Part shown: in pieces, positions 1 to 64,000 of the stretch
How the letters are laid out: every line of letters starts with the position of its first letter
How positions within the stretch are numbered: position 1 is the stretch's first letter
Assembly (NCBI RefSeq): GCF_041435335.1
Contig: NZ_CP108430.1
Coordinates: forward strand, 3,640,501-3,704,500
Length of the DNA: 64,000 bases
Reading direction: 5' to 3'
Source: Streptomyces sp. NBC_01283
GTDB taxonomy: Bacteria; Actinomycetota; Actinomycetes; Streptomycetales; Streptomycetaceae
Made by a program: the position numbers and the translations under genes
The notes under the pieces: model-generated
Seen by the model: only the letters and a program-made list of their open reading frames with translations
Told to the model about the DNA's origin: nothing
Databases searched by the model: none

Positions 1-332
1 CTGAAGACCGCGACCAGGTTCTCGTCGGCGACCGGGGGCACCACACCGTCCGAGGGCCGGGAGGGGACGGGCTCGGGCGTCACGGTCGGATACGCGGCGC
101 CGCTCGGCGCGGGCAAGTCACTGACCAGCGGCTCCAGTTCGCCCATGGTCTTGGCGCGGTAGACCCCGTCGATGCGCTCGCTGTGCTCCTCGGCGGTCAG
201 CCGCCCTTCGGCGAGGGCCTCGCGGAGGATGTCCGCAGTGCGGTCCCGGTCGGCGTCCGACGCGCGCAGGCCTGCCGGCCGCGGTTCCGGGTGGGTCTGC
301 TGGGGGCGCTTCTCTAGGTCCACACCACTCAC
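1..332 (-). CDS. DUF1707 SHOCT-like domain protein (3' end outside window)
   Basis: This gene runs off the left edge, so only the N-terminal 110 or so residues are visible. After a short polar start comes a DUF1707 module: a GLRASDADRD motif, then a helix rich in Leu/Ala/Glu (ILREALAEGRLTAEEHSERI) and a DGVYRAKTMGELEPLVSDLP stretch. DUF1707 is an actinobacterial N-terminal domain usually followed by a membrane segment or another domain. The visible part after it is proline-rich linker. The GTG start at 332 lies just before VDLEKR, and a second in-frame GTG sits three codons later. The function is unknown. The gene is divergent from the fumarase gene, with about 190 bp between them that would carry both promoters. 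Confidence 0.8.
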   Translation of the reverse strand, partial: MSGVDLEKRPQQTHPEPRPAGLRASDADRDRTADILREALAEGRLTAEEHSERIDGVYRAKTMGELEPLVSDLPAPSGAAYPTVTPEPVPSRPSDGVVPPVADENLVAVF

Positions 333-519
333 CGTACCCAAACGCGATAGATCGCGACTACCCCTGCGGACGACCGAACCCTGCGGACGACCGGCCCTGT
401 GAACGGCCGAACCCTACTGAGCCTTACCTCACAGACCCGGCCCGCTTCGGGCGTTCTACGCTGGTTGCGCGTCGCCAATGGAGGCCGCGCCGCTGTCTGC
501 CGAGTGAGGAATGGCCGTA

Positions 520-2187
<1,668 letters not shown>

Positions 2188-2194
2188 CACGGAA

Positions 2195-2224
2195 ACGGGG
2201 CCCTCTCGCTGGAGAGGGCCCCGT
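2195..2224. terminator. Bidirectional hairpin terminator between fumarase and SGNH hydrolase genes
   Basis: A perfect 13-bp stem (ACGGGGCCCTCTC, positions 2195-2207, pairing with 2212-2224) closes a GCTG loop. It lies between two convergent genes, 8 nt after one stop and 9 nt from the other. No U-tract follows, which is usual in Streptomyces. Confidence 0.85.
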
Positions 2225-2232
2225 CAGGGAGG

Positions 2233-3792
2233 TCAGGCGAACCGCTGGTTCGCCGCCCCCGTGCACTTCTGGAGCCGCAGCGGCTCCTTGGCCCCCGCCA
2301 GGGTCAGGCAGAGCCCACTCGCGTCGGCGGGCCGCAGTGTCCCGGAGTCACGCACGAACTTCTGGTTGGCGCCGCCGTGGCAGTTCCACAGCGTCACGGC
2401 GGTGCCTTCCTTCGCGGTGCCCGGGACGTCGAGGCAGCGGTCCTGGGTCAGTCCGGTGTGCAGCGACTGCCGGCCACCGGCGCCACCGTCGTACCACCAG
2501 GTCTGGTTGCGGTTGCCGGTGCAGTCCCAGCCCTGGACCTTGGTGCCGTTGCGGCTCTTCGAGGCGTCGACGTCCACGCATGTCCCCGTGCCCGCGTTCT
2601 TCAGCGGCTTGTACGCGTCGTCCCATCCGCCCTGGTAGAGCTTCGGGCTGCCCGTGCTCGCCGGGTCCGCGCAACCGCCCTCGCTCCAGCCCGAGTCGTA
2701 GAGCTGGGTGAGGCAGGACGCGAAGGCCGCGTGGCCGCGGGCGTTGGGGTGGAAGGACTGGCGGACCGAGTTGGAGTCCGGCGGGAACGGGTTGGAGAGA
2801 TCCACGTAGAGACCGCGCGCCCAGGTGTCCTCCATGCAGACCTCGTGGCCGTGGAAGAGGCGGGAGTTGTCGAGGTAGGTCGCCCCCGCGGCCTTGACCG
2901 CCTTGCGCATGCCGGTCTCGAAGGCGGGGACGGCGTAGTTGCGGCCCCACTCGGTGTCGGAGTCGTAGCCGAGACCGCCGCAGACCAGCTTGCCCGGGAA
3001 CCCGGGGTTGTCCCTGAAGTCCGGGCCGATCGGGCTCGGGTAGCCCATGACGACCAGCTTGTAGTCGTCGCCCGCGTAGCCCGCGTCCTTCATGACGGTC
3101 TTCAGGTCGCGGATGGACTGCTCGACCTTGGGCACGAGCGCGTCGACCCGTGCCTGCCACCCTGGCGTGTACTTGCCCGCGCAGGAGCCCTGGCTGAGCA
3201 GGAAGCGCGTCACGCAGTCGGTCATCACCGGCGCGAACTCGAGGTCGTCATTGGCACCGATGACCAGCATGACGGCCTTGATCTTCGTGTTGCGCGCCTT
3301 GATGGCGAGGTTGTCGCTCTGCACCAGCTCGTCGGGGTACTGCTTCTGCCCGCCGATCTTGATGTTGACGGTCTGCGCCCCCGAACAGGCGACGTTGTAC
3401 GTCACGTCCGCGGGGATGCCGGTGCGGTGGATGGCGGCGTCCGGGGAGCGGTGGCACCAGTTGTCGGGGCCGTCGGTGCCGGGTTCGTACGTGCCGACAC
3501 CCTCGCCCGAGATCTCGCTGTCGCCGAGCGAGATCAGCCCGGTCCTGCGGTCGGCGAGCGGGCGCTCGGCCGGGTCGCCGTAGAGCTTGGTGGCCTCGGC
3601 CGCCCGGATCTTCTCCAGCTCGGGCGACAGGGGCGTGGACGAGGGGGCCGCGGGTGCGGCGCTCCCCCGGGCCGTGCCGTCCGCCGCCTGCGCGGGCGTG
3701 CCCGCGACGGTGCCGAGCACCGCCGCCATCGCCACGGCCGCCGCGAACGTACCTCGAAGCCTGCCCTGGTGGCCGCGTCTGATGCGCTTCAT
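2233..3792 (-). CDS. Secreted SGNH-family hydrolase with C-terminal ricin-type lectin domain
   Basis: The product is a 519-residue exported enzyme. A twin-Arg-like charged start (MKRIRRGHQGR) precedes a hydrophobic stretch and an APAQA-type cleavage site near residue 36. The catalytic region holds the SGNH block I serine in ISLGDSEISGEG, the glycine block in VACSGAQT, the asparagine block in VIGANDDLEF, and the late histidine in QSFHPNARGH. The last 130 or so residues are a ricin B-like beta-trefoil with QxW repeats (KVQGWDCTGNRNQTWWY, ANQKFV, ANQRFA), which usually binds carbohydrate. The likely role is an extracellular esterase or lipase acting on polysaccharide- or lipid-linked substrates. 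The exact substrate cannot be read from the sequence. The gene is divergent from fumC. Confidence 0.9.
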   Translation of the reverse strand: MKRIRRGHQGRLRGTFAAAVAMAAVLGTVAGTPAQAADGTARGSAAPAAPSSTPLSPELEKIRAAEATKLYGDPAERPLADRRTGLISLGDSEISGEGVGTYEPGTDGPDNWCHRSPDAAIHRTGIPADVTYNVACSGAQTVNIKIGGQKQYPDELVQSDNLAIKARNTKIKAVMLVIGANDDLEFAPVMTDCVTRFLLSQGSCAGKYTPGWQARVDALVPKVEQSIRDLKTVMKDAGYAGDDYKLVVMGYPSPIGPDFRDNPGFPGKLVCGGLGYDSDTEWGRNYAVPAFETGMRKAVKAAGATYLDNSRLFHGHEVCMEDTWARGLYVDLSNPFPPDSNSVRQSFHPNARGHAAFASCLTQLYDSGWSEGGCADPASTGSPKLYQGGWDDAYKPLKNAGTGTCVDVDASKSRNGTKVQGWDCTGNRNQTWWYDGGAGGRQSLHTGLTQDRCLDVPGTAKEGTAVTLWNCHGGANQKFVRDSGTLRPADASGLCLTLAGAKEPLRLQKCTGAANQRFA

Positions 3793-3914
3793 TGCGCCTC
3801 CCCGGTTTGGTGTTACCCACGGTTTTTACTGGTCAGTAAGAGCCTTGGGAATACCTAGAACAAGACAAGTGCTCAACTTTTCATCGGGGTTTGACGGAGA
3901 GGTAGGTTCGTGGC

Positions 3915-5327
3915 ATGACCAGCGACGCCAGCGCAAGCGCAAGCGGTGAGTACCGGATCGAGCACGACTCCATGGGCGAGGTACGGGTCCCCGCGCACGC
4001 CAAGTGGCGGGCCCAGACCCAGCGCGCGGTGGAGAACTTCCCCGTCTCCGGGCAGCGCCTGGAGCGTGCGCACATCGCCGCGCTGGCCCGGATCAAGGCC
4101 GCCGCGGCGACGGTGAACGCGGACCTCGGGGTGCTCGACAAGGACGTCGCGCAGGCGATCGCGGACGCGGCCGCCGAGGTGGTCGACGGCCGCTGGGACG
4201 AGCAGTTCCCCGTGGACGTCTTCCAGACCGGATCCGGCACGTCGTCCAACATGAACACGAACGAGGTCCTCGCGACGCTGGCCTCGGAGCGCCTCGGCCG
4301 TGACGTCCACCCGAACGACCACGTGAACGCCTCCCAGTCGTCGAACGACGTCTTCCCCTCCTCGATCCACATCGCGGCCACGGGCGCCGTCACACAGGAC
4401 CTGATCCCGGCGCTCGACCACCTGGCGACCGCCCTCGAACGCAAGTCGGCGGAGTTCGCCGACGTGGTGAAGTCCGGGCGCACGCACCTGATGGACGCCA
4501 CGCCCGTGACGCTCGGCCAGGAGTTCGGCGGCTACGCGGCCCAGGTGCGTTACGGCATCGAGCGGCTCAACGCCTCGCTGCCGCGCCTCGCCGAACTGCC
4601 GCTGGGCGGCACGGCGGTGGGCACCGGGATCAACACCCCGCCCGGCTTCTCGGCGGCCGTGATCAACGAGGTGGCGCGGGCCACGGGTCTGCCGCTGACC
4701 GAGGCCAGGGACCACTTCGAGGCCCAGGGCGCGCGGGACGGGATCGTCGAGACCAGTGGGCAGCTGCGGACGATCGGCGTCGGCCTCACGAAGATCGCCA
4801 ACGATCTGCGCTGGATGGCCTCAGGGCCGCGGACCGGCCTCGCCGAGATCAACCTGCCCGATCTGCAGCCCGGTTCCTCGATCATGCCGGGCAAGGTGAA
4901 TCCGGTCATCCCGGAGGCGGTCCTGATGGTCGCCGCGCAGGTCACCGGCAATGACGCGACGGTCGCCGCGGCGGGCGCCGCCGGCAACTTCGAGCTGAAC
5001 GTGATGCTGCCGGTCATCGCCAAGAACGTCCTGGAGTCCGTGCGGCTCCTCGCCAACGTCTCGCGGCTCCTCGCCGACCGGACGGTGGACGGCATCACCG
5101 CGAACGCCGAGCGGGCCAGGGAGTACGCCGAGTCCTCGCCCTCGGTCGTCACTCCGCTGAACAAGTACATCGGTTACGAGGAGGCGGCGAAGGTCGCCAA
5201 GAAGTCCCTCTCCGAGCGGAAGACGATCCGGGAGGTCGTGCTCGAAGGCGGCTACGTCGAGCGGGGTGACCTCACCCTGACGCAGCTGGACGAGGCATTG
5301 GACGTACTGCGGATGACGCATCCGTAG
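3915..5327 (+). CDS. fumC: Class II fumarate hydratase FumC
   Basis: This is the iron-independent, oxygen-stable fumarase of the aspartase/fumarase superfamily, working as a homotetramer in the TCA cycle. At 470 residues it has the standard length. The three conserved regions are visible: [14 protein letters not shown] near residue 110, [18 protein letters not shown] near 190 (the active-site TH), and the signature [15 protein letters not shown] near 325 with the catalytic serine loop. The start ATG at 3915 begins TSDASAS before the conserved [18 protein letters not shown] box ends about 6 nt upstream of the ATG, so a leaderless or very short-leader mRNA is possible. The second fumarase nearby is class I, giving the cell an oxidant-resistant backup. 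Confidence 0.97.
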
Positions 5328-5366
5328 CGACTGTCGCGGCAGCTGTTCCAGCAACTGTCTCCTTTA

Positions 5367-5400
5367 CGCCCGGACACGTTCTGAAGAGCTTGTCCGGGCG
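5367..5400 (+). terminator. Hairpin terminator after fumC
   Basis: A perfect 10-bp stem, CGCCCGGACA at 5367-5376 pairing with TGTCCGGGCG at 5391-5400, lies 40 nt after the fumC stop and just before the promoter of the DUF402 gene. Confidence 0.75.
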
Positions 5401-5417
5401 CCGACTAATATCTCTGC

Positions 5418-6104
5418 ATGACAGACCTCACCACGCCGCCAACGACGAGCAGCGAAGCAGCACACTGGGCCCCCGGCTCCCAGGTGCTGTGGCGGTACAA
5501 GGAGAACGCCGGGAACAGGATCCACATCTGCCGGCCCGTCACGGTCGTGCAGGACACCGAAGAGCTGCTCGCCGTATGGATGGCCCCCGGCACCGAATGC
5601 GTGAAACCCGTCATCGCCGACGGGACTCCCGTGCACCACGAGCCGCTCGCCACCCGCTACACCAAGCCGCGCGCGCTGCGCAGGGACCGCTGGTTCGGCA
5701 CCGGAGTACTGAAGTTGGCCCGCCCCGCGGAGCCGTGGTCGGTGTGGCTGTTCTGGGATCCGGGATGGCAGTTCAAGAACTGGTACGTGAATCTTGAGGA
5801 GCCGCGCGCCCGTTGGGCCGGAGGCATCGATTCCGAGGATCACTTTCTGGACATCTCCGTGCGGCCCGACCGGACATGGCAGTGGCACGACGAGGACGAG
5901 TTCGTCCAGGCCCAGCGCTCCGGACTGATGGGAGCGGAAAAGGCGCGGCAGGTGCGGGCCGCCGGGGACGCCGCCATCGAGGTGATCCACGCGTGGGGAC
6001 TGCCGTTCTCGGACAACTGGCCGCACTGGCGCCCCGACCCGGACTGGGCGATTCCGCCCCTTCCGGATGACTGGGACCGCACGCCTGCGCATGTGACGTC
6101 ATGA
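5418..6104 (+). CDS. DUF402 domain protein (nucleoside-diphosphate phosphatase-like fold)
   Basis: The 228-residue protein matches the DUF402/FomD-Ntdp family. The fold markers are a beta-rich N-terminal half (VLWRYKENAGNRIHICRP and WMAPGTECVKP), a WNPGWQFKNWYVNLEEP-like block near residue 120 (here WDPGWQFKNWYVNLEEP), and the acidic metal-site segment DHFLDISVRPD followed by WQWHDEDEF. Characterised members hydrolyse nucleotide diphosphates or cytidylyl esters with divalent metals. The substrate here is unknown. A TAATAT box at 5406-5411 sits 6 nt before the ATG, suggesting a leaderless transcript. No partner gene is co-transcribed with certainty, since the methyltransferase follows after 127 nt. 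Confidence 0.85.
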   Translation: MTDLTTPPTTSSEAAHWAPGSQVLWRYKENAGNRIHICRPVTVVQDTEELLAVWMAPGTECVKPVIADGTPVHHEPLATRYTKPRALRRDRWFGTGVLKLARPAEPWSVWLFWDPGWQFKNWYVNLEEPRARWAGGIDSEDHFLDISVRPDRTWQWHDEDEFVQAQRSGLMGAEKARQVRAAGDAAIEVIHAWGLPFSDNWPHWRPDPDWAIPPLPDDWDRTPAHVTS

Positions 6105-6231
6105 GACCCTTGATGCGCCCCCATGGTTCAAACGTAGGATCGTCCTCCGCAAGGGCGCACAGCAGCAACTCAGCAGCAACTCCCTGAGCTTGCGCGTTGC
6201 CTGACAGGATGTCATCGAAGGGCGGCAGAAC

Positions 6232-6963
6232 GTGAGCGATGCGAGCGGGTTCGACCGGTACGGCGGGCCTTTGGGCGTGCTGCCCGACCGGACGGGACAG
6301 GCCGAGGCCTTCGACGCCATCGGTCAGTACTACGACGACGCCTTCCCGCACAAGGACGGCCAACTGGCCGCCGGGCGCTGGCTGTCCGACGCGCTGCCGC
6401 CCGGGTCGCGGGTGCTCGACGTGGGCTGCGGCACCGGCGTGCCGACCGCCCGTCAGCTCGCCGATGCCGGACACACCGTGCTCGGCATCGACCTCTCCTC
6501 CGGCATGCTCGACCTCGCCAGGAAGAACGTACCCGGGCAGAACGCCGAATTCCGGCAGCTCGACGTGGCGGCGCTGCGGGCCGAAGGCCCGGAAGGTGTG
6601 GGGAAGTTCGGCGGGATCGCGGCATTCTTCGCGCTCTTGATGCTGCCGCGCGCCGAGATCCCGTACGCTCTGCGGCTGCTGCACGGACTGCTGCGCCCCG
6701 GTGGCCCGCTCGCGCTCTCCATGGTCGAGGCCGACCTGGATGACGCGGGAATTCCGTTCCTGGGGCACACAATCCGGGTATCCGGATACCGGCGGGGTGA
6801 ACTGCGCCAGGTCGTACGTGACGCGGGCTTCGACATCGTCGAGGAGGACACGTACTCGTACGCCCCGGCGAGCACCGACGTTTCCCCAAGCTCTCAACTT
6901 CGTTCGACCAGGGGAGGCCCCAACCCCGAGCACCAGCTCTTCCTGCACTGCCGACGCGGCTGA
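6232..6963 (+). CDS. Class I SAM-dependent methyltransferase
   Basis: The 243-residue protein has a Rossmann-type methyltransferase domain. Motif I is VLDVGCGTGVPTARQLADAG near residue 62. Motif post-I is VLGIDLSSGMLDLARKN, and a motif III/IV region follows with GGIAAFFALLMLP and LLRPGGPLALSMVEAD. No substrate-specific motif is recognisable, so small molecule, protein or lipid targets are all open. The GTG start at 6232 has a GAAGGG site about 9 nt upstream. The next gene, a SpoIIE-type phosphatase, begins 56 nt after the stop on the same strand, so co-transcription is plausible. Confidence 0.85.
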   Translation: MSDASGFDRYGGPLGVLPDRTGQAEAFDAIGQYYDDAFPHKDGQLAAGRWLSDALPPGSRVLDVGCGTGVPTARQLADAGHTVLGIDLSSGMLDLARKNVPGQNAEFRQLDVAALRAEGPEGVGKFGGIAAFFALLMLPRAEIPYALRLLHGLLRPGGPLALSMVEADLDDAGIPFLGHTIRVSGYRRGELRQVVRDAGFDIVEEDTYSYAPASTDVSPSSQLRSTRGGPNPEHQLFLHCRRG

Positions 6964-7018
6964 CCAACGTAGCCACCGGACACCAAGGCGCAGCCCCGGA
7001 CGGACGGATTCGAAACGC

Positions 7019-9088
7019 GTGACGGAGCACTCCATCCCCGACGAGGGCCGGCAGCCCCGAGCTGCCCGGCCCGCCGCCCCCGCGGATCCCCGCGGGGCGC
7101 AGGCGCGTGCCCCGAAGGCGCGGGACACCCCGGGCGCGGTCGCTTTACCCGCTCAGGCCCAGGCCAGGGCGGGCGACTCCACGGCGAGCCCCAGCGACGA
7201 GCACTCCCAGTCGTCCGGGGCCTTCGGACAGCAGCCCGACCCGCACCGGCCGCGCCCCGACCAAGGGGCCGGGCAGGGCGGGCAGGACATCCCTGACGGC
7301 GTCCCCCCGGGCGCCCCCGGCGGTGAGGAGAGGCGTACGGGACAGCCACGGCCGCCGGGCTCCGGCCCCGCGGCGATGCGACGTGACGGCGACCGGCTGC
7401 GTTTCGTGGGCGCCGCGACCCGGCGCATCGCCCGCGGCATCGACCTGGACGAGATCGTGATGGGCCTGTGCCGGGCCACGGTGCCGACGTTCTCCGACGC
7501 GATACTGGTCTATCTCCGCGACCCGCTGCCGGTCGGCGAGGAGCGGCCGAGCGGTGCGCTCATCCTGCGCCTGCGCCGCACCGACCGGCTGCGCTCGATC
7601 GAGGAAGGGACGGAGGATCCCGACACCGAGAGCGGCACCCTGCCCGCCCTCCAGGTGCAGACCGACCTCGTGACGACCGCCGAGCTGTGCGAGGTGCTGC
7701 CCGGCGGCGCCCTCGCCGAGGTCCTGCGCGGTGTGCGCCCGGTCTTCGCCGACGCCCCCGCGGCCCGCGCCGCACTGCCCGAACTGCTCGGCGAGGGACG
7801 CGCCGTGCCCTCCGGGCAGCGGACGATCCTCGCGCCGCTGCGGGGCAGGCGCCGGGTGATCGGCGCCGCGGTGTTCCTGCGCCGCCCCGACCGGCACGCG
7901 TTCGAGGCCGACGACCTCCTGGTCGCCGCCCAGCTGGCCACGCACAGCGCGCTCGGCATCGACAAGGCCGTGCTCTACGGCCGCGAGGCGTACATCGCCG
8001 ACGAACTGCAGCGCACGATGCTGCCCGAGACCCTGCCGCGCCCGACCGGCGTCCGCCTGGCGTCCCGCTATCTCCCGGCCGCCGAGACGGCCCGGGTCGG
8101 TGGCGACTGGTACGACGCGATCCCGCTGCCCGGCAGCCGGGTGGCGCTCGTCGTGGGCGATGTCATGGGGCACTCCATGACATCGGCGGCGATCATGGGC
8201 CAGCTGCGGACGACTGCGCAGACCCTGGCCGGGCTCGACCTGCCGCCCCAGGAGGTCCTGCACCACCTGGACGAGCAGGCCCAGCGGCTCGGCTCGGACC
8301 GGATGGCGACCTGCCTCTACGCGGTCTACGACCCGGTCGCGCACCGCATCACCATCGCCAACGCCGGGCACCCGCCGCCCGTCCTGCTGCACCTGGGCGG
8401 CCGTGCGGAGGTTCTGCGGGTGCCGCCGGGCGCCCCCATCGGCGTGGGCGGCGTCGACTTCGAGGCCGTGGAGCTCGACGCACCCGCGGGCGCCACGCTG
8501 CTGCTCTACACGGACGGCCTCGTCGAGTCCCGGCTGCGTGACGTGTGGACCGGCATAGAGCAGCTGCGCGAACGGCTCGCCGCCACCGCCCAGTTGACCG
8601 GGCCGGACCACCCGCCGCCCCTTGAGGCCCTCTGCGACGACGTCCTGGACATGCTCGGCCCCGGCGACCGGGACGACGACATCGCGCTGCTCGCCGCCCG
8701 CTTCGACGGCATCGCGCCGAGCGACGTGGCGTACTGGTACCTGGAACCGGAGGACGCCACTCCGTCGCGCGCGCGTCGCCTGGCCCGCAGCGCCCTGGAG
8801 CGCTGGGGCCTTGAGGAGCTGAACGACTCCGTGGAGCTCCTGGTGAGCGAGGTCGTGACGAACGCCGTGCGGTACGCCACGCGCCCGGTGACGCTGCGCC
8901 TCCTGCGCACGGACGTCCTGCGCTGCGAGGTCGGCGACGATGTGCCCCAACTGCCCCGGCTGCGGCAGGCGCGGGCCACGGACGAGGGCGGACGCGGCCT
9001 CTACCTGGTCAACAAACTGGCCCGGCGGTGGGGCGCGACGCGACTGAGCACCGGCAAGGTCGTGTGGTTCGAGCTGAACCACGGCTGA
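7019..9088 (+). CDS. SpoIIE-family PP2C phosphatase with GAF and anti-sigma-type HATPase domains
   Basis: This is a multi-domain signalling protein of the kind Streptomyces use in partner-switching control of sigma factors. From the GTG at 7019 it has 689 residues. The first 110 or so are a disordered Pro/Gly/Gln-rich tail. A GAF-like sensor follows (about 130-310, ending in LATHSALGIDKAVLYGREAYIADELQR). The PP2C/SpoIIE phosphatase domain (about 330-535) has GGDWYDAIPLPGSRVALVVGDVMGH and LYTDGLVESR with metal-binding aspartates. The C-terminal GHKL ATPase has ELLVSEVVTNAVRYA (N box) and DEGGRGLYLVNKLARRWG. Combining phosphatase and kinase-like parts in one chain suggests both directions of anti-sigma antagonist phosphorylation. 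The open frame extends upstream of 7019, but that stretch overlaps the methyltransferase and is not protein-like. Confidence 0.9.
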   Translation: MTEHSIPDEGRQPRAARPAAPADPRGAQARAPKARDTPGAVALPAQAQARAGDSTASPSDEHSQSSGAFGQQPDPHRPRPDQGAGQGGQDIPDGVPPGAPGGEERRTGQPRPPGSGPAAMRRDGDRLRFVGAATRRIARGIDLDEIVMGLCRATVPTFSDAILVYLRDPLPVGEERPSGALILRLRRTDRLRSIEEGTEDPDTESGTLPALQVQTDLVTTAELCEVLPGGALAEVLRGVRPVFADAPAARAALPELLGEGRAVPSGQRTILAPLRGRRRVIGAAVFLRRPDRHAFEADDLLVAAQLATHSALGIDKAVLYGREAYIADELQRTMLPETLPRPTGVRLASRYLPAAETARVGGDWYDAIPLPGSRVALVVGDVMGHSMTSAAIMGQLRTTAQTLAGLDLPPQEVLHHLDEQAQRLGSDRMATCLYAVYDPVAHRITIANAGHPPPVLLHLGGRAEVLRVPPGAPIGVGGVDFEAVELDAPAGATLLLYTDGLVESRLRDVWTGIEQLRERLAATAQLTGPDHPPPLEALCDDVLDMLGPGDRDDDIALLAARFDGIAPSDVAYWYLEPEDATPSRARRLARSALERWGLEELNDSVELLVSEVVTNAVRYATRPVTLRLLRTDVLRCEVGDDVPQLPRLRQARATDEGGRGLYLVNKLARRWGATRLSTGKVVWFELNHG

Positions 9089-9106
9089 GCCCGGAGCGGT
9101 GCACGG

Positions 9107-9144
9107 CGAAGGGGCCCGGAAGCGGTTGCTTCCGGGCCCCTTCG
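9107..9144. terminator. Bidirectional hairpin terminator between phosphatase and PBP genes
   Basis: A perfect 17-bp stem (9107-9123 with 9128-9144) closes a GGTT loop in the 75-bp gap between two convergent genes. Confidence 0.88.
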
Positions 9145-9163
9145 TGTGGCGTGTGGCCGTCCG

Positions 9164-11428
9164 TCAGTCCCTGTTCGGCCGCCCGTTCGGCTTCTCCGGG
9201 ATGTCGATGGTGGTCGTCGGGTCCGGGTCCTCCGGGTCGTCCGTCGGCTCCTGCGTCGTCGGGTCGTCCGTCGGCTCCTGCGTCGTCGGAGTCTCCGTCG
9301 GCTTGTCCGTCGTCGGGTCGTCCGTCGGCGGCTTCGTCGTCGGGTCCTTGGTCTCCGAAGGCTCCTCCGTCGGCTCCTTCGGGGCCTGCGTCGTCGGGTC
9401 CGGCGGCGGCGCGATGGCAGCGCCCATGGAGGTGTCCAGGTCGAACTTGCTGGGCGATCCCATCGCGTCGAAGGTGTACGCCGCCCAGATCTGCGCCGGG
9501 AAGCTGCCGCCGTCGACACGCGGCAGACCGCCCGCGCCCTTCATGGAGACCTGCTTGCTCTGCTCGGCGGTACCGGCCGCGCCCTCGCCGAACAGTCCGA
9601 CGGAGGTGACCAGCTTCGGCGTGTAGCCGGTGAACCAGGCCGACTTGTTGTCGTCGGACGTACCGGTCTTGCCCGCCACGTCCTGCACCGGGCTGCGCAC
9701 CGCGCGGCCCGTTCCGTCGTCGACCACGCCGGTCAGGACCGAGGTGAGCGAGTCCGCGGTGCCGCGGTCGACGACGTTCTCGCCGATCGGGTCCGGCATC
9801 TCGATCGAGCGGTCCTTGTGCTCGACGGAGGCCACGATCGTGGGGGTGACCTTCTTGCCGTGGTTGTCGAGCGTGGCGTAGACGCCCGCCATCTCCAGCG
9901 GGCTCGCACCCATGGTGCCCAGGGTCTGCGCGGGCACGGCGGGCAGATCCTCGACGTCCATGCCGAGCTTGCCCGCGGTCTCAAGCACCTCGTCCATGCC
10001 GACGTCCACGCCCATCTGCGCGAAGACGGAGTTGATGGACTTGTTCATCGCCTTCTGGACGGTGACGGGGCCGTAGCTCTTGTCGTCCTCGTTCGGCGGC
10101 GCGAAGCCGACGTCGCTGCCCTTGACCGGGCGCTCGCTGGTGCCGTCGTAGATCGTGTTCGCGGTGATCGGCTGGCCGGACTGGGTCGTGGAGCCGTTCT
10201 CCAGGGCCGCGGCCAGGATCAGCGGCTTGAAGGTGGAGGCCGGCTGGTAGTCGCGCCGGGTGGCGTTGTTCGTGAAGTGCTTGACGTAGTCCTCGCCGCC
10301 GTACATCGCCAGGACCTTGCCGGTCCTGGGGTCGACGGACGCGGCGCCCGCCTGTACCCGGGCGTCGGCCTTGCGCTTGTCCGGGTCGAGCTGGTCGTTC
10401 AGCTTCTTGTCGACGGCCTTCTCCAGAAGCTTCTGCTTCTTCTTGTCGATGTTGAGCGTGATCGTGTAGCCGCCCGCGTCGAACTGCTTCTCGCTGAGGT
10501 GGCCGGCCTTCATGACCTCGTCCTTGGCCGCCTTCACGAGGTAGCCGGTCTGACCCTCCAGGCCGGGCGCGGCCTTGGGCGGATCCGGCTTGTCGAACTT
10601 CAGTCCCTCGCGCTCGGCCGCGGGCAGCCAGCCCTCTTCGACCATGTTGTCGAGCACGTAGTTCCAGCGCGCCTCGACCAGCTTCTTGCTGGTGTCCGTG
10701 GCCGACGTCCAGTCGTACTGATTGGGGGCCTGGAGGAGAGCGGCGAGGTAGGCGCCCTGCGAGACGCTCAGCTTCTCGGCGTCGATGCCGTAGTACGCCT
10801 GGGCCGCGGCCTGGATGCCGTAGGCACCCCGTCCGTAGTAGCTGGTGTTGATGTACCCGGCGAGGATGTAGTCCTTGCTCTTGTTCTGGTCCACCTTCAG
10901 TGAGATGACCAGTTCCCTGAACTTACGGGTCACCGTCTGGTCCTGCGTCAAGTAGTAGTTCTTGACGTACTGCTGGGTGATCGTCGAGCCGCCCTGCTTG
11001 CCCTTGCCGGTGACGGTGTTGATCAGGCCGCGGGCCGTGCCCTTGAAGTCGACGCCTTTGTCCTTGTAGAAGGACTTGTTCTCGGCGGCCACGAAGGTGC
11101 GCTGCACCTTCTTCGGCACCTTGTTCAGGTCGACGACCTCACGGTTCAGCTCGCCGGTCCTGGCGATGACGTCGCCGTTCTTGTACTTGTAGACGTTGCT
11201 CTGGAGCTTGGCCGCGGCGTTGCCCTCGGGTACGTCGACCATCATGTAGAGGATCACGAAGCCGAGCATGCCGAGCAGGCAGAGTCCGAAGAACGTGCCC
11301 AGGATCTTCTTCAGGGTGAAGAAGCGGCGTATGCCCGTGCGCTTGGGTTTGCCACCGCCGGCGGGGCGCACGCGCGCTGCCCGGCGCGCGCCGCGCTGCC
11401 GCGCTTGTCGCTCTTCCGCTCGGCCCAT
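9164..11428 (-). CDS. Class A penicillin-binding protein (bifunctional glycosyltransferase/transpeptidase)
   Basis: This enzyme polymerises and cross-links peptidoglycan at the outer face of the membrane. The chain has 754 residues. A basic cytoplasmic start is followed by one membrane segment (ILGTFFGLCLLGMLGFVILYMMV, about 41-63). The GT51 domain has AAENKSFYKDKGVDFKG (catalytic Glu near 117) and QGGSTITQQYVKNYYL. The transpeptidase has the STFK active-site motif near 397, SINS as the SxN box, and KTGTS near 587. The last 75 residues are a low-complexity Thr/Pro/Glu/Asp tail made of repeated TTQEPTDDP and TKPPTDDP-like units. This tail is probably wall-spanning linker and varies in length between strains. 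The ATG at 11428 is preceded by a ribosome site and 262 bp of gene-free sequence shared with the divergent padR gene. Confidence 0.95.
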   Translation of the reverse strand: MGRAEERQARQRGARRAARVRPAGGGKPKRTGIRRFFTLKKILGTFFGLCLLGMLGFVILYMMVDVPEGNAAAKLQSNVYKYKNGDVIARTGELNREVVDLNKVPKKVQRTFVAAENKSFYKDKGVDFKGTARGLINTVTGKGKQGGSTITQQYVKNYYLTQDQTVTRKFRELVISLKVDQNKSKDYILAGYINTSYYGRGAYGIQAAAQAYYGIDAEKLSVSQGAYLAALLQAPNQYDWTSATDTSKKLVEARWNYVLDNMVEEGWLPAAEREGLKFDKPDPPKAAPGLEGQTGYLVKAAKDEVMKAGHLSEKQFDAGGYTITLNIDKKKQKLLEKAVDKKLNDQLDPDKRKADARVQAGAASVDPRTGKVLAMYGGEDYVKHFTNNATRRDYQPASTFKPLILAAALENGSTTQSGQPITANTIYDGTSERPVKGSDVGFAPPNEDDKSYGPVTVQKAMNKSINSVFAQMGVDVGMDEVLETAGKLGMDVEDLPAVPAQTLGTMGASPLEMAGVYATLDNHGKKVTPTIVASVEHKDRSIEMPDPIGENVVDRGTADSLTSVLTGVVDDGTGRAVRSPVQDVAGKTGTSDDNKSAWFTGYTPKLVTSVGLFGEGAAGTAEQSKQVSMKGAGGLPRVDGGSFPAQIWAAYTFDAMGSPSKFDLDTSMGAAIAPPPDPTTQAPKEPTEEPSETKDPTTKPPTDDPTTDKPTETPTTQEPTDDPTTQEPTDDPEDPDPTTTIDIPEKPNGRPNRD

Positions 11429-11649
11429 GAGAGTAAGTGCTCCGCTTCGTCTCGTTCGTGTGTCCGATGGCTGGCAAGTCAGCTCAAGAAGCTAACACCG
11501 CACCTAGGGACAAAGGACTGCCGATCCGGTCTTTTCCGGACGTGACAATCAGCACCTGCCCCATAGGAACCGGTGACTCCCCCAGTTAACCGACGGTCCT
11601 GGGGCCCAGAAGGTTGCCCGCATTTCGAACCTGTGAGCTCCCCGTGACC

Positions 11650-11670
11650 GGTATACATGGCGGGTATACA
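11650..11670 (+). promoter_or_regulatory. Candidate PadR operator in the padR-ABC promoter
   Basis: Two copies of GGTATACA start at 11650 and 11663, giving GTATAC-N7-GTATAC with 13-bp spacing. They end 20 nt before the padR start and would overlap the promoter core (a TAGAGT box lies at 11679-11684). PadR proteins commonly repress their own operon from such AT-rich dyads. The binding role is inferred from position and symmetry only. Confidence 0.55.
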
Positions 11671-11690
11671 CACCGTGTAGAGTGCTCCGC

Positions 11691-12218
11691 ATGTCCATCG
11701 GTCACACCCTCCTCGGCCTCCTTGAGTCGGGCCCGCGCCACGGCTACGACCTCAAGCGCACCTTCGACGAGAAGTTCGGTCACGACAAGCCACTGCACTA
11801 CGGGCAGGTCTACTCGACCATGTCCCGCCTCCTGAAGAACGGCCTCGTCGAGGTCGACGGCATAGAGGCGGGCGGCGGCCCCGAACGCAAGCGGTACGCG
11901 ATCACCGAAGCCGGCATCACCGATGTCGAGCAGTGGCTCGCCACCCCGGAGAAGCCCGAGCCCTACCTCCAGTCGACCCTCTACACGAAGGTCGTCCTCG
12001 CGCTCCTCACCGAACGCGACGCCTCGGAGATGCTCGACGCCCAGCGTGCCGAGCACCTGCGCCTGATGCGCATCCTCACCGACCGCAAGCGCAAGGGTGA
12101 CCTCGCCGACCAGCTGATCTGCGACCACGCGCTGTTCCATCTCGAAGCCGATCTGCGCTGGCTGGAGCTTGCCGCCGCGCGCCTCGGCAGGCTCGCCCAG
12201 GAGGTTCGCTCCGCATGA
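11691..12218 (+). CDS. PadR-family transcriptional regulator
   Basis: The 175-residue protein has the PadR N-terminal winged helix: LGLLESGPRHGYDLKRTFDE, then YGQVYSTMSRLLKNGLVEV (recognition helix) and ERKRYAITEAG (wing). A C-terminal helical dimerisation part (LMRILTDRKRKGDLADQLICD) follows. I chose ATG 11691 (MSIGHTLLG), since the family alignment starts there. An upstream in-frame codon at 11682 adds only three residues. The stop overlaps the start of the ABC ATPase by four bases (ATGA). PadR regulators next to ABC exporters usually repress them until a toxic ligand is bound, so this operon is probably an autorepressed export system. Confidence 0.92.
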   Translation: MSIGHTLLGLLESGPRHGYDLKRTFDEKFGHDKPLHYGQVYSTMSRLLKNGLVEVDGIEAGGGPERKRYAITEAGITDVEQWLATPEKPEPYLQSTLYTKVVLALLTERDASEMLDAQRAEHLRLMRILTDRKRKGDLADQLICDHALFHLEADLRWLELAAARLGRLAQEVRSA

Positions 12219-12901
12219 CCCCCGCCGGTTCCCTCCTCACCGCCTCCGGGCTGCGCAAGACGTACGGTCCGACGACCGCGCTCGACGACGCGGAGTTCTC
12301 CATCCACCCCGGCGAGGTCGTCGCCGTGATGGGCCCATCCGGCTCCGGCAAGTCCACGCTTCTGCACTGCCTCGCGGGAATCGTGAAGCCCGACGCCGGC
12401 TCCATCACGTACGACGGCCGCGAGCTCACGGGCCTGCCGGACACCACGCTGAGCGCCCTGCGCCGCAGCGAGTTCGGCTTCGTCTTCCAGTTCGGGCAGC
12501 TCGTCCCCGAGCTGACGTGCGTGGAGAACGTCGCGCTTCCGCTGCGCCTGAACGGCGCCAAGCGCAAGGACGCCGAAGCGACCGCCCGCACCTGGATGGA
12601 GCGTCTGGAGGTCGAGGACGTCGCCGCCAAGCGGCCCGGCGAGGTCTCCGGTGGCCAGGGCCAGCGCGTCGCCGTGGCCCGCGCGCTCGCCACAAGCCCG
12701 CGCGTGCTCTTCGCCGACGAGCCCACCGGCGCCCTGGACTCCCTCAACGGCGAGCGCGTCATGGAGCTGCTCACCGACGCCGCGCGCTCGACGAACGCCG
12801 CCGTGGTCCTGGTCACCCACGAGACGCGGGTCGCCGCCTACTCCGACCGCGAGATCGTCGTACGCGACGGCAGGTCACGGGACATGGAGCGGGCGATATG
12901 A
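12215..12901 (+). CDS. ABC transporter ATP-binding protein (MacB/LolD-like)
   Basis: The 228-residue ATPase has Walker A GPSGSGKST near residue 40 and the signature EVSGGQGQRVAVARAL. Walker B is VLFADEPTGALDS, and the switch histidine is in LVTHETR. The GALDS variant and overall size place it in the MacB/LolD/FtsE-like class, whose members power a partner with extracellular FtsX domains rather than a channel. It overlaps padR upstream and the permease downstream by ATGA junctions, so all three are translationally coupled. The substrate is not predictable. Lipids, peptides or antibiotics are typical of the class. Confidence 0.95.
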   Translation: MTPAGSLLTASGLRKTYGPTTALDDAEFSIHPGEVVAVMGPSGSGKSTLLHCLAGIVKPDAGSITYDGRELTGLPDTTLSALRRSEFGFVFQFGQLVPELTCVENVALPLRLNGAKRKDAEATARTWMERLEVEDVAAKRPGEVSGGQGQRVAVARALATSPRVLFADEPTGALDSLNGERVMELLTDAARSTNAAVVLVTHETRVAAYSDREIVVRDGRSRDMERAI

Positions 12902-15312
12902 GCCTCGACACGCGCGCCAAGGCCGCCACCGGCCCCAGGCCGCCACTCGCCGACGACACCGCCTCCAAGGGCGCCCGCGCCTTCCTCCGCGACCTCGCCA
13001 TGGGCATCCGCTTCGCCGTCGGCGGCGGCCGCGAGGGCTGGACCCGCACCCTCCTGACCGCGGTCGGCGTCGGCCTCGGTGTGGCCCTGCTGCTCGGCGC
13101 GGCATCCGTGCCCAACCTGCTCCAGAACCGCGAGGACCGCTCGGTGGCCCGCTCGGCCGAGGGCGAGTTCTCGGGAAAGAAGGTCGAGCGGTCGGACTCC
13201 ACGGTCCTGCAGCGCGACGTTCCCACCGACTTCCGCGACAAGACGGTGAGCGGCCGCGTGCTGCGCGCCGAGGGCTCGCACCCGGCCCTGCCGCCCGGCC
13301 TGAAGAAGATCCCGGCGGACGGCGAGATGGTCGTGTCGCCCGCCCTGCGCGAGCTCCTCGGCAGCTCCGAGGGCGCCCTCCTCAAGGAGCGGTACAGCCA
13401 GTACCGCGTCACCGGCACCATCGGCGACGCCGGCCTGACCAACCCCCAGGAGCTCTACTACTACGCCGGTTCCGACGCCCTCACCCCGGCCAAGGGCGGC
13501 CACCGCGTCGAAAGCTTCGGCTACAAGGAGCCCGCGGAACCCCTGGACCAGATGCTGGTCGTCCTGGTGGTCCTGATCTGCGTGGTCCTGCTGACCCCGG
13601 TGATCATCTTCATCGGCACGGCGGTCCGCTTCGGCGGCGACCGGCGCGACCGGCGTCTCGCCGCGCTGCGTCTAGTCGGCGCCGACGCCCACAGCGTGCG
13701 GCGGATCGCGGCGGGCGAGGCCCTGTGCGGCGCGCTGCTCGGCATGGCCTTGGGCGGTCTGTTCTTCCTGGGCGTGCGCGAGGTGATCGGCACGCTCGAC
13801 GGGTGGAAGATCAGCGCCTTCCCCTCCGACGTGGTGCCGGTGCCCGCCCTCGCCGCGCTGATCCTGCTCGCCGTGCCGGTCACGGCCGTCCTGGTCACGC
13901 TGATCTCACTGCGGGCCGTCTCCATCGAGCCGCTGGGCGTCGTGCGCAGCAGCAAGCCCCGCAAGCGCCGTCTGTGGTGGCGCATCGTGATGCCGCTCCT
14001 CGGCCTCGGGATCCTGCTGGCCTCGGGCCAGGTCGGCGGCGACATGGCCCCGCCGGTCTTCGCCATCGGCGCGGGCGCGACGCTCACCCTGGTGGGCCTG
14101 GCGGCGCTGCTGCCCTGGCTCGTCGAGGCGAGCGTGGCGAAGCTGCGCGGCGGCGGCCCCATCCCCTGGCAACTGGCCACCCGAAGGCTTCAGTTGAGCA
14201 GCGGTACGGCGGCACGGGCGGTCAGCGGCATCACCGTCGCGGTGGCGGGCGCGGTCGCCCTGCAGATGCTGTTCGTCGCGATGCACGACGACTTCAACCA
14301 GGCGACCGACAACAGTCCCGGCCGCGCCAAGCTGGTCGTGACGGCCGACGTCGGCGACGGCGAGCTCGCCGGGCGGATGATCGACACGTTCCGCACGACC
14401 AAGGGTGTCGAGAAGGTCATCGGCACGGTGTCCACGTACGTCGTCAAGCCGGGCAGGCTCAAGGCGGACGACATGCGGCCCACCACGGAGCTGACGGTCG
14501 CCACCTGCGCGAACCTGCGCGAACTCGCCCGCATCGGCAGCTGCGAGGACGGCGACACCTTCGTCGTGCACACCGGCACCGCGATGGACAAGTGGGTCGA
14601 CAAAGCGGCGCGCCCCGGCAAGCCGGTCGACCTGAACGCGATCAGCTGGGACGAGCCCGGCCACCGGCACGCCCCATGGACGCTGCCCGCCGACTCCCGC
14701 ACGGTCAAGGCCCGCCCCGACCCGGGCGGCGAGCTGCACAACGGCATCTTCGCCACGCCCGGCGCGATCGACCTGTCCAAGATGGCCGAAGCCGCCACGA
14801 CCGCGATGATCAAGGTCGACCCGGACGTCCCGGACGCCGAGGAGTACATCCGCAACGCCGGGGCGCACGTCGACCCGTTCCTCGACGTGCGGACGCTGCG
14901 GGCGATCGAGCGCGACAAGCAGTACGCCACCATCCAGAAGGGCCTGCAGATCGGCGCGATGGCGACGATGGCGCTGATCGCGGCGTCCATGCTGGTCTCG
15001 ATGATCGAGCAACTGCGGGAGCGCAAGCGCCTCCTTGCCGCGCTCACCGCGTTCGGCACGCGCCGCGCGTCGATGGCGTGGTCGATCCTGTGGCAGACCG
15101 CGATCCCGGTCGCGATCGGCCTGGCGCTCGCCGTGGCGGGGGGCATCGGCCTCGGCTGGGTCATGGTCCGCATGATCCAGCACTCGGTCACCGACTGGTG
15201 GCTGTTCGCGCCCCTGACGGCCGCGGGCGCCGTCCTCGTCGCGGTCGTGACGCTGCTCAGCCTGCCGCCGCTGTGGCGCATGATGCGTCCGGACGGCCTG
15301 CGCACGGAGTAA
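12898..15312 (+). CDS. FtsX-like ABC permease, two-module
   Basis: The 804-residue membrane protein is the partner of the ATPase before it. A cytoplasmic start is followed by TM1 (LLTAVGVGLGVALLLGAASV, near 60), a long extracellular region, and three TMs around 220-340 (LVVLVVLICVVLLTPVIIF and MALGGLFFLGV). A central hydrophobic part then leads to a second extracellular region and a final three-TM FtsX module (IGAMATMALIAASMLVSMI to LTAAGAVLVAVVTLLSL). This duplicated FtsX layout is typical of actinobacterial exporters regulated by PadR or two-component systems. The start overlaps the ATPase stop. A terminator hairpin shared with oxyR follows the stop by 21 nt. Confidence 0.92.
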   Translation: MSLDTRAKAATGPRPPLADDTASKGARAFLRDLAMGIRFAVGGGREGWTRTLLTAVGVGLGVALLLGAASVPNLLQNREDRSVARSAEGEFSGKKVERSDSTVLQRDVPTDFRDKTVSGRVLRAEGSHPALPPGLKKIPADGEMVVSPALRELLGSSEGALLKERYSQYRVTGTIGDAGLTNPQELYYYAGSDALTPAKGGHRVESFGYKEPAEPLDQMLVVLVVLICVVLLTPVIIFIGTAVRFGGDRRDRRLAALRLVGADAHSVRRIAAGEALCGALLGMALGGLFFLGVREVIGTLDGWKISAFPSDVVPVPALAALILLAVPVTAVLVTLISLRAVSIEPLGVVRSSKPRKRRLWWRIVMPLLGLGILLASGQVGGDMAPPVFAIGAGATLTLVGLAALLPWLVEASVAKLRGGGPIPWQLATRRLQLSSGTAARAVSGITVAVAGAVALQMLFVAMHDDFNQATDNSPGRAKLVVTADVGDGELAGRMIDTFRTTKGVEKVIGTVSTYVVKPGRLKADDMRPTTELTVATCANLRELARIGSCEDGDTFVVHTGTAMDKWVDKAARPGKPVDLNAISWDEPGHRHAPWTLPADSRTVKARPDPGGELHNGIFATPGAIDLSKMAEAATTAMIKVDPDVPDAEEYIRNAGAHVDPFLDVRTLRAIERDKQYATIQKGLQIGAMATMALIAASMLVSMIEQLRERKRLLAALTAFGTRRASMAWSILWQTAIPVAIGLALAVAGGIGLGWVMVRMIQHSVTDWWLFAPLTAAGAVLVAVVTLLSLPPLWRMMRPDGLRTE

Positions 15313-15333
15313 CTCCCCCGCCAGGAGCGGTGC

Positions 15334-15370
15334 GTTGCCGGTGCGGGGTCACAACACCCGCACCGGCAAC
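15334..15370. terminator. Convergent terminator overlapping the 3' end of oxyR
   Basis: A perfect 14-bp stem (GTTGCCGGTGCGGG at 15334-15347 with 15357-15370) has a 9-nt loop. The oxyR stop codon lies in the loop and the last six codons of oxyR form one arm, so the same bases code and terminate. Confidence 0.75.
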
Positions 15371-16305
15371 GGCTTCACGGCCCCCCGCATCGCGGCGGCG
15401 AGCGCCTCGTACTCCGCCGCCCGCGCGGCCCCCGTACGCATCGCGAGGGCGATGCGCCGGGTCGGCGCCGGGTCCGCGAAGAACCCGGTGAGCAGCTGGT
15501 TGCTGCGGCTGGTCTCGACGCGGACCGCGGTGCGCGGCAGCAGCGTCACCCCGAGCCCGCCGGCCACCAGCTGGACGAGGGTGGAGAGCCCGGCGGCGGT
15601 CGTGGTCACCGGGGCGTCCGCGCGGCCCGCCTCCCGGCAGATGTCCAGGGCCTGGTCGCGCAGGCAGTGCCCCTCGTCGAGCAGCAGCAGGTTCAGCTCG
15701 CGCAGGGCGTCGCGCGGAATGCCCTCGCGCCCGCCGAGCCAGTGGTCCAGCGGCGTGACGAGCACGAAGTCCTCGTCGAACAGGGGAAGTTCGGTGACGC
15801 CGGGCATGCCGAGCGGCACGGCGAGCAGCAGCAGGTCGAGACGCCCGGCACCGAGCCCCTCGATCAGCGAGGACGTCTGCTCCTCGTGCACCTGGAGATC
15901 GAGGTCCGGGTACTTCTCGTGGACGAGCCCGATGAGCGTGGGCAGCAGATAGGGCGCCACGGTCGGGATCACGCCGAGCCGCAGCGCGCCGGTGAACGGC
16001 GCGCGCACCGCGTCGGCCTCCTCCATCAGCGCCCCGACCTCGTCGAGCACGGCCCTGGCCCGCACCGCGAGCCGCTCACCGGCCGACGAGAGCAGCACCT
16101 TGCGGGTCGTACGCTCAAGCAGGGTGACACCGAGTGTCTCCTCCAGGGCGGACACGGCGCCGGAGAGCGCGGGCTGACTCATGCCGATCGCGGCGGCGGC
16201 GTCCCGGAAGTGCAGATGCTCGGCGACGGCGGCGAAGGCGCGCAACTGGGCGAGGCTGGGCTGACGTGCGCCGCGCTTGGCCGCGGGCTTGGCACTGGTG
16301 GCCAC
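15349..16305 (-). CDS. oxyR: Hydrogen-peroxide sensor OxyR (LysR family)
   Basis: This regulator senses peroxide by disulfide formation and activates ahpCD. The 318-residue protein has an N-terminal winged helix (LAQLRAFAAVAEHLHFRDAA and SQPALSGAVSALEETLG) and a LysR substrate domain. The redox pair is visible in GHCLRDQALDICREAG (Cys214 and Cys223), with the same 9-residue spacing as E. coli Cys199/Cys208. Thus this is a true OxyR and not just any LysR protein. I chose GTG 16305 because AAGGAGG lies about 7 nt upstream. The open frame continues further but would read through the operator region. It is divergent from ahpC, with a four-element OxyR site between them. Confidence 0.95.
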   Translation of the reverse strand: MATSAKPAAKRGARQPSLAQLRAFAAVAEHLHFRDAAAAIGMSQPALSGAVSALEETLGVTLLERTTRKVLLSSAGERLAVRARAVLDEVGALMEEADAVRAPFTGALRLGVIPTVAPYLLPTLIGLVHEKYPDLDLQVHEEQTSSLIEGLGAGRLDLLLLAVPLGMPGVTELPLFDEDFVLVTPLDHWLGGREGIPRDALRELNLLLLDEGHCLRDQALDICREAGRADAPVTTTAAGLSTLVQLVAGGLGVTLLPRTAVRVETSRSNQLLTGFFADPAPTRRIALAMRTGAARAAEYEALAAAMRGAVKPLPVRVL

Positions 16306-16331
16306 GGGCCCCTCCTTAACTACTGGCACTG

Positions 16332-16368
16332 ATAGCCAGAATCGATCAACGAGACCCACTCTAGCTAT
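16332..16368. promoter_or_regulatory. OxyR operator between oxyR and ahpC
   Basis: The sequence reads ATAG-N7-CGAT-N7-ACCC-N7-CTAT. This is exactly the four-tetrad spacing of the E. coli OxyR consensus (ATAG-N7-CTAT-N7-ATAG-N7-CTAT), with the outer tetrads matching perfectly. It is centred at 16350, 45 bp from the oxyR start and 113 bp from ahpC, so one tetramer could serve both directions. Confidence 0.8.
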
Positions 16369-16462
16369 TTCCATAATCAATGCACCCTGTGCCACCATCA
16401 ACATCAGTCCAACCCCCCAGGAAACTCCCCAAAAGGGATTTTCTTTGCAGCAAGGAGAGCGC

Positions 16463-17017
16463 GTGCTCACTGTCGGTGACAAGTTCCCCCAGTTCGATCT
16501 GACCGCCTGCGTCTCGCTGGAGAAGGGCGCTGAGTTCAAGCAGATCGACCACAAGACCTACGAGGGCAAGTGGAAGATCGTCTTCGCGTGGCCCAAGGAC
16601 TTCACCTTCGTGTGCCCCACCGAGATCGCCGCCTTCGGCAAGCTGAACGACGAGTTCGCTGACCGTGACGCCCAGATCCTCGGCTTCTCCGGTGACTCCG
16701 AGTTCGTGCACCACGCCTGGCGCAAGGACCACCCGGACCTGACGGACCTGCCCTTCCCGATGCTGGCCGACTCGAAGCACGAGCTCATGCGTGACCTCGG
16801 CATCGAGGGCGAGGACGGCTTCGCCCAGCGCGCCGTCTTCATCGTCGACCAGAACAACGAGATCCAGTTCACGATGGTGACCGCCGGCTCCGTGGGCCGT
16901 AACCCCAAGGAGGTCCTCCGGGTCCTCGACGCGCTGCAGACGGACGAGCTGTGCCCCTGCAACTGGACCCAGGGCGACGAGACCCTCGACCCGGTCGCGC
17001 TCCTCTCGGGCGAGTGA
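16463..17017 (+). CDS. ahpC: Alkyl hydroperoxide reductase AhpC (2-Cys peroxiredoxin)
   Basis: The enzyme reduces H2O2, organic hydroperoxides and peroxynitrite. The 184-residue protein has the peroxidatic Cys51 in DFTFVCPTE and a C-terminal pair in ELCPCNW. An extra Cys and the CPC arrangement match the mycobacterial-type AhpC that is recycled by AhpD. The GTG start at 16463 has AAGGAGAGC just upstream. The ahpD gene follows after 15 nt, and oxyR is divergent with its operator between. Expression should be peroxide-induced. Confidence 0.97.
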   Translation: MLTVGDKFPQFDLTACVSLEKGAEFKQIDHKTYEGKWKIVFAWPKDFTFVCPTEIAAFGKLNDEFADRDAQILGFSGDSEFVHHAWRKDHPDLTDLPFPMLADSKHELMRDLGIEGEDGFAQRAVFIVDQNNEIQFTMVTAGSVGRNPKEVLRVLDALQTDELCPCNWTQGDETLDPVALLSGE

Positions 17018-17032
17018 ACGGAGCCTACTGAC

Positions 17033-17566
17033 ATGGCACTCGACGAACTGAAGTCCGCCGTACCGGACTACGCCAAGGATCTGAAGCTGAACCTCGGCTC
17101 GGTCATCGGCAACTCGGACCTTCCGCAGCAGCAGCTGTGGGGCACCGTGCTGGCCTGCGCCATCGCGTCCCGCTCCCCCAAGGTGCTGCGCGAGCTGGAG
17201 CCCGAGGCGAAGGCGAACCTCTCCCCCGAGGCGTACACCGCCGCCAAGTCGGCCGCGGCCGTCATGGCGATGAACAACGTCTTCTACCGCACGCGCCACC
17301 TCCTCTCGGACCCGGAGTACGGGACCCTGCGGGCCGGCCTGCGGATGAACGTCATCGGCAACCCCGGTGTGGAGAAGGTCGACTTCGAGCTGTGGTCGCT
17401 CGCCGTCTCCGCCATCAACGGCTGCGGCCAGTGCCTCGACTCGCACGAGCAGGTGCTCCGCAAGGCCGGTGTGGACCGCGAGACGATCCAGGAGGCCGTC
17501 AAGATCGCCGCGGTGATCCAGGCGGTCGGCGTCACGCTGGACTCCGAGGCAGTGCTCTCCGAGTAA
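17033..17566 (+). CDS. ahpD: Alkyl hydroperoxide reductase AhpD
   Basis: AhpD is the thiol-disulfide adaptor that re-reduces AhpC, itself reduced by dihydrolipoamide proteins in mycobacteria. The 177-residue protein has the CxxC site [11 protein letters not shown] (Cys131, Cys134, with His138 after it) and the conserved Glu in [13 protein letters not shown]. Length and motif spacing match Mycobacterium AhpD. It forms an operon with ahpC and ends in a strong hairpin. Confidence 0.97.
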
Positions 17567-17582
17567 CCACCTGAGCAACACG

Positions 17583-17617
17583 AAGGGCCCCGCCGACTCC
17601 TGGTCGGCGGGGCCCTT
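17583..17617. terminator. Terminator after ahpCD
   Basis: A 15-bp perfect stem (AAGGGCCCCGCCGAC at 17583-17597 with 17603-17617) closes a TCCTG loop between ahpD and a convergent gene. Confidence 0.88.
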
Positions 17618-17635
17618 TCGCGTACGAGAAGCGCG

Positions 17636-19000
17636 CTACTCGGCGGCGTGTTCGCGCTCCACCGGCGCCACGTCCATCGCCGTCGCGCCCCGCGGCTGCG
17701 GAGCCTGCTTCAGGGCGGCCTCGTGTGAGTACGCCCTGAGGTAGCCCACCACCGTGTTGGTGACGGCGACCAGCGGCACCGCGACGACGGCCCCGCCGAT
17801 CCCGGCGACCAGACCGCCCGCGGCCACCGAGAGCACCACGGCCAGCGGATGCACCCGTACGGCACGGCCGAGGATGAACGGCTGCAGGATGTGGCCCTCG
17901 ATCTGCTGCACGGCCAGGACCACGACGAGGGTCATCACACCGGTGAAGACGCCCTGGGTCACCAGACCCACCACCACGGCGAGCGCACCCGAGATGACCG
18001 CGCCCACCAGCGGGATGAACGCGAACAGGAAGATGAAGACGGCCAGCGGCACCGCCATCGGCACCCCGAGGAAGTAGATCCCGAGCCCGATGAAGATCGC
18101 GTCGATCAGGGCCACTATCACCGTGCCGCGCACGTAGGCCGTCAGCGTGCGCCAGGCACGCGGACCCGCGCCCGCGATGCCGGGCCGCGCGGGCGCCGGG
18201 ACCAGCTTCAGGACCCACTGCCAGATGCGCTTGCCGTCGTACAGGAGGAAGAGCGTCGAGAACATCGCGAGCAGCATGCCCGTCATGGTCTCCACGATCA
18301 CGGTGACCCCTTCGAGCCCCGCGGACGTCAGTTCCTCCGTGTTCGCCCCGACCGCATCCCGCAGGCTCTTGGCGATGTCGTTGATCTGGTCCTCGGTCAC
18401 GTGGAACGGGCTGTTCAGCAGCCAGTTGCGCAAGTCGTCGATGCCGTTCTGGAGCTGGCTGGAGAGCGTGTCGGCGTTCTCCATGACCTGCCAGACGACG
18501 AACCAGCCGACGAGCCCGATGACGACGAAGCCGAGTACGGCCGTGAGGACGGTCGCAAGCCCCCTGGGCAGACCGAGCCGCCTGAGCCGGGCCACCGTCG
18601 GCTGGAGCATCGCGGTGATGAGCAGCGCCGCGACAAAGGCGAAGATGACCAGCTGCACGGCGCTGATGACCTTCATCAACACCCAGAGCGTGCCCGCGAG
18701 TACGAGAAGACGCCAGCCGGCCTCGGCCGCGACGCGCATGCCCCACGGCACCGCGTCGACGGGGTCGGGCCTCGCCGCGACGTCCGGCGCGTACGCGGGC
18801 GGCGCGGGCACCACGGTCTCCGACCCGTCGGCGTCGTCCGCCGACGACTGCCGTGCGGGCCTGGCGCCGTCCCCGAAGTCGTCGTCCGACTCCGATCGCC
18901 TGCTCCTCCGCTCGCCCATCTCAGACAGTCCGGCTCCCAGTCGGCCGATCCACTCCGGTACTCGCGCCATGATCCGTCCTCTTCCCCCGTCTCTCCCCAT
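17636..19000 (-). CDS. AI-2E family (PerM/YdiK/TqsA-type) transporter
   Basis: The 454-residue protein has an acidic, disordered N-terminal 90 residues and then about eight membrane segments. These include LLVLAGTLWVLMKVISAVQLVIFAF and the family's late re-entrant block LFAFIPLVGAVISGALAVVVGLV with QQIEGHILQPFILGRAV, the signature region of the AI-2E transporter family. Members export signalling molecules or act as ion antiporters, but the substrate here is unknown. I chose ATG 19000 because GGAGGGAG sits directly upstream. ATG 18970 is an alternative that removes ten residues. It converges with ahpCD across a terminator. Confidence 0.85.
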   Translation of the reverse strand: MGRDGGRGRIMARVPEWIGRLGAGLSEMGERRSRRSESDDDFGDGARPARQSSADDADGSETVVPAPPAYAPDVAARPDPVDAVPWGMRVAAEAGWRLLVLAGTLWVLMKVISAVQLVIFAFVAALLITAMLQPTVARLRRLGLPRGLATVLTAVLGFVVIGLVGWFVVWQVMENADTLSSQLQNGIDDLRNWLLNSPFHVTEDQINDIAKSLRDAVGANTEELTSAGLEGVTVIVETMTGMLLAMFSTLFLLYDGKRIWQWVLKLVPAPARPGIAGAGPRAWRTLTAYVRGTVIVALIDAIFIGLGIYFLGVPMAVPLAVFIFLFAFIPLVGAVISGALAVVVGLVTQGVFTGVMTLVVVLAVQQIEGHILQPFILGRAVRVHPLAVVLSVAAGGLVAGIGGAVVAVPLVAVTNTVVGYLRAYSHEAALKQAPQPRGATAMDVAPVEREHAAE

Positions 19001-19096
19001 CACTCCCTCCTGGAAGTTGCGGGTCCGACCGTACACGGCTGAGACCCCCCACCGAAGGACGGTGAGGGGCCTCAGAAAGGTTGAGCGATACGCGGC

Positions 19097-19819
19097 TCAG
19101 TACCAGTTGTTCGCCTGCCAGAAGTCCCAGGCTCCGCACGGGCTTCCGTAGCGGTCGTTCATGTAGCCCAGGCCCCACTTGATCTGCGTGGCGGGGTTCG
19201 TCTGCCAGTCGGCTCCGGCCGAGGACATCTTGGAGCCGGGGAGCGCCTGGACGAGGCCGTAGGCGCCCGAAGAGGCGTTGCTGGCCTTGTAGTTCCAGGT
19301 CGACTCGTGGTTGACGATGTTGCTGAAGCACTGGAACTGGTCACCGGGGACCATCTGCCGTGCCATCGCCTGAACCTGCGAGACGGAGTACGAGGACTGC
19401 GGGGAGAAGGACGAGGCGTCGCGCGCGGAGGAACGGCTGGCCTTGACCTCCGCCTTCTCCTCACGCTCCTTCTTGGCTGCCGCCTTCTCGGCGGCCTCCG
19501 CCTTCTCCGCGGCCTTCTGCTTCGCGATCGCCGACTCGGCGGCCTGCTTGCGCGCTGCTTCCGCCGCCGACTTCTTCGCGGCCGTGTCCGCAGCCATGGC
19601 CTGTGCGTCGGCCTGCTGCGTCAGGGACGCGGTCTGCACCTGGGCCTGCTGACCCGCGGGGATGTCTGCGAGGAGGGTCGCTTCGCTTGCCGTCGCCTCG
19701 AAGTCGTTGTCATTCGAGGCGCCCGGGGTGCTGCCCGAGGCGACACCAACAACAGCGCCGACGGTGGTGACCGCGGTGGCGGATGCCACGGCGAATCCCC
19801 GGACCGAAATCCGGCTCAC
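19097..19819 (-). CDS. Secreted lytic transglycosylase (SLT-type domain, Ala/Lys-rich coiled coil)
   Basis: The 240-residue protein begins with a signal sequence (ISVRGFAVASATAVTTVGAVVG). A long charged Ala/Glu/Lys coiled coil follows (about 75-135, KQKAAEKAEAAEKAAAKKER). The C-terminal catalytic domain has the putative Glu in IVNHESTWNYKA, then SGAYGLVQALPGSKM and QIKWGLGYMNDRYGSP. It should cleave peptidoglycan glycan strands outside the cell. The GTG at 19819 is favoured by GGAAGGA six nt upstream, and longer reading frames lack a good start. In S. coelicolor related muralytic genes carry c-di-AMP riboswitch leaders. A long leader exists here, but I cannot match that motif by eye. Confidence 0.88.
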   Translation of the reverse strand: MSRISVRGFAVASATAVTTVGAVVGVASGSTPGASNDNDFEATASEATLLADIPAGQQAQVQTASLTQQADAQAMAADTAAKKSAAEAARKQAAESAIAKQKAAEKAEAAEKAAAKKEREEKAEVKASRSSARDASSFSPQSSYSVSQVQAMARQMVPGDQFQCFSNIVNHESTWNYKASNASSGAYGLVQALPGSKMSSAGADWQTNPATQIKWGLGYMNDRYGSPCGAWDFWQANNWY

Positions 19820-20228
19820 ACGGTTTCCTTCCAGCATCGCCCGCATAGGTGACCTCGCGGACGCAATCGTGCCCCTGGCGCTGGCCTCCGCTGGTATCTC
19901 GGTCACGGGAGGCACGGGCCCGGTGGACAACTCCCGTGACGGGAGAGTCGCGTGGTGCTTCGGGCGGCATGCGACGGCCACTATGAAGTTCTGGTGTTTC
20001 CGGGTTGCAGTACCGCTGGGGGTACAGGTGTGTCGCATGCGGGGCCTGACAGGACCCAGACTCTGCCCCAGCCGGATGCCGCAAGGCAATTATCCGTGCC
20101 GTGTGAAAGCTCACACCTCGTTTGCCCCAGTAGTTTTTCGGAAAAGGGCGGACGCCATGACGCCGCCCGGCTAAGCTCCTTCGCTCCGCCGGGCGGCGCC
20201 AACTACTGCGTAACCAGGGTGAATTGGT
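19820..20228 (-). other. Gene-free leader region of the transglycosylase gene, with phoH terminator
   Basis: About 410 bp lie between the transglycosylase start and the phoH stop. On the minus strand I see a CTCCCGTCACGGGAG hairpin near 19930-19945 and a larger 10-bp stem at 20161-20198 (next entry). The remainder could hold a promoter and a structured 5' leader. I found no coding potential. Confidence 0.5.
20161..20198 (-). terminator. Hairpin after the phoH gene
   Basis: CGCCGCCCGG (20161-20170) pairs perfectly with 20189-20198, and an inner AGC/GCT pair lies in the 18-nt loop. It is located 31 nt past the phoH stop on the minus strand. Confidence 0.65.
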
Positions 20229-21551
20229 TCAGATCTGACCGTCCTCCAGCATTTCGGTCACGAGTGCCGCGATCTGCGAACGCTCGGAGCGGGTGAGCGT
20301 GACGTGGGCGAAGAGCGGATGGCCCTTCAGCTTCTCGACGACGGCAACTACCCCGTCGTACCGCCCCACTCGGAGGTTGTCGCGCTGGGCGACGTCGTGC
20401 GTGAGGACGACCCGGGAGTTTGCCCCGATCCTGGACAGAACGGTCAAAAGGACGTTCCGTTCCAGGGATTGGGCCTCGTCGACGATCACGAAGGCGTCGT
20501 GCAGCGAGCGCCCGCGGATATGGGTGAGAGGGAGCACTTCGAGCATGCCGCGCGCCGTCACCTCCTCGATGACCGCCTTGCCCGCCACCGAGCCGAGCGT
20601 GTCGAAGACCGCCTGGGCCCAGGGACCCATCTTCTCGGCCTCGGTGCCGGGCAGATAGCCGAGCTCCTGCCCGCCCACCGCGTACAGCGGCCGGAAGACC
20701 ATCACCTTCTGGTGCTGCCGGCGCTCCAGGACCGCTTCAAGCCCCGCACAGAGCGCGAGAGCCGACTTGCCGGTGCCCGCCCTGCCGCCCATCGACAGGA
20801 TGCCGATGTCCGGATCGAGCAGCAGATCCAGCGCGATGCGCTGCTCCGCACTCCTCCCCTTGATGCCGAAGGCCTCACGGTCACCCCGCACGAGACGGAC
20901 ATTGCCCTCGGCCGTGACACGGCCGAGCGCCTTGCCCCTCTCCGACTGGATGGTGAGGCCCGTGTGGACGGGCAGGTCGGCCGCTTCCGGCACGTACAGG
21001 GTCTCTTCCTCGAAGAGGAGGTCCACCTGTTCACCGGAGAGGGTCAGTTCGGACATTCCGGTCCAGCCGGAGTCCGTGATGGCGAGCTCGGCGCGGTACT
21101 CCTCCGCGAGAAGTCCGACGGAGGACGCCTTGATCCGCAGAGGCAGATCCTTCGATACGACGGTGACGTCGTACCCCTCTGCCTGGAGGTTGCGCGCTAC
21201 GGCGAGAATCCGTGAGTCGTTGTCCCCCAACCGGTAGCCGGCCGGAAGCACGCCGGGATCGGAGTGGTTGAGCTCGACGCGCAGCGTGCCGCCCAGATCG
21301 CCGATCGGGATCGGCGCGTCCAGGCGACCGTGCCGGACCCGGCAGTCGTCCAGCAGGCGCAGGGCCTGCCGGGCGAAGTAGCCGAGCTCGGGATGGTGCC
21401 GCTTCGCCTCGAGCTCCGTGACCACGACGACGGGCAGCACTACTTCGTGCTCGTCGAAGCGGTACATGGAGTTCGGGTCTGCGAGCAGAACGCTGGTGTC
21501 GAGAACATAGGTGCGCCTGTCGGGCATGCGGCGCTTTGTGCTGGTCACCAC
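20229..21551 (-). CDS. PhoH-family ATPase with N-terminal PIN domain (PhoH2/YlaK type)
   Basis: The 440-residue protein joins a PIN ribonuclease domain to a PhoH P-loop ATPase/helicase. The PIN domain (about 10-150) has acidic residues in [23 protein letters not shown] and [12 protein letters not shown]. The ATPase has Walker [13 protein letters not shown] near 258 and Walker [10 protein letters not shown], followed by [21 protein letters not shown]-PhoH proteins are RNases/RNA helicases, in mycobacteria linked to RNA processing. The tandem GTG GTG at 21551 is the best start before [13 protein letters not shown]. The open frame continues upstream without protein character. It lies downstream of uppS on the same strand but 320 bp away. 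Confidence 0.9.
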
Positions 21552-21737
21552 GGAAGGACGTACCCCCTCGGATGAGGTCGGGGAGCGACGGGAAGGATGC
21601 CGGGAGAAATCCGGACCGGTCTCGGACCGCAGTGCGCGGGCCGAGCTCCGGCCCTCCACTTCGCCCGTACTCACCGCACGGTCGTCCTGGTGCAAAGGGC
21701 CTCCCGGGCGGACGGCCCCATGCCGCCCGCTGAGATA

Positions 21738-21760
21738 CGACATCCGTGAATCGGATGTCG
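21738..21760. repeat. 9-bp perfect inverted repeat upstream of phoH
   Basis: CGACATCCG at 21738-21746 and CGGATGTCG at 21752-21760 flank TGAAT. It lies in the 320-bp gap between uppS and phoH, about 187 bp from the phoH start. It could be an uppS terminator or an operator for phoH. Nothing else is recognisable in this gap. Confidence 0.6.
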
Positions 21761-21871
21761 ACCTGGAAGGCTTATTCCCTCGAACAAGCGCAGCCATGCC
21801 AGGGCATATGACGGCGCGTCCGTGAACTCTGGGTTACTCGCGCCTCACCAACGCGGGCACCCGGTGGGGTG

Positions 21872-22633
21872 TCAGCCGCCGTAGCGCCGGTGCCTGGCCG
21901 CGTAATCACGCAGCGCACGCAGGAAATCGACCTTGCGGAAGGCGGGCCAGAAGACTTCACAGAAGTAGTACTCGGAGTGGGCCGACTGCCAGAGCATGAA
22001 GCCGGACAGGCGCTGCTCACCACTCGTTCGGATCACCAGGTCGGGGTCCGGCTGGCCGCGTGTGTAGAGGTGCTTGGAGATCAGGTCGACGTCGACGGTC
22101 TCGGCGACGTCCTCCAGACTCGTGCCCTTGTCCGCGTGGTCCAGGATCAGCGAGCGGACCGCGTCGGCGATCTCCTGCCGGCCGCCGTACCCGACGGCCA
22201 CGTTGACCAGTATTCCCTTGTTGCCGTGGGTGGCCTGCTCGGCCTCCTTCAGTACGGCCTGGGTGCGGGAGGGCAGCAGGTCCATCGTGCCCACGTGGTG
22301 CACGCGCCAGCGGCCGTCGGCGGCGAGGGAGCGGACGGTGTCCTCGATGATGCCGAGGAGCGGGATGAGCTCCTGCTCGGGGCGGTCGAAGTTGTCCGTC
22401 GACAGCATCCAGAGGGTGACGACCTCGACGTCCGTCTCGGCACACCAGCCGAGGAACTCCTCGATCTTGTACGCACCCGCCTGATGGCCCTGTTCGGTGG
22501 TCCCGCCGGATGCCTTCGCCCAGCGCCTGTTGCCGTCGAGGATGACCCCGATGTGCTTGGGCACCTGATCGTGGTCGAGGCGGCCTTCCACCCGGCGTGC
22601 GTAAAGTCCGTACACCAGGTCGCGCAGGTTCAC
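21872..22633 (-). CDS. uppS: Isoprenyl transferase (cis-prenyl diphosphate synthase, UppS)
   Basis: The enzyme condenses isopentenyl units in cis to make polyprenyl diphosphate, the lipid carrier for peptidoglycan. The 253-residue protein has the conserved HIGVILDGNRRWAK (catalytic Asp near 33), LWMLSTDNFDRP, NVAVGYGGRQEIADAVR and the C-terminal DLVIRTSGEQRLSGFMLWQSAHSEYYF, with the RxxxxR pyrophosphate contacts. A GTG start at 22633 has GAGGGG upstream. Actinobacteria often carry several paralogs that differ in chain length. Which one this is cannot be decided from the sequence alone. Confidence 0.95.
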   Translation of the reverse strand: MNLRDLVYGLYARRVEGRLDHDQVPKHIGVILDGNRRWAKASGGTTEQGHQAGAYKIEEFLGWCAETDVEVVTLWMLSTDNFDRPEQELIPLLGIIEDTVRSLAADGRWRVHHVGTMDLLPSRTQAVLKEAEQATHGNKGILVNVAVGYGGRQEIADAVRSLILDHADKGTSLEDVAETVDVDLISKHLYTRGQPDPDLVIRTSGEQRLSGFMLWQSAHSEYYFCEVFWPAFRKVDFLRALRDYAARHRRYGG

Positions 22634-22761
22634 TTCTGTCAGCCCCTCCAGCAGATGGCAGTCCCCGAAGGCGAAAGCCTACCGCTGTGACGGCGGGCTT
22701 CCGCCCTCGGGTGATGCGGGGCTGCTGCCACAAGATCCGGGCCTGAAGTAGCTTCGTACCC

Positions 22762-23799
22762 ATGAACGACACGTCTCTGTACCGAGCGGCAACGGACCGT
22801 TACAGCACCATGGAGTACCGGCGCACGGGCCGCAGCGGCCTGAAGCTGCCCGCCGTCTCCCTCGGCCTGTGGCACAACTTCGGTGACGACAAGTCCCTCG
22901 AGAGCCAGCGCGCGATCCTGCGCCGCGCCTTCGACCTGGGCGTCACTCACTTCGACCTGGCGAACAACTACGGCCCGCCGGCCGGTTCGGCCGAGCTCAA
23001 CTTCGGCAAGCTGTTCGCACAGGATTTCGCCCCGTACCGCGATGAACTGGTCATCTCGACCAAGGCGGGCTACCTCATGCACCCCGGCCCGTACGGCGAG
23101 TGGGGTTCGCGCAAGTACCTGCTGTCGTCGCTGGACGCGTCGCTGAAGCGGATGGGCGTCGACTACGTCGACATCTTCTACTCCCACCGCTTCGACCCCG
23201 AGACCCCGCTCGAAGAGACGATGGGAGCGCTCGCATCCGCCGTCCAGCAGGGCAAGGCGCTGTACGTGGGCGTCTCCTCCTACAACAGCGAGCAGACCGC
23301 CGAAGCGGCGCGCCTGCTGCGGGAGATGGGCGTTCCCGCCCTCATCCACCAGCCCTCGTACTCGATGATCAACCGCTGGACCGAGGACGACGGCCTGCTC
23401 GACACCCTTGAGGGCGCGGGCATGGGCTGCATCTCGTTCGTGCCGCTCGCGCAGGGCCTGCTCACGAACAAGTACCTGAAGGGCATCCCGGAGGGTTCGC
23501 GTGCCACGCAGGGCAAGTCGCTCGACCCCGACCTCCTGAGCGACGAGGTCGTGCGGCGCCTCAACGGTCTGAACGACATCGCGGCCCGCCGCGACCAGTC
23601 TCTCGCGCAGCTGGCGCTCAACTGGGTGCTGCGCGACGAGCGGATGACCTCCGCGCTCATCGGCGCCTCCAGCGTGAAGCAGCTGGAGGAGAACGTGGCG
23701 GCGCTGGCCGGTCCGAAGCTCACGGACGAGGAGCTCACCGAGATCGACACGTACGCGGTGTCCACGCCCGGCACCAACATCTGGGCCGGGCGCGGCTGA
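22762..23799 (+). CDS. Aldo/keto reductase (YghZ / L-glyceraldehyde-3-phosphate reductase-like)
   Basis: The 345-residue TIM-barrel oxidoreductase reduces aldehydes or ketones with NADPH. It shows the family's catalytic tetrad positions: Asp and Tyr in HFDLANNYGPPAGSAE, Lys in LVISTKAGYLM and His in IFYSHRFDP. The NADPH-binding end is SALIGASSVKQLEENVAAL. The LWHNFGDD opening and the GPYGEWGSRKYL insert match the YghZ/MgrA subgroup. The substrate in this organism is unknown. The ATG at 22762 begins NDTSLYRA. It is divergent from uppS, with 128 bp between. Confidence 0.92.
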   Translation: MNDTSLYRAATDRYSTMEYRRTGRSGLKLPAVSLGLWHNFGDDKSLESQRAILRRAFDLGVTHFDLANNYGPPAGSAELNFGKLFAQDFAPYRDELVISTKAGYLMHPGPYGEWGSRKYLLSSLDASLKRMGVDYVDIFYSHRFDPETPLEETMGALASAVQQGKALYVGVSSYNSEQTAEAARLLREMGVPALIHQPSYSMINRWTEDDGLLDTLEGAGMGCISFVPLAQGLLTNKYLKGIPEGSRATQGKSLDPDLLSDEVVRRLNGLNDIAARRDQSLAQLALNWVLRDERMTSALIGASSVKQLEENVAALAGPKLTDEELTEIDTYAVSTPGTNIWAGRG

Positions 23800-23832
23800 T
23801 GCCGTCCGCTTAGTCCAGGGGGAGGCCGACTG

Positions 23833-24399
23833 CTAGCCGAGGGTGCGCGGGCGCTTGAACCAGGCGCCCGCGGCACCCTGACTGAGCAGGATGACCGTGG
23901 CGATGGAGCCGAGCAGGCCCAGGAAGCAGCCCGGGTTGCCGGAGGCGAGGCCGCCGAGCCCGAGGGCGATCTGCACGCTCATCAGGACGATGCAGGTCAC
24001 GCGCACGCCGTTGCCCGCGTTCTTGAACGCGAAGGCGAAACCGCAGGACACCAGAAGGCAGATGCTCACGCCCATGGCCGCGCCGGCCGTCGCCGCGTCG
24101 CCCATGGCCGCGATGCCTATGACTCCGAGCAAGGTCAGTCCGCCGAGGACCCAGAGGACGATCTGCGTGGCGCGGACGACGCCCGGCATCGTCTGCGGGG
24201 CCATGGGGCCGTAGCCGTATCCGTAGGCGTGGGCGGGGTCCTGCGCAGGACCGCCATAGGTGGGGAGGCCGGCCTGGGGAGCGCCCTGAGGAGCACCCTG
24301 GGAAGCGCCTTGGGGAGCACCTTGGGAGGCGCCCGCCTGGGGGTTCGCGTACGGGTTGCCGTGCGGGTTCTCGGGCGGCGGGGGGAATTGGTTCGACAT
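23833..24399 (-). CDS. Small membrane protein with Pro/Gln/Gly-rich N-terminal tail
   Basis: The 188-residue protein starts with a cytoplasmic disordered tail made of repeated GAPQGASQ units followed by GYGYGPMAP. Four hydrophobic segments come next (IVLWVLGGLTLLGVIGIAAM, MGVSICLLVSCGFAFAF, VTCIVLMSVQIALGLGGLA and CFLGLLGSIATVILL). This layout is common in actinobacterial DUF4190/DUF4064-like proteins of unknown function. The ATG at 24399 is followed by SNQFPPPPENPHGNPY. A strong U-tailed terminator lies 88-130 nt upstream of the start on the same strand, suggesting attenuation or an independent short RNA. Confidence 0.8.
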   Translation of the reverse strand: MSNQFPPPPENPHGNPYANPQAGASQGAPQGASQGAPQGAPQAGLPTYGGPAQDPAHAYGYGYGPMAPQTMPGVVRATQIVLWVLGGLTLLGVIGIAAMGDAATAGAAMGVSICLLVSCGFAFAFKNAGNGVRVTCIVLMSVQIALGLGGLASGNPGCFLGLLGSIATVILLSQGAAGAWFKRPRTLG

Positions 24400-24486
24400 G
24401 TCCCTGACGATATCCGCAGGCCCCGGTCCGACGATCATGCGGGCACTCCCCGTGATCACACGGGTGCCCACAGGTCCTGCGGGCAC

Positions 24487-24529
24487 AAAAAATCGGGCCG
24501 GTCCGTGGGGGGGAGACGGACCGGCCCGA
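24487..24529 (-). terminator. Intrinsic terminator with U-tract in the 5' region of the 23833-24399 gene
   Basis: On the minus strand a 14-bp perfect stem (24516-24529 with 24493-24506) is followed directly by six Ts (24492-24487). This is a classical Rho-independent terminator and rare in form for Streptomyces. No minus-strand gene ends upstream of it, since the next gene upstream is on the plus strand. The rest of the 360-bp gap holds no other gene that I can support. Confidence 0.75.
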
Positions 24530-24722
24530 GGGGGGGTTTCCACCATAACCCTTCGTAAGTGATGCTGCGCGCATCGGCGGCCCACAACTACTCTCCGAAG
24601 TTGCCCGGCGACTGCGTGACGACCGCGCGCCCCTGCTCTCCCACCGGAATTCGGCCCCGGAAGCCAGATTTCGGCCGCACCTGACGGTAGCCCGTTGGAG
24701 GGACGGGTCCCGGTGCTCCGCC

Positions 24723-24753
24723 TTGACGCGGCGGAGGGGCGGCCCGCTAGCTT
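24723..24753 (+). promoter_or_regulatory. SigHrdB-like promoter of the DUF192 gene
   Basis: TTGACG at 24723-24728 and TAGCTT at 24748-24753 are 19 bp apart. The ATG at 24762 is only 8 nt past the -10 box, so the mRNA should be leaderless. Confidence 0.55.
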
Positions 24754-24761
24754 CGGCTCCC

Positions 24762-25196
24762 ATGGCGACACTGATCCTCCCGACCGGACGGATGCTCCCC
24801 CTGGAGATCGCGGACTCGGCCCGCACCCGGCGGCGCGGGCTGCTCGGGCGGGAAGGGGTGACGGGGGCCTTGCTGCTGAGCCCGGCAAGCAGCGTCCACA
24901 CCCTGGGGATGCGGTTCACGATCGACGTGGCGTACCTGGACCGGGAGCTGCGGGTTCTGTCCGTGCGGACGATGCGTCCGGGGCGGATCGGGCGGCCCCG
25001 GCTGCGGGCCGGGCACGTCCTGGAGGCGGAAGCCGGGGCGCTGGAGCGGTGGGGCGTGCGCCGGGGTGCGCGGGTCGCGGTGCGGTCCGGTGACGCAGGG
25101 GAGCCTCGCACCCGTCCGGAGCGTGACGGTCACACGGAATCCGGCGATTCCCATGAGCCCGGTGGAGAGCCCGGTGGAAAGCCCGGCGGGAAGTGA
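24762..25196 (+). CDS. DUF192 domain protein
   Basis: The 144-residue protein is a DUF192 (UPF0127) beta-rich domain. TLILPTGRMLPLEIADSARTR is followed by RRGLLGREGVTGALLL, SSVHTLGMRFTIDVAYLD (the most conserved motif) and HVLEAEAGALERWGV. The last 35 residues are a Gly/Pro/Glu tail ending in repeated PGGKPGGK units. Members are often exported and of unknown role. This one has no signal peptide. It appears monocistronic with a leaderless promoter, and nothing in the neighbourhood suggests its function. Confidence 0.85.
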   Translation: MATLILPTGRMLPLEIADSARTRRRGLLGREGVTGALLLSPASSVHTLGMRFTIDVAYLDRELRVLSVRTMRPGRIGRPRLRAGHVLEAEAGALERWGVRRGARVAVRSGDAGEPRTRPERDGHTESGDSHEPGGEPGGKPGGK

Positions 25197-25283
25197 GGGG
25201 CGCGCGGGCCGCGCAGCCCCCTCCGCCGCGCGGCACCGCACACGTGGCTTTGCTCACGCGAATTCGCCTTGGTCTGAACTTAC

Positions 25284-25375
25284 GTGATCCCGACGGCCGG
25301 ATCGAGCCAGTCCGGATAACGATGCGGAATCAACGCGAGCTGTTCCGGGATCACTTGGGCGTTGTTCGGGATCAC
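25284..25375. repeat. Three copies of CGGGATCAC (one inverted) downstream of the HxlR gene
   Basis: GTGATCCCG lies at 25284-25292, and CGGGATCAC at 25346-25354 and 25367-25375. The last two are in longer near-identical units (TTCCGGGATCACTTGG and TTCGGGATCACTTGG) exactly 21 bp apart. The spot is between the 3' ends of two convergent genes. A minus-strand frame here also encodes a protein-like 31-residue peptide. Confidence 0.6.
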
Positions 25376-25422
25376 TTGGCTAACGATCGAAGCGGCAGGC
25401 AACCATTGACCCCGCTTTCCCG

Positions 25423-25857
25423 TCAGGCGGCCTCGCCATGCTTGCCGTCCTTCTTGCCGTCCTTCTTGCCGTCTCTCTTGCCCTCCCGGTTGGCCACCAG
25501 CTGACGCATGTGCGCGTCGCCCCACACGCCCAGCGGGATCAGCGCCTCGTTCAGGGACAGGCCGAGGGGGGTCAGCGAGTACTCGACCTTCGGCGGCACC
25601 TCCCGGTACACCTCGCGGTGCACGATGCCGTCGGACTCCAGCTCGCGCAGCTGCTGGATGAGCACCTTCTCGCTGATCCCGGTGATGTGCCGGCGGAGCT
25701 CGCCGAAGCGCAGGGTCGCGCCCGCGTAGAGCGCCCAGAGGATCATCGGCTTCCACTTGCCGCCGACGACGTCCACGGCGGCGTCGAGGCCGCACGCGTA
25801 CAGCGGCCCGGTCTCTTTGCCGCTCTCCGAATTGCCCTCCGCGCCGCTCTTCGGCAT
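25423..25857 (-). CDS. HxlR-family winged-helix regulator
   Basis: The 144-residue protein matches HxlR regulators: a conserved Cys in ACGLDAAVDVVGGKWKPMILWAL, the recognition region LRFGELRRHITGISEKVLIQQLRELE, and the wing IVHREVYREVPPKVEYSLTPLG. HxlR proteins often sense electrophiles or redox state through this N-terminal Cys. The C-terminal tail is a repeated Lys/Asp/Gly string (KRDGKKDGKKDGKH) encoded by a 12-bp tandem repeat at about 25439-25486. ATG 25857 has GAGGAG 6 nt upstream. It is divergent, with 61 bp between, from an AlkZ-like gene that it may control. Confidence 0.92.
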   Translation of the reverse strand: MPKSGAEGNSESGKETGPLYACGLDAAVDVVGGKWKPMILWALYAGATLRFGELRRHITGISEKVLIQQLRELESDGIVHREVYREVPPKVEYSLTPLGLSLNEALIPLGVWGDAHMRQLVANREGKRDGKKDGKKDGKHGEAA

Positions 25858-25918
25858 GGTCCACTCCTCGTGTCGGCAGAGCCACTTCACCGATCGACAG
25901 TACCGAAGGAGACCACCG

Positions 25919-27088
25919 ATGAGCGCCCCTCCCACTGTCACGTGGAGTGCTGCCAACACCCGGCGCATGGACCGGCAGTTCCTGCTGACCCCGGCGAAGC
26001 CGGGCCAGGCGGGACCCGGCGAGGTCGTCGACGCGATGCTCGCCGCGCAGGCGCAGGTGCTGTCCGCCGCCGAGCTGTCCGTGGGGCTGCGGATGGACGG
26101 GGCGACCCGGCAGGACGTACGCGACGCGCTGTGGGGCGAGGAGCCGAGCCTGGTCAAGACGAACGGCCCGCGCGGCACGATCCACCTCCTCCCGTACGCG
26201 CAACTCCCCCTCTGGACAGCCGCACTGCCCGCCGTGCCGTCCGGTTCGAGCCCTTTCAAGCCCGAGGCGCGAGTGACACCCGCCCAGGCGGAGGACATCG
26301 TCACGGCGATCGGCGAGGCGCTGGACGGCGTCCGGCTGACCATCGACGAGCTGAGCGAGGCGGTGGTGGCACGCACCGGGCCGTGGGCCGGCGACCTGGT
26401 GATGCCCGCGTTCCAGGGGATGTGGCCGCGCTGGCGGCAGGTCATGCATCTGGCGGGCCAGCGCGGCGCGCTGTGCTTCGCACCGGACCGGGGCCGCAGG
26501 GTGACGTACACGCGCCCGCGGGACTTCGGGGAGCCGATGGGGGCCGAGGAGGCGACGCGGCAACTGGTGCGGCGCTTCCTGTACGCGTACGGGCCCGCGA
26601 CTTCGCAGGAGTTCGCCAAGTGGCTGGCCGGCCCGCCGGGTTGGGCATCAGCTCTCTTCGCTTCCCTCTCCTCCGCCGGGGAGATCGAGGCGGTCGACAT
26701 GGAGGGTGAAGCGGCGTCGTGGGTGGTGGCGGACGACACGGAGTTCCCCGCCGAACCGGCGCGGGGGGTCCGCCTCCTCCCCTACTTCGACGCGTACGTC
26801 ATCGCCTCGCACCCCCGCGCCCGCCTCTTCCCGGGCCGCGCCTACGAGCGCGCGCTCAACAGGGGCCAGGCGGGCAACTTCCCCGTACTGCTGGTCGACG
26901 GAGTCGTGGCGGGCGTCTGGCACCAGCGTCGCTCGGGCCGCCGGGTGACGGTGACGGTCGAGCCGCTGGACCGCTTGAGCGCCCGCCAGGAGCGGGGGCT
27001 CGCGGTGGAGGTCGAGCGGGTGGGCGAGGTGCTCGAGGCCAGGCCGGAGCTGGTGGTGGGGACGGTGGGGGTGGGGCCGCATGCGTAG
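25919..27088 (+). CDS. Winged-helix (HTH_42) protein, AlkZ-like DNA glycosylase candidate
   Basis: The 389-residue protein belongs to the HTH_42/YcaQ-AlkZ superfamily: three tandem winged helices, a conserved N-terminal stretch (LVKTNGPRGTIHLLPYAQLPLW) and a C-terminal beta-barrel (RGVRLLPYFDAYVIASHPR). In AlkZ and relatives a Gln-aliphatic-Gln motif excises alkylated or cross-linked bases. Here MLAAQAQVLSAAEL near residue 45 has that QxQ form, which is consistent with glycosylase activity but does not prove it. The ATG at 25919 has GAAGGAG 8 nt upstream. Relatives near antibiotic clusters give self-resistance, while housekeeping ones repair adducts. The divergent HxlR regulator fits a damage-inducible unit. 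Confidence 0.8.
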   Translation: MSAPPTVTWSAANTRRMDRQFLLTPAKPGQAGPGEVVDAMLAAQAQVLSAAELSVGLRMDGATRQDVRDALWGEEPSLVKTNGPRGTIHLLPYAQLPLWTAALPAVPSGSSPFKPEARVTPAQAEDIVTAIGEALDGVRLTIDELSEAVVARTGPWAGDLVMPAFQGMWPRWRQVMHLAGQRGALCFAPDRGRRVTYTRPRDFGEPMGAEEATRQLVRRFLYAYGPATSQEFAKWLAGPPGWASALFASLSSAGEIEAVDMEGEAASWVVADDTEFPAEPARGVRLLPYFDAYVIASHPRARLFPGRAYERALNRGQAGNFPVLLVDGVVAGVWHQRRSGRRVTVTVEPLDRLSARQERGLAVEVERVGEVLEARPELVVGTVGVGPHA

Positions 27089-27129
27089 GGGCCCGCCCCT
27101 TGGCTGAGGCCTCGGCCCGCGCCTCTCGG

Positions 27130-27885
27130 CTACGGCTTACGCAGCTCGAAGAGGTGGCGGGTGCTGTGGGCGACGAAGGGTCCGTCGGCCTGGATCCGCT
27201 CGTGCAGTTCCCGCAGCCGCGGCCGGTACTTCTCCACGGAGAAGTCCGGCACCATCCAGATGACCTTCCGCAGGAAGTGGACGACGGCGCCGACGTCGAA
27301 GAACTCCATCCGCAGCCGCTCGACCCGCAGGTCGACGACCTCCAGCCCCGCCGCCTCGGCCTGCGCGCGCTCCTGGTCGGGGTGGCGCGCGTGCCTGGTC
27401 TCCTCCGGCTGCGGGCCGAGGAAGTACTCCACGACCTCGAAGACGCTGGAGGGCCCGACGTGCTGGGCGAAGTACGTGCCGCCGGGACGCAGCACGCGGG
27501 CGATCTCGTCGAAGTCGGCCTTCACCGGATGCCTGCTGGTGACCAGGTCGAAGCCTTCCGCCGCGAACGGCAGCGGCGCGTCCTCGGGCGAGGCCACGAC
27601 GACCGCGCCCCGCGGATGCAGCAGGGCGGCGGCCTTGGCGACGTTCGGCGGCCACCCCTCGGTGGCGACGGCGAGCGGCGGCAGGGTGGGCGCGGAGGCG
27701 AGGACTTCGCCGCCGCCGGTCTGGATGTCGAGGGAGGCGGTGGCGTGACCGAGCCGCTCCCCCATGGCGTGGGCGTACCGCCAGGAGGGCCGCTGCTCGG
27801 TGGCCCGCCCCTCGAACCAGGAGAAGTCCCAGCCCTCGGTCGGCGCCGACTCCGCTTCCGCCACAAGTGCATCGAAACTGCTCAT
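27130..27885 (-). CDS. Class I SAM-dependent methyltransferase
   Basis: The 251-residue protein has a degenerate Rossmann methyltransferase core. SLDIQTGGGEVLASAP is motif I (Asp and Gly-rich loop), VVASPEDAPLPFAAEGFDLVTSRHPVKADFDEIARVLRPGGTYFAQHVGPSS covers motifs II to IV, and a hydrophobic C-terminal cap follows (MEFFDVGAVVHFLRKVIWMVPDFS). The fold is clear but the target is unknown. I start at ATG 27885 (MSSFDALVAEAES), since upstream frame sequence is not protein-like. It converges with the AlkZ-like gene. Upstream lies a 1.2-kb region with no intact gene. Confidence 0.85.
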   Translation of the reverse strand: MSSFDALVAEAESAPTEGWDFSWFEGRATEQRPSWRYAHAMGERLGHATASLDIQTGGGEVLASAPTLPPLAVATEGWPPNVAKAAALLHPRGAVVVASPEDAPLPFAAEGFDLVTSRHPVKADFDEIARVLRPGGTYFAQHVGPSSVFEVVEYFLGPQPEETRHARHPDQERAQAEAAGLEVVDLRVERLRMEFFDVGAVVHFLRKVIWMVPDFSVEKYRPRLRELHERIQADGPFVAHSTRHLFELRKP

Positions 27886-28005
27886 GAACCGATCTTCGCA
27901 TTGCCCGGGGCTCCCCTCCCGCCGACGCTGCGGTGCCGCGTAGAGGCTGAGGGAGCGGTTGGCGCCTCCCGTGGCCGCCATGAGCGATGGTGCCGATGCC
28001 GATAT

Positions 28006-28143
28006 GACGACGACTCGGACGAGCCCGCCCCCATACCGGTCTCCTCGTTCGCCGGTCAGACCGTGGCCCAGGCGGAAGGGTCCCTGCCGTCGGCCTCGTC
28101 GATGGTGTCGTACGACCTGTCGTCGTTATCTGGGTGCGGGTGA
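28006..28143 (+). pseudogene. Possible PASTA-domain protein remnant
   Basis: A short plus-strand frame reads DDDSDEPAPIP, then SSFAGQTVAQAEGSLPSAS and MVSYDLSSL before a stop. This resembles the beginning of a PASTA-type domain (PxFxGxTxxxAxxxL), but the downstream half and any plausible start are missing. I see it as a relic, not a gene. The match is by eye only. Confidence 0.3.
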
Positions 28144-28218
28144 GGGCGTTGCAGGGGATTCCCACTCCATCGCGGTAGAGCAGGCCAGTTCGGGGACTTT
28201 CTTGCAGTTGGCGAGGCG

Positions 28219-28295
28219 CACCTACTTTCGCGAAGGCGCGTTCTTGAAGTCGAGGGGCGCACGCGCTTCTCAACGCGCCTTCTCCGAAATAGGTG
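28219..28295. repeat. Large imperfect inverted repeat
   Basis: The left arm CACCTACTTTCGCGAAGGCGCGTT (given here only as positions 28219-28242) is mirrored by 28270-28295, with core AAGGCGCGTT / AACGCGCCTT and ends CACCTA / TAGGTG. About 24 of 27 positions pair, enclosing a 27-nt centre. It could fold as a long hairpin or be the ends of a miniature element. Confidence 0.65.
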
Positions 28296-28609
28296 CCAGA
28301 CCCCCCACCTCCACGACGCCACCCGGCATTCAGGAGCCGCCGCCCGCCGCAGTCACATGCCGCTGCCGCCGCTTCAGCTGGGCCAGCCACCAGCCCTGGG
28401 GGATGGGGCCTTGTTTGCTTCCTCGCTTGGGCCAGTCGCTCGGGAGGGGTGGGGCCCACTGGCTCCCGAAGCGCCCTTCCCACCGCCGCCGACCGCCGAC
28501 GTCCCGGCGCCGATGCTGGTGATGCAGAGCAAGACGCCCCCTGTTCGTGATCGCCCCATTACCGGACACGTCATGCGTGGCGTTCGCTCAAACGGGCCGG
28601 CCTGCAGGT

Positions 28610-28868
28610 GCTTGATGAGACCGGGGCCCTGCCCGGGGCGGCTGCTCGGCCTTGCCCCGTGGCGTTGCCCGGGAAGACCGGTCGGTCTGCTGACGCTCGA
28701 TGAGACCGGTGTCCGCCCCCGGGCAGTCGCGCGCCTCTACCCCGCGACGGCTGCCCCGGAAGATCCGATCCGCTGTCGCTTGACGAGACCGGTGCCCGTC
28801 CCGGGGCGGTCGCGTGTGCCGTTGCCCTCACCGCGTGACGGGCACCCCGGGAGATCCGGTCTGCAGTC
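28610..28868. repeat. Three degenerate tandem repeats of about 85 bp
   Basis: Units begin at 28610, 28695 and 28778, each with GCTTGATGAGACCGG or a close variant. They continue through a CCCGGGGCGGTCGC-like block and end near a CCCGGGAAGACCGG / CCCCGGAAGATCCG / CCCGGGAGATCCGG block. Unit lengths are about 85, 83 and 91 bp. The region is non-coding on both strands as far as I can tell. Confidence 0.65.
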
Positions 28869-28960
28869 GGGCGCGAGAGCGGTCCGTCCCACGGGAGTGG
28901 TCGAGAGCCTCGCCCCTTGGGTCGTCCGGTCGTCTTCCCTCGCGTGGTGGAGGGGTGGGT

Positions 28961-29019
28961 GTCAAGGGTGGAGCGCAGCGGAATCGGCGTAGCCGACGCG
29001 ACGTAGGAGCGCCCTTGAC
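28961..29019. repeat. Stem-loop of the dispersed Streptomyces repeat type
   Basis: GTCAAGGG at 28961-28968 pairs with CCCTTGAC at 29012-29019. Inside are GAGCGC direct copies and a small TCGGC-GTA-GCCGA hairpin (28984-28996). The GTCAAGGG...CCCTTGAC frame resembles an intergenic element that I remember as recurring in Streptomyces genomes. Confidence 0.55.
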
Positions 29020-29129
29020 TCCCGGCCCGCAACCACCAACCTCGGGACAACCGGGCGGCCCCGGTCACCATCCCGACACAGGCCCCCCCAAAGCCACGGT
29101 GGAAGTTGGCGGCCACCCGGAGCGGCAGG

Positions 29130-29789
29130 TCAGTCCTGGCTTCCGGATGGTGCCGTCCCCGTATCCGCCCCGGCACCACGCGGGAACGTGACCTCGACCC
29201 GGCGGTTCTTCTTGCGGCCCTGCTCGGAGGTGTTGTCCGCGATCGGATAGTCCTCGCTGTAGCCGCGTACGGAGTACGTGACCTCGGGGCCCAGGTAGCT
29301 CGCCAGCTTGTCGTGCACCGCTTCCGCGCGCTTACGGGACAACGTCTTGCCGTGACTGTAGGAGCCGAGGTTGTCCGTGAAGCCGAACACCCTGACGGTC
29401 GTTGCCTTCTGGGTCTTCGCCTCTTCCGCGATCGCCTTGATACGTGCGTTCGCCTCGGGATTCAGCGTGTTGCTGTCCTTGGGGAAGAGGACCTCGGCCT
29501 GCAGCGCGAACTTCACGTCCGTGTTGGTGTCCTCGCGGCGCTCCTCACCGCCGAGGTCCTCGACCACGGACTTGATGTCCAGCACCTTCGCCGGGGCCAG
29601 GGTCGCTCCATCGGCCAGCTTCAGCCCGGGGCTGTTGGAGTCGACCTCCGGGGGCGGGGATGTGGTGCTGCTGCCTGGAGGTGCGCTCGGGTCGTCGTCG
29701 TCCGCGAAGGCGGGGGTGCCGGTCAGGAAGACCAGAGCCGTGAGGGTGACGGTGGCTGTGGCCAGGGTGCGCGATCGTGGGTGGCCCAT
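29130..29789 (-). CDS. Secreted OmpA-family (OmpA_C) peptidoglycan-binding protein
   Basis: The 219-residue protein has a signal peptide (TATVTLTALVFLTGTPAFA, cleavage near 30), an acidic/proline linker, and a C-terminal OmpA-like domain. That domain has ALQAEVLFPKDSNTLNPEANARI, VRVFGFTDNLGS, HGKTLSRKRAEAVHDKLASYLG and the NRRVEVTFP end. The domain normally binds diaminopimelate in peptidoglycan. It is the last gene of the Tad operon, 3 nt after a lipoprotein gene. In a Gram-positive cell it could anchor or guide the pilus through the wall. Confidence 0.9.
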   Translation of the reverse strand: MGHPRSRTLATATVTLTALVFLTGTPAFADDDDPSAPPGSSTTSPPPEVDSNSPGLKLADGATLAPAKVLDIKSVVEDLGGEERREDTNTDVKFALQAEVLFPKDSNTLNPEANARIKAIAEEAKTQKATTVRVFGFTDNLGSYSHGKTLSRKRAEAVHDKLASYLGPEVTYSVRGYSEDYPIADNTSEQGRKKNRRVEVTFPRGAGADTGTAPSGSQD

Positions 29790-29792
29790 GGG

Positions 29793-30401
29793 TCACTCAC
29801 TCTCGGAGATCTCGATGGAGGCGGGGGGCATGGCGCCTACTTGGAAGGCGACCTTGTCGGAACCCTCCGGCGGAGCCGGGAACTGGGCGTACCAGTCGGC
29901 GGTTTGGCCCGGCTTCACACCGCCCGTGAACTTGGTGCACAGGCATCGCCCCTCGGTGTCGCGGAGGACGAGGTACTTCTTCTTCCCCGCGTTGTCGATC
30001 AGGCTTGCTCCCGCTACCGAGGAACCGTTCTTGTTCAGCTCACGCTCCTCACCACGCCAGTTGGCCGCGGCCCAGAACTTTCCTCCGCTGTTCGTCACCT
30101 TGCCCGAAACCGTAACGAAGCCCCCCTCGTCACGAACAGCGGAAGAGACCGTCAGCGTGATGTTCTCCTCCCCCTTCACCTCAGCCAACGCCTTGTCCGA
30201 TGCCGGGGCTTGGCTCTCCTCCTCCTTCTCCCCCTCATCGCCACCCCCCTTTGAGGCCGCAGGTGAGGAAGAACCCTTCTCCGGTTTGTCATCGCTGTCA
30301 CCGTCCCCGCCACCGCAGCCGGCGACCGCGAGGACCAGCCCAGTAGTGATCGCGACAGCGGTCATTGCCTTGCGGGTCTTTATGGTGCGCCGAATGTTCA
30401 T
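29793..30401 (-). CDS. Tad-cluster lipoprotein of unknown function
   Basis: The 202-residue protein has an N-terminal signal with the lipobox LAVAGC near residue 28 and an acidic Ser/Glu linker. A compact beta-rich domain follows (ITLTVSSAVRDEGGFVTVSGKVTNSGGKFWAA and YAQFPAPPEGSDKVAFQVG), similar in outline to DUF4352-like or immunoglobulin-like lipoproteins. I chose ATG 30401 for its AAGGAAG site. ATG 30434, overlapping the upstream stop as TGATG, would add 11 residues and is also possible. Its position between pilin-like and OmpA genes suggests a wall- or membrane-associated pilus accessory role. Confidence 0.8.
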   Translation of the reverse strand: MNIRRTIKTRKAMTAVAITTGLVLAVAGCGGGDGDSDDKPEKGSSSPAASKGGGDEGEKEEESQAPASDKALAEVKGEENITLTVSSAVRDEGGFVTVSGKVTNSGGKFWAAANWRGEERELNKNGSSVAGASLIDNAGKKKYLVLRDTEGRCLCTKFTGGVKPGQTADWYAQFPAPPEGSDKVAFQVGAMPPASIEISESE

Positions 30402-30433
30402 CGGTACAGCTTCCTTCTTTCGTCGAACGCTCA

Positions 30434-31042
30434 TCAGTCGGCCAGGTGAACGGAGAAGAGAACGGATGCGTCCGGGAGATCATCCAGCTCGAAGTCATCC
30501 GGATCGATCTCGAAAGAGCCGCCGTCGCCGCAGTCGAATTCCACGGTCTTCTCCGGATCGGACGAAAGAGCAACATCACAGCGCGGCTTGATAATGGCAG
30601 TGGCCTCGGCCGTGGCATGCTGGCTCTCCGTGCCTGGAATGATCGAATCGCCAACGGTGTAGTTGGTCTCGACCTTCACCCGGAAGCCCGGAAAGCCATT
30701 CACTTCAGCCGCCCCGAACTGCCTCACCGCCGAGTCGTTGTCCGCAGCCAGCGCATCCGCCGCAGCTTGGGCACCGTCACCGTTGGGCTTGTCTCCACCA
30801 AGCCAGTCGAGCCAGTCGTCTCCTTCGCCGATGGAGGCCCCCAGCCCGTCGACCAGTTCATCTCGGGCCTCCTGCGCAGCCGCCAGCGCTGCGGCGTCGG
30901 CGGCGGACTGAGCACCATTTCGCGCAGATGCGGCTTGCGCGAACGCGAAGAACGCGAACGCAACAAAGAGCAGAATCCCCGTCACCCAGATGTAGATGGG
31001 GAGAGTCTGCCCTGAGTCATTGAGTAGGGGACGGCGGTTCAG
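30434..31042 (-). CDS. TadG/TadE-like pilus assembly protein (non-canonical start)
   Basis: The protein has the Streptomyces TadG-like opening NDSGQTLPIYIWVTGILLFVAFAFFAFAQAASARNGAQSAADAAALAAAQ, one N-terminal membrane helix, and an acidic extracellular domain of about 150 residues. No ATG, GTG or TTG lies in frame between the upstream stop region and the membrane helix. The nearest candidates are CTG 31042, which overlaps the pilin stop (CTGA), or a GTG inside the helix (IWVTG). I give the CTG, which implies translational coupling. Such proteins are thought to act as minor pilins or wall anchors in Tad systems. Confidence 0.75.
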   Translation of the reverse strand: MNRRPLLNDSGQTLPIYIWVTGILLFVAFAFFAFAQAASARNGAQSAADAAALAAAQEARDELVDGLGASIGEGDDWLDWLGGDKPNGDGAQAAADALAADNDSAVRQFGAAEVNGFPGFRVKVETNYTVGDSIIPGTESQHATAEATAIIKPRCDVALSSDPEKTVEFDCGDGGSFEIDPDDFELDDLPDASVLFSVHLAD

Positions 31043-31356
31043 CCGCCGATCACGTCCGACACGGCGTCCTGAATCGCGCCGGAGATCTGGCCGTCGAGAC
31101 CCAGACCGTCGATGAGCACGAAGATCCCCGCAATAAGAATCATCAACCCCGCATACTCCACAAACCCAGCCCCCGCATCCCGCTCCCTCCCCCGAACCCG
31201 GGAAGAAACGTTCACGGTCCAGTCGACCCAGACTCTGAGTACGCGATCTTTCAGCACGACGGCCCCTTCTCTCCCACCCGATACACGCACTGCTGGCGCA
31301 GCCAATTCCGACGTCGCTGTCGTCATAGGCAACGTACGCGAGATCATGTGACCCAT
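31039..31356 (-). CDS. Flp-type pilin
   Basis: The 105-residue precursor ends in a classic Flp segment, DAGAGFVEYAGLMILIAGIF followed by VLIDGLGLDG. The glycine before AGFVEY gives the G/xxxxEY prepilin site with Glu at +5 and Tyr at +6. The mature peptide would be only about 40 residues, typical of Flp pilins. The leader is unusually long (about 60 residues) if ATG 31356 is used, which has GGAGAG 7 nt upstream. A shorter start is possible, but no better ribosome site is seen. It is the likely major subunit of the Tad pilus. Confidence 0.82.
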   Translation of the reverse strand: MGHMISRTLPMTTATSELAAPAVRVSGGREGAVVLKDRVLRVWVDWTVNVSSRVRGRERDAGAGFVEYAGLMILIAGIFVLIDGLGLDGQISGAIQDAVSDVIGG

Positions 31357-31702
31357 CAGCCACTCTCCGCAACCAATACCGTTTGAGACGCGGAAGTTGG
31401 CGAGTTCCCTTCCCCGGCTGCGAGGTCATCACGCACCCCGGAGGCAGGTGGTGGAGATCCGCGACCGGCCGGTCGGTGGTTCCATGCGTTTCACGACTTC
31501 CCCTCCCGCGAATCCCGTGAACTCACCTTTTGCAAAGGTCGGCTGGGGGAGCAGACCCCGGCAGGGGCCACCCCCGGAGTCGCCGCACCCTTCCCACCCT
31601 CCGGGTGACTGTCCCACATCTGGTTGCAGCCGCGAAGAGGTTTCGCGGAGTGGCTTGATACCGGCTCCCGCCGCCAGGCGCACCGCACCGTTCACCGCAC
31701 CC
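31357..31702 (-). other. Gene-free gap inside the Tad cluster
   Basis: This 346-bp gap separates tadC from the pilin gene and would hold a separate promoter for the pilin, TadG-like, lipoprotein and OmpA genes. A palindrome GACCGGCCGGTC is at 31464-31475. I see no gene and no clear terminator. Confidence 0.5.
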
Positions 31703-32593
31703 TCACTTCCCCAGGATGGAGCCGAAGTCGGAACCCGAACCCAGGAACATCCCTGCCGCGATCAGAATCATCGTGGCCGGAAGCATGAAGACCAGCGTCA
31801 CCATGGTCGCCTTGGGGATCGTCTTCGCCGCCCTGCGGCGGGAGTTCTGGGCGTCCGTACGGCGCATGTCCGTGGCCAGTTGGATCAGCGTGTCCGCGAT
31901 GGGGGAGCCCAGCTCCTCGCCTTGTTGTAGTGCCGAGACGAATTGCGAGACCTGCTCCGAGGCGTTCCTGCGGCGCAGCTCGTCGAAGGCCTGGCGGCGG
32001 CTCACGCCCATGTCCATCTGGCGCAGGGTGATGCGCAGTTCGTCCGCCCAGGGGCCCTCGTAGCGCTCCGCGACGCGGTCCAGCGCCTGGCGGAAGCCGA
32101 GGCCCGCCGACACCACCACCGCCAGTACGTCGAGGAAGTCCGGCAGTGTGCGGTCGATGACCTCGCGCCGTTCCCGTATCGCCTGCCAGATCAGCGCGTC
32201 CGCCGCCGTCACGCCGAAGGCGAAGGTGAGCAGGCCGAAGAGCGAGGAGCCGTTCGTGAGGAAGATCAGGCCCATGAGCAGGCCGAAGATGCCGTACACC
32301 GCCCGTCGCGCCGCATAGCGGTCGATCGTCAGGCCGCCCGGGTTGCCCGCCATGTCTATCTTGCGGCGCTTGGCGTCCACCCGTTTCGGGCCCATCAGGC
32401 GCAGGACGTAGGGGGCGAAGCGGATGCCAAGGCGGTCCACCGCCGAGCCCGCCGTGGAGACGCGCGTGGCGCCGACCTCCAGGGCTATCGCCAGGTCCGA
32501 GGGGAGTTTCGCCTCCGCCCGGTACATGCGGATGCCCTGACAGACCCCCGCCACCGCGAGGCCCATCACGGCCGCCATCGCCAGACCGAACAC
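31703..32593 (-). CDS. TadC-like type II secretion F family protein
   Basis: The 296-residue inner-membrane protein has an N-terminal TM and two TMs near 105-140. The GspF/TadC cytoplasmic domain has LPDFLDVLAVVVSAGLGFRQALDRVAERYEGP and LQQGEELGSPIADTLIQLATDMRRTDAQ, and a final TM pair follows (TLVFMLPATMILIAAGMFL). With TadB it forms the platform for pilus assembly. It lies 10 nt downstream of tadB in the same operon. Confidence 0.93.
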   Translation of the reverse strand: MFGLAMAAVMGLAVAGVCQGIRMYRAEAKLPSDLAIALEVGATRVSTAGSAVDRLGIRFAPYVLRLMGPKRVDAKRRKIDMAGNPGGLTIDRYAARRAVYGIFGLLMGLIFLTNGSSLFGLLTFAFGVTAADALIWQAIRERREVIDRTLPDFLDVLAVVVSAGLGFRQALDRVAERYEGPWADELRITLRQMDMGVSRRQAFDELRRRNASEQVSQFVSALQQGEELGSPIADTLIQLATDMRRTDAQNSRRRAAKTIPKATMVTLVFMLPATMILIAAGMFLGSGSDFGSILGK

Positions 32594-32603
32594 GTCCCGC
32601 TCC

Positions 32604-33548
32604 CTACACTTCGATCTTGCCGAGGCGCCTGATCACGAAGAAGCCCACGGCGTACAGGCCCAGCGCGATCAGGATCAGCGTCTGGCCCATCGGTGAACCT
32701 GTCACCCGGGCCAGCGCGCCCTCGTTGGAGGAGTTGATGAGCAGCAGCGAGCCGAGGCCCAGGAGCGGCACCGTGAACGCCGTCGCGTGGACCTCCGAGA
32801 GCATGGTGCGCACCTCCCGGCGGGTCTCCTTGCGGTCCTCCAGCGTCTGCGTGAGGTTTCGGAGGGAGTTGACCACCGAACCGCCCGCCTTGTTGGAGAG
32901 GACCAGGGTCGTCACCAGGACTATGAGTTCGCGGGATGGCAGGCGTGCCGCCAGTTCGCCCAGCGTGTCGTCGATCGATCTGCCCAGCGTCAACTGGTCC
33001 GCCACCATGGACAGTTCCTCGCCCGCCGGGGCCTCCAGCTCCTCCGCCGCCATCGCCAGCGACGTACGCAGCGCCAGGCCGGCCGCCGTTGCATTCGCCA
33101 GGATGCGTGCCACGTCGGGGAGTTGGTTGATGAAGGCCTCGATGCGCTTCTGACGTTGCCAGTTGAGGAACACCACCGCGCTCCAGACCGCCACGATGCC
33201 CGCGATCGGGCCGAAGAAGGGGGCCAGGGTGGCCGCCGCCATCAGCCAGAGCGCGGCGACGACCGCCACGACGTAGACGAAGAACTCGCCCGCCGTCAGG
33301 TCGAGTCCCGTCGCCGACAGGCGCAGGTGGATGGCGCGGCCGAGGCGGGTGCGGCGCAGGCGGCGGTCCACGGACGAGAAGCGCCGGCCGCGACCGCCGG
33401 TGTCGCCCGTGCCGGGGCCGATCGACAGGCGGTCGACCAGCGCCTGGCGCTGGGCACGGCCCGACGCGTACGCGTGGATTCCCGCGACGGCGAGCGTGCC
33501 GGTCAGGATCGTGGCGCCGAGGGCCAGGAGGGCGGCCTGGTTCTCCAT
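32604..33548 (-). CDS. TadB-like type II secretion F family protein
   Basis: The 314-residue protein has an N-terminal TM (ALLALGATILTGTLAVAGI) and a TM pair near 90-140. The conserved F domain is LPDVARILANATAAGLALRTSLAMAAEELEAP with SIDDTLGELAARLPSRELIVLVTTLVLSNKAGGS, and C-terminal TMs follow. It pairs with TadC as the membrane platform of the Tad machine. Its start overlaps the tadA stop by one base. Confidence 0.93.
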   Translation of the reverse strand: MENQAALLALGATILTGTLAVAGIHAYASGRAQRQALVDRLSIGPGTGDTGGRGRRFSSVDRRLRRTRLGRAIHLRLSATGLDLTAGEFFVYVVAVVAALWLMAAATLAPFFGPIAGIVAVWSAVVFLNWQRQKRIEAFINQLPDVARILANATAAGLALRTSLAMAAEELEAPAGEELSMVADQLTLGRSIDDTLGELAARLPSRELIVLVTTLVLSNKAGGSVVNSLRNLTQTLEDRKETRREVRTMLSEVHATAFTVPLLGLGSLLLINSSNEGALARVTGSPMGQTLILIALGLYAVGFFVIRRLGKIEV

Positions 33549-34906
33549 CAGCCGATCGCCTCTCTCGTGTTCAGTACGTCGATGGCCTGGGCCACGCCGA
33601 AACCGGGCGGCACCGGTTCGCCCGCCACGTACAGCCGCTCGGCGACGGAGCGTGGCAGCGGCAGGTGTTCGAAGTAGCCGTGCACGCGGCGGTCCAGGCC
33701 GCCGCCGCCCGGCTGGTGCGGCACGAAGCGGGTCGCCGGGGCGATGCGGAACTGTTCGCGGCCGTGCGAGACGAGCAGGACGATCTCGGCGATCTTGCGG
33801 GAGCCGTCCGCGTGCCGGGCGAGCTGGACGACCACGTCGACCGCCGAGTTGATCTGGTCCTTCAGTGCCTCGAAGGGGATCTGGACCTCCGACATCGAGC
33901 CGAGGGTCTGCAGCCGCATCAGGGCGTCCTCCGCCGTGTTCGCGTGGACCGTGGCGAGGGAGCCGTCGTGGCCCGTCGACATGGCTTGCAGCATGTCGAG
34001 CGTTTCGCCGCCTCGGACCTCACCGACGATGATGCGGTCGGGGCGCATACGGAGGCTGTTGCGGACCAGGTCGCGGATGGTGATCTGGCCCTTTCCCTCG
34101 ACGTTCGGGGGGCGGGATTCGAGGCGGATCACGTGGTCCTGCTGGAGTTGCAGTTCCGCCGAGTCCTCGATGGTGATGATGCGTTCGTGGCTGGGGAGGA
34201 GGCCGGAGAGCGCGTTGAGGAGCGTCGTCTTTCCGGAGCCCGTGCCGCCGCTGACGATGATGTTGAAGCGGGCCCGCACGAAGGCGGAGAGCAGGAGCAG
34301 CATGTGCTCGTCGAGCGAGCCGAGGCCGATGAGCTCGTGCAGCGTGTACGCGCGGGGGAAGCGGCGGATGGTGAGCGTCGCGCCGGTGAGGGCCAGCGGC
34401 GGGATGATCACGTTCACCCGCTCGCCGGTGGGGAGGCGGGCGTCGACCATCGGGTTCGACTCGTCGACGCGGCGGTTGACCGTGGAGACGATGCGTTCGA
34501 TGGTCTGCATCAGCTGGTCGTTCGAGGCGAAGCGGAGGGGGAGCTGTTCGACCCGGCCCGCCCGCTCCACGAAGATCGAGTCCGGGCCGTTCACCATGAT
34601 TTCCGTGATGGAGGCGTCGGCGAGGAGTGGTTCGAGTACGCCGAGTCCGAGGGCCTCGTCCACCACGCGGCGGATGAGCTGGGAGCGCTCGGAGGTCGAG
34701 AGGACGGGGCCTTCGCGGCTGATGATGTGGCCCATGACGCGTTCGAGACGGACGCGGCGGTCGGCCGCCGTCAGGGACGACATCTCGGCGAGGTCGATCT
34801 CTTCCAGGAGCTTGGAGCGGTAGACGGCCACGAGGCTGTCGTCGCGGCTGGGGCCGTTGTCCTTGCTGTGGTCGTGCGCGGTCGCCACGCGGTCGCGGAG
34901 GCTCAT
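33548..34906 (-). CDS. TadA/CpaF secretion ATPase
   Basis: This hexameric ATPase powers Tad pilus assembly. It has 452 residues. The N-terminal domain has VDEALGLGVLEPLLADASITEIMVNGPDSIFVE. Walker A is ISGGTGSGKTTLLNALSG near 228 (with one V before), followed by the Asp box ITIEDSAELQL, a Walker B region DRIIVGEVRGGETLDML and the His box STGHDGSLATVHANT. The C-terminal 60 residues carry a Pro/Gly-rich extension. It is followed without a gap by tadB, and its start lies 10 nt after the tadE stop. Confidence 0.96.
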   Translation of the reverse strand: MSLRDRVATAHDHSKDNGPSRDDSLVAVYRSKLLEEIDLAEMSSLTAADRRVRLERVMGHIISREGPVLSTSERSQLIRRVVDEALGLGVLEPLLADASITEIMVNGPDSIFVERAGRVEQLPLRFASNDQLMQTIERIVSTVNRRVDESNPMVDARLPTGERVNVIIPPLALTGATLTIRRFPRAYTLHELIGLGSLDEHMLLLLSAFVRARFNIIVSGGTGSGKTTLLNALSGLLPSHERIITIEDSAELQLQQDHVIRLESRPPNVEGKGQITIRDLVRNSLRMRPDRIIVGEVRGGETLDMLQAMSTGHDGSLATVHANTAEDALMRLQTLGSMSEVQIPFEALKDQINSAVDVVVQLARHADGSRKIAEIVLLVSHGREQFRIAPATRFVPHQPGGGGLDRRVHGYFEHLPLPRSVAERLYVAGEPVPPGFGVAQAIDVLNTREAIG

Positions 34907-34915
34907 CTTCTTCTC

Positions 34916-35404
34916 TCAGCTCCCCTCTTCGTCTTCGTCGTTGGGCATCGTGGCCGACTTCGTGACGGACCAGCCTGCGTCCACGAAGGGCAGGAGCGTG
35001 GGGACCTGGACGGTGACGTCCGCCGTCGTCGTGGCGCCGCCGCCGCTGATGGCGACCTGGGCGTCGAGGCTGCCGTCCATGGCCGCCATGCCCGCGGCCT
35101 CGCCGCCCTCGCCCTGCGAGGCGACGCGGGCCGCCGCACGCGCGCCTGAACCGGCCTGGTTGACGGCGTAGCCGACGAGGCCCAGCTGGATCGTGGCCAG
35201 GCCGATGAGGAGCAGGATGGGGAGGAAGCCGGCGAACTCCAGCATGGATACGCCTCGGTCGTCGAAGGTGTGCTTCCTGCTTGGACCCTGCCGCCTGTTC
35301 GGACCTCGCCGCCTACGGGGACGATCCAGCCCGTCCGGCGTTTGAGGACGAACTCGGCGGAGCCGGTGATCGACGGTACGCAAGGCTGCCGGGTCACCCC
35401 TCAC
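34916..35404 (-). CDS. TadE-like pseudopilin with repeat-derived leader
   Basis: The mature-like part has the prepilin site DDRG/VSMLEF (Glu +5, Phe +6), one TM (AGFLPILLLIGLATIQLGLVGYAV), and an extracellular domain of about 90 residues ending NDEDEEGS. ATG 35245 would remove the cleavage glycine, so I favour GTG 35404. That start has AAGGAGG 9 nt upstream and overlaps the preceding stop. This gives 162 residues with a basic leader of about 51 residues, part of which is encoded by a dispersed intergenic repeat (35327-35360). Either start leaves the pilin domain intact. Confidence 0.8.
   Translation of the reverse strand: MRGDPAALRTVDHRLRRVRPQTPDGLDRPRRRRGPNRRQGPSRKHTFDDRGVSMLEFAGFLPILLLIGLATIQLGLVGYAVNQAGSGARAAARVASQGEGGEAAGMAAMDGSLDAQVAISGGGATTTADVTVQVPTLLPFVDAGWSVTKSATMPNDEDEEGS
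35327..35360. repeat. Dispersed Streptomyces intergenic repeat (CAGCCCGTCCGGCGTTTGAG type)
   Basis: The 34-bp segment starting CAGCCCGTCCGGCGTTTGAG is one I remember as very common between genes in Streptomyces. Here it lies between the TadZ-TadE and TadE coding parts and remains in frame with the TadE leader. Confidence 0.6.
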
Positions 35405-37013
35405 CGTCCTCACCCTCCTTCGCCGCCCCCGCCTCCCCGCTCACGTTCCACCCCGCGTCGATCCCGGGGAAGAACAGCGGGACGTCCGCGTCCACGTGGG
35501 CCTTCCAGACCGTCCCCTCGTCCGTGCAGGCCACGTCCGCGCCCTGCCACGCCGACGGCAGATGCTCCTTCGCGGCGGCCTCGCAGGCCGCCGCCCCGCC
35601 CTCGCCCACGGCGTACGCGGCCGTCGCCGCCCGCGCCGCCTCGTCCGCCGCGTTGCCCGCGAGGGAGAACGTGTATCCGTACAGCGCGCACTGCCACAGG
35701 AGGCCCATCACGGCGAGCAGCAGCGGGAACATCCCGGCGAACTCCAGGGTGACCGCGCCCCGGTCGCCACCGACCCGCTTGCGGAGGTTCAGCGCGCCCC
35801 GCTTGGTGGCGCCGGACGCCGCCTCGGGGTCCACCAGGCCCAGCTCGCCCGCCAGCGCCCACAGGGCCTGCTTCACCGTGGATTTGCTGTCCAGGTCCTG
35901 CATGCGGCCCGCGTCGACCGCGCCCTGCAGCTCCTTGAAGTTCGCGGGGACGGTCGTACGGGCCACCTTCGTTCCCGTCACCCGTTCCACCAGGGAGGGC
36001 TGGATGTCCGCGCCCTTTCCGTGGCGGTTGACCACCGTGAGCGTCTCCTCCGCCTTGCGGATCTGGAGCCGGTCCCACAGGCGCACCATGCGCTTGGCGG
36101 CGCGTACGGAGACGACGTCCGGGGTGACGAGGAGGATCGCCTGGTCGGCGAGTTCGATGGCGGCGGCGCTCGCCCCGGTGACGTACGTCCCGCAGTCGAC
36201 CAGCACGACGTCGTAGCGGCTGCGCAGGGCGCTGAGCGTCTGGCGGGCCACCCGGTCGGTGATCTCCTCGCCCCGCTCGCCCTCGCTGGGGGCCAGGAGG
36301 AGGCCGATGCCGGTCTCGTGGGTGTAGACGGCGTCCTGGAGGACGCGGGGCGTGATGTCGGTGATCGACGCGAGGTCGGCGATGGAGCGGCGGAACTGGA
36401 CGTCCAGGTACGAGGAGACGTCGCCGGCCTGCAGGTCCAGGTCGAGGAGGGCGACGGTGCGGCCGGACGCCTTTGCCGCGAGGGCGAGTTGGACGGTGGC
36501 GAGGGTCGTGCCCACGCCTCCCTTGGCCCCGCTCACCGCCACGACGTGGCCGCCGCCCGGGGCCTCCCCCGGACCGGCGTAGAGCTCCACGCCCGCGCTG
36601 CCCAGGTGCCTGCGCATCCCGGCGGACCAGGCGGCCGCCGCGTGCACCCGCTCGGCGAGTGGGTCGTAGGCGAGGGGGAAGCCGACGATGCCGCGCGCGC
36701 CGGAGTCCATCGCGGCGGTCAGCAGGGCCGGGCTCGTGTCGGCGGTGATCAGGACGACGCCGACCGCCGGAAAGCGCAGGACGAGGTCGCGGATCAGGTC
36801 CAGGGCGGGTACGGGGCTGATGCGCTCGTGGATGAGGACGACTTCGGGCAGCTCGTCCAGCGACTCGGCGGCGAGCCTCGCCAGGGTGTCGAGCAGTGCG
36901 GTGGAGTCCGCGACGGGGAGGGCGGGTTCGGCGTCCGGAAGCTGTCCGACGAGCGTCGAGAGCGCGCGGGCGGCCTCCAGGTCCCCTACGGCGGGGAGGA
37001 TGCGGGTCGTCAT
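35394..37013 (-). CDS. TadZ/CpaE-like ATPase fused to a TadE pseudopilin
   Basis: The 539-residue chain has three parts. Residues 1-130 form a receiver-like domain (VVLIHERISPVPALDLIRDLVLRFP). Residues 150-400 are a MinD/ParA-type ATPase with deviant Walker A VSGAKGGVGTTLA, LLDLDLQAGDVSSYL and VVLVDCGTYVTGAS, as in TadZ/CpaE localisation factors. Residues 410-539 are a TadE pseudopilin with RVGGDRG/AVTLEFAGMFPLLLAVMGLLW, a prepilin-type site after Gly419, one TM, and an extracellular domain with two Cys. There is no stop or start between the parts. TadZ and TadE are usually separate proteins. Prepilin peptidase cleavage would release both parts. Confidence 0.9.
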   Translation of the reverse strand: MTTRILPAVGDLEAARALSTLVGQLPDAEPALPVADSTALLDTLARLAAESLDELPEVVLIHERISPVPALDLIRDLVLRFPAVGVVLITADTSPALLTAAMDSGARGIVGFPLAYDPLAERVHAAAAWSAGMRRHLGSAGVELYAGPGEAPGGGHVVAVSGAKGGVGTTLATVQLALAAKASGRTVALLDLDLQAGDVSSYLDVQFRRSIADLASITDITPRVLQDAVYTHETGIGLLLAPSEGERGEEITDRVARQTLSALRSRYDVVLVDCGTYVTGASAAAIELADQAILLVTPDVVSVRAAKRMVRLWDRLQIRKAEETLTVVNRHGKGADIQPSLVERVTGTKVARTTVPANFKELQGAVDAGRMQDLDSKSTVKQALWALAGELGLVDPEAASGATKRGALNLRKRVGGDRGAVTLEFAGMFPLLLAVMGLLWQCALYGYTFSLAGNAADEAARAATAAYAVGEGGAAACEAAAKEHLPSAWQGADVACTDEGTVWKAHVDADVPLFFPGIDAGWNVSGEAGAAKEGEDGEG

Positions 37014-37083
37014 GCGTCACCCCGTCGGGCGGTCGGGCGGGTGGGCGGGAGAGATCCGCCGGGCAGCAGCGGCCCGGGGCTGT

Positions 37084-37162
37084 CGCCCACTGCGGGAGCA
37101 AGGAATCCGCCGCGCACCGGGGGCCCTGGACGGCCGCCCACGGCGGGAGCGAGAAGCGGCGG
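37084..37162. repeat. Pair of 28-29-bp direct repeats upstream of the TadZ-TadE gene
   Basis: Two copies of a CGCCCAC(T/G)GCGGGAGC-type unit lie at 37084-37112 and 37135-37162, about 51 bp apart, in the 178-bp gap between cpaB and the TadZ-TadE gene. Confidence 0.5.
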
Positions 37163-37191
37163 TTCAGACGTGCAGCACATCCGCAGGCCCC

Positions 37192-37911
37192 CTACTTGTC
37201 CTCGTCGAGTGTGTACGTGCGGTCGCCCCGCGGAATCGCGCTGTCCCCGCCCTGGCCGACCAGGGCGAGCCGCACATGCGTGGCGAACGACTCCGCGTAC
37301 GCGACGCGCTGCGCGTTCGCCGTGTCGAGCGCGAACGTGATCGGCACCGCCTCGGTCGCCGTACGCCGGCGATTGCCGCCGCGGTCGTCCTGGTCCGGGT
37401 CGAGCGCCGTCAGCTTGCCCACGTCGATCACCTTCGCGGACTCGACGATGACCTTCGACTGGTCCTTGGCCTTGTCGGTCTCGCCCTTGAAGGTGGCGTA
37501 GATGTTGACCGTCGAGCCCGGCGTGATCTTGCCCGCGACGCCCGTCGCCGCGTCGATCATGATGGCGATCTCCTGCTGCCCCGGCTCCAGTTCAGGACGA
37601 TTGACGATCATGTCCGTCTGGAGCAGCGACCCCTTGCGCAGCTCGGTCACCGCGATCTTGCCGCGCACCTGGCGGAGGTCGGTGACCGCGTTGTCCGAAA
37701 GCCACCGCTCCGGCATCTCGACCTTCTCGAACTGGTCCGCGCTGAGCTCCTTGTAGGGGGCGATGTCCCCCTTGAGCTTGTACGCCGTCACCTCCGGCCC
37801 CACCTTCGAGTTCACGTCCCGGATCAGCGAGAGGACGCCCGCGAACGCGCCGAACGCGGCCAGGACCGACAGGACCAGCAGGATGACGCCGCGGCGCTGG
37901 CGTGAGTTCAT
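37192..37911 (-). CDS. CpaB/RcpC-like Flp pilus assembly protein (SAF domain)
   Basis: The 239-residue protein has an N-terminal membrane anchor (GVILLVLSVLAAFGAFAGVLSLI) and a SAF domain (VTAYKLKGDIAPYKELSADQF, ITELRKGSLLQTDMI-like, here VTELRKGSLLQTDM). The RcpC/CpaB part follows (QQEIAIMIDAATGVAGKITPGSTVNIYATF), then TFALDTANAQRVAYAESFATHVRLALV. In Gram-negative Tad systems CpaB supports the secretin or wall passage. Its role without an outer membrane is open. It lies second in the Tad operon. Confidence 0.9.
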   Translation of the reverse strand: MNSRQRRGVILLVLSVLAAFGAFAGVLSLIRDVNSKVGPEVTAYKLKGDIAPYKELSADQFEKVEMPERWLSDNAVTDLRQVRGKIAVTELRKGSLLQTDMIVNRPELEPGQQEIAIMIDAATGVAGKITPGSTVNIYATFKGETDKAKDQSKVIVESAKVIDVGKLTALDPDQDDRGGNRRRTATEAVPITFALDTANAQRVAYAESFATHVRLALVGQGGDSAIPRGDRTYTLDEDK

Positions 37912-38061
37912 GGACCGGACTACCTCGATCGGGTGCGGGCGGCTACGGACAGTGAGCGGAGTGGCGCGCGTTCGATTCAGTTGACTTCAGGGGCGAGCAG
38001 GTAGGTGCGGGAAAGAGCAAGTGCGAGCGGTCGCGTACGACGCGGGGGGGCGGACCCTGTC

Positions 38062-38967
38062 CTACGTCGCGCCTCTCGGCAGCGCCCGCAGCACCCGGGC
38101 CGGACCCGGGGCCGCGGCGGGCGCCGAGCGTTCGGGGGGCGGCAGGAGTGGTGCGGCGCAGAAGCCGCAGCGGTCGCCGATGAGTTCGAGACCGCACCAG
38201 TGGCAGTCGTCCCGCCGGACGGACGACACCAGTTGGTAGAGCACGGAGATGTCGGGGATCGCCGCGGCGAACTCGACGATCTTGCCCGTCGCCCACCAGC
38301 GCGCGGACTCCCCCGGAAGGCGCGCCTCCGACACCTCCTGGGACCGCCAGGCCGGGGCGAGCGTCCCGGTCACCCAGTCGGACCCCAGCTGCCCGGTGGC
38401 GTACAGCAGCTTCGTGCCGAAGCCGGGTCCTGGCAGCGTCGCGTCCCCCGTGACCTTGACCAGCTCGGGGCGCGGCGTGGCGAGGACGGCGAACTGGGCG
38501 CCCGGCACCCATGACTTGGCGTGCGACTGCAGCGTGACCGGCACCCGGTCCAGCTTCGCCACGGAGCCGAGCAGCGCGCCCGCGTAGATGTAGTGGGACA
38601 GGAGCCGTCCCGCCGACGCGAGGACGCCGGGGCTGAAGTCGCAGATCGACAGCTGGCGGAGCTGCAGCGCGAGGACCGCGAGGCCGAGCGGCGGCAGGTC
38701 CGGGCGGAGGATCGCGATGCGGTCGCTCTCCAGGACGGAGCGGATCGCGTGCATGCGCTGAACGAGGGCGGGCGGCGCCGATGCCGGGCAGAGGACGATC
38801 ACATAGCCGTGGTGCTCGATGAGCGTGTGCATCTCGGTGAGCGCCTGGTCCAGGGAGTACGTCCGTGGTGACTGGACCGCGCTCTGCAGGACGGCCGCCG
38901 ATGGGGTGTGCCGGTCGGGCGACGGCAGCACCAGGTCAGGGCCGGTGACGGCTATGGCGGTCGGCAT
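38062..38967 (-). CDS. Tad-cluster protein of unknown function with C-terminal zinc ribbon
   Basis: The 301-residue protein has no signal or TM. Its first 120 residues resemble a nucleotide- or receiver-type alpha/beta fold (LTEMHTLIEHHGYVIVLCPASAPPALVQRMHAIRSVL). The middle is unrecognised. The last 45 residues carry a zinc-ribbon-like CHWCGLELIGDRCGFCAAP and a Pro/Ala-rich end. I cannot name it. It is the first gene of the Tad operon by position and orientation, so a cytoplasmic regulatory or assembly role is the simplest guess. ATG 38967 has GGGGGTG upstream. Confidence 0.75.
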   Translation of the reverse strand: MPTAIAVTGPDLVLPSPDRHTPSAAVLQSAVQSPRTYSLDQALTEMHTLIEHHGYVIVLCPASAPPALVQRMHAIRSVLESDRIAILRPDLPPLGLAVLALQLRQLSICDFSPGVLASAGRLLSHYIYAGALLGSVAKLDRVPVTLQSHAKSWVPGAQFAVLATPRPELVKVTGDATLPGPGFGTKLLYATGQLGSDWVTGTLAPAWRSQEVSEARLPGESARWWATGKIVEFAAAIPDISVLYQLVSSVRRDDCHWCGLELIGDRCGFCAAPLLPPPERSAPAAAPGPARVLRALPRGAT

Positions 38968-39098
38968 GCGCACACCCCCGGTCTTCAAGCACTTCTGCCT
39001 CAGCACCTTATCCAGGTCAGCGCCACCTCAACACCCAACTTCCCACTGTTCACATTGAGGTTGGCCGGACTGGCGGGGTCCGGGTGGCGCCAGAGGTA

Positions 39099-39145
39099 TT
39101 GACAACTCAATTGGTCTGGACCAGCTTGTACGACCACTGGACCAG
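39099..39145 (+). promoter_or_regulatory. Chitinase promoter with DasR-like and direct-repeat elements
   Basis: TTGACA at 39099-39104 is a strong -35. Just after it, TTGGTCTGGACCAG at 39111-39124 matches the core of the DasR site (ACTGGTCTAGACCACT) at about 12 of 16 positions. TGGACCAG recurs at 39138-39145, 21 bp (two helical turns) downstream. Streptomyces chitinase promoters are known for such 12-bp direct repeats and DasR/GlcNAc control. Confidence 0.7.
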
Positions 39146-39203
39146 GCAGCACGACCCCGCGAGAGCTCTCCGCATGCCCCAACTCCCCCCACCGGAGGCA
39201 GAA

Positions 39204-40235
39204 GTGGACCACGCACGCGCCAGAACAAGCCGGGCACGCAGGACACGCAGGAAGGCAGGGTCTGTCATCGGTCTGACCACGGCACTCGCCCTCGCGCTCA
39301 CCGGCCTGCTCACCGGCGGCGCCGACGACGCCACCGCCGGCACCCGCACCGTGCCCAAGCACGCGGTGACCGGCTACTGGCAGAACTTCGACAACGGCGC
39401 CACGGTCCAGAAGCTGGGCGACGTACAGGACGAATACGACATCATCGCGGTCTCGTTCGCGGACGCGACCGCCACGCCGGGCGAGCTGGCGTTCAACCTG
39501 GACTCGGCCGGGCTCGGCGGGTACACCGTCGAGCAGTTCAAGGCCGACATCAAGGCCAAGCAGGCAGCCGGCAAGTCCGTGATCCTCTCGGTCGGGGGCG
39601 AGAAGGGCGCGGTGGCGGTCAGCGACTCCGCGTCCGCGACCGCCTTCGCGGACTCGGCGTACGCGCTCATGCAGGAGTACGGCTTCGACGGCGTCGACAT
39701 CGACCTGGAGAACGGGCTCGACTCGACGTACATGTCCCAGGCGCTGAAGTCCCTCTCCGGCAAGGCCGGTCCGGGGTTCGTGCTGACCATGGCGCCGCAG
39801 ACGATCGACATGCAGTCGACGTCGAACGAGTACTTCAAGACGGCGCTCGCGGTGAAGGACATCCTCACGGTCGTCAACATGCAGTACTACAACAGCGGTT
39901 CGATGCTGGGCTGCGACGGCAAGGTCTACAGCCAGGGCTCGGTCGACTTCCTCACCGCGCTCGCCTGCATCCAGCTGGAGGGCGGCCTCGATCCCTCGCA
40001 GGTCGGCATAGGCGTACCGGCATCGGCGAAGGCCGCGGGCGGCGGCTACGTATCGCCGTCCGTCGTGAACCAGGCCCTCGACTGCCTCGCGAAGGGCTCC
40101 AGTTGCGGTTCCTTCAAGCCGTCCAAGACGTACCCGGACATCCGGGGTGCGATGACCTGGTCGACCAACTGGGACGCCAGTGAAGGAGGTTCCTGGTCCA
40201 AGGCGGTCGGACCGCACGTCCACGGACTGCCGTAA
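39204..40235 (+). CDS. Secreted GH18 chitinase
   Basis: The enzyme hydrolyses beta-1,4 bonds in chitin outside the cell. From GTG 39204 (GGAGG 7 nt upstream) it has 343 residues. An Arg-rich start with RRTRR, a hydrophobic signal (SVIGLTTALALALTGLLTGG) and cleavage around ATAG lead to a GH18 TIM barrel. The catalytic motif is FDGVDIDLENG (DxxDxDxE, acid Glu near 180), with VILSVGG earlier, and MAPQT and MQYYNS later. It lacks a carbohydrate-binding or fibronectin domain, so it is the single-domain GH18 type. Control by DasR and GlcNAc is likely from the promoter. Confidence 0.93.
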   Translation: MDHARARTSRARRTRRKAGSVIGLTTALALALTGLLTGGADDATAGTRTVPKHAVTGYWQNFDNGATVQKLGDVQDEYDIIAVSFADATATPGELAFNLDSAGLGGYTVEQFKADIKAKQAAGKSVILSVGGEKGAVAVSDSASATAFADSAYALMQEYGFDGVDIDLENGLDSTYMSQALKSLSGKAGPGFVLTMAPQTIDMQSTSNEYFKTALAVKDILTVVNMQYYNSGSMLGCDGKVYSQGSVDFLTALACIQLEGGLDPSQVGIGVPASAKAAGGGYVSPSVVNQALDCLAKGSSCGSFKPSKTYPDIRGAMTWSTNWDASEGGSWSKAVGPHVHGLP

Positions 40236-40250
40236 CCGGCGGCCCCGCAC

Positions 40251-40292
40251 AGAACAGCAGCGCCGCCGCTCCCCCGGCGGCGCTGCTGTTCT
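40251..40292. terminator. Bidirectional terminator after the chitinase
   Basis: A perfect 18-bp stem (AGAACAGCAGCGCCGCCG at 40251-40268 with 40275-40292) closes a 6-nt loop between the chitinase and the convergent Nramp gene. A short (GTACAGGTGCGG) tandem repeat follows at about 40305-40330. Confidence 0.9.
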
Positions 40293-40337
40293 CCACGCAT
40301 ACAGGTACAGGTGCGGGTACAGGTGCGGGAGCTAGAG

Positions 40338-41678
40338 CTACCAGGGAAGGTCGCGCACCTGCTGCACGCACAGGACGAGGAAGAGCAGACCGGCCGCCGC
40401 GAGCATTCCGTTGCTCAGCATGCCGTTGCGCCATTCCTTGGGTGTGCGCGAGGAGTTGAGCAACCAGAGCAGCGTGAGCGCGAGGAACGGCATGAAGAAC
40501 GCGCCGAGCACTCCATAGGCGACGACCAGGCCGAACGGCTGGTCAAGGAAGAGCAGGCCCATCGGCGGGAAGGTGAGCCACAGCAGATACGCCCGGAACG
40601 GCACCGACTTCTCCCGGTGGCCCGCCGCGACCTCCTTGACCATGTCGTCACCGCCTTCGGCGACCACCTCGGCATCGGAGGCACCAGCTCCGGCGCGCTC
40701 GCGCCGCAGCCGCTCCACGAAGTCCGCGAACATCAGACTCACGCCGTGCCACACGCCCATCAGGGCCCCGAAGGACGTGGCGAAGAAGCCGATCAGGAAG
40801 AGGTTCGCGGTGACCGCTCCGAACTTGTCCTCCAGAACGTTGCCGAGGTCGATGAGGCCCCGGTCACCGGAGGTGAGGGCGATGTTCGTGGAGTGCAGGA
40901 GCTCGGCACCGATGATCATCATCGCGACGACGAAGATGCCCGTGGTGATGTAGGCGACGCGGTTGTCGAGCCGCATGACCTTGAGCCAGCTGATGTCGGT
41001 CCAGCCCTTGGAGTTCACCCAGTACCCGTACGCGGCCATGGTGATGGTGCCGCCGACACCGCCGATCAGACCGAGCGTGTAGAGCAGCGAACCGTCGGGC
41101 AGCACCGGCGCGAGGCCCGCGAAGGCGTTGCCGAGGTCGGGGGCGACGCGGATGGCGACGTACACGACGATCAGGAACTTCATCCCGATGACGACCGTCA
41201 TGACCTTCTCGAAGACGGCGTACCGGTTGAACCAGACGAAGGCGAGCCCGAGCAGGCCGCAGAGGATCGCCCAGGCCTTCAGGCTCGGACCGTCTGGGAA
41301 GAGCGCGACGAGCGGCAGGGCGCTCGACGACATCGCCGTGGCGCCGTAGACAAAGCCCCAGATGACGACGTAGATCGCGAAGTACCAGGTGGTCCACTGG
41401 CCGAGGCTGCGCCAGCCCTCGAACAGGGTGCGTCCGGTGGCGAGGTGCCAGCGGCCCGTCGCCTCGGCGAGCGAGATCTTCACCAGACAGCCGATGATTG
41501 CGGCCCACATGAGCGTGTAGCCGAATTTGCTGCCCGCGATGAGCGTCGCGACCAGGTCGCCCGCGCCGACGCCGGTCGCGGCGACGACGATGCCGGGGCC
41601 GACGTACTTCCAGCTCGCCTTGCGGAGCCGGGGAGCCGCATCTCCCGTGGCAGTGCCACTGCCTGTCGTTTCAGCCAT
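40338..41678 (-). CDS. Nramp-family transporter lacking the canonical metal motifs
   Basis: The 446-residue protein has about 11 membrane segments and the Nramp layout: TM1 KYVGPGIVVAATGVGAGDLVATLIAGSKFGY, TM6 GLIGGVGGTITMAAYGYWVNSKGW and LIGFFATSFGALMGVWHGVSLMFADF. Classical Nramps have DPGN in TM1 and MPH in TM6 for Mn/Fe binding. Here those are GAGD and TMAAYG, so it belongs to the Nramp-related group and may carry Mg2+ or another solute. ATG 41678 begins AETTGSGTA. It is convergent with the chitinase and divergent from a secreted carboxypeptidase. Confidence 0.85.
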   Translation of the reverse strand: MAETTGSGTATGDAAPRLRKASWKYVGPGIVVAATGVGAGDLVATLIAGSKFGYTLMWAAIIGCLVKISLAEATGRWHLATGRTLFEGWRSLGQWTTWYFAIYVVIWGFVYGATAMSSSALPLVALFPDGPSLKAWAILCGLLGLAFVWFNRYAVFEKVMTVVIGMKFLIVVYVAIRVAPDLGNAFAGLAPVLPDGSLLYTLGLIGGVGGTITMAAYGYWVNSKGWTDISWLKVMRLDNRVAYITTGIFVVAMMIIGAELLHSTNIALTSGDRGLIDLGNVLEDKFGAVTANLFLIGFFATSFGALMGVWHGVSLMFADFVERLRRERAGAGASDAEVVAEGGDDMVKEVAAGHREKSVPFRAYLLWLTFPPMGLLFLDQPFGLVVAYGVLGAFFMPFLALTLLWLLNSSRTPKEWRNGMLSNGMLAAAGLLFLVLCVQQVRDLPW

Positions 41679-41853
41679 GCCGATCAAGAAACCGCATGGG
41701 CGCGCGTGACACAAGGGGTTGGCCGAAGACAGCATTGACCGGAGCATGCCAGGACTCCACGATGGGGCCGCGCAACCCGCACCGCGCACCTCGCACCCCG
41801 CACCTCGCACCGCACGCGTCGCACTGGACCACCCCCACCCCCCAGGAGACTTC

Positions 41854-43194
41854 ATGCGACTTCGCATACGCGGCAGGAGATCCACCGCCATCGCGGTTCT
41901 TCTCGCCCTCGCCGTGGCGGCGCCCATCACCGCCAACGCCTCACCCGACTCCGCCGACCGGACCGCCGCGCGCGACACGGCGGCGGACGACAACGAAACG
42001 CGCCAGTACGAGATCCAGATCGGCGACAATCGCGCCGCGCGCACCGCGCTCGCCCGCACCGGCGTCGCCATCGACGAGGTCGACGCCCGCTCGGTGGTCG
42101 TCTCGGCCGACGGCCGCGAGGCGGCCGGGCTCCGGGACTCCGGCTACGACCTCAAGGCCCTGGCCGGACCGCCGAAGCGTACGAACGGCGAACCGGTGGA
42201 GGCCAAGGACTTCCCGCCCGCCGACGCGAAGTACCACAACTATGCCGAGATGAACGCGGAGATCGATCAGCGCATCGCGGCCCATCCGACCCTGATGAGC
42301 AAGAAGGTCATCGGCAAGTCCTACTCGGGCCGGGACATCATCGCCATCAAGGTCAGCGACAACGTCGGTACCGACGAGGCCGAGCCCGAGGTCCTCTTCA
42401 CCCACCACCAGCACGCCCGCGAGCACCTGACCGTCGAGATGGCGCTGTACCTGCTGCGTGAACTCGGCGACGACTACGGCACGGACGCGCGCATCAAGAA
42501 GATGGTCGACGAGCGCGAGATCTGGATCGTGCCGGACATGAACCCGGACGGCGGCGAGTACGACATCGCGACCGGCTCCTACCGCAGCTGGCGCAAGAAC
42601 CGCCAGCCCAACAGCGGTTCGTCGAACGTCGGCACCGACCTGAACCGCAACTGGAACTACAAGTGGGGCTGCTGCGGCGGCTCTTCGGGCTCCACCGGCT
42701 CGGAGACGTACCGGGGCAAGGCGGGCGAGTCCGCCCCCGAGGTGAAGGTCGTCGCGGACTTCGTGCGCAGCCGGATCGTCGGCGGCAAGCAGCAGATCAA
42801 GGCCGGCATCGACTTCCACACGTACAGCGAACTGGTCCTGTGGCCCTACGGCTTCACGTACAACGACACGGCCCCCGGCCTGACCCAGGACGACCGCGAC
42901 GCACACGCGGCCGTCGGCACCAAGATGGCCGCGAGCAACGGCTACACCCCCGAGCAGTCCAGTGACCTCTACATCACGGACGGCACGATCGACGACTGGC
43001 TGTGGGGCAACCAGAAGATCTTCAGCTACACCTTCGAGATGTACCCGAGGTCGGGCGGCGGCGGCTTCTACCCGCCCGACGAGGTGATCGAGCGCGAGAC
43101 GTCACGCAACAGGGACGCGGTGCTGCAACTGCTGGAGAACGCCGACTGCATGTACCGGTCCATCGGGAAGGAGGGCCAGTACTGCACGAGTTGA
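41854..43194 (+). CDS. Secreted M14 family zinc carboxypeptidase
   Basis: The 446-residue protein has a signal peptide ([30 protein letters not shown]) and a propeptide-like segment of about 90 residues. The M14 catalytic domain has the zinc ligands [14 protein letters not shown] (HxxE) near 190 and [17 protein letters not shown], substrate Arg/Asn in [13 protein letters not shown], and the catalytic Glu in FSYTFEMYP. This matches extracellular Streptomyces carboxypeptidase T-like enzymes that trim peptides for nutrition. ATG 41854 has CAGGAGA 6 nt upstream. The 5' flank at about 41768-41815 is a low-complexity run of CGCACC-type units. A hairpin terminator follows. Confidence 0.93.
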
Positions 43195-43220
43195 GGCGCC
43201 CGCGCCAGCCTCCACGCACA

Positions 43221-43253
43221 AGGGCGCCCCGGCCGCAGCGGCCGGGGCGCCCT
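43221..43253. terminator. Bidirectional terminator after the M14 carboxypeptidase
   Basis: AGGGCGCCCCGGCCGC at 43221-43236 mirrors 43238-43253 perfectly. Allowing a minimal loop leaves a stem of 14 or more pairs between two convergent genes. Confidence 0.85.
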
Positions 43254-43270
43254 CATGTACGGCAGAGCCG

Positions 43271-44764
43271 CTAGACGAACAGGCTGACCACGGCTGCCAC
43301 CGCGAATCCGGCCACCGAAAGCACCGACTCAAGCACCGTCCACGTCTTGAGCGTGTCCCGTTCCGAGATGCCGAAGTACTTCGCCACCATCCAGAAACCG
43401 CCGTCATTGACGTGCGAGGCGAAGATCGAGCCCGCCGAGATCGCCATGATGACCAGGGCGACGAACGCCTGCGAGTGGTCGCCCTCGGCGAGGAGGGGGG
43501 CCACGATGCCCGCCGTCGTCACGATCGCCACCGTCGCCGAGCCCTGGGCGACGCGAAGGACCAGGGAGAGCAGGTAGGCGAGGACGATGATCGGCAGGCC
43601 CACGTCCTGGAAGGTGTCCGAGAGGGCCTTGGCCACACCGCTCGCCTTGAGGACCGCGCCGAAGATGCCGCCGGCGCCGACCACCAGGAGGATGTTGCCG
43701 ACCGGCTTGAGGGACGAGGTCGAGACCGTCTCCAGGGACTTGCGCGACCAGCCGCGCCGGATGCCCAGCAGGTAGTACGCCATGAGCAGCGCGATCGTCA
43801 GGGCCACGAAGGGGCTGCCGAAGAACTCGATCACCGAGCGGAGGGTCGAGGGGTCGAAGGCGATCGACGAGAAGGTCGCGAGGAGGATCAGGAACAGCGG
43901 CGTTCCGATGATCGCGAAGACCATGCCCAGCGGCACCGGCTTCTCGCGCGGCTCGACTCCGGCCGCACGCTGCTCGGCGACGACGGCCTGGCGCGCCTCG
44001 TCGGCGGCCTCGACCATGTCCTGCGGGACGGGCACGAAGATGCGCTTGCCGATCCAGGCGGAGTAGACCCAGGCGGCGATGACGGCGGGGATGCCGCAGA
44101 CGATGCCCATCAGGATGACCCAGCCGAGGTCCACGTGGAGCAGACCGGCCGCGGCCACCGGGCCGGGGTGCGGGGGCAGGAACGCGTGGGTCATCGACAG
44201 ACCCGCGAGCAGGGGCAGGCAGTAGAGCAGGATCGACTTGCCGGAGCGCTTGGCGGCGGCGTACACGATCGGCGCGAGGACGAAGATGCCGACGTCGAAG
44301 AAGACCGGGATGCCGAAGATGAGGCCCGTCAGGCCCATCGCCAGGGGGGCGCGCTTCTCACCGAAGAGGCCGAGCAGGCGGGAGGCCAACACCTCTGCGC
44401 CGCCCGAGACTTCGAGGATCGCGCCGAGCATCGTACCGAGGCCGATGATGATCGCCACATGGCCGAGGATGCCGCCCATGCCGGACTCGATGACCGAGAC
44501 CGCGTCGGACTTCTGGACCGTGCCGAAGAGTTCGGTGACGGAGAGGCCGGCCGAGAGGCCGACGACTATGGAGACCGCGAGCAGCGCCACGAAGGGCTGC
44601 AGCCTGATCTTGATGATCAGGAAGAGGAGCAGCACGATGCCGAGCGCGGCGACGGTCAGCAGACCGGCGGTGCCGTCGATCAGGGTGAGGATTCCGCCCG
44701 TGTGGGGTGGTTCCTCGGCGGGGGCGGCGGCCGCGAGCGCGGCGAAGGGGGACGACGGGGACAT
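43271..44764 (-). CDS. GntP-family gluconate/D-amino-acid type permease
   Basis: The 497-residue transporter has about 12 membrane segments and GntP family motifs (MGGILGHVAIIIGLGTMLGAILEVSGGAEVLA, PVFFDVGIFVLAPIVYAAAKRSGKSILLYCLPLLAGLSMTHAFLPPHPGPVAAA, and ASHVNDGGFWMVAKYFG). Family members import gluconate, idonate or D-serine (DsdX). Here the gene follows ridA and an iclR-kinase pair on the same strand and faces a D-amino-acid dehydratase and a deacylase, so a sugar amino acid is a plausible substrate. A 16-bp hairpin lies between ridA and this gene. Confidence 0.92.
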   Translation of the reverse strand: MSPSSPFAALAAAAPAEEPPHTGGILTLIDGTAGLLTVAALGIVLLLFLIIKIRLQPFVALLAVSIVVGLSAGLSVTELFGTVQKSDAVSVIESGMGGILGHVAIIIGLGTMLGAILEVSGGAEVLASRLLGLFGEKRAPLAMGLTGLIFGIPVFFDVGIFVLAPIVYAAAKRSGKSILLYCLPLLAGLSMTHAFLPPHPGPVAAAGLLHVDLGWVILMGIVCGIPAVIAAWVYSAWIGKRIFVPVPQDMVEAADEARQAVVAEQRAAGVEPREKPVPLGMVFAIIGTPLFLILLATFSSIAFDPSTLRSVIEFFGSPFVALTIALLMAYYLLGIRRGWSRKSLETVSTSSLKPVGNILLVVGAGGIFGAVLKASGVAKALSDTFQDVGLPIIVLAYLLSLVLRVAQGSATVAIVTTAGIVAPLLAEGDHSQAFVALVIMAISAGSIFASHVNDGGFWMVAKYFGISERDTLKTWTVLESVLSVAGFAVAAVVSLFV

Positions 44765-44806
44765 CTTTGACCTCGTAAGTGCATGGGGCTTTCGGGGCAG
44801 GGGGGA

Positions 44807-44851
44807 TCACGGCGCGGCGCCCGAAGGGGGGAGTTGGGCGCCGCGCCGTGA
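44807..44851 (-). terminator. Hairpin between ridA and the GntP permease gene
   Basis: TCACGGCGCGGCGCCC at 44807-44822 pairs perfectly with 44836-44851 (13-nt loop). It may lower read-through from the kinase-iclR-ridA unit into the permease gene, or stabilise the upstream mRNA. Confidence 0.65.
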
Positions 44852-44893
44852 AGACTTGCGGCTTGCGGAGGGTGGATCAGGGGACGGGCTGCG

Positions 44894-45304
44894 TCAGCTC
44901 AGGACGGCGAGCGCGTCGATCTCGATGAGCAGCCCCTTGGGCAGGCCCACGTAGACCGTGGTGCGGGCCGAGGCGGGGGCCTTGAGGCCCTGCTCCTCGA
45001 AGTAGGCGTTGTAGATCTCGTTCATCTCGGCGAAGTGGTCCACGTCCGTGAGGTAGACGCGCATCATCATCACGTCGTCCCAGGTCGCGCCGCCCTCTTC
45101 GAGGATCGCCTTGACGTTGGCGAACGTCTGGAGGGTCTGCTCGCGCAGGGTGGGGCCCGCGGGGGTGGGGGCCTTGCCCTCCTCGGCGGGCAGGAAGCCG
45201 ACCTGACCGGCGACCTGAAGGATGTTGCCCTTCTTGACGCCGTGGGAGAACTTCGCGGGCGGGGTGGTGTGGGTGGCCGGGGTGAGCGCGGTCTTCTCGG
45301 TCAT
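44894..45304 (-). CDS. RidA/YjgF family enamine-imine deaminase
   Basis: The 136-residue protein is a Rid trimer subunit. GNILQVAGQVGFLP is the N-terminal motif, and the C-terminal active site SARTTVYVGLPKGLLIEIDALAVL has the conserved Arg near 118 and Glu near 130 that hydrolyse 2-aminoacrylate-type intermediates. Such intermediates are released by PLP-dependent dehydratases. The D-amino-acid dehydratase of this island would produce one, which explains the clustering. It lies 6 nt after the iclR stop in the same operon. Confidence 0.93.
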   Translation of the reverse strand: MTEKTALTPATHTTPPAKFSHGVKKGNILQVAGQVGFLPAEEGKAPTPAGPTLREQTLQTFANVKAILEEGGATWDDVMMMRVYLTDVDHFAEMNEIYNAYFEEQGLKAPASARTTVYVGLPKGLLIEIDALAVLS

Positions 45305-45310
45305 GGTCGT

Positions 45311-46069
45311 TCAGGCTTCCTTGAGGGGTGACTTGCCGGAGTACTCCCGGCTGATGGCGTCCGCCGTACGGCGCACCAGCGGGAGCAGCGTGAGGAGTTC
45401 CTCGGCGGTGACGACGACATTCGGCGCTGAGACCGACATGGCGGCGACGACCCGGCCGTCCGCACCGCGGATGGGGGCCCCGATGCAGTTGATGGACTCC
45501 TCGTGGCCACCGAGATCGGTGGCCCATCCCTGCTCGCGCACCGTCGCCAGCTCCTTGAGGAACGCGGCGGCGTTGGGCGTCGAACGGGACGTGTACGTGG
45601 GGTAGTCGAGCTTCTCCGCGATCGCACGGCGCTCGGCCTCGGGAAAGTCGGAGATCAGCAGCTTGGCCACGGCGGCGACCGTGATCGCCACCGGCTTCCC
45701 GATGCGCGAGTACATCCGCACCGGGTAGCGGCTCTCGACCTTGTCGATGTAGAGGACTTCCTGCTCCTCGTAGACCGCGAGGTGGACCGTGTGGCCGCAC
45801 TTCTCGTTCAGTGCGAGGAGATGGGGGTGCGCGATCTCGCGTACGTCGAGGTTCTCGACGGCCTCCTGGGCGAGCGCGAAGAGGCGGGCGCCCAGGCGGT
45901 AGCGCTGGTCGGACTGGCGGTAGACCAGGCCGTGTTCGTGCAGCGTGCGAAGGAGCCGCAGCGCGGTGGACTTGTGCACTTCGAGGCGCTCGGCGACCTG
46001 GCCGAGATCGGCCGGGCCTTCGGCGAGCAGCGGCAGGATGGACAGGGCGCGGTCGACGGTCTGGCTCAT
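45311..46069 (-). CDS. IclR-family transcriptional regulator
   Basis: The 252-residue regulator has a winged helix (VDRALSILPLLAEGPADLGQVAERLEVHKSTALRLLRTL) and an IclR effector domain (HTVHLAVYEEQEVLYIDKVESRYPVRMYSRIGKP, INCIGAPIRGADGRVVAAMSVSAP). The family includes KdgR-type regulators of 2-keto-3-deoxygluconate metabolism. The start overlaps the kinase stop (ATGA). A perfect 7-bp dyad in the kinase-dehydratase divergent promoter (47269-47287) is the likely operator. Confidence 0.93.
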   Translation of the reverse strand: MSQTVDRALSILPLLAEGPADLGQVAERLEVHKSTALRLLRTLHEHGLVYRQSDQRYRLGARLFALAQEAVENLDVREIAHPHLLALNEKCGHTVHLAVYEEQEVLYIDKVESRYPVRMYSRIGKPVAITVAAVAKLLISDFPEAERRAIAEKLDYPTYTSRSTPNAAAFLKELATVREQGWATDLGGHEESINCIGAPIRGADGRVVAAMSVSAPNVVVTAEELLTLLPLVRRTADAISREYSGKSPLKEA

Positions 46070-47157
46070 GTACGTGCCTCCTCCTTGGCCTCAGTGTTCG
46101 CGGGGACGCCGTCCGTCCAGCCCGGGCCGAGACGAAGTGTCCCCCAGGCCTCGGCGTCCAGTGCGGCAAGACGATCGGTGTGCGCCCTCGCGGGAGGGGT
46201 GGCGAGGTCGCCGGGGACGGTGAGCGCGGCGGCCGCCATCAGGTGCCCGTGGCGCAGCCGCCGCTCGGCGGGGAGTCCGCGCAGGGTGGCGGAGAGGAAC
46301 CCGGCGGCGAAGGCGTCACCGGCGCCGACGGGGGCGACGACGTCGACCTTGAGCGCCGGCTGGAAGACGGAGGGCTCGCCCGCGGCGAGTCCCTCCGTGA
46401 AGACGGTGGCGCCGCTGCTGCCCTGCTTGACGACCAGGGTGGCGGGCTCGGGGAGCGCGGCGCGGATGGCGTTGGGGCCGCCGGTGATGCCCCAGGCGTC
46501 GGCGGCCTCGTCCTCGCCGACGAAGACGAGGTCGGCGCCGCGGGCGAGGTCGAGGAGGACGCGGGGGCCCTCGCCGTCACCCGTGCCGCTCCACAGGCCG
46601 GGGCGGTGGTTGACGTCGAAGGACACCAGCGGGCGGCCGGGGCGGGGTGCGGTCAGTTCGCGCAGGAGGGCGAGGCAGTCCGCGGAGAGGGCGGCGGTGA
46701 TGCCGGAGAGGTGCAGGATCCGGCCGGAGGCGAGGGCGTCGTGGTCCACGCTGTCCGGGTCCGGGGACATCGCGGAGGCGGCGGAGCCCGCGCGGTAGTA
46801 GAGGACCTCGTGGGCGTCGGTGTCGCGGTCGTCGGCGGTGCGGAAGTAGATGCCGGTGGGGCGGTGCGGATCGCGGCGCACGGCTCGTGTGTCGACTCCG
46901 TAGCGGGCGATCGCCTCGACGAGGTGGTCCCCGAAGCCGTCGGCGCCGACGCGGCTGACCCAGCGGGTGCGGTGCCCGGCCGCGGCGAGCGCGCAGGCGA
47001 CGTTCGACTCGGCGCCGCCGATTCCGCGATCGAAGGAGGGGACGTCGGCGAGGCGGCCCGCGCGGGAGGGCAGGAACGTGACCATGGACTCGCCGAGCGC
47101 GACGACGTCCACGCCGTTCGCGTCGCCCGGCACTCCGTCTGCGGTCACCTTCGACAC
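46066..47157 (-). CDS. PfkB-family sugar kinase (2-keto-3-deoxygluconate kinase-like)
   Basis: The 363-residue kinase has the PfkB signatures: an N-terminal VVALGESMVTFLPSRAGRLADV with GGAESNVACALAAAG, and a C-terminal active site VDVVAPVGAGDAFAAGFLSATL (catalytic Asp in GAGDAF). The GESMVTF opening, TGIYFRTADDRDTDAHEVLYYRAGSAAS and the FDVNHRPGLW block resemble KDG kinases. In context it would make 2-keto-3-deoxy-6-phosphogluconate. GTG 47157 is favoured by GGAG 5 nt upstream. It is first in a kinase-iclR-ridA operon, divergent from the dehydratase. Confidence 0.9.
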   Translation of the reverse strand: MSKVTADGVPGDANGVDVVALGESMVTFLPSRAGRLADVPSFDRGIGGAESNVACALAAAGHRTRWVSRVGADGFGDHLVEAIARYGVDTRAVRRDPHRPTGIYFRTADDRDTDAHEVLYYRAGSAASAMSPDPDSVDHDALASGRILHLSGITAALSADCLALLRELTAPRPGRPLVSFDVNHRPGLWSGTGDGEGPRVLLDLARGADLVFVGEDEAADAWGITGGPNAIRAALPEPATLVVKQGSSGATVFTEGLAAGEPSVFQPALKVDVVAPVGAGDAFAAGFLSATLRGLPAERRLRHGHLMAAAALTVPGDLATPPARAHTDRLAALDAEAWGTLRLGPGWTDGVPANTEAKEEART

Positions 47158-47268
47158 GTCCGCTCCAACCCCTTGCTGTCCTGATCGCTGTCCTGGTCCG
47201 CCGCCCGGATCCGTTGACCCGGCGTTGGCTCGGATGTTAGACAGCAGTAAGCGACATACGCAATGACC

Positions 47269-47287
47269 GTTGCACATCATGCAACGC
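47269..47287. promoter_or_regulatory. Candidate IclR operator in the divergent promoter
   Basis: CGTTGCA-CATCA-TGCAACG is a perfect 7-bp inverted repeat with a 5-nt spacer. It sits 20 nt before the dehydratase ATG and 112 bp before the kinase start. The IclR gene is one of the genes it would control. Confidence 0.7.
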
Positions 47288-47306
47288 ACCTTTTCGAGGA
47301 GGCGCC

Positions 47307-48614
47307 ATGGCCGCCGACAACGCAGCCGACCGCTCCGCCGGACGTCTTGCCCGGGAGCTCGACCGGCTCGCAGAAGAGCGGGTCGACCACCGCTTCAAGG
47401 GCCTCCCGCCGGACGCGGAGGGGCTGACGGTCGGCGAGCTCGCGGCCCAGCGCAGGAACCTCTTCACGGACGGGTTCACCACCCCCGTCCTCGCCCTCTC
47501 CGCCGAGCGCCTCGAACACAACCTCGCGCTGATGGAGACGTACGCCGAGCGGCACGGCCTCGCCTTCGCCCCGCACGGCAAGACGTCCATGGCGCCGCAG
47601 CTCTTCGCGCGTCAGATCGAGCACGGGGCGTGGGGCATCACCCTCGCCGTGCCGCACCAGGTGCGGGTGGCGCGCGCCTACGGCATCGAGCGGATCTTCC
47701 TCGCCAACGAGCTGGTGGACGCGGCGGCGCTGCGCTGGATCGCCGGCGAGCTGGACGCCGATCCCTCCTTCCGCTTCATCTGCTACGTCGACTCCGTGCC
47801 CGGCGTCGCCCTGATGGACGCCGCTCTGCGCGCGGCGGGCGCGACGCGTCCCGTCGACGTCGTGGTCGAGCTCGGCGCGGGTGACGGGGCGCGCACCGGT
47901 GTGCGTACGGAGAGCGAGTGCGTCGAGATCGCCAACGCGGTCGCGGCGGCGGACACGCTGCGCCTGGTGGGCGTCGCCGGGTACGAGGGCGAGGTGCCGG
48001 ACGCGACCCCCGAGCGGGTACGGGCCTGGCTGGGCCGGCTCACCTCGCTCGCCGTGGAGTTCGACAAGGCGAACCGGTTCGCGGACCTGGACGAGATCGT
48101 CGTCAGCGCGGGTGGCAGCGCGTGGTTCGACGCGGTGGCGGATGTCTTCGCGCAGATCCCCGAACTGTCCGTGCCGGTGCTGAAGTTGCTCCGCTCGGGT
48201 GCGTACGTCTCTCATGACGACGGCCACTACCGTCACTTGACGCCGTTCAACCGGGTCCCGGAGGAGGGTGCGCTGCACCCCGCGTTCCGCCTCTGGGCGC
48301 AGGTGGTGTCCCGGCCCACGCCGGAGCAGGCGTTCACAAACGCGGGGAAGCGGGACGCGGCGTACGACATCGACCTGCCCGAGGCGCAGGTCGTCCACCG
48401 GGGTGGGGTGGACCGGCCCGCGACGGGCGTCACGGTGACGGGCCTCTCCGATCAGCACGGGTGGGTCCGGACGACCTCCGACGCGGATCTTGCCGTGGGC
48501 GACTGGGTCGGGCTTGGGCTCTCGCACCCCTGCACGTCCTTCGACAAGTGGCAGCTGATTCCTCTGGTCGAGGCGGACGGCACGGTCACGGACTACGTCC
48601 GCACCTATTTCTGA
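47307..48614 (+). CDS. PLP-dependent D-amino-acid dehydratase/deaminase (DSD1/D-glucosaminate dehydratase-like)
   Basis: The 435-residue protein has an alanine-racemase-type TIM barrel with the PLP lysine in FAPHGKTSMAPQLF near residue 95. It also has VVVELGAGDGARTGVR (substrate/phosphate region), a GGSAWFD loop, and a C-terminal metal site SHPCTSFDKWQLIP (HxC as in D-serine dehydratase and D-threonine aldolase). Enzymes of this fold eliminate water and ammonia from D-amino acids. In context D-glucosaminate to 2-keto-3-deoxygluconate is the best fit, though D-serine or other D-amino acids remain possible. It is divergent from the kinase operon. ATG 47307 has GAGGAGG upstream. Confidence 0.85.
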   Translation: MAADNAADRSAGRLARELDRLAEERVDHRFKGLPPDAEGLTVGELAAQRRNLFTDGFTTPVLALSAERLEHNLALMETYAERHGLAFAPHGKTSMAPQLFARQIEHGAWGITLAVPHQVRVARAYGIERIFLANELVDAAALRWIAGELDADPSFRFICYVDSVPGVALMDAALRAAGATRPVDVVVELGAGDGARTGVRTESECVEIANAVAAADTLRLVGVAGYEGEVPDATPERVRAWLGRLTSLAVEFDKANRFADLDEIVVSAGGSAWFDAVADVFAQIPELSVPVLKLLRSGAYVSHDDGHYRHLTPFNRVPEEGALHPAFRLWAQVVSRPTPEQAFTNAGKRDAAYDIDLPEAQVVHRGGVDRPATGVTVTGLSDQHGWVRTTSDADLAVGDWVGLGLSHPCTSFDKWQLIPLVEADGTVTDYVRTYF

Positions 48615-48918
48615 TCCTTTCTGGCCCCTGGGCCTCTGGGGGCCCGATCACCCCGCGGTATCGGCCGGCGAACAAGCAGAACCGCCGCTTCGCAACGGAT
48701 GTCTCCCACCCACCCACCCGAGTACCCCGCAGTCCAGGGTGGGCGGGCGGGAAACCATCGCTCCCCCCAAGGGGCAGTCGCCAACGGCGGTCGGCCCCCA
48801 CCAGGGCCACCCGCACCCGACGACGCGAGCCGCACGGGTGGTGCGGGTGGGAACGACACCCCGGCCGAAGGCCGGGGCACCACGCACGACCCGCACCCGA
48901 AGAGGGAGAGGCACCCCC
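48615..48918 (+). other. Spacer with two hairpins between dehydratase and deacylase genes
   Basis: No gene is supported in these 304 bp. CCACCCGCACC at 48807-48817 pairs with GGTGCGGGTGG at 48840-48850, and CCCCGGCC at 48859-48866 pairs with 48870-48877. They could end the dehydratase transcript or set relative expression of the downstream deacylase. Confidence 0.55.
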
Positions 48919-50520
48919 ATGGACCTGGTCATCCGGGACGCACGCGTCATCGACGGCACCGGAGGTGCCTCGTACCGAGCCGACATCGGCGTACACGAGG
49001 GCAGGATCGCCCAGATCCACCGGGAGGGGGAGGCGGGCCCCCGCCCCACGGGGACCCGCACGGTAGAGGCCCACGGCCTGGCCCTCGCGCCCGGTTTCAT
49101 CGACATGCACGCCCACAGCGACCTCGCCCTCCTGAGAGACCCCGACCACAGCGCGAAGGCCGCCCAGGGCGTCACCCTGGAGGTCATCGGCCAGGACGGG
49201 CTGAGCTACGCCCCCGTGGACGACCGCACCCTCGCCCAGGTCCGCCAGGCCATCACCGGCTGGAACGGCGACGGAAGCGACATCGACTTCGACTGGCGCA
49301 CGGTCGGCGAGTACCTGGACCGCCTGGACCGGCAGGGCACGGCCGTGAACGCGGCCTACCTCATCCCGCAGGGCACCGTCCGGATGTACGCGGTCGGCTG
49401 GGACGACCGCCCGGCGACCCCCGCCGAGGTCGACCGCATGAAGCAGCTCGTCGCGGAAGGGATGGAGCAGGGCGCCGTCGGCATGTCGTCGGGCCTCACC
49501 TACACCCCCGGCATGTACGCCGACGACTCCGAACTCACCGAGCTCTGCAAGGTGGTGGCTCAGCACAACGGCTACTACTGCCCCCACCACCGCAGTTACG
49601 GCGCCGGCGCCCTCCAGGCGTACGAGGAGATGGTCAACCTCACGCGCACCGCGAACTGTCCCCTCCACCTCGCCCACGCCACCATGAACTTCGGCGTGAA
49701 CAAGGGCAAGGCGCCCGACCTGCTCGCACTCCTCGACGACGCGCTCGCGACCGGCGCGGACATCACCCTCGACACGTACCCCTACACCCCCGGCTGCACG
49801 ACCCTGGTCGCCATGCTGCCGAGCTGGGCCAGCGAGGGCGGGCCCGACGCGATCCTCGCCCGGCTCCAGGACGACGAGGTGGCGGAGAAGATCCGGCATC
49901 ACATGGAGGTCATCGGCGCCGACGGCTGTCACGGCGTACCGATCGAGTGGGACAAGATCGAGATCTCGGGTGTGAGCGACCCCGGCCTCGCGTCCTGCGT
50001 GGGCAAGACCGTCGCCCAGTCCGCCGAGCAGCGCGGCGAGGAGCCCTGGATCACCGCACGCCGCCTGCTCATCAACGACAGGCTGGGGTCGACGATCCTC
50101 CAGCACGTGGGGCACGAGGAGAACGTCCAGGCGATCATGCAGCACCCCGTGCACACCGGCGGCAGCGACGGCATCCTGCAGGGCTTCAAGCCGCACCCGC
50201 GCGCGTACGGCACGTTCCCGCAGTACCTCGGCCGGTATGTGCGCGACCTCGGCGTCCTCACCCTCGAAGAATGCGTCGCCCACCTCACCGGGCGCCCGGC
50301 GGCCCGCCTGCGCCTGCCCGACCGGGGCATCGTCCGCGAGGGCTACCGCGCCGACCTGGTGCTCTTCGACCCGGAGACGGTCGCGGCGGGTTCGACCTTC
50401 GACGCTCCCCGCACCCTTCCCACGGGCATCCCGCACGTCCTGATCGACGGCAAGTTCGTGATGGAGGACGGACGGCGCACGGACGTCCTCGCGGGACGGT
50501 CCGTACGCCGGACTCCTTGA
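48919..50520 (+). CDS. N-acyl-D-amino-acid deacylase family amidohydrolase
   Basis: The 533-residue metal-dependent hydrolase removes N-acyl groups from D-amino acids. It shows the amidohydrolase HxH (FIDMHAHSDLALL), CPHHRSYG and LHLAHATMNF histidines, and the catalytic Asp in HTGGSDGI near 417. In characterised D-aminoacylases a metal-ligand Cys lies in a GNCGxS-type motif. Here the same place reads IGQDGLSYAP, so the Cys is replaced by Asp, as in a distinct subgroup. In this island N-acetyl-D-glucosaminate is an attractive substrate. ATG 48919 is the start of the family alignment (MDLVIRDARVIDG). Confidence 0.9.
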   Translation: MDLVIRDARVIDGTGGASYRADIGVHEGRIAQIHREGEAGPRPTGTRTVEAHGLALAPGFIDMHAHSDLALLRDPDHSAKAAQGVTLEVIGQDGLSYAPVDDRTLAQVRQAITGWNGDGSDIDFDWRTVGEYLDRLDRQGTAVNAAYLIPQGTVRMYAVGWDDRPATPAEVDRMKQLVAEGMEQGAVGMSSGLTYTPGMYADDSELTELCKVVAQHNGYYCPHHRSYGAGALQAYEEMVNLTRTANCPLHLAHATMNFGVNKGKAPDLLALLDDALATGADITLDTYPYTPGCTTLVAMLPSWASEGGPDAILARLQDDEVAEKIRHHMEVIGADGCHGVPIEWDKIEISGVSDPGLASCVGKTVAQSAEQRGEEPWITARRLLINDRLGSTILQHVGHEENVQAIMQHPVHTGGSDGILQGFKPHPRAYGTFPQYLGRYVRDLGVLTLEECVAHLTGRPAARLRLPDRGIVREGYRADLVLFDPETVAAGSTFDAPRTLPTGIPHVLIDGKFVMEDGRRTDVLAGRSVRRTP

Positions 50521-50521
50521 A

Positions 50522-50600
50522 CCGCTACCTCCGGGACGCGTCCGGCCTTGGCAGCTTGCAGCCCTGGCGGGGCCGTCACCTTGCCGTGCCGGTCGTCTCC
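50522..50600 (-). pseudogene. Decayed 3' fragment of a third trypsin-like protease gene
   Basis: The segment repeats the 3' end of the intact protease at 51701 in the same orientation. CCGCTACCTCCGGG and GCAGCTTGCAGCCC recur, and after a gap of about 85 bp the GACCGGCACGGCAA block (VDRHGNVTV in the intact copy, DDRHGKVTA here) follows. No reading frame survives. It starts 2 nt past the deacylase stop. Confidence 0.65.
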
Positions 50601-50639
50601 GCCTGCCGGGAACTGCACGGGCTCCGCCGCAAACCGCTA

Positions 50640-50951
50640 CTAGGCGGCGTGCCCTTCGAACCAGAGCGAACCGAGGTCGTGACCAGGGGTGAGGTGCACA
50701 TCCGAGTCGAGGGCCGCCGCAAGCAGCCTGAGCAGCGCCAGCGTCGGGGCGGTTCCGCCCTCCTCGATGCACTCGATGTCGTCCTGCTCCATGCCAGTGC
50801 GCTCGGCGAGCTGCGCCGAGCTCCACCCGAGCTCGGTCCGGCGGTCGTAGAGAGCCTTGCCGAAGGCCAGCGCCTCACGGATGGCGATCCGCTCCGGATC
50901 TTGCGTCTCGACGCCCGACGGAGTCCAGCGACTGTGCTGCCCGACCATCAC
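50640..50951 (-). CDS. XRE-family antitoxin (HigA-like)
   Basis: The 103-residue protein has a helix-turn-helix: RTELGWSSAQLAERTGMEQDDIECIEEGGTAPTLALLRLLAAALD, the Cro/CI type found in HigA antitoxins. Its start overlaps the toxin stop (ATGA), and the toxin-first order is typical of HigBA. It should bind and neutralise the upstream-encoded toxin and repress the operon. Confidence 0.88.
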   Translation of the reverse strand: MMVGQHSRWTPSGVETQDPERIAIREALAFGKALYDRRTELGWSSAQLAERTGMEQDDIECIEEGGTAPTLALLRLLAAALDSDVHLTPGHDLGSLWFEGHAA

Positions 50952-51313
50952 GCCTTCCTCTCATACGTCGCGGTCACCGGTCCATGATGCTCGCTTTCGC
51001 AGACTTTCTGGGCACGCACGGCCCGCTCGATCTGGCCTTGTTCGTGCTGCCTCGTCTTGCGGAACGCCGTCAGGAGCACGACCGTCCTGGTCGGAGTGAT
51101 CCAATACGTCACACGAGGTGCCACATCCCGCAATCGAAGGCGCAGCTCCCAGACCGGCCCTTCGAGGTGATCAGCCCAGGGTCCACCCAATGCGGGCCCG
51201 AGCTCCGCCAGTAGTCCGACCGTCTCATCCACCCGCTTGAAGTCATGGTCACTGAGACTGTCCAGCCACGCTCGCACCTCCGGCTCGATCTCGAAGCCGT
51301 ACAGGTCACTCAT
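50948..51313 (-). CDS. HigB/Gp49-like RelE-superfamily toxin
   Basis: The 121-residue protein matches phage-derived Gp49-like/HigB toxins: an N-terminal helix (IEPEVRAWLDSLSDHDFKRVDETVGLLAELGP), then the beta-sheet core (GPVWELRLRLRDVAPRVTYWITPTRTVVLLTAFRKTRQHEQGQIERAVRAQ). The Arg and Lys residues in this core correspond to the mRNA interferase site of the family. It overlaps the HATPase gene upstream by 8 bases and the antitoxin downstream by 4. The expected action is ribosome-dependent mRNA cleavage. Confidence 0.9.
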   Translation of the reverse strand: MSDLYGFEIEPEVRAWLDSLSDHDFKRVDETVGLLAELGPALGGPWADHLEGPVWELRLRLRDVAPRVTYWITPTRTVVLLTAFRKTRQHEQGQIERAVRAQKVCESEHHGPVTATYERKA

Positions 51314-51620
51314 GCGATGAACAACTCGGAGACGCGGGATACGTCACGCGCGGCAGCACCAGCTCGATCCACACCGTCTTGCCGATCCCGTACGGCCGGG
51401 GGCACGACCCCCACGCGTCGGCCAGCAGCTCCACCAGGGCAAGGCCCCGCCCCGCCGGAACCCGCCCGTGCCGCACGGCGTTGGTCATCAACTCGCTGAG
51501 CAGCAGTACGGCGGTGTCCGCCACGTCGTCCGGGACCTTCCAGGCCCGCGCCTGCTCGGAGAGGAGCGAGCGGGCCCGGCCGACACTGCGCGGAGTGGGT
51601 CTCACCCCGCCCCCTCCCAA
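51306..51620 (-). CDS. Anti-sigma-type HATPase, internally deleted
   Basis: The 104-residue product has the GHKL N box (TAVLLLSELMTNAVRHGRVP) and the end of the domain (GRGLALVELLADAWGSCPRPYGIGKTVWIELVLP). The 35-45 residues that normally lie between, with the DxGxG ATP-contact box, are absent: HGRVP runs directly into GRGLAL. Full-length relatives in Streptomyces (RsbW-like) are about 130-150 residues. The frame stays open, so it may be translated but probably cannot bind ATP. It is first in a chain with the toxin and antitoxin genes. Confidence 0.75.
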   Translation of the reverse strand: MGGGGVRPTPRSVGRARSLLSEQARAWKVPDDVADTAVLLLSELMTNAVRHGRVPAGRGLALVELLADAWGSCPRPYGIGKTVWIELVLPRVTYPASPSCSSHE

Positions 51621-51700
51621 GTGCCCCGCTCACCAGGGGAGATGCCCAGCCCCGTCAGTGACGGGGCTGGGGGCCACAGACGCCGGGAGGGGCGGGCCCG

Positions 51701-52567
51701 CTACCTCCGGGCGGCCGGGCGCGGCAGCTTGCAGCCCTTGCGGCCGAGGTCGATCTTGCTGTCGTGGCCGACGCAAGGCACGATCCCGTACGTCTCCTGG
51801 GCGTAGTTGATGTCCTTGCGGACCGTCACGTTGCCGTGCCGGTCGACCTCACACGGGTTGTCGAGGGTGCAGCGCTCGCCGTCCTCGTTCCCCGTGTTGT
51901 TGACGGCGGTGACCTTGCCCGTCTTGTGGTCGATCACCGGGGAGCCGGACGTGCCGCCGATGGTCTGGCACTCGGGGGTGTAGCGGACCGAGTCCTTCCA
52001 GGTCCACTCGCCCTCCTTGAGGCGGTAGACGAACCCGTCGATCTTGCAGGTGTACGTCTGCTTCCAGTACCCGGAGACGACCGTGATGTCCCGCTTCTTG
52101 ACCGGGTGGTCGTCCTCGATCTCCAGTGCCTTGATGCCGTACTTCTTCTGGATGTCGGCGTAGCTGGTGGTGAGTTGGTAGATCGAGATGTCGGTGTCGG
52201 TCATCGTCGCGTACGAGACCTTGCTCGCCTTGAGGGTCGCCTTCTCCGCTCCCTTCGCGTCGAGGAGCTTGAAGGTGCGGGTGGACGGCTGGTCGACGAT
52301 GACTTCGCCCGCCGCCGGGAATCCGCTCTCCAGGCAGTGGCCGTTGGAGAGGACGAGCGCGGGGTCGTCCGCCTTCGACTGGGGCATGCGGACGACGGAG
52401 CCGGAACAGTTGCTGAGCGCGACGGTCCCCGCGAAGTCGACGCTCTTCTTCGCGGACTCCCCCGCAGCCCGAGCCGAGGGTGTGCTGTCCGGAGCCGCGG
52501 CCGACGGCGCGGAGCCGAACCCTACGAGGGTGAGGGCGAGCAAGCCGCCCGCGAGAGCCTTCTTCAT
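51701..52567 (-). CDS. Secreted trypsin-like serine protease, copy A
   Basis: The 288-residue protein has a signal peptide (MKKALAGGLLALTLVGFGSAPSAAA) and a chymotrypsin-fold domain. The catalytic triad is His in VLSNGHCLESGF, Asp in ATMTDTDISIYQL and Ser in TIGGTSGSPVIDHKTG. The chain is Cys-rich near the end (ERCTLDNPCEVD, GIVPCVGHD, RKGCKLP). It is close to copy B at 54208 over its full length, so the two arose by duplication. Copy A ends PRPAARR and is followed downstream by the HATPase-HigBA chain. GGGGGG lies upstream of ATG 52567. Confidence 0.9.
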   Translation of the reverse strand: MKKALAGGLLALTLVGFGSAPSAAAPDSTPSARAAGESAKKSVDFAGTVALSNCSGSVVRMPQSKADDPALVLSNGHCLESGFPAAGEVIVDQPSTRTFKLLDAKGAEKATLKASKVSYATMTDTDISIYQLTTSYADIQKKYGIKALEIEDDHPVKKRDITVVSGYWKQTYTCKIDGFVYRLKEGEWTWKDSVRYTPECQTIGGTSGSPVIDHKTGKVTAVNNTGNEDGERCTLDNPCEVDRHGNVTVRKDINYAQETYGIVPCVGHDSKIDLGRKGCKLPRPAARR

Positions 52568-52706
52568 GTGTGGAGCCCCCCTTGTAGCTGTGCCCTGTGT
52601 GGTTGTCATGGGCATTCTTCGGGGGCCCACGGATGGGGGACAAGGGGTGAGAACTCTTGCGTTTCGGCGGGCCCGGCAGGTCGCCTGACCCGTCGAAAGG
52701 GGCACG

Positions 52707-54068
52707 GTGTGCGAAAGGATGCCGCTCATGGTTGATCCCCAGCACACCGGCAACACCGGCAACCCCAGCAACCCCGACCCCTCCGGCAGCACCAGCAACA
52801 CCGCGCCCTCCGGCAAGGCGGCTCCGTCCCGGCGGCTGATCCCGATGACCGGCCGTGACCCCAACGAACACAGCCGGGTCTCCACACCGCTGGAGCTCCT
52901 GTTCGACCTGACGTTCGTGGTCGCCGTCGGCACCGCCTCGTCCCAGTTCGCCGAGATGGTCGCCGAAGGACACGCCGGGCAGGCGGTCACCGCGTTCGTG
53001 CTTGCGATGTTCGCGATCAGTGTCGCCTGGATCAGCTTCAGCTGGTTCGCCTCCGCCTTCGGCACCGACGACTGGCTCTACCGCGCCCTGACGATGCTGC
53101 AGATGATCGGCGTCGTCGTGTTCTCGCTCGGGCTGCCCGCGATGTTCCACTCCGTCGAGGAGGGCGGACACCTCGAACTGCGGGTCATGGTGCTCGGATA
53201 CGTCGTGATGCGCATCGCCATGCTGTTCCAGTGGTGGCGCGCCGCCCACGACTCCCCCGCCTTCCACGATGTCGGCCTGGCCAACATCCGCTGGACCGCG
53301 ATCGTTCAGGTCGGCTGGGTCGTGGTCGCCTTCGTCCATCTGCCGCTGGCCGCCGCGTTCGCCGCCTTCGTCGTCCTCGGGGCGCTGGAACTGGCACTGC
53401 CGCTGCTCGCCCAGGGCTCCGCGGGCGGCACGCCCTGGCACCCCCACCACGTCGCCGAGCGCTACGGCCTCTTCGCCATCATCGTGCTCGGCGAAGGCGT
53501 CGTCGGCACCGTCGCCTCATCCGGCGGCCTCCTCGGGGGCGCGGACGGCACGCACTGGAGCGGCAACGCGGTCGCCGTGGTCATCGCCGGCGTCGGGCTG
53601 ACCTTCGGCATGTGGTGGGTCTACTTCGCCACCCCCTTCGGTGACGTCCTCGTCCACCGCCGCAGCCGCGGATACCTCTTCGGCTACGGCCACATCCCTC
53701 TGTTCATCGCCATCGCCGGAGCCGGAGCCGGACTGCACGTGGCCGGACTGCGGCTTGAGCACCACTCCGAGCTCAGCGATGTCGCCGTGGTCCTGTCACT
53801 GGCCCTCCCGGTCGGCCTCTACCTGCTGATGGTCTATCTGCTGCACACCCTGCTGCTGTCCACGGCAGACCGATTCCACCTGCTCCTGATCTCCCTCACG
53901 CTCGTCGTCCTCCTCGCGGCCGTCCTGCTGGCCGCCGCCGACGTCTCGATCGCGGTCTGTCTGCTCGTCGTCATGCTCGCCCCCTTCGTCACCGTGCTCG
54001 GCTACGAGACGGTCGGCCACCGCCACCAGAAGCAGATGCTGGAGAGGCTCGGCACGGAGTCTCTCTAG
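52707..54068 (+). CDS. Low temperature requirement protein A (LtrA) family membrane protein
   Basis: The 453-residue protein has about 12 membrane segments and LtrA family motifs: RVSTPLELLFDLTFVVAVGTASSQFAEMVAEGHAG, WHPHHVAERYGLFAIIVLGEGVVGT and VIAGVGLTFGMWWVYFATPFGDVLVHRRSRG. LtrA was found through a low-temperature growth defect in Listeria. Its biochemistry is unknown. The first 35 residues are a Gly/Asn/Pro/Ser-rich tail. I use GTG 52707 (AAAGGGG just upstream). ATG 52728 is an alternative. It sits between the two protease copies on the opposite strand. Confidence 0.85.
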   Translation: MCERMPLMVDPQHTGNTGNPSNPDPSGSTSNTAPSGKAAPSRRLIPMTGRDPNEHSRVSTPLELLFDLTFVVAVGTASSQFAEMVAEGHAGQAVTAFVLAMFAISVAWISFSWFASAFGTDDWLYRALTMLQMIGVVVFSLGLPAMFHSVEEGGHLELRVMVLGYVVMRIAMLFQWWRAAHDSPAFHDVGLANIRWTAIVQVGWVVVAFVHLPLAAAFAAFVVLGALELALPLLAQGSAGGTPWHPHHVAERYGLFAIIVLGEGVVGTVASSGGLLGGADGTHWSGNAVAVVIAGVGLTFGMWWVYFATPFGDVLVHRRSRGYLFGYGHIPLFIAIAGAGAGLHVAGLRLEHHSELSDVAVVLSLALPVGLYLLMVYLLHTLLLSTADRFHLLLISLTLVVLLAAVLLAAADVSIAVCLLVVMLAPFVTVLGYETVGHRHQKQMLERLGTESL

Positions 54069-54156
54069 GGGTATCGGGCCAGGGGTATCGGGCGGCAGAC
54101 GTACCGCGCTCACCAGGCGTACCGGGTGCATCGGCCGGAGTCGCGCCCGCACGGCC

Positions 54157-54188
54157 AGGCGGGACCGGGCCGAAGCCCGGTCCCGCCT
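54157..54188. terminator. Bidirectional terminator between ltrA and protease copy B
   Basis: AGGCGGGACCGGGC at 54157-54170 pairs perfectly with 54175-54188 around a CGAA loop (14-bp stem). Confidence 0.88.
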
Positions 54189-54207
54189 GCCGCGCCGTTC
54201 ACCGCCC

Positions 54208-55041
54208 TTACGGCTTGGGCAGCTCGCAGCCCTCGCGGCTCAGGTCGATCTTGTTGCCGGGTGCCACGCACGGCACGATGCCGTACGTCTGCTGGGCGTA
54301 GTTGATGCCCTTGCGGACCGTCACCTTGCCGTTCTCGTCGACCTCGCACGGGTTGTTGTCCGTGCACTCCTCGCCGCTCTCGTTGCCGGTGTTGTTGACG
54401 GCGACGACCTTGCCGGTCGCGTCATCGATCACCGGAGAGCCCGAAGTGCCGCCGATCGTCTGGCAGTCGGGGGTGTAGCGGACCGAGTCCTTCCAGGTCC
54501 AGTTCCCCTCCTTGAGGCGGTACGCGAAGCCGTCGACGCTGCACTTGTACATCTTCTTCCAGTAGCCGGACGCGACGGTGATCGCCTTGCCCTGCTCCGG
54601 GTGCGCCGCGTTCAGCTCCAGCGCCTTGATGCCGAACTTGCTCTCGATCTCGCTGTAGGTGCTGGTGAGTTCGTAGAGCGAGACATCGGTGTCCGTCATC
54701 GTCCCGTAAGCGATCTTGCTCGCCTTGACCGTGCCGGCGTCGCCGCCGCCGGAGTCGAGGAGAGTGAAGCTGCGCGACGACGGCTTGTCGACGACGACCT
54801 CGCCGGGCGCCGGGAATCCGGCCTCCAGGCAGTGGCCGTTGGACATCACGAGCGCCGGGTCGTCCGGCTTCGAGTCCGCCACGCGGACGACGGAGCCGGA
54901 ACAGTTGCTCAGTGCCACGGTTCCCGCGAAGTCAACCGCCTTCGCCTTTGCGGGCCGTTCGTCACTGACGGCCGTCGCGGGCATCGCCGTGGCTCCGAGG
55001 AGCAGGGCGGAGAAGCATGCGACGACGAGAGGCTTGTTCAT
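54208..55041 (-). CDS. Secreted trypsin-like serine protease, copy B
   Basis: The 277-residue protein has a signal peptide (MNKPLVVACFSALLLGATAMPATA). The same catalytic triad positions as copy A are visible: MSNGHCLEAGF, GTMTDTDVSLYEL and TIGGTSGSPVIDDATG. The two copies share long identical stretches (VDFAGTVALSNCSGSVVR and KDSVRYTP) and equal Cys positions, but the signal peptide and C-terminus differ (copy B ends ELPKP). A fragment of a third copy exists at 50522. These may be V8-like proteases with nutritional or developmental roles, but the substrate is unknown. Confidence 0.9.
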   Translation of the reverse strand: MNKPLVVACFSALLLGATAMPATAVSDERPAKAKAVDFAGTVALSNCSGSVVRVADSKPDDPALVMSNGHCLEAGFPAPGEVVVDKPSSRSFTLLDSGGGDAGTVKASKIAYGTMTDTDVSLYELTSTYSEIESKFGIKALELNAAHPEQGKAITVASGYWKKMYKCSVDGFAYRLKEGNWTWKDSVRYTPDCQTIGGTSGSPVIDDATGKVVAVNNTGNESGEECTDNNPCEVDENGKVTVRKGINYAQQTYGIVPCVAPGNKIDLSREGCELPKP

Positions 55042-55271
55042 GTGGGGGGTCCCCTCTGTTGACTATGTGACCGAAGTTGCTTCGGTTTTGTCATGCGCAT
55101 TGTTGAGGTAGTCGGCCGCGAGGACAAGACCGCATACGGACACGACTGACCGCTGACAGGACAGTCCGGAGTTCCACGCCGGGCTCCGCCACGCCGCACC
55201 GGAGGCCGCCACCCCCCTACGTGGCGGAAAACACGAGGCGGGTCTCGTTACGCGGCCGTAAGCTCGCGGGC

Positions 55272-56483
55272 ATGCAGGTCATCCAGTCGACGAAGCTCGC
55301 CAACGTCTGTTACGAGATCCGGGGTCCGGTGCTCGAGGAGGCGATGCGGCTGGAAGCGGCGGGCCACCGCATCCTCAAGCTGAATACGGGCAACCCCGCG
55401 GCCTTCGGATTCGAGTGCCCGCCGGAGATCCTGGAGGACATCCTCCGCAACGTCGGCGACGCGCACGGCTACGGAGACGCGAAGGGCCTGCTCGCCGCCC
55501 GCCGCGCGGTGGTCATGCACAACCAGACCCTGGGCATCGAGACCGACGTCGAGCACGTCTTCATCGGCAACGGCGTCTCCGAGCTCATCGTCATGGCGAT
55601 GCAGGGACTGCTCGACGACGGTGACGAGGTCCTCGTACCGGCGCCGGACTATCCGCTGTGGACGGCCGCGGTCTCGCTCTCCGGCGGCACGGCCGTGCAC
55701 TACCGCTGCGACGAGCAGGCGGACTGGATGCCGGACCTCGCCGACATCGAGCGCAAGGTGACCGACCGCACCAAGGCGCTCGTGATCATCAACCCGAACA
55801 ATCCGACGGGCGCCGTGTACAGCGAGGACATGCTCCGCGGCCTGACCGACATCGCACGCCGCCACAATCTCCTCGTCTGCTCGGACGAGATCTACGACAA
55901 GATCCTCTACGACGACGCGGTCCACACCCCCACCGCCGCCGTCGCCCCCGACCTCCTCACCCTCACCTTCAACGGCATGTCGAAGGCGTACCGGGTGGCC
56001 GGATACCGCGTCGGCTGGGTGTCCATCTCGGGGCCGAAGGCGCACGCCTCCTCGTACATCGAGGGCCTGACGATCCTCGCCAACATGCGCCTGTGCGCGA
56101 ACATGCCGGGCCAGCACGGCGTGGTCGCCGCGCTCAGCGGGCGGCAGACCATCAACGACCTCGTGCTGCCGGGCGGCCGGCTCATGGAGCAGCGCGACAC
56201 GGCGTACGACCTGCTGACGCAGATCCCCGGCGTGAGCTGCGTGAAGCCCAAGGGGTCGCTCTATCTCTTCCCGCGCCTCGACCCGAAGGTCTTCAAGATC
56301 AAGGACGACCGGCAGATGGTCCTCGACCTGCTCCGGGCCGAGAAGATCATGGTCGTCCACGGCACCGGCTTCAACTGGCCCGAACCGGATCACTTCCGGG
56401 TCGTCACGCTGCCCACGACGACGGACCTGACCGAGGCGGTGACCCGCATCGGCAACTTCCTCGACGGCTACAGCCAGCCGTGA
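55272..56483 (+). CDS. Pyridoxal-phosphate aminotransferase (AlaA-like, class I)
   Basis: The 403-residue enzyme is a fold-type I aminotransferase. It has LNTGNPAAFGFECPPEI, PDYPLWTAAVSLSGGTAVHY, the Asn motif INPNNPTGAVYS, SDEIYDKILYDD, and the PLP lysine in LTFNGMSKAYRVAGYRVGW near 240. The C-terminal Arg region is PEPDHFRVVTLP. The NMRLCANMPGQHGVVAAL block matches AlaA-type glutamate-pyruvate aminotransferases. ATG 55272 is followed by QVIQSTKLANVCYEIRGP. The expected role is alanine/glutamate interconversion in the cytosol. Confidence 0.93.
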   Translation: MQVIQSTKLANVCYEIRGPVLEEAMRLEAAGHRILKLNTGNPAAFGFECPPEILEDILRNVGDAHGYGDAKGLLAARRAVVMHNQTLGIETDVEHVFIGNGVSELIVMAMQGLLDDGDEVLVPAPDYPLWTAAVSLSGGTAVHYRCDEQADWMPDLADIERKVTDRTKALVIINPNNPTGAVYSEDMLRGLTDIARRHNLLVCSDEIYDKILYDDAVHTPTAAVAPDLLTLTFNGMSKAYRVAGYRVGWVSISGPKAHASSYIEGLTILANMRLCANMPGQHGVVAALSGRQTINDLVLPGGRLMEQRDTAYDLLTQIPGVSCVKPKGSLYLFPRLDPKVFKIKDDRQMVLDLLRAEKIMVVHGTGFNWPEPDHFRVVTLPTTTDLTEAVTRIGNFLDGYSQP

Positions 56484-56518
56484 CGGGCCGTGACGGTGCT
56501 TTTCGACCGCGCTCAACT

Positions 56519-56533
56519 TTAGACGAGATCTAA
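56519..56533 (+). promoter_or_regulatory. Candidate dyad in the promoter of the 56570 gene
   Basis: TTAGA-CGAGA-TCTAA is a perfect 5-bp inverted repeat with an AGATCT core on its right side, 36 bp before the start. It may be an operator. Confidence 0.4.
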
Positions 56534-56569
56534 GCTAGGATGGATCCAACACCGCTTGGAGGCCACCGC

Positions 56570-56983
56570 ATGTATGAGCCGATCCGCACCAAGTCGGTCC
56601 ACTCGCTGGCCGACGACGCGACGACCTACCCCCACCGCTCCCGCGAGGAGGAGCTGGACATCCAGCTCGCCGCGCACCTGGCGGCGCTCCTCGCCGTCAC
56701 GGACGAGCTGCGCGCCCTGGCGCCCGCCGCCGACCTGGACGACGCCGCCGAGCAGCTGTCGTCCGAGGTGGCCCGGTTGCGGGGAGGGCTCCCGCCCGCC
56801 CGCTCGGCCGTGGTGACCGCGATCCACGAACCGCACCTCACCGCCCTGCACCAGCGCGCCCACGCCCTCGCGGGCCGCGCCCTGGTGGTGGCCGCGTCCC
56901 GTGCCGACACCGCGGCGGCGATCCTCGCCGCCCGTCGCATGGACGCGCACGCAGGCGCCGCCCACCTCGTCGGCGCCCACTGA
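56570..56983 (+). CDS. Small helical protein of unknown function
   Basis: The 137-residue protein is predicted all-helical: EELDIQLAAHLAALLAVTDELRALAPAADLDDAAEQLSSEVARL, then PHLTALHQRAHALAGRALVVAASRADTAAAILAARRMDAHA. No enzyme motif, signal or TM is seen. I recognise it only as an actinobacterial hypothetical. It starts at ATG 56570 with GGAGG 8 nt upstream, and a dyad lies in its promoter. No neighbour suggests its job. A hairpin terminator follows. Confidence 0.75.
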   Translation: MYEPIRTKSVHSLADDATTYPHRSREEELDIQLAAHLAALLAVTDELRALAPAADLDDAAEQLSSEVARLRGGLPPARSAVVTAIHEPHLTALHQRAHALAGRALVVAASRADTAAAILAARRMDAHAGAAHLVGAH

Positions 56984-56990
56984 CGGCCTC

Positions 56991-57017
56991 GGTCCGCGGC
57001 CGGAAAGGCCGCGGACC
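56991..57017. terminator. Hairpin between the 56570 gene and the propeller/Ig gene
   Basis: GGTCCGCGGCC at 56991-57001 pairs perfectly with 57007-57017 around a GGAAA loop, in the gap between two convergent genes. Confidence 0.8.
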
Positions 57018-57058
57018 GGGCGCCACCGACGGTGACGACGGCTGGGGGTACCCGCCGC

Positions 57059-58804
57059 CTAGTCGGTGATCTTCACGGTGGCCTGGGCGGACGATCCGCT
57101 GTGCAGGTCGTCACCCTCGTAGCTCACCGCGTACACGGTCCTGCCCTTCTTGCTCGGCAGGTCCCTGATCCGGAACGTGCCGTCAGCGGCCACCGACGCC
57201 GAGGTCAGCTCACCCGTCGTGCCGAGCCTGTCGGTCCGCGTCACCTTGAGGGCGATCCCGGACGGCAGCGCGCGTCCCTGCCCCGTCAGCTTCCCGGTGA
57301 TGTCGACGCCGCCCGCGCGGGTCGCCTCCGCCGGCGCCGTCAGTTCGAGCGCCGTCGCCGCCTTCGCGACGTCGACCGTGAGCGTGACGTCCTCTGCGGG
57401 CCGGTGCGTGACATCGCCGAGGAACCGCAGCGTGTACGTGGTCTCGCCGAGCCGGTCCGGCACGTCCAGGACGGTGAAGCTGCCGTCGGCCGCGACCTTG
57501 GCCGCCGCCACCTCCGTCGTGCCGTCGGCGTCCTTGCGGACCGCCTCGACCTTCACGGGCTCCGCGGGCGCGGGACCGTCAAGCTCCAGCTTGCCGCGGA
57601 TGCCGAGGGGTTCACCGACCACGGGCTTCGATGGCGTGGTGGTCAGGGTGCCCGTGAAGCGCGAGTCGTACTGGGCGGCCGGGGGCTTGATGACGTGCAG
57701 CCAGTGGCCGTAGCCGCCGTCCGAGGTGACCGCGAAGAGCCGTGAGCCGTCCTTGGCCCAGCCAAGGCCCTGCGGCACGACCCGCGAGCCGTCGAGCTCC
57801 CCCTCGAAGGCGAACTCCATCGGCGTGGTGCCGTCCGCCGGGTCGGCGGGCTGGATCAGCAGATCGGACGCGCTGCCCGAGGCGACCGCACCGCGCGCCA
57901 CGTACTTGCCGTCGCCGCTGAACGCCACGGCCGAGGCCTTCGCGCCCTCCGCCAGCGGCTGGTAGCCGGACGGGGCGTCCGCCAGGTCGGAGGCGTCGAG
58001 CAGCCGGGTGCCGTATGCCGCGTCGGCGACGGCGATCCGCTTGCCGTCGGCGCTCTGGGCGATGTCCTTCAGGTCGAGCGCGCCCTTGCCCTCGGCGTCC
58101 GCGAAGCGCCGCTGCGGGCCGCGCACCAGGTTGGCGCCGCTCGCGTCGAAGGTGGTCACGAACGCGTTGGCCTCGGTGCCCGCGCCCGCCTGCCCCACCA
58201 CGAGGCGGTCCGGGGCGCCGGGCCCGGACTCCAGCTTCAGCCGCCCCCGGCTTTCCCAGCCCGCGTTGAACGAGGAGCTGCCGCTGACCCCGTACAGCAG
58301 GGCTTGGTTGTCGGGCCTGTCGCAGTACTGGCTGCCGCTGTACGGCGTCTCCGTGAACCACGTCTTGCCGCCCGCGACAGCCACCTCCCGGCCGCAGGTG
58401 ACGTCGTAGGGCGTGCTCGCGGCACCGGTCCTGGTCTGGGTCGCCGTGTCGAACGCGAGGATGCGGTTGGACTGCGACACCTGCAGTGTCGCGCCGTCCG
58501 CGCTGAGTGCCATGCCGGACGCCGGCTCGTCGGTGGCGAGCGAACCGACGCGCTGCCCCTGGAAGTTGTAGACCAGGACGGCGCTCGGACCATTGCCGCT
58601 CTTGTTGCCGTCGGTGACGTAGACGCGCTCGTGCGCGTCGTCGACCACCATCGCCCCGAACGAGTAGATCGGCAGCTTCGCCACCTCGTCCGACGGAGTG
58701 GCGGCGTACGCGGCGGGTGTGGTGACCGCGACGAGGCCCGCCGAGCCGAGTGCCACCGCGAGCGCGGCGCCCGTCACTCGTCTGAACCGCTGAGATTTCT
58801 TCAA
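57059..58804 (-). CDS. Secreted beta-propeller protein with C-terminal Ig-like domains
   Basis: The product of about 581 residues has a signal peptide (VTGAALAVALGSAGLVAVTTPAAYA). The first 350 or so residues are propeller-like repeats (IYSFGAMVVDDAHERVYVTDGNKSGNG, SGMALSADGATLQVSQSNRILAFD, ASAVAFSGDGKYVARGAVASGSAS). Two Ig-like or CNA-B-like domains follow (IRGKLELDGPAPAEPVKVEAVRK with FTVLDVPDRLGETTYTLRFLGD, and VDITGKLTGQGRALPSGIALKVTR with FRIRDLPSKKGRTVYAVSYEGDD). It is probably a surface or matrix protein. I favour TTG 58804, which has GGGGGG 5 nt upstream. ATG 58825 is the alternative. Confidence 0.82.
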   Translation of the reverse strand: MKKSQRFRRVTGAALAVALGSAGLVAVTTPAAYAATPSDEVAKLPIYSFGAMVVDDAHERVYVTDGNKSGNGPSAVLVYNFQGQRVGSLATDEPASGMALSADGATLQVSQSNRILAFDTATQTRTGAASTPYDVTCGREVAVAGGKTWFTETPYSGSQYCDRPDNQALLYGVSGSSSFNAGWESRGRLKLESGPGAPDRLVVGQAGAGTEANAFVTTFDASGANLVRGPQRRFADAEGKGALDLKDIAQSADGKRIAVADAAYGTRLLDASDLADAPSGYQPLAEGAKASAVAFSGDGKYVARGAVASGSASDLLIQPADPADGTTPMEFAFEGELDGSRVVPQGLGWAKDGSRLFAVTSDGGYGHWLHVIKPPAAQYDSRFTGTLTTTPSKPVVGEPLGIRGKLELDGPAPAEPVKVEAVRKDADGTTEVAAAKVAADGSFTVLDVPDRLGETTYTLRFLGDVTHRPAEDVTLTVDVAKAATALELTAPAEATRAGGVDITGKLTGQGRALPSGIALKVTRTDRLGTTGELTSASVAADGTFRIRDLPSKKGRTVYAVSYEGDDLHSGSSAQATVKITD

Positions 58805-58922
58805 CTGTGCCCCCCACAGGCTCATTTGACGGCCCGTGACGATCAACAGGCCCCCGTGTGGGGTCATTGAAACATGTGAGAGGAGTGTGAAGGCAAGGTG
58901 TTTGAGATGCGAGCGTGTCACA

Positions 58923-58962
58923 CGGCCGGGCCCCCGCACGCCGTTGTGCGGGGGCCCGGCCG
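58923..58962. terminator. Terminator between pckA and the propeller/Ig gene
   Basis: A perfect 17-bp stem (CGGCCGGGCCCCCGCAC at 58923-58939 with 58946-58962) lies 19 nt past the pckA stop and would end its transcript. Confidence 0.88.
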
Positions 58963-58980
58963 AAAACGGAACGGCTGAGG

Positions 58981-60825
58981 TCAGCCGAGACGCTGCACCA
59001 GCGCGCGGTACTCGTCCCACAGCTCCTTGGGCGTGTGGTCGCCGAAGGTGTTCAGGTGCTCGGGGACCAGCGAGGCCTCGTCACGCCAGACCTCCTTGTC
59101 GACCGTGAGCAGGAACTCCAGGTCATCCTTGGCCAGGTCGAGGCCCTCGGTGTCCAGGGAGTCGACCGTCGGCAGGATGCCGATGGGGGTCTCGACGCCC
59201 TCGGCCTTTCCGTCGAGGCGGTCGACGATCCACTTCAGGACGCGGCTGTTCTCGCCGAAGCCGGGCCACACGAACTTGCCGTCGGCGTTCTTCCGGAACC
59301 AGTTCACGTAGTAGATCTTCGGGAGCTTGGACTGGTCGGGCTTGTCCGCGCCGACCTTGACCCAGTGGGCCATGTAGTCGCCCATGTTGTAGCCGCAGAA
59401 CGGCAGCATCGCGAACGGGTCGCGGCGCAGCTCGCCGACCTTGCCCTCGGCCGCGGCGGTCTTCTCGCTCGCCACGTTCGCGCCGAGGAAGACACCGTGC
59501 TGCCAGTTGAAGGACTCCGTCACCAGCGGCACCGCGCTGGCGCGACGGCCGCCGAAGAGGATCGCCGAGATCGGCACGCCCTTGGGGTCCTCCCACTCGG
59601 GCGCGATGATCGGGCACTGCGAGGCGGGCGTGGTGAAGCGGGCGTTCGGGTGCGCCGCGGGAACGCCGGACTCCGGGGTCCAGTCGTTGCCCTTCCAGTC
59701 GGTGAGGTGGGCGGGAGTCTCCTCCGTCATGCCCTCCCACCAGACGTCGTTGTCGTCGGTGAGCGCGACGTTCGTGAAGACCGAGTTGCCCCACAGGGTC
59801 TTCATGGCGTTGGCATTGGTGTGTTCGCCGGTGCCGGGCGCGACGCCGAAGAAACCGGCCTCGGGGTTGATCGCGTAGAGCCGGCCGTCCTCGCCGAAGC
59901 GCATCCAGGCGATGTCGTCACCGATGGTCTCGACCGTCCAGCCGCGGACCGTCGGCTCCAGCATGGCGAGGTTGGTCTTGCCGCAGGCGCTCGGGAACGC
60001 GGCCGCGACGTACTTGCTCTCGCCCTGCGGGGGCGTGAGCTTGAGGATGAGCATGTGCTCGGCCAGCCAGCCCTCGTCGCGCGCCATGACGGAGGCGATG
60101 CGCAGGGCGTAGCACTTCTTGCCGAGCAGGGCGTTGCCGCCGTAGCCCGAGCCGTACGACCAGATCTCGCGGTCCTCGGGAAAGTGCGAGATGTACTTCG
60201 TGGAGTTGCAGGGCCACGGCACGTCGGCCTCGCCCTCGGCCAGCGGTGCGCCGAGCGTGTGGACGGCCTTCACGAAGAAGCCGTCCTCGCCGAGCTCGTC
60301 CAGGACCGCCTGGCCCATGCGGGTCATGGTGCGCATGGAGACGGCGACGTACGCGGAGTCGGTGATCTCCACACCGATGGCGGACAGCGGTGAGCCCACC
60401 GGGCCCATGCAGAAGGGCACGACGTACATCGTGCGACCGCGCATCGAGCCGCGGAAGACGCCCTTCTCGCCCTGGAAGATCTCCCGCATCTCGGCGGGGT
60501 CCTTCCAGTGGTTGGTCGGGCCCGCGTCCTCTTCCTTCTCGGAGCAGATGAAGGTGCGGTCCTCGACGCGCGCGACGTCGGTCGGGTCGGAGGCCGCGTA
60601 GTACGAGTTCGGGCGCTTGATCGGGTCGAGCTTCTTGAACGTGCCCTTGGCGACGAGCTCCTCGCACAGGCGCTCGTACTCGGCTTCGGATCCGTCACAC
60701 CAGACCACGCTGTCCGGCTGGGTCAGTTCGACGATCTCGTTCACCCAGGTGACGAGGTCCTGGTGGTTGGTGGGGACGGTGCCCAGGGACTCAGAGAGAA
60801 GGGGAGCCGCGATGTCGCGCGCCAC
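58981..60825 (-). CDS. pckA: Phosphoenolpyruvate carboxykinase (GTP)
   Basis: The enzyme converts oxaloacetate and GTP to PEP, GDP and CO2, opening gluconeogenesis from TCA acids. The 614-residue protein is the GTP-type length. The P-loop-like kinase motif is [15 protein letters not shown] near 275, with the reactive Cys in it. Metal and substrate sites lie in [48 protein letters not shown] and [26 protein letters not shown] 60825 leads into [10 protein letters not shown]. The upstream 309 bp carries two sets of direct repeats. Glycolytic control at transcription is typical but not proven here. Confidence 0.97.
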
Positions 60826-60988
60826 GATTGCTCCTATACGAGGGGTTTATAGGTTTGTTGCCCCGTGGGGGCTGCGACCCGGACGCTTCACGTGTTGTTC
60901 CCTCTGGCGCTCATCCGGTGCCGACCGCACTCATTTGATCATCCGACGGTTCCGCGCATATGTCCAGAGGGCCTCACAGGTGAGCGGC

Positions 60989-61079
60989 GTGAGTATCGCC
61001 ACTCGCTCCGCCCGCCCTCCCCACGCGAATCCGTCACTTGTACGCTCGGGTATCACCGTGAGCATCGCCACTTGTACGC
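60989..61079. repeat. Two sets of direct repeats in the pckA / hemolysin III intergenic region
   Basis: GTGAG(T/C)ATCGCCACT(C/T)G occurs at 60989-61005 and 61058-61074, and CACTTGTACGC at 61035-61045 and 61069-61079. The 309-bp gap otherwise shows no gene. The repeats are 164-254 bp upstream of the pckA start. Confidence 0.6.
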
Positions 61080-61105
61080 CACGGTTCCCCCATGACTGAT
61101 GCCTA

Positions 61106-61128
61106 ACTTACGGTTGCGTAGGTACGAT
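61106..61128 (+). promoter_or_regulatory. Promoter with dyad for the hemolysin III gene
   Basis: ACTTACG-GTTG-CGTAGGT at 61106-61123 is an imperfect 7-bp dyad (6 of 7 pairs). It ends at a TACGAT -10 box (61123-61128). The ATG is 6 nt further, implying a leaderless mRNA that a TetR-like repressor could block. Confidence 0.55.
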
Positions 61129-61134
61129 GCCGTT

Positions 61135-61863
61135 ATGACCGCTCCCGTCCCTGACGCGATCACGAACAACCAGGCCACCAGCCCCGATTCGCCCGCGAAC
61201 GACGCCCTGCCGCTTCCCGACCTCGCGGAAGTGAAGCCGCTGATGCGTGGCTGGCTGCACGCGGGCATGTTCCCGGCGGTGCTCATCTCGGGCATCGTGC
61301 TCATGGCACTGACGGACTCCACCCGCGCGCGGATCGCCTGCGGGATCTACGTCCTGACGGCCTGCCTGCTCTTCGGAGTGAGCGCGATCTACCACCGGGG
61401 CACATGGAGTGCGCGCGCGGACGGCGTGCTGCGCAGACTCGACCACGCCAACATCTTCCTGATCATCGCGGGCACGTACACCCCGCTGACGATGCTGCTC
61501 CTGCCCGACTCCAAGGGGCAGTGGCTGCTCTGGGGCGTCTGGGGCGCGGCCGTGGCCGGCATCCTCTTCCGGGTCTTCTGGGTCGGCGCGCCACGCTGGC
61601 TCTACACCCCCTGCTACATCGCGATGGGCTGGGCCGCGGTCTTCTTCCTGCCCGACTTCATGCGCACCGGCGGCATCGCCGTCCTGGTCCTGGTGATCGT
61701 GGGCGGCCTGCTCTACAGCGCGGGCGGCGTGATCTACGGCATCAAGCGCCCCAACCCCTCCCCACGTTTCTTCGGCTTCCACGAGGTCTTCCACTCCCTG
61801 ACGCTGGCCGCCTTCGCGGTGCACTACGTGGGCATCTCGCTGGTGGCCTACCAGCACGGATAG
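61135..61863 (+). CDS. Hemolysin III family (TrhA/YqfA, PAQR-like) membrane protein
   Basis: The 242-residue protein has seven membrane segments and the family's metal-site motifs: LFGVSAIYHRGTWS (His early in the domain), RLDHANIFLIIAGTYTP and the C-terminal FHEVFHSLTLAAFAVHYVGISLV (His residues of the Zn site). Bacterial members resemble PAQR receptors and affect membrane-lipid homeostasis. The hemolytic name is historical. The N-terminal 40 residues are polar and cytoplasmic. It starts at ATG 61135 and appears leaderless. Confidence 0.92.
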   Translation: MTAPVPDAITNNQATSPDSPANDALPLPDLAEVKPLMRGWLHAGMFPAVLISGIVLMALTDSTRARIACGIYVLTACLLFGVSAIYHRGTWSARADGVLRRLDHANIFLIIAGTYTPLTMLLLPDSKGQWLLWGVWGAAVAGILFRVFWVGAPRWLYTPCYIAMGWAAVFFLPDFMRTGGIAVLVLVIVGGLLYSAGGVIYGIKRPNPSPRFFGFHEVFHSLTLAAFAVHYVGISLVAYQHG

Positions 61864-61960
61864 ACCCCTGACGGGGCACGCCCCCCTCTCCCCCTCATGG
61901 CCGCGGCTTTCGAGCCGCGGCCATTCGCGTGCGCCGAGGGCAGCCCCTGGGGTTCACATC

Positions 61961-61994
61961 TTGACGGTTACTACCTTTTGAGAGTTACTCTCAA
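61961..61994 (+). promoter_or_regulatory. Promoter and TetR-type operator of the MFS-TetR operon
   Basis: TTGACG at 61961-61966 is a good -35. TTGAGAGT-T-ACTCTCAA at 61978-61994 is a perfect 8-bp dyad around one base that covers the -10 region and ends 3 nt before the MFS ATG. The downstream TetR gene is the natural candidate repressor. Confidence 0.75.
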
Positions 61995-61997
61995 TTC

Positions 61998-63566
61998 ATG
62001 GTCACTGTCACAAGCTCGCCTGCCGTGATCCGGCAGGACCCACGCCGCTGGTGGGCGCTCGCCGCCCTGGTCGCGAGCATGCTCGTGCTCGGTTTCGACA
62101 TGACGATCCTCAACGTCGCCCTGCCGACGATGGCCGGGCAGCTGGACGCGAGCACGGGCGAACAGCAGTGGATGGCCGACGGGTACATCGTCGTGTTCGC
62201 GGCCCTGATGCTTCCCGCCGGACTGCTCGGCGACCGGTTCGGACGCCGCAGGATGCTGATCACCGGCCTCGGCATCTTCCTGGCCGGCTCCCTGATCGGC
62301 ACCCTCGTCGACTCCGTCGAGCTGGTCGTCGTGGCACGGGCCGTCATGGGCATGGGCGGTGCGCTCGTCATGCCCCTCGCCATGGCCGTGCTGCCCGCCC
62401 TCTTCGCCCCCGGCGAGCGGACCAAGGCCATCGGCATCGTCTCGGCGGCCTCCGCGCTCGGCGCACCGCTCGGGCCGATCGTGGGCGGCTGGCTCCTGGA
62501 CCACTTCTGGTGGGGCTCGATCTTCCTGATCAACGTCCCCATGGTCGCGATCGGGATCACGGCCTGCGTCTTCCTGCTCCCGGAGACGACCGACCCGTCG
62601 CCCCCCAAGGTCGACGCCACCTCCACCGCGCTCACCGCGGCCGGGCTCGGCACGCTCATCTACGCGATCATCGAAGCCCCCGTACGGGGCTGGGGCGATC
62701 CGCTGATCCTCTGCATGCTCGGCGGCGCGGCCGTACTGGTCGCCGCGCTCGTCCTGCGGGAACGGCGGCAGACGCGCCCGATGCTCGACATGTCGCTGCT
62801 CCGCAACCGCGGCTTCCTGCTCAACACGATCGCGGCGACGCTCGTCATGTTCGTCCTGTCGGGCCTGATGTTCGTGCTCCCGCAGTATCTGCAGGCGGTG
62901 CTCGGGCATGACGCCTTCGGCACCGGTGTGCGGATGCTGCCGATGATGGGCGGTCTCCTCGTCGCGGCACGGGGCGCGGAGCCCGTCGTACGGAAGTTCG
63001 GCCCGCGGGCGGTGATCAGCGCCGGGCTCGTCGTGCTCGCCTTCGCGGCGATCCTCGGCAGCCGTACGACGGCCGAGTCCGGCTACGGCTTCACCGCGCT
63101 GTGGCTCACCGTCGCCGGGCTCGGCTTCGGATTCGCCGTCGTGCCCTCCATGGACTCGGCGCTCGGCGCGCTCCCCGTGGAGCGGGCGGGATCGGGCGCC
63201 GGGCTCCTGCTGACCGTGCGGCAGGTGGGCAGCGCCGTCGGGATCGCCCTGCTCGGCTCCCTGCTCTCCGGCGTGTACGTCGACCGCCTCGGCTCCGGCG
63301 GCGTCATCGGCACCCTTCCGGACGCGGCGGCGGACACCGCGGGCGAGTCGGTGGTGGCCGCCCACGCGGTCGCCGAACGGCTCGGGGTGCCCGGTCTCGT
63401 CGACTCCGCCAATGAGGCGTACGTCCACGGCATGGTGACGGTTCTTCTGGTGAGCGGCATCGCGGCGCTGGTCACGGCACTGCTCGTCGCGGCGCTGCTG
63501 CCGAAGGCCGCCCCGCCGCCGGGCGACGCCGACATGGCACCGCGGACGGAGGATGCCCGACAATGA
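61998..63566 (+). CDS. MFS multidrug exporter (DHA2 / EmrB-QacA family, 14 TM)
   Basis: The 522-residue proton-driven exporter has TM1 LAALVASMLVLGFDMTILNVALPTMA and the A-loop GLLGDRFGRRRMLITGLG. TM5 carries motif C (ASALGAPLGPIVGGWLLDHFWWGSIFLINVPMV), and about 14 membrane segments in all fit the DHA2 class. Substrates are likely lipophilic drugs or dyes. The overlapping TetR gene and the dyad on the promoter give a standard drug-inducible pump. The ATG at 61998 may be translated from a leaderless message. Confidence 0.95.
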   Translation: MVTVTSSPAVIRQDPRRWWALAALVASMLVLGFDMTILNVALPTMAGQLDASTGEQQWMADGYIVVFAALMLPAGLLGDRFGRRRMLITGLGIFLAGSLIGTLVDSVELVVVARAVMGMGGALVMPLAMAVLPALFAPGERTKAIGIVSAASALGAPLGPIVGGWLLDHFWWGSIFLINVPMVAIGITACVFLLPETTDPSPPKVDATSTALTAAGLGTLIYAIIEAPVRGWGDPLILCMLGGAAVLVAALVLRERRQTRPMLDMSLLRNRGFLLNTIAATLVMFVLSGLMFVLPQYLQAVLGHDAFGTGVRMLPMMGGLLVAARGAEPVVRKFGPRAVISAGLVVLAFAAILGSRTTAESGYGFTALWLTVAGLGFGFAVVPSMDSALGALPVERAGSGAGLLLTVRQVGSAVGIALLGSLLSGVYVDRLGSGGVIGTLPDAAADTAGESVVAAHAVAERLGVPGLVDSANEAYVHGMVTVLLVSGIAALVTALLVAALLPKAAPPPGDADMAPRTEDARQ

Positions 63567-64000
63567 GGGCCATGACGGCCGCACGCATCACTCCTTCCGC
63601 ACCGCTGGGTCTCCGTGAGCGGAAGAAGCTCAAGACACGCATCGCGATCCGTGAGGCCACGTACCGGCTGATCGAGGAGCAGGGGTACGACGCGACGACG
63701 GTCGAGCAGATCGCCGAGGCCGCGGAGGTGTCGGCGTCGACCGTCTTCCGCTACTTCCCGACCAAGGAAGACATCGTCCTCACCGACGAGTACGACCCGC
63801 TCCTGGAGGACGAGCTGCGGGCACGCCCCGCGGGCGAACCGATCGTGGAGTCCCTGCGGTATGTGCTGCGCAGTGCGGTGGGCCTCGGTTTCAGGGAGTC
63901 GCCCGAGGAGGTGCGCCTGCGAACGCGCCTGATGGTCGAGGTCCCCGCCGTGCGGTCCCGGATGCTGGAGAGCATGTCGGTCACCGGCCGGATGCTGTGC
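63563..64000 (+). CDS. TetR-family regulator (3' end outside window)
   Basis: The first 146 codons are present. The N-terminal winged-helix-like HTH reads LKTRIAIREATYRLIEEQGYDATTVEQIAEAAEVSASTVFRYFPTKEDIVLTDEYDP, the classical TetR domain. The ligand domain begins after it (ESLRYVLRSAVGLGF) and is cut by the window end. ATG 63563 overlaps the MFS stop (ATGA) and has GGAGG about 10 nt upstream. ATG 63572 is the alternative. It probably represses the MFS-tetR operon through the dyad at 61978-61994. Confidence 0.93.
   Translation, partial: MRAMTAARITPSAPLGLRERKKLKTRIAIREATYRLIEEQGYDATTVEQIAEAAEVSASTVFRYFPTKEDIVLTDEYDPLLEDELRARPAGEPIVESLRYVLRSAVGLGFRESPEEVRLRTRLMVEVPAVRSRMLESMSVTGRMLC

Follow-up and report, generated by a model that had tools for sequence, protein, structure and literature searches.

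In Streptomyces sp. NBC_01283, the tadZ and tadE genes of a tad operon form a single reading frame, the product of which joins a ParA/MinD-type ATPase to a TadE-type minor pilin across an intact prepilin-peptidase site. To judge from sequence comparisons, this product is probably a polyprotein that is processed by a prepilin peptidase after G419. Such processing had been put forward in the original prediction; the fusion and the intact site stood, both proved to be conserved and recurrent, and for cleavage itself the support is comparative. Cleavage is favored by a Gly residue at -1 that is invariant behind a freely varying linker, by the many fused genes devoid of an internal start codon, and by a peptidase gene that turned up in all the fused genomes analysed. 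The gene was analysed within a window of 64,000 nucleotides (NZ_CP108430.1, positions 3,640,501 to 3,704,500), in which all coordinates are given (Table 1).

The fused frame starts with an ATG at 37013 and ends with a stop codon at 35394-35396 on the minus strand; the plus-strand reading of the same interval is unrelated. It had been claimed that one frame carries a ParA/MinD-type ATPase followed by the motif G/AVTLEF and a transmembrane (TM) segment, which the open reading frame and the Pfam matches bear out, and the placement of Gly419, of Glu at +5 and of 120 residues past the Gly was exact. AAA_31 matches residues 156-319 with 43.4 bits (cut-off 27), ParA and CbiA are also matched, and the GAKGGVGTT sequence is a deviant Walker A motif as in TadZ/CpaE proteins. 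With TIGR03815, the model for actinobacterial CpaE homologues, the fusion scores 67.5 bits, below the cut-off of 154.45, and its receiver-like N-terminal part gives weak response-regulator matches at residues 53-110 (E 0.003-0.008). The TadE model PF07811 matches residues 419-461 with 30.9 bits (cut-off 22.9). The site reads ...RKRVGGDRG419/AVTLE424F, and the hydropathy maximum of the whole protein begins at residues 420-421, directly after G419. The C-terminal part has the Gly at -1, the Glu at +5 and the ensuing hydrophobic helix of a TadE minor pilin (G419, E424); in place of a short leader, 419 residues precede the predicted cut.

Table 1. Features of the tad operon that contains the fused gene (coordinates in the window).
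Feature	Coordinates	Strand	Basis
CpaB/RcpC	37192..37911	minus	PF16976; TIGR03177 above cut-off
Fused tadZ-tadE gene, 539 aa	35394..37013	minus	ORF, Pfam, homologues of same architecture
ParA/MinD-type ATPase domain, residues 156-319, Walker-A-like GAKGGVGTT	36057..36548	minus	Pfam and sequence
Basic linker, residues 394-419, ending ...RKRVGGDRG, highly variable among relatives	35757..35834	minus	Alignment and linker scan
Predicted prepilin-peptidase cleavage site G419/A420	35754..35759	minus	Sequence; Gly conserved in relatives
Glu424 (+5)	35742..35744	minus	Present in 111/111 aligned proteins
Predicted mature TadE minor pilin, residues 420-539, 120 aa, 12.1 kDa, TM ~421-445	35397..35756	minus	Pfam and hydropathy
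Second TadE-type minor pilin (DDRG/VSMLEF), overlaps the end of the fusion	34916..35413 (start codon provisional)	minus	PF07811, 37.4 bits
TadA/CpaF motor ATPase	33548..34906	minus	PF00437
TadB platform protein	32604..33548	minus	PF00482
TadC platform protein with DUF5936	31703..32593	minus	Pfam
Flp-like major pilin candidate, G/AGFVEY motif by eye, without Pfam match	31039..31356	minus	Sequence
TadG-like protein	30434..31012 (start codon provisional)	minus	PF13400

The fused gene belongs to a minus-strand operon in which cpaB, the fusion, a second tadE, tadA, tadB, tadC, a gene for a Flp-like pilin and a tadG-like gene follow one another. The tad gene set (tadA, tadB, tadC, flp, tadE, tadG-like, cpaB and tadZ) is present, flp being recognized by motif only. 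The order cpaB - tadZ(-tadE) - tadA - tadB - tadC is conserved in all 59 loci compared, and the second TadE (TadE2) was matched in 55 of them, at least five of these matches actually falling on the first one (TadE1). No tadV gene was found within this operon, the only PF01478 match of the genome lying ~435 kb away. The absence of tadV is described as typical of actinobacterial tad loci in passages of one report (PMC4322843); most Gram-positive tad loci do contain tadV, according to parts of another (PMC3244431). Of the five TadE domains in the genome, one belongs to the fusion, one to TadE2 and the remaining three to two further tad-like clusters, which are located at ~4.12 Mb (L095) and ~4.389 Mb (L096) on G000:C1, and no unfused copy of the TadE of the fusion was found among the matches listed. 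Upstream of cpaB, a minus-strand open reading frame of 314 residues (38062-39006) matched neither Pfam nor NCBIfam models at E 0.01; its C-terminal part contains Cys (CHWCGLELIGDRCGFC).

The fusion is recurrent. A protein search yielded 2976 homologues at E<=1e-3 among at least 7996 scored candidates, and the 120 homologues listed, including the protein of the window, all have both the ATPase and the TadE Pfam domains; entries under the names S. avermitilis and S. venezuelae (some strains) are among the proteins found. Within the genus, where 61 of 100 genomes were surveyed and gave 59 readable loci, 17 loci are fused and 42 split, one of the latter having later been left unassigned. With 40 further loci, including some of other genera, the survey comprises 99 loci of the Streptomycetaceae, of which 35 are fused, 63 split and one (L057) unassigned, other fused- or split-looking rows being uncounted. 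Thirty-four of the fused loci were recognized by pattern and one, L137, by hand (Gly and Glu are present, with Ala at +6). L137 apart, no frame of the split class exceeds 485 residues, which is too short for a TadE to be included. Outside the Streptomycetaceae, 17 loci were chosen from the same class, and 10 of them, in four families, are fused, a share that is not a frequency, as the loci were hand-picked from the better rows, several because the match spanned both parts; 20 had been taken, and L311, L312 and L313, which are without a related TadZ tail, were dropped. Among 77 named loci, 70 are fused, L251, L254, L256, L257, L258, L262 and L268 not being counted as such (L254 and L268 may be incomplete); this share is not a frequency either, since fused queries were used to collect, by similarity, both the named loci and a set of 239 proteins, and both sets overlap the 99 loci. 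By name, the holders of the fusion include Actinacidiphila, Wenjunlia and many Streptomyces, and the 21 named loci that are at least 73% identical to L128 comprise 11 from Actinacidiphila, 9 from Streptomyces and 1 from another actinomycete. The assignment of one clade (g35) to Kitasatospora was rejected by the names of its relatives.

Two loci of the survey are peculiar. L066 (G010) has a 700-residue frame TadZ-TadE1-TadE2 and is the only such genome among the 99 loci; the notion of a 'triple fusion' was rejected, as the frame apparently shifts inside the C-terminal part of TadE1. In L057 (G047), TadE1 is out of frame with TadZ, and a search of the junction revealed no start codon near it.

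The residue at -1 appears to be under strong constraint. Gly occupies this position in 236 of 236 fused proteins with a TadE segment, 234 of which were identified by a pattern in which Glu was obligatory and Gly was not, and two (P0234 and P0239) by eye. In this set, TadE was recognized by Pfam in 229 proteins and by motif only in 7, and three others of the 239 (P0158, P0166 and P0173), which are frame-shifted or partial and lack TadE, were excluded. Gly is also found in 70 of 70 named fused loci, with a pattern that did not require it (these overlap with the 35 loci, and L259, mis-matched by the pattern, was set right by hand), and in 10 of 10 distant fused loci with Gly or Ala allowed. Its occurrence in all 35 fused Streptomycetaceae loci is partly by construction, as the pattern used to class the 99 loci required Gly. 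Glu at +5 is present in all these sets, though the patterns required it. All four Gly codons are in use at -1 in the 35 loci (22 GGC, 7 GGA, 4 GGG and 2 GGT), which indicates that the residue is held while its codon turns over. In an alignment of 111 diverse fused proteins out of the 239, column entropy is 0 at D417, G419 and E424, and the mean entropy amounts to 1.91 bits in the linker columns 394-414, 0.62 in the ATPase and 1.38 in the rest of TadE; the region past the TM segment also keeps invariant residues. The linker is 19-276 residues long in the named loci, and a length of 15 residues was found in one distant locus with a slightly different measure. The longest linkers, those of L255 (215 residues), L259 (276) and L260 (184), from S. 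abyssalis and two other strains, are of low complexity and rich in Gly, Pro and Gln, and their cleavage site is intact.

Constraint on Gly at -1, beyond that on Glu at +5 alone, is what cleavage predicts, and is not a prediction of mere anchoring; the Gly could in principle be retained for some other reason. In a rival reading, the chain would remain uncut and the TadE segment would serve only as an anchor for TadZ, in replacement of the C-terminal amphipathic helix through which Caulobacter CpaE is likely to associate with the inner membrane, as passages on that system indicate (PMC13170226). The membrane association of CpaE speaks for such tethering, yet the Gly of a mere anchor would drift, whereas it is kept throughout the 236 proteins and encoded by all four codons in the 35 loci. 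Tethering also fits poorly with the invariant residues past the TM segment and with the split relatives, in which a pattern that accepted Gly or Ala found Gly at the same site in all of the 42 loci counted as split at that point; a permanently tethered TadZ is considered quite improbable. Equally doubtful as a general account is that TadE, besides being part of the fusion, is also made from a start codon in the linker and then has a short leader of the ordinary kind, in which case the fusion would be incidental read-through of two coupled genes. In split relatives, the candidate TadE starts adjoin the TadZ stop codon, just past it, and give leaders of ~7-66 residues. In addition, an in-frame start within 60 codons is accompanied by a Shine-Dalgarno-like 4-mer in 8 of 35 fused genes (in a ninth, L067, it lies at 79), and a linker start with such a 4-mer occurs in 8 of 70 named loci, L259 being outside this count. 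Some fused genes may therefore initiate internally. However, a scan for ATG, GTG and TTG showed that 14 of 35 fused genes lack any such codon in frame from the ATPase core to the Gly, and that the linker is free of them in 30 of 70 named and 6 of 10 distant loci. Unless a rarer start codon, such as CTG or ATT, is used, these genes can provide TadE only from the fusion, and for them internal initiation was rejected. In the fusion of the window, a single weak GTG lies 26 codons before the +1 codon, without a Shine-Dalgarno-like 4-mer.

A different question is why the fusion exists. In a tree built by a quick search from five genes (TadZ residues 1-385, TadA, TadB, TadC and CpaB) of the 99 Streptomycetaceae loci, at least five changes between the fused and split states are needed, four of them forced by well-supported branches. 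Three large fused clades were found, namely that of the window (14 loci), a second Streptomyces clade (7) and Actinacidiphila and its kin (12), and two single fused loci, L140 and L158, lie outside them; L158, together with two split loci, is the nearest relative of the window's clade. An ATPase-only tree of 116 rows, including other families and also obtained by a quick search, requires at least seven changes, four of them forced, but it came with long-branch warnings and places some rows otherwise than the five-gene tree does. The fusion state has thus switched repeatedly. This would be expected if the prepilin were cut as usual and the fusion, without benefit, arose and vanished among neighboring genes that little beyond a stop codon separates. 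The interleaving of fusions and splits points in that direction, as do 19 of 42 split loci, whose TadE already shares its reading frame with TadZ. On the other side, entire clades have stayed fused over long divergence (all 14 loci of the window's clade and all 12 of that of Actinacidiphila), with which neutrality is nevertheless still compatible. A neutral origin is a serious possibility, albeit not the one to be expected most; it is compatible with a cleaved polyprotein, since it concerns only the reason for the fusion, and the probabilities of the two overlap. The distribution also bears on the trivial explanation that a sequencing or assembly error deleted a stop codon between two genes. 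Non-fused loci do occur in the same genus, but the spread of the 35 fused loci over three large separate clades, together with the fusions in the named and distant sets, refutes such an artefact, the chance of which is negligible, and excludes a restriction of the fusion to one assembly, an eventuality that had initially been envisaged.

The sole A24-family peptidase of the genome of the window (PF01478, 53.9 bits) is a protein of 257 residues with the motifs VDFGVHRLPD and GFGDVK, and its gene lies ~9 kb from the tad-like cluster L095. PF01478 is present in all 35 fused genomes, in exactly one copy in 34 of them and in two in G059. In the 30 peptidases compared, all related and taken from 36 matches, GxGDVK is kept without exception, and a pattern for the first Asp, which is narrow, matched 19. 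Several relatives, G160 and G031 among them, have the peptidase gene at a distance of ~8-11 kb from the fusion, a proximity to be expected of an enzyme that works for this pilus. From the parts of the literature that concern the enzyme, prepilin peptidases cut on the cytoplasmic side, and the leader, which ends in Gly or Ala, is cytoplasmic and varies in length among prepilins (PMC10191384). Minor pilins are stated, in passages of a further report, to function only when processed (PMC12075869).

What we infer of insertion, cleavage and assembly, and of any advantage of co-synthesis or of the delivery of TadZ to the membrane, can be outlined as follows. The ATPase part would fold in the cytoplasm, and insertion of the chain, N-in/C-out, would be brought about by the TadE segment (~420-445) in the role of an internal signal-anchor; the basic linker ahead of the TM segment fits the positive-inside rule. 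The A24-family peptidase would then cut the chain of ~56 kDa after G419, yielding a cytoplasmic TadZ of 419 residues (~44 kDa), which retains a basic tail, and a TadE of 120 residues (~12 kDa), and the latter might assemble with the second TadE and the TadG-like protein into a tip complex that primes the pilus. More speculatively, the covalent TadZ-TadE precursor may bring the ATPase to the membrane beside the nascent tip, and the cut may release both. In the Caulobacter model, as far as passages of the report present it, six CpaE dimers surround the motor of each machine, CpaE is associated with the membrane when the machine bears no pilus and is located lower when it does, and minor pilins take up their position at the platform ahead of extension (PMC13170226). 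TadE-type minor pilins have been proposed to sit at the tip (PMC12075869, in part). With six CpaE dimers per machine set against minor pilins of the tip, a simple stoichiometric coupling of TadZ to TadE is not obviously needed by analogy with such a machine; delivery or timing seems a better guess, and a neutral origin is also conceivable. By a bolder and unlikely extension of the cleavage model, the cut would be the trigger of pilus initiation. Uncut TadZ-TadE would dock at the membrane as a ring around the TadA motor, and each cut would free a tip subunit into the platform and allow TadZ to detach from the membrane, which would amount to a covalent version of the downward movement of CpaE that has been reported between the non-piliated and piliated states in Caulobacter.

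The fusion resembles TadZ/CpaE proteins in its ParA/MinD ATPase, its KGGVG motif and its place in the tad operon between cpaB and tadA, but it ends in a pilin signal and a TadE domain, whereas TadZ/CpaE proteins end in a short basic tail. With TadE minor pilins (PF07811) it shares the G/xxxxE site, the TM segment, the TadE domain and the operon position of the split TadE of its relatives; in contrast, its leader is a 419-residue enzyme instead of some 7-66 residues. TadE of Aggregatibacter has been reported to be processed by TadV (Tomich 2006, as cited in PMC3244431 and PMC4322843). Leader length varies widely among prepilins with long leaders, including T4b pilins and the major pilins of S. 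sanguinis (PMC10191384), but in these proteins the leaders are peptides, while the leader of the fusion is a folded enzyme. Similarly, a pilin is joined to an unrelated domain in the modular pilins PilB and PilC of S. sanguinis; there, however, the same passages have the extra domain displayed on the mature pilin, whereas that of the fusion precedes the cut and would stay in the cytoplasm (PMC10191384). Neighboring tad genes are also fused in the TadB-TadC protein of the tad-2 locus of another actinobacterium, Micrococcus luteus, as parts of that report describe it (PMC4322843); unlike TadZ-TadE, it joins two platform proteins and involves no cleavage site. In the open-access PMC literature, covered by titles, the beginnings of abstracts and some passages, no description of a TadZ-TadE fusion or of a prepilin peptidase acting on a polyprotein was found, nor any published prepilin whose leader is a folded domain as large as this one. 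As far as this limited literature search goes, the component families are known, and the TadZ-TadE arrangement, with its putative cleavage, is a new variant.

If the chain is cut, it would be, within the reach of the same search, the first described prepilin with a whole enzyme as its leader, and the prepilin peptidase would serve as a protease for polyproteins. With or without cleavage, the fusion of the localization ATPase with one particular minor pilin has been gained or lost at least five times, which argues for a joint action of the two in space and time. This bears on the role of TadZ/CpaE besides localization and on how the tip is started, and the related split and fused strains of streptomycetes offer natural controls. 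In the split class, a DRG-like motif followed by an Arg/Lys pair occurs in the tail of 38 of 63 TadZ proteins and resembles the stretch before the TadE cleavage site.
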